Source: Synechococcales cyanobacterium PMM_0003 (lineage in GTDB: Bacteria; Cyanobacteriota; Cyanobacteriia; Pseudanabaenales; Pseudanabaenaceae). From it: a DNA stretch of 6,963 bases. The stretch spans positions 1-6,963 of the forward strand of contig CASBRC010000370.1 in NCBI GenBank assembly GCA_949128015.1, in the 5' to 3' direction. Positions 1-6,963 of this stretch are shown piece after piece. Positions within the stretch are counted from its first letter, which is position 1. The number at the start of each line of letters is the position of its first letter. The notes beneath the pieces were generated by a model. The model saw only the letters and a program-made list of their open reading frames with translations. It was not told the origin of the DNA and ran no database searches. The position numbers and the translations under genes were made by a program.

Positions 1-126
1 AATTGTATTATGCGATACAAAAATAACGAATCCTCATTATTGAAAGCCTTTCCTAGCAAGGGTTTTAGCTGTTATTAGCTTTGTTTGTCACCGCAAACCC
101 AGAAGACCCAATTTGACTATCAAGAA
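1..126. other. Gene-free left edge, no assigned content
   Basis: No convincing gene is visible here. On the plus strand frame 1 is open from the window edge to a TAG at 76-78 and could be the last 25 codons of a gene that starts outside, but the peptide matches nothing I recognise. An imperfect hairpin (AAAGCCTT near 45, AAGGGTTT near 59) lies in the middle. The stretch directly follows the abrupt end of the neighbouring minus-strand gene, so an insertion boundary or deletion scar is possible but not shown. Confidence 0.3.
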
Positions 127-501
127 CTATACAAATAAAAGTTTTTCATAATGACTTGTTTGATGATGTTTCATTCTTTGCTCAACATTTTTTGTTATAC
201 CTATTTTGTAATATTCTCCTGATTTGAGAACATACACAAATCTATCGGAATTAGTCGTTACATCATTGGATTGAATACGAAAAGGTAGGTGATTCCAAAA
301 CCAAGATTCTCCCTTTTCATCTGGAGAAAATTGATCAAAATAATTTCCTAAAACATCTGCATATTTACCCCAGTTAGAACATACCACTGAATCGGGGTAG
401 ATGCCTCTTGAAAAAATTCCACCTTTTCCTTTAATCCAGTAAGTACCTTGATTATCCTCAATAGGCTCTTTACAACATTCGCAAATCACATTGGTTTCCA
501 T
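127..501 (-). CDS. Small protein with Cys-rich N-terminus and a truncated GIY-YIG/T5orf172-like segment
   Basis: A 124-residue ORF with an ATG start preceded by AAGGA at a 6-nt spacing, which supports this start. The N-terminus carries C7, C9 and C10, with a further Cys at 41, so a small metal site is possible. Residues 88-110 read VYVL...YYKIGITKN...R, the pattern of the T5orf172/MUG113 branch of the GIY-YIG nuclease superfamily, with R109 as the candidate catalytic arginine. Family domains normally continue for about 50 more residues to a conserved Glu or His; here a TAG follows KLLFV and no downstream frame restores the missing half. The gene is therefore probably truncated, or a divergent short form. 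It lies 65 bp downstream of ruvB on the same strand, is more AT-rich and contains no HIP1 site, which suggests recent acquisition. Whether it is active is unknown. Confidence 0.6.
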   Translation of the reverse strand: METNVICECCKEPIEDNQGTYWIKGKGGIFSRGIYPDSVVCSNWGKYADVLGNYFDQFSPDEKGESWFWNHLPFRIQSNDVTTNSDRFVYVLKSGEYYKIGITKNVEQRMKHHQTSHYEKLLFV

Positions 502-566
502 TTACATTCCTTCAATCAATATTTGTGTTTTAAAATAATCGTGATTGTAAAGTAGATTATTCAACA

Positions 567-1781
567 TTACAACCCTAAGATCGCAGTTTGCACTGAGTAT
601 CCTAAATGCTTCCAAGCCGCAGCCGTGGCAACTCGACCGCGTGGTGTGCGATTGATATAGCCAATTTGCAATAAATACGGCTCATATACTTCTTCAATCG
701 TATGGGCATCTTCTCCTGTTGCCGCCGCAAGCGTATCTAACCCTGCGGGACCGCCATTAAAGTTTTCGATTAAAACCGTTAATAATTTGCGATCGATCCA
801 ATCTAAACCTTTAGGATCGACATTAAATAATTCCAGAGCCGATTCGGCGATCGCACCTGTAATTTGTTCGCCCTTTGCCTTGACCTCAGCATAGTCGCGC
901 ACTCGTTTTAACAATCGATTGGCAATCCGAGGCGTACCTCTAGATCTAGTTGCGATCGCAATCGCGCCATCGTCATCAATTGGGGTCTCTAAAATCTTGG
1001 CACTGCGCGACACAATTTGCGTTAGTTCGTCCTGTTCATAAAATCGGAAATGTTGTACAAATCCAAAGCGATCGCGCAATGGTGAAGATAATGATCCAAT
1101 GCGTGTAGTCGCGCCAATCAACGTAAATTTATTTAACTGCACACTGCGAATCCTTGCCCCTTGTCCTTTGCCAATCGTGATATCAAGGCGATAGTCTTCC
1201 ATCGCTGGATAGAGAATCTCTTCAGTCACGCTCGGCAAACGATGGATTTCATCGATAAAAAGAATATCTCCTTCTTGCAGCGAAACTAATAAACCCGCTA
1301 CATCACGGGGACGCTCTAGAGCAGGAGCCGAGGTGATGTGGCATTGCACGCCCATTTCCTGAGCAATAATCAAAGCGAGCGAAGTCTTACCCAATCCCGG
1401 AGGACCATATAACAACAAATGATCTAGTGCTGACGATCGCGATTTTGCCGCTGCGATCGCAATATTTAACAGTTCTTTTAAATCTTTTTGTCCAATGTAG
1501 TCAGCGAGATTTTTGGGGCGAATATTAATGTCAACGGTGACTTGGGCGGGGGTGTTCTTCGCAAGTTCAGCCTCTAACTTCTCTTCTGGTGTCGCTTCTG
1601 CTTGCAACAAATCAAGCGCCTGTTGCATTTCAGGCGATGTTACTTCTTTCTTAGTTGTCTTTTTAGGCGATCGGGGAGTTGATTTTTTAGTGGCAACCTG
1701 TTCAGGGCTTGATGCTGATGGATTTTCAGAATTGCGATCGCCTTCAGGATTTTGATTTGGTTTAGACGAGATGATTGCCAT
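567..1781 (-). CDS. ruvB: Holliday junction branch migration helicase RuvB
   Basis: RuvB is the hexameric AAA+ motor that, with RuvA, drives branch migration of Holliday junctions in recombinational repair. Numbered from the ATG at 1781 (404 residues), it shows Walker A GPPGLGKT at 126-133, Walker B ending in FIDEIHR at about 175-181, sensor 1 GATTR at 223-227, an LRDRFG arginine-finger motif at 235-240, sensor 2 [12 protein letters not shown] at 282-293, and a C-terminal winged helix ending with RTPRGR. Residues 1 to about 80 are an extra low-complexity region rich in Ser, Thr, Lys, Pro and Glu; E. coli RuvB, at about 336 residues, lacks it. I prefer the ATG at 1781, with GAAGG just upstream, over the in-frame TTG at 1799. 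The gene start overlaps the end of the creatininase-family gene by 20 nt, so the two are probably co-transcribed and translationally coupled. Confidence 0.96.
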
Positions 1782-2577
1782 AAGCCTTCGGTTGCTCAAA
1801 TTTGTAAATATCTTCGATCAATTGCACCCAACCATCAACTAAAGAATCAAGAATTTTTTCACCTTTTTCCTTAGTCGCCGCCTTAGCATCCCCCAATACT
1901 CCACTCCGAGTCAAATCGCGCATCACCCATGCAAATGGATTTGCTGATTCCATACTAAGCAAACTATGTTCAGGTAATCCATAGGGATATTCAGTAATTG
2001 CTTTATCCATTTGTACCTGTTCTGGCAAAAGCGCCAACATCAAGCTGGTTTCCGCATCGCCGCCATGAATCCCAAATTCTAATTCCTTTGCGGTCAATAA
2101 ATCCTTGGCAACATTAGGAACTCGCCAAGTGAAGAGCGGAAAAATCATAAAATCAGGATATTTCTCATGAAGATCGCGGGCAACTATTTCTAATATTTGC
2201 GGCTGTCCACCGTGAGAATTCATCAAAGCTAACTTCCGAAATCCAGCCCGATAGACACTTTCAGCAATATCCGTCAATATCGCAATCATCGTCTGGGTAC
2301 TCAATGTAATCGTTCCTGCGAAGGTACTATGCTCATTGGATTTACCATAATACAGAGGCGGCAAAGCATAGGCAGGAATCGCAGGATCTAATTTTTCTAA
2401 AGCCCTTGCCAACACCCCAATACTAATCGCCGCATCCACGATCAGTGGTAAATGTGCGCCATGCTGCTCGATCGCTCCCATAGGCTGAATGATCACCACG
2501 TTTTGCTTGTCTGGCATGGTTGCAATTTCAGGTGACGTGAGGTAAGCAAAAGCTCGATGGGCAGGAAAATAATTCAT
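1762..2577 (-). CDS. Creatininase-family metal-dependent amidohydrolase
   Basis: A 271-residue protein of the creatininase/creatinine amidohydrolase family, a group of cytosolic metal-dependent amidohydrolases that includes creatininase and formamidopyrimidine deformylases. Visible family motifs are [12 protein letters not shown] at 34-45, with E37 and H39 as likely metal ligands and D48 just after, then NEHSTFAGT at 81-89, NSHGGQ at 120-125 (H122) and GGDAETS at 172-178 (E176). The spacing of E37, H39 and D48 matches the first three ligands of Pseudomonas creatininase. The substrate is not predictable; cyanobacterial members are generally unassigned. I start at the ATG at 2577, where family similarity begins. 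The frame is open further upstream, but that stretch looks like a transposase remnant. No clear Shine-Dalgarno is seen. The 3' end overlaps ruvB by 20 nt, consistent with an operon. Confidence 0.88.
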
Positions 2578-2592
2578 AGTTAATATTTTACA

Positions 2593-2745
2593 AGCATTGA
2601 GGGAAAGAGAAGAAGGATCAATTAAAGCTTGGCAGAAAAAGTCCAAGGCAGAGCGACCTTGCGCTTTACAAGTTTGAATAACGGTCAATAAAACGGTCGT
2701 ATTATCTAAGCCAGTCATCAAACGGGAGCCACCACGATGGCTAGA
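2593..2745 (-). pseudogene. Remnant of an IS66-type transposase C-terminus
   Basis: In the same frame as the creatininase-family gene, and reaching almost to its ATG, lies a peptide containing LLTVIQTCKAQGRSALDFF followed by CQAL. This resembles the C-terminal tail of IS66-family transposases (typically a T-V-x-x-T-C-x-x-Q-G-R-x-x-x-D-F/Y pattern). No catalytic DDE core, no partner ORFs and no clear terminal inverted repeats are present in the window. The frame ends upstream at a stop near 2805, so only a scrap remains. It has no start codon of its own apart from a TTG at 2721, and it could misleadingly extend the N-terminus of the downstream gene by 48 residues. The family assignment is from motif memory, not alignment. 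Confidence 0.5.
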
Positions 2746-2810
2746 TGCGATAATTATCAGCTTCTCGCGTTGTTTTTGTAAACGAAAACAATTCTGTTAA
2801 ATTAGCAAGC

Positions 2811-2816
2811 TATAAT
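2811..2816 (+). promoter_or_regulatory. Candidate -10 box of the purK promoter
   Basis: A perfect TATAAT lies 48 nt upstream of the purK GTG, predicting a start site near 2823 and a leader of about 42 nt. No good -35 hexamer sits at 16-18 nt spacing (ACAATT or CAATTC at best), so the promoter may be weak or activator-dependent. AGGGA at 2853-2857, 7 nt before the GTG, is the likely ribosome binding site. Confidence 0.5.
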
Positions 2817-2864
2817 AAGTGGCTATTTGTTAGCTTTCAGAAATATTGTTTTAGGGATTTTGTA

Positions 2865-4025
2865 GTGGTTACTCGACAAAAAATCGGGGTGATTGGTGGT
2901 GGTCAGTTGGCTTGGATGATGGCGATCGCCGCCAAACGTCTTGACGTTGAGTTAACCGTCCAAGCGTCAAGTTCTGATGACTCAGCCGTAGGTGTAGCCG
3001 ATCGCATAGTTTATGGCGAAGTCACTGATGCTATTGCCACAGCTAAGCTTGCCGAGCATTGCCAAGTGATTACCTTTGAGAATGAATTTGTCGATCTCGT
3101 TGCATTACAAAAATTGTGCGATCGCAATTTATCGTTTTTACCATTATTTTTACCAAGGTTAGACACTTTGGCGATTTCGGTCGATAAGCTAAACCAACGC
3201 CAACATTTTCGCGATCGCCACATTCCTACTCCTGAATTTTATGGTGTAGATACAGAATCAGAACTTTTAAAGGCGGCTGAACTCTTAGGCTATCCACTAG
3301 TACTCAAAGCCAGAAGACATGGCTATGACGGCAAAGGAACTTGGGTAGTTGCTAATGAAGTAGATTTGCGATCGGCTTGGGAAAGTATGCATAGATTACC
3401 AGCGATCGCGGAAGCCTTCATTCCCTTTGAGCGCGAACTTGCCGTAATTGCAGCGCGATCGCAATCAGGCGAGATCGCCATTTATCCCGTTGTCGAAACT
3501 CTACAAACCAATCAAGTTTGTCGCCGCACCATCGCCCCAGCAAGAGTTGATTCCACGATTAATAAAAAAGTAGAAACTATTGCCAAGCAGATTGTGACTA
3601 CCCTTGATGCGATTGGTATATTTGGGATTGAATTTTTTTTGACGACTACAGGGGAAGTTAGCGTCAACGAAATCGCGCCACGCACCCACAATTCAGGACA
3701 TTACACTATCGAGGGCTGCCAAACTTCCCAGTTTGAGCAGTTATTGCGAGTTGTCAGTGGCATGAATTTAGGTAATGTGTCGATGGTTGCGCCTGTCGCG
3801 GTGATGGTCAATTTGTTAGGTTTTGAAAAGTCGGATGGTAAAGATACCAATTATTTAGACAAACGCACTGCGATCGCAAGTTTTCCAAATACGCATATTC
3901 ATTGGTATAACAAAAAAAATTCTTCGGTCGGGAGAAAACTTGGACATGTGACAATCTTGGCGGATACCCACGATATAGCTATAAATATTTGCGATCGCAT
4001 CGAAACTATTTGGTATAAAAACTAG
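2865..4025 (+). CDS. purK: N5-carboxyaminoimidazole ribonucleotide synthase (PurK)
   Basis: PurK is an ATP-grasp enzyme of de novo purine synthesis that converts aminoimidazole ribonucleotide, ATP and bicarbonate to N5-CAIR, the substrate of PurE. The 386-residue protein has the N-terminal GGGQLAWM motif at 11-18, the ATP-grasp loop KARRHGYDGKGT at 148-159, EAFIPFERELAVI at 183-195, the metal/ATP and substrate segment NEIAPRTHNSGHYT at 268-281 followed by IEGC and SQFEQ, and the C-terminal GRKLGHVT at 356-363. Length and motif order are typical. The start is GTG at 2865, supported by AGGGA 7 nt upstream; translation begins only a few residues before the family N-terminus. Several HIP1 octamers lie inside, marking it as native. 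It converges with lipA and ends inside a structured intergenic region. Confidence 0.96.
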   Translation: MVTRQKIGVIGGGQLAWMMAIAAKRLDVELTVQASSSDDSAVGVADRIVYGEVTDAIATAKLAEHCQVITFENEFVDLVALQKLCDRNLSFLPLFLPRLDTLAISVDKLNQRQHFRDRHIPTPEFYGVDTESELLKAAELLGYPLVLKARRHGYDGKGTWVVANEVDLRSAWESMHRLPAIAEAFIPFERELAVIAARSQSGEIAIYPVVETLQTNQVCRRTIAPARVDSTINKKVETIAKQIVTTLDAIGIFGIEFFLTTTGEVSVNEIAPRTHNSGHYTIEGCQTSQFEQLLRVVSGMNLGNVSMVAPVAVMVNLLGFEKSDGKDTNYLDKRTAIASFPNTHIHWYNKKNSSVGRKLGHVTILADTHDIAINICDRIETIWYKN

Positions 4026-4050
4026 AAATTTGGCTTTGCGGTATTTCTAG
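4022..4050 (+). repeat. Hairpin spanning the purK stop codon
   Basis: CTAGAAAT at 4022-4029 is perfectly complementary to ATTTCTAG at 4043-4050, with a 13-nt loop. The left arm contains the purK TAG. No T-run follows, so it is not a classical intrinsic terminator; a 3'-end stabilising stem is possible. Confidence 0.4.
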
Positions 4051-4058
4051 CTGTCATC

Positions 4059-4121
4059 AATCCAAAACCAAAAGGATAGAGGCGGCGCGAAGCGCCGCCT
4101 CTATCCTTTTGGTTTTGGATT
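4059..4121. repeat. Perfect 30-bp-arm palindrome with GC-rich tip
   Basis: Arms 4059-4088 and 4092-4121 pair at all 30 positions around a GAA loop (4089-4091). The tip reads GGCGGCGCGAAGCGCCGCC and the outer 22 bp of the stem is AT-rich. Position 4058/4122 breaks the pairing. It lies 33 bp after the purK stop, between convergent genes, where it could act as a bidirectional transcription barrier or RNA-stabilising stem. The absence of any mismatch in 30 bp argues for recent formation or strong maintenance. The tip and loop resemble the palindrome near 6837, so it may be a dispersed REP-like element. Confidence 0.85.
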
Positions 4122-4131
4122 AGTCTTAAAT

Positions 4132-4301
4132 TTGTGAATCAAGCCAAAATGCTGATATAGAAAGCATTTCAAATAAGCGCTTTAGCCGATGAAAACCCTT
4201 TTCGCTTCGTGGGAAGTTATATATGCGTCTCAATTGTTTCATTGAACAAGAGTTAGCGGGAAATGGATTTACTGACGTTGCCATTTACCCGCTATTTTTT
4301 T
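4132..4301 (+). ncRNA. Candidate small RNA downstream of purK (possibly 6S-type)
   Basis: This non-coding stretch ends in a strong plus-strand intrinsic terminator, yet the nearest upstream gene ended more than 200 nt earlier behind a large palindrome. A weak promoter is visible (TTGTGA at 4132-4137 and TATAGA at 4156-4161, 18 nt apart), giving a transcript from about 4168 to 4301; alternatively the RNA is processed from a purK read-through transcript. A further TATATA lies near 4218. A small hairpin (AAATGCT 4147-4153, AGCATTT 4163-4169) is also present. In other cyanobacteria the 6S RNA gene ssaA is reported next to or co-transcribed with purK, and 6S is about 180 nt, so position and size fit. 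However, I could not find a convincing long closing stem or central bubble by eye. Treat 6S as a hypothesis. Confidence 0.35.
4254..4301 (+). terminator. Intrinsic terminator, plus strand
   Basis: A 13-bp stem, TAGCGGGAAATGG at 4254-4266 against 4281-4294 with one bulged A at 4287, encloses a 14-nt loop and is followed at once by seven T (4295-4301). There is no T-run in the opposite direction, so it works for plus-strand transcripts: purK read-through or the candidate small RNA. Confidence 0.7.
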
Positions 4302-4352
4302 GGCAACACCGATGAGAAGCAATGCTTTGCGCTGCTTCTCATCGGTGTTGCT
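4302..4352. repeat. Second palindrome between purK and lipA
   Basis: GCAACACCGATGAGAAGC at 4303-4320 is perfectly complementary to 4334-4351. The stem continues inward with one A/C mismatch, a T/G wobble and GC pairs closing a TTT loop (4326-4328). It lies 17 bp beyond the lipA stop and abuts the T-run of the plus-strand terminator. No T-run follows it on the lipA strand, so it may be a structural barrier or stabilising 3' stem for lipA mRNA. Confidence 0.7.
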
Positions 4353-4368
4353 TTGTGTGGGAGCGTTT

Positions 4369-5229
4369 TTATACAGTTTGGCTAGCATGATAAGAACTCC
4401 GTACCAAAGCTCCCGATCGCACATGGGCAAACCCAATCTGCTTGGCGATCGCCCCTAATTGATCAAACTCTTCAGGAGTCCAATATTTTTGCACAGGTAA
4501 ATGCTCAAGCGATGGACGCAAATACTGTCCAATTGTCAGCGAGCTGCATCCGATCGCCTGTAAATCTTGCATCGCCTCCGTTAACTCCTCAACAGTTTCG
4601 CCATGCCCTACCATCAGCCCCGACTTGGTAATAATGCGGGGATCGATCTCCTTAACGGTTGCTAAAACCGATAGCGATCGCTCGTACTTCGCACCACGGC
4701 GGACTTTTCCTTGTAAACGCCTGACAGTCTCAATATTATGGTTATAGCAGACAGGTGTAGCCAAAGCCACTGTCTCAATGCAATTGCGATCGCCTCGAAA
4801 ATCTGGAGTGAGTACTTCGATTTTGACATTGGGACGCGATCGGCGAATGGCAAGCATTGCATCGACAAAACAGCTAGCCCCCTGATCTGCTAAATCATCC
4901 CGCGCCACCGAAGTCAATACCACATAATCCAAGCCCAATAAATTTACCGCCTCCGCCACTTTTTTTGCCTCGTCAGGATCGAGCTGCCTTGGTTGATGTC
5001 CCTTATCAACTTGGCAAAACCCACAAGCGCGTGTACAGGTTGGCCCCATTAACAAAAAAGTTGCTGTCTTTTGGGCATAGCATTCCGCCCGATTTGGACA
5101 GCGCCCCTCTTCGCAAATTGTGTGAATTCCTCGCTGTTTAATAATTTGCTGAACTTCAGAGATCTCACTGGCTTTGCCGATTTGTGGTCGTAACCAACTG
5201 GGTAAACGTAACTCTTCTTTAGCGGGCAT
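4369..5229 (-). CDS. lipA: Lipoyl synthase (radical SAM)
   Basis: LipA inserts two sulfur atoms at C6 and C8 of protein-bound octanoyl groups to make the lipoyl cofactor of pyruvate dehydrogenase-type complexes and the glycine cleavage system. Numbered from the ATG at 5229 (286 residues), it carries both expected cluster motifs: the LipA-specific auxiliary cluster C39-x4-C44-x5-C50 ([12 protein letters not shown]) and the radical SAM C65-x3-C69-x2-C72 (CTRACGFC). The C-terminal RSSY at 277-280 supplies the serine ligand of the auxiliary cluster. Length is normal. An in-frame TTG at 5241 would add four residues, but the ATG is the better start; no Shine-Dalgarno is evident. A hairpin with a T-run sits about 10-45 nt upstream of the start on the same strand and may regulate it. 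It converges on purK. Confidence 0.95.
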
Positions 5230-5239
5230 ATCGTTATAC

Positions 5240-5275
5240 AAAAAAATAAGAAAGACACAAAGTGCCTTTCTTATT
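5240..5275 (-). promoter_or_regulatory. Hairpin plus T-run directly before the lipA start
   Basis: AATAAGAAAG (5245-5254) pairs with 5266-5275, and after one A/C mismatch CAC pairs with GTG around an AAA loop. On the minus strand the stem is followed by a run of T that begins in the stem (A-run 5240-5246 on the plus strand). This is the form of an intrinsic terminator. It faces lipA with no other minus-strand gene upstream, so it is either a leader attenuator for lipA or the end of a short RNA starting within 5276-5456. Confidence 0.5.
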
Positions 5276-5398
5276 AAAACCTATAAATTTGGTGGCATAG
5301 CAAAGTACTAGTGCCGAATTTATATATTTGCCAGAAAAAGTCTGATAAAACCTGACTAAAACTCTTTACAGATGTAACTCTATTGACTAGCATATTGC

Positions 5399-5420
5399 AC
5401 TGACATGTTTCACCGTCAGT
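5399..5420. repeat. Short inverted repeat in the lipA / membrane-gene divergent region
   Basis: ACTGAC at 5399-5404 and GTCAGT at 5415-5420 form a dyad with a 10-nt spacer, 37 bp before the GTG of the downstream plus-strand gene. It could be an operator, but a 6-bp dyad is weak evidence. The rest of the 5276-5456 gap shows no gene. Confidence 0.2.
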
Positions 5421-5456
5421 CCAGAACAAGGACTAGTAAGGAATTTTGGAGGAATA

Positions 5457-6776
5457 GTGTTTGATCTATTAACCAATATTCTGATTTGGATTATTGCAAT
5501 CCCAATTTTTGTAATTCTGTTTAGGGCCATTCCTAAGGACTGGTTTCGTCTTTTCGGATTGCTCATATTTGCGGCTTTAGTTGCCATTATTTTTGCTAAC
5601 TTCAGATTTGTTGAAGAGCCGATCCCCAGAATTGTTGTTGATTTCCTGACTTTTCCATTTACGCTAGTTGGAATTATCCTGCTATTGCTATTTTTTAACT
5701 ACTGGCTAAGGCTCAAAGATGTAAAAATCAAAAGCGGTGATAAGGCTGATAATAAAGGCGCTTCCGAAAAAATTGCGATTGTTAGTAAAGAGATATTAAT
5801 AGTTTTACTGATCTTTGCGATCGCAACAAATAATGCCACCTCAGAGCTATTTACTTGTTATATAGAGCAGCAAGGAGCTAATGCGATCGAGCAATCCTAT
5901 CGCCGCCCAGTTCGCGATCTGTCAGACCAAGAACTACTAGATTTTAGACGCGGAGTTTTTGATCTCATCGTTGTCCTTGCCGAACCCCCCCCCTATGAGC
6001 CGCGTCTCCAAGAAGCGATCAGATTATGGAATGCCGCCGACCCACAACTAAAACCCTATATTCTCTTGAGTGGTGGTAAGCGAATATCTTACCCATCCAC
6101 TAAAGGATATCCTTGCCTCACTGCGCCAGAATCACCACCAATCCGTACCAAAGAAAATGTTAGAGATGAAATTGCAAGTCGGGCGGGTATACCTAACATC
6201 GGATTAAGGTATGACCCACGCTATGAAGGCTACTTCACTAATCCAGCCAGTCCTAGCGACGGTATTCCTCAAGTTGATCTAACTGAAGCCGATCAAATGT
6301 GTGCTGCACTGACTAGTTTCCCAAACGTCTCTGTTATCCGTCCTTTTGTGATTATTGAGCCATCAGGAATAACAGTCCGCAGTAGTGGCGATGAAATTAA
6401 CAAACTCATCAAGTCTCTAGAAAAAAACAAACTACTACGAGAAGATCCTCGCAATAGTAGAAGAATCTTGCTAATCGCTTCTCCTGTTGAAGCAACTCGA
6501 GCCTTTTTGTCTTTTAGAAGCCTAGAACTCAATGCTTCTCTAACAACCGCTAGCTATCCTTCTGATAGCCATAGCAATCTTAGTCAGCAATGCCCTTGGC
6601 CGATTGGCAAGCAGTTTAGACTTAAGCCACAATATTTTCTTTTTAATGCCCAAGCTTTTGTGCGATCTGAGCGAGCTTGGACAGAAATTAAAGAACTAGT
6701 GTTTTATGCACTCAGATTTTGGTTACGCCCTCCGCTAACAGATGAACGTCCTTACTATCCCAAGCAACCAGTCTAG
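5457..6776 (+). CDS. Four-helix membrane protein with DUF218 (YdcF/ElyC/SanA-like) domain
   Basis: A 439-residue protein starting at GTG 5457 behind a strong GGAGG (5448-5452, 4-nt spacing). Hydrophobic segments at about 4-25, 33-49, 61-83 and 108-124 suggest four transmembrane helices. The remainder resembles the DUF218 fold: DLIVVLAE at 169-176, R183, ILLSGG at 202-207, TEADQM at 276-281, IIEPSGIT at 299-306, RILLIASPVEATRAF at 336-350, and a C-terminal segment with E405 and E410. Family members such as ElyC and SanA act in envelope or peptidoglycan-precursor homeostasis in other bacteria; the reaction here is unknown. An insertion of about 65 residues separates LSGG from TEADQM, and the usual glycine-rich turn after the first strand is replaced by AEPPPYEPR. 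A run of nine C (5985-5993) encodes the prolines. The last 66 bases are duplicated in inverted orientation just downstream. Confidence 0.75.
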   Translation: MFDLLTNILIWIIAIPIFVILFRAIPKDWFRLFGLLIFAALVAIIFANFRFVEEPIPRIVVDFLTFPFTLVGIILLLLFFNYWLRLKDVKIKSGDKADNKGASEKIAIVSKEILIVLLIFAIATNNATSELFTCYIEQQGANAIEQSYRRPVRDLSDQELLDFRRGVFDLIVVLAEPPPYEPRLQEAIRLWNAADPQLKPYILLSGGKRISYPSTKGYPCLTAPESPPIRTKENVRDEIASRAGIPNIGLRYDPRYEGYFTNPASPSDGIPQVDLTEADQMCAALTSFPNVSVIRPFVIIEPSGITVRSSGDEINKLIKSLEKNKLLREDPRNSRRILLIASPVEATRAFLSFRSLELNASLTTASYPSDSHSNLSQQCPWPIGKQFRLKPQYFLFNAQAFVRSERAWTEIKELVFYALRFWLRPPLTDERPYYPKQPV

Positions 6777-6792
6777 ATAAGGATCATAAACC

Positions 6793-6881
6793 AAATAACT
6801 TATGCTTTTCCAAACCCAAATATGTTTCGGCGGGCGAAGCCCGCCGAAACATATTTGGGTTTGGAAAAGCATAAGTTATTT
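6793..6881. repeat. Inner GC-tipped palindrome, candidate bidirectional terminator/REP-like core
   Basis: Between the central loop and the single mismatch the arms are perfect for 43 bp. The tip reads GGCGGGCGAAGCCCGCC and the stem is AT-rich, the same design as the palindrome after purK but with a different stem sequence. It starts 17 bp after the stop of the membrane-protein gene, a natural place for a terminator-like hairpin. I infer that this inner part may be the original element and that the outer 81 bp was added by fold-back copying, real or artefactual. Confidence 0.55.
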
Positions 6882-6897
6882 CGTTTATGATCCTTAT

Positions 6898-6963
6898 CTA
6901 GACTGGTTGCTTGGGATAGTAAGGACGTTCATCTGTTAGCGGAGGGCGTAACCAAAATCTGAG
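6898..6963 (-). pseudogene. Mirror copy of the C-terminus of the DUF218-like gene, cut by the window edge
   Basis: Reading the minus strand from the window edge gives the last 21 residues of the neighbouring membrane protein, beginning LRFWLRPPL and ending YYPKQPV, then a TAG at 6900-6898. It is base-for-base identical to 6711-6776 in inverted orientation. It may be an assembly artefact or the end of a real second, convergent copy lying outside the window. Confidence 0.6.

Follow-up and report, generated by a model that had tools for sequence, protein, structure and literature searches.

Known fold-back chimeras and palindromic repeats

In the PDSM model, as set out in the available part of its description, library preparation gives chimeric inverted reads that fold back at palindromes and carry mismatches (PMC10908179). 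Multiple displacement amplification yields inverted chimeras when the end of a strand re-primes nearby, according to the accessible text of PMC1855051. Nematomorph mitochondria are reported, in the portion available of PMC6649704, to have genuine and perfect inverted repeats inside coding genes, some as long as 284 bp. A search of the literature for contig-end palindromes as misassemblies found nothing direct, PMC7674155 and PMC8116208 dealing with other matters in their accessible parts, and a search for Pseudanabaena together with palindrome or MITE found no paper on such repeats.

The locus described here resembles several of these systems in part. Like PDSM chimeras as the available text presents them, it folds back at a natural inverted repeat or palindrome and has a mismatch; those chimeras come from human libraries and concern variant calling, whereas we infer the present fold-back from contig ends (PMC10908179). 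Chimeras from multiple displacement amplification are likewise inverted joins, but in the accessible account they have intervening deletions, whereas the join here lies at a perfect hairpin (PMC1855051). The hairpin at the center belongs to a family that shares its short, dispersed palindromic form with REP/REPIN sequences and with cyanobacterial MITEs such as Nezha, as far as the available text of PMC3733652 goes. Many copies of this family differ in having a one-sided extension.

A palindrome at the end of the contig

The window is the entire contig C370 (G000:C370:1-6963; 6,963 nucleotides) from a draft genome of the Pseudanabaena group (G000; 3.10 Mb in 503 contigs; completeness, 76.76%). 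The features of its right end are as follows.

5457-6776, plus strand: DUF218-type ORF of 439 aa (ORF list; Pfam DUF218, PF02698; orthologs in relatives)
6778-6811, plus strand: left flank of the element, carrying a short terminal motif (GGATC, 6781-6785) together with the AAATAACTTATG... extension; alignable to copies on C363, C381, and C480
6792, plus strand: mismatch position; the left arm has C, and the return arm, at partner position 6882, reads G
6812-6862, no strand assigned: hairpin core of 51 nt with a 24-bp stem and a GAA loop; dispersed repeat with covarying stem
6815-6862, plus strand: 48 nt identical to the start of contig C321, which is probably the true neighbor (overlap; synteny)
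6863-6963, minus strand: fold-back stretch, the reverse complement of 6711-6811 with one mismatch; likely absent from the chromosome here

An earlier note, made from the letters alone, had reported a near-perfect palindrome that ends at the edge of the window and includes coding sequence in its outer arm, and both observations hold. The two arms, 6711-6835 and 6839-6963, have 125 nt each and flank the 3-nt loop GAA; they pair at 124 of their 125 positions, the sole mismatch being C opposite C at 6792/6882, and the right arm stops at the final base of the contig (6963), with no sequence beyond. The right arm mirrors positions 6711-6776, the final 66 nt of the 439-aa ORF including its stop codon. 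The palindrome is far longer than expected by chance, the longest internal arm in the sampled contigs of this genome being 35 nt. Length and coding content alone prove nothing, because nematomorph mitochondria have such repeats, as the accessible text of PMC6649704 reports.

The ORF matches Pfam DUF218 with an E value of 1.2e-06 (28.9 bits versus a cut-off of 27.6). Within the draft genome, the end of this gene matches C370 only (all 36 candidates scored); no third genomic place was found in G000, and C370 itself ends at 6963. The 16 named loci with this gene are Pseudanabaena records, except for one labeled Phormidium tenue and one from an uncultured cyanobacterium.

The hairpin core is a dispersed repeat

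The core at 6812-6862 is a genuine dispersed hairpin repeat of a known general kind. In the contigs sampled it has 25 placements, counting C370 and C321, i.e., 24 elsewhere. The DNA fold of 6809-6865 has a free energy of -34.5 kcal/mol (z = -14.08). In 22 center-aligned copies, at least two Watson-Crick pair types occur at 12 of the first 24 stem positions (position 11, for instance, has AT, TA, and GC, and position 17 has AT and GC), and 507 of 594 stem pairs are formed; some copies have diverged or contain a stem indel. Full pairing at positions 25 to 27 is limited to C370 and 2 of 21 other copies (on C160 and on C20 near 3648), which puts the length of the natural stem at about 24 to 28 bp. 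MITE- and REP-like elements can be recognized by terminal inverted repeats with a target-site duplication or by a REP tag with a RAYT partner; of this kind of element, the core has the dispersed copies with a conserved hairpin, and GGATC-type ends are present in several copies of its family. In the earlier note, the nature of the inner palindrome as a dispersed repeat went unrecognized. With at most 9 candidates scored per genome, similar cores turned up in at least 13 of the 22 further genomes examined from the genus; the 15 from outside the genus yielded none.

The motif AACTTAT flanks the core on a single side in 10 of the 25 placements and on both sides in 2; it was not seen exactly in the other 13, some of which are divergent and some cut by a contig end. 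The two both-sided placements are C370 itself and an internal copy on C480 near 6646 (C480 6616-6678, L055), which has 30-nt arms and, unlike the one-sided copies, carries the AACTTAT extension on both sides. A universal one-sided extension consequently fails as a stand-alone proof of artifact, and mirrored copies can be genuine because this copy is extended on both sides, though its arm is only 30 nt long.

Contig C321 is the likely continuation

Contig C321 begins inside the hairpin core. Its bases 1-48 equal C370 6815-6862 with the loop in the same orientation, and past base 48 it reads TATCTAATTTGCGATCCTA, the right end usual for the repeat family. Over the 19 nt past the core, 12 of 13 other copies are nearer to C321 (7 to 18 of 19) than to C370 (3 to 6 of 19), the exception being the copy on C83 (5 of 19 versus C321; 7 of 19 versus C370). 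C321 then enters a gene for an RRM protein (ORF list, Pfam).

The stretch with the RRM gene (C321 121-1500) was used as a synteny query against the 19 relatives with a locus for the DUF218-type gene. In 18 of them, similarity to C321 starts 9 to 439 nt downstream of the ortholog in the same orientation, and at the lone miss (L022) about 200 nt of contig remain; when every row is counted, including genomes present twice, the figure is 33 of 35. G003 and G013 match the gene but lack a locus and stand outside the count of 19. Because C321 carries the sequence that adjoins the gene in relatives, the outer right arm of C370 is most likely a fold-back, and the overlap and gene order make C321 the likely true continuation of C370. 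The earlier note had suggested a fold-back at a contig end and had named, as the result that would decide the matter, long reads leaving the inner palindrome into other sequence. Just such an exit was found, in a contig and not in reads: C321 departs from the core into the gene expected there.

The position of the core bears on another explanation, an ordinary long terminator or single regulatory hairpin. The core does follow a stop codon, and the C321 gene is oriented in its direction, which would place it between convergent genes. However, the outer arm is coding sequence, with which a terminator was already inconsistent, and the core is a dispersed repeat that relative G006 lacks at the corresponding place. 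We consider an ordinary terminator very improbable. A further hairpin lies on C321 between the element and the RRM gene (about 68-122, L052). Two repeats appear to stand side by side there, because G006 has only a short terminator-like hairpin at this place.

Palindromes at other contig ends

We surveyed 68 readable contigs of the 503 (67 plus C370), which together offer about 431 kb and 135 ends. Six of these ends bear a palindrome whose arms reach at least 40 nt, and 5 of the six are clear: C370 (125 nt), C187 (107 nt), C20 (78 nt), C162 (75 nt), and C369 (63 nt). The sixth, on C100 (46 nt), is doubtful as a fold-back, since a further copy of the C100 repeat matches most of it (13-87); we count it among the six but not among the five clear cases because it may be a natural repeat. 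If C370 and 21 contigs picked for the repeat are set aside, 4 of 92 ends remain, 3 of them clear. A hairpin stands at the center of each of the five clear fold-backs, and contigs C321, C101, and C143 start in a hairpin or at most 3 nt from one. These further ends lend weight to the artifact reading of the earlier note.

Several other copies match 1-89 or 1-90 of C187 in both orientations (40 of 269 candidates scored), so that its inner 90 nt are likewise natural. When 81 nt of C20 and of C369 were queried, no other copy with an identity of at least 95% matched more than 67 of them (40 of 93 and 40 of 52 candidates scored, respectively), and the near-identical copies therefore lack the mirrored extension. 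Four copies of the C20 hairpin at 77 to 85% identity match 75 to 78 of the 81 nt, with gaps, so some relatives of this repeat are longer on both sides. The hairpins of C20 (18250-18330, L062) and C369 (4951-5031, L034) belong to other families with many genomic copies, of which the near-identical ones are longer on just one side of the core.

Inside contigs, none of 152 palindromes in the sampled contigs of G000 reached a 40-nt arm (maximum, 35). The 141 palindromes in 400 kb from a 4.9-Mb contig of relative G022 likewise all fell short of it (maximum, 36). No fold-back was seen at the 40 ends of 20 contigs of the related draft G006 or at the 30 ends of the last batch of G000 contigs (n = 15 readable), and because of these two results the rate of fold-back is uneven.

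These counts bear on the possibility that template switching at the hairpin truly duplicated the gene end in inverted orientation in the cell and that the duplication became fixed in the sequenced strain; a duplication by template switching was the other origin proposed by the earlier note. The palindrome does stand in the sequence, hairpins are known sites of template switching, and the internal copy on C480 is extended on both sides. Long coding palindromes have also been reported elsewhere, in the accessible text of PMC6649704. Against this, C321 holds the expected other side of the element together with the conserved downstream gene, internal arms in the sampled contigs of G000 and G006 and in the stretches of G022 reach at most 36 nt, and long palindromes in the sample were seen at contig ends only, at unrelated loci. 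A recent inverted duplication thus finds no support here and is very unlikely, although a minority of cells may carry one. Equally improbable, in our judgment, is a general process in which strand switching templated by hairpins would mirror gene ends onto repeats in living Pseudanabaena, with contig ends catching the minority chromosomes; if it were true, the both-sided internal copy on C480 would be a fixed example.

Origin of the probable fold-back

The palindrome reaches the last base of the contig, some other ends of the assembly are alike while the sampled contig interiors are not, and the continuation stands on another contig. On this evidence, the outer right arm (6863-6963) is very probably a fold-back artifact of the contig end, whichever of two routes produced it. 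Most likely, then, the long palindrome is no new biological feature, and only the hairpin core is genuine. C370 would pass through the genuine hairpin element after its last gene and, beyond the hairpin, run back over its own left flank as the reverse complement instead of entering C321. A single strand may have folded or paired at the hairpin during library making or amplification and then been copied, giving chimeric reads that would lengthen the contig by less than about one read length. Our guess is that the reads were about 150 nt long and that the genome is a metagenome bin. The shortest contig met has exactly 2500 bases, and such a minimum would presumably fit a binning cut-off.

The same artifact could instead arise during assembly, the walk through the de Bruijn graph turning back at the self-complementary core. 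The 24-nt arms of the hairpin share canonical short k-mers, and at small k the walk could exit along the reverse-complemented left flank, possibly that of another strain's allele. Such a walk suits the perfect 24-bp stem of the core, the central hairpin in all five clear cases, and the starts of C321, C101, and C143. However, it can be reasoned that at k above about 27 the loop yields fold-back k-mers present in no true read, and the return arms have no single k-related length. Counted from the contig end, the first mismatch (or, failing one, the loop) lies at a distance of 81 nt in C370, 74 in C187, 78 in C20, 63 in C369, 46 in C100, and 24 in C162; no single k fits, and one assembler k was dropped as the cause of arm length. 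Because the return arms of the clear cases range between 63 and 125 nt and mismatches occur in some arms, we favor chimeric reads over an error of the graph alone and regard the graph walk as a possible but distinctly less probable route.

The earlier note had found the C/C mismatch at 6792/6882 unexpected in a pure copy. The mismatch is present, but it need not surprise, since it fits a chimeric read or a second strain. In 12 other copies that bear the extension (rows read by eye), the base at 6792 is G in 4, T in 5, A in 3, and C in none. On C162, the coding mismatch is a synonymous Leu change (TTG/CTG, read from the sequence) at the start of a gene, which fits what is expected of a strain allele. 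For the mismatch of C370, a co-assembled strain or a chimeric read is the likely source. If the strand copied on return came from another cell or strain, a single mismatch would follow; the mismatches of C370 and C162, few cases as they are, would fit a return strand from another strain or molecule.

In a hairpin-rich cyanobacterium, draft contigs can thus end in mirror copies of genes that are most likely false and that risk being read as palindromes, inverted duplications, or antisense genes. They make up about 4% of the sampled ends (5 or 6 of 135), in a sample partly picked for the repeat. A simple check is to look for a long palindrome that touches a contig end together with another contig that starts in the same hairpin.

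Other features of the contig

Positions 127-5241 of C370 hold ordinary genes (Pfam): a T5orf172 domain protein, RuvB, a member of the creatininase family, a PurK-type ATP-grasp protein, and a radical SAM protein of the lipoyl synthase type, for which LIAS_N scores slightly below its cut-off. A second perfect hairpin, with a 30-bp stem and a GAA loop, lies at 4059-4121 and is of the GGCGGCGC type. Several relatives have intergenic hairpins with GC-rich cores beside the ortholog.
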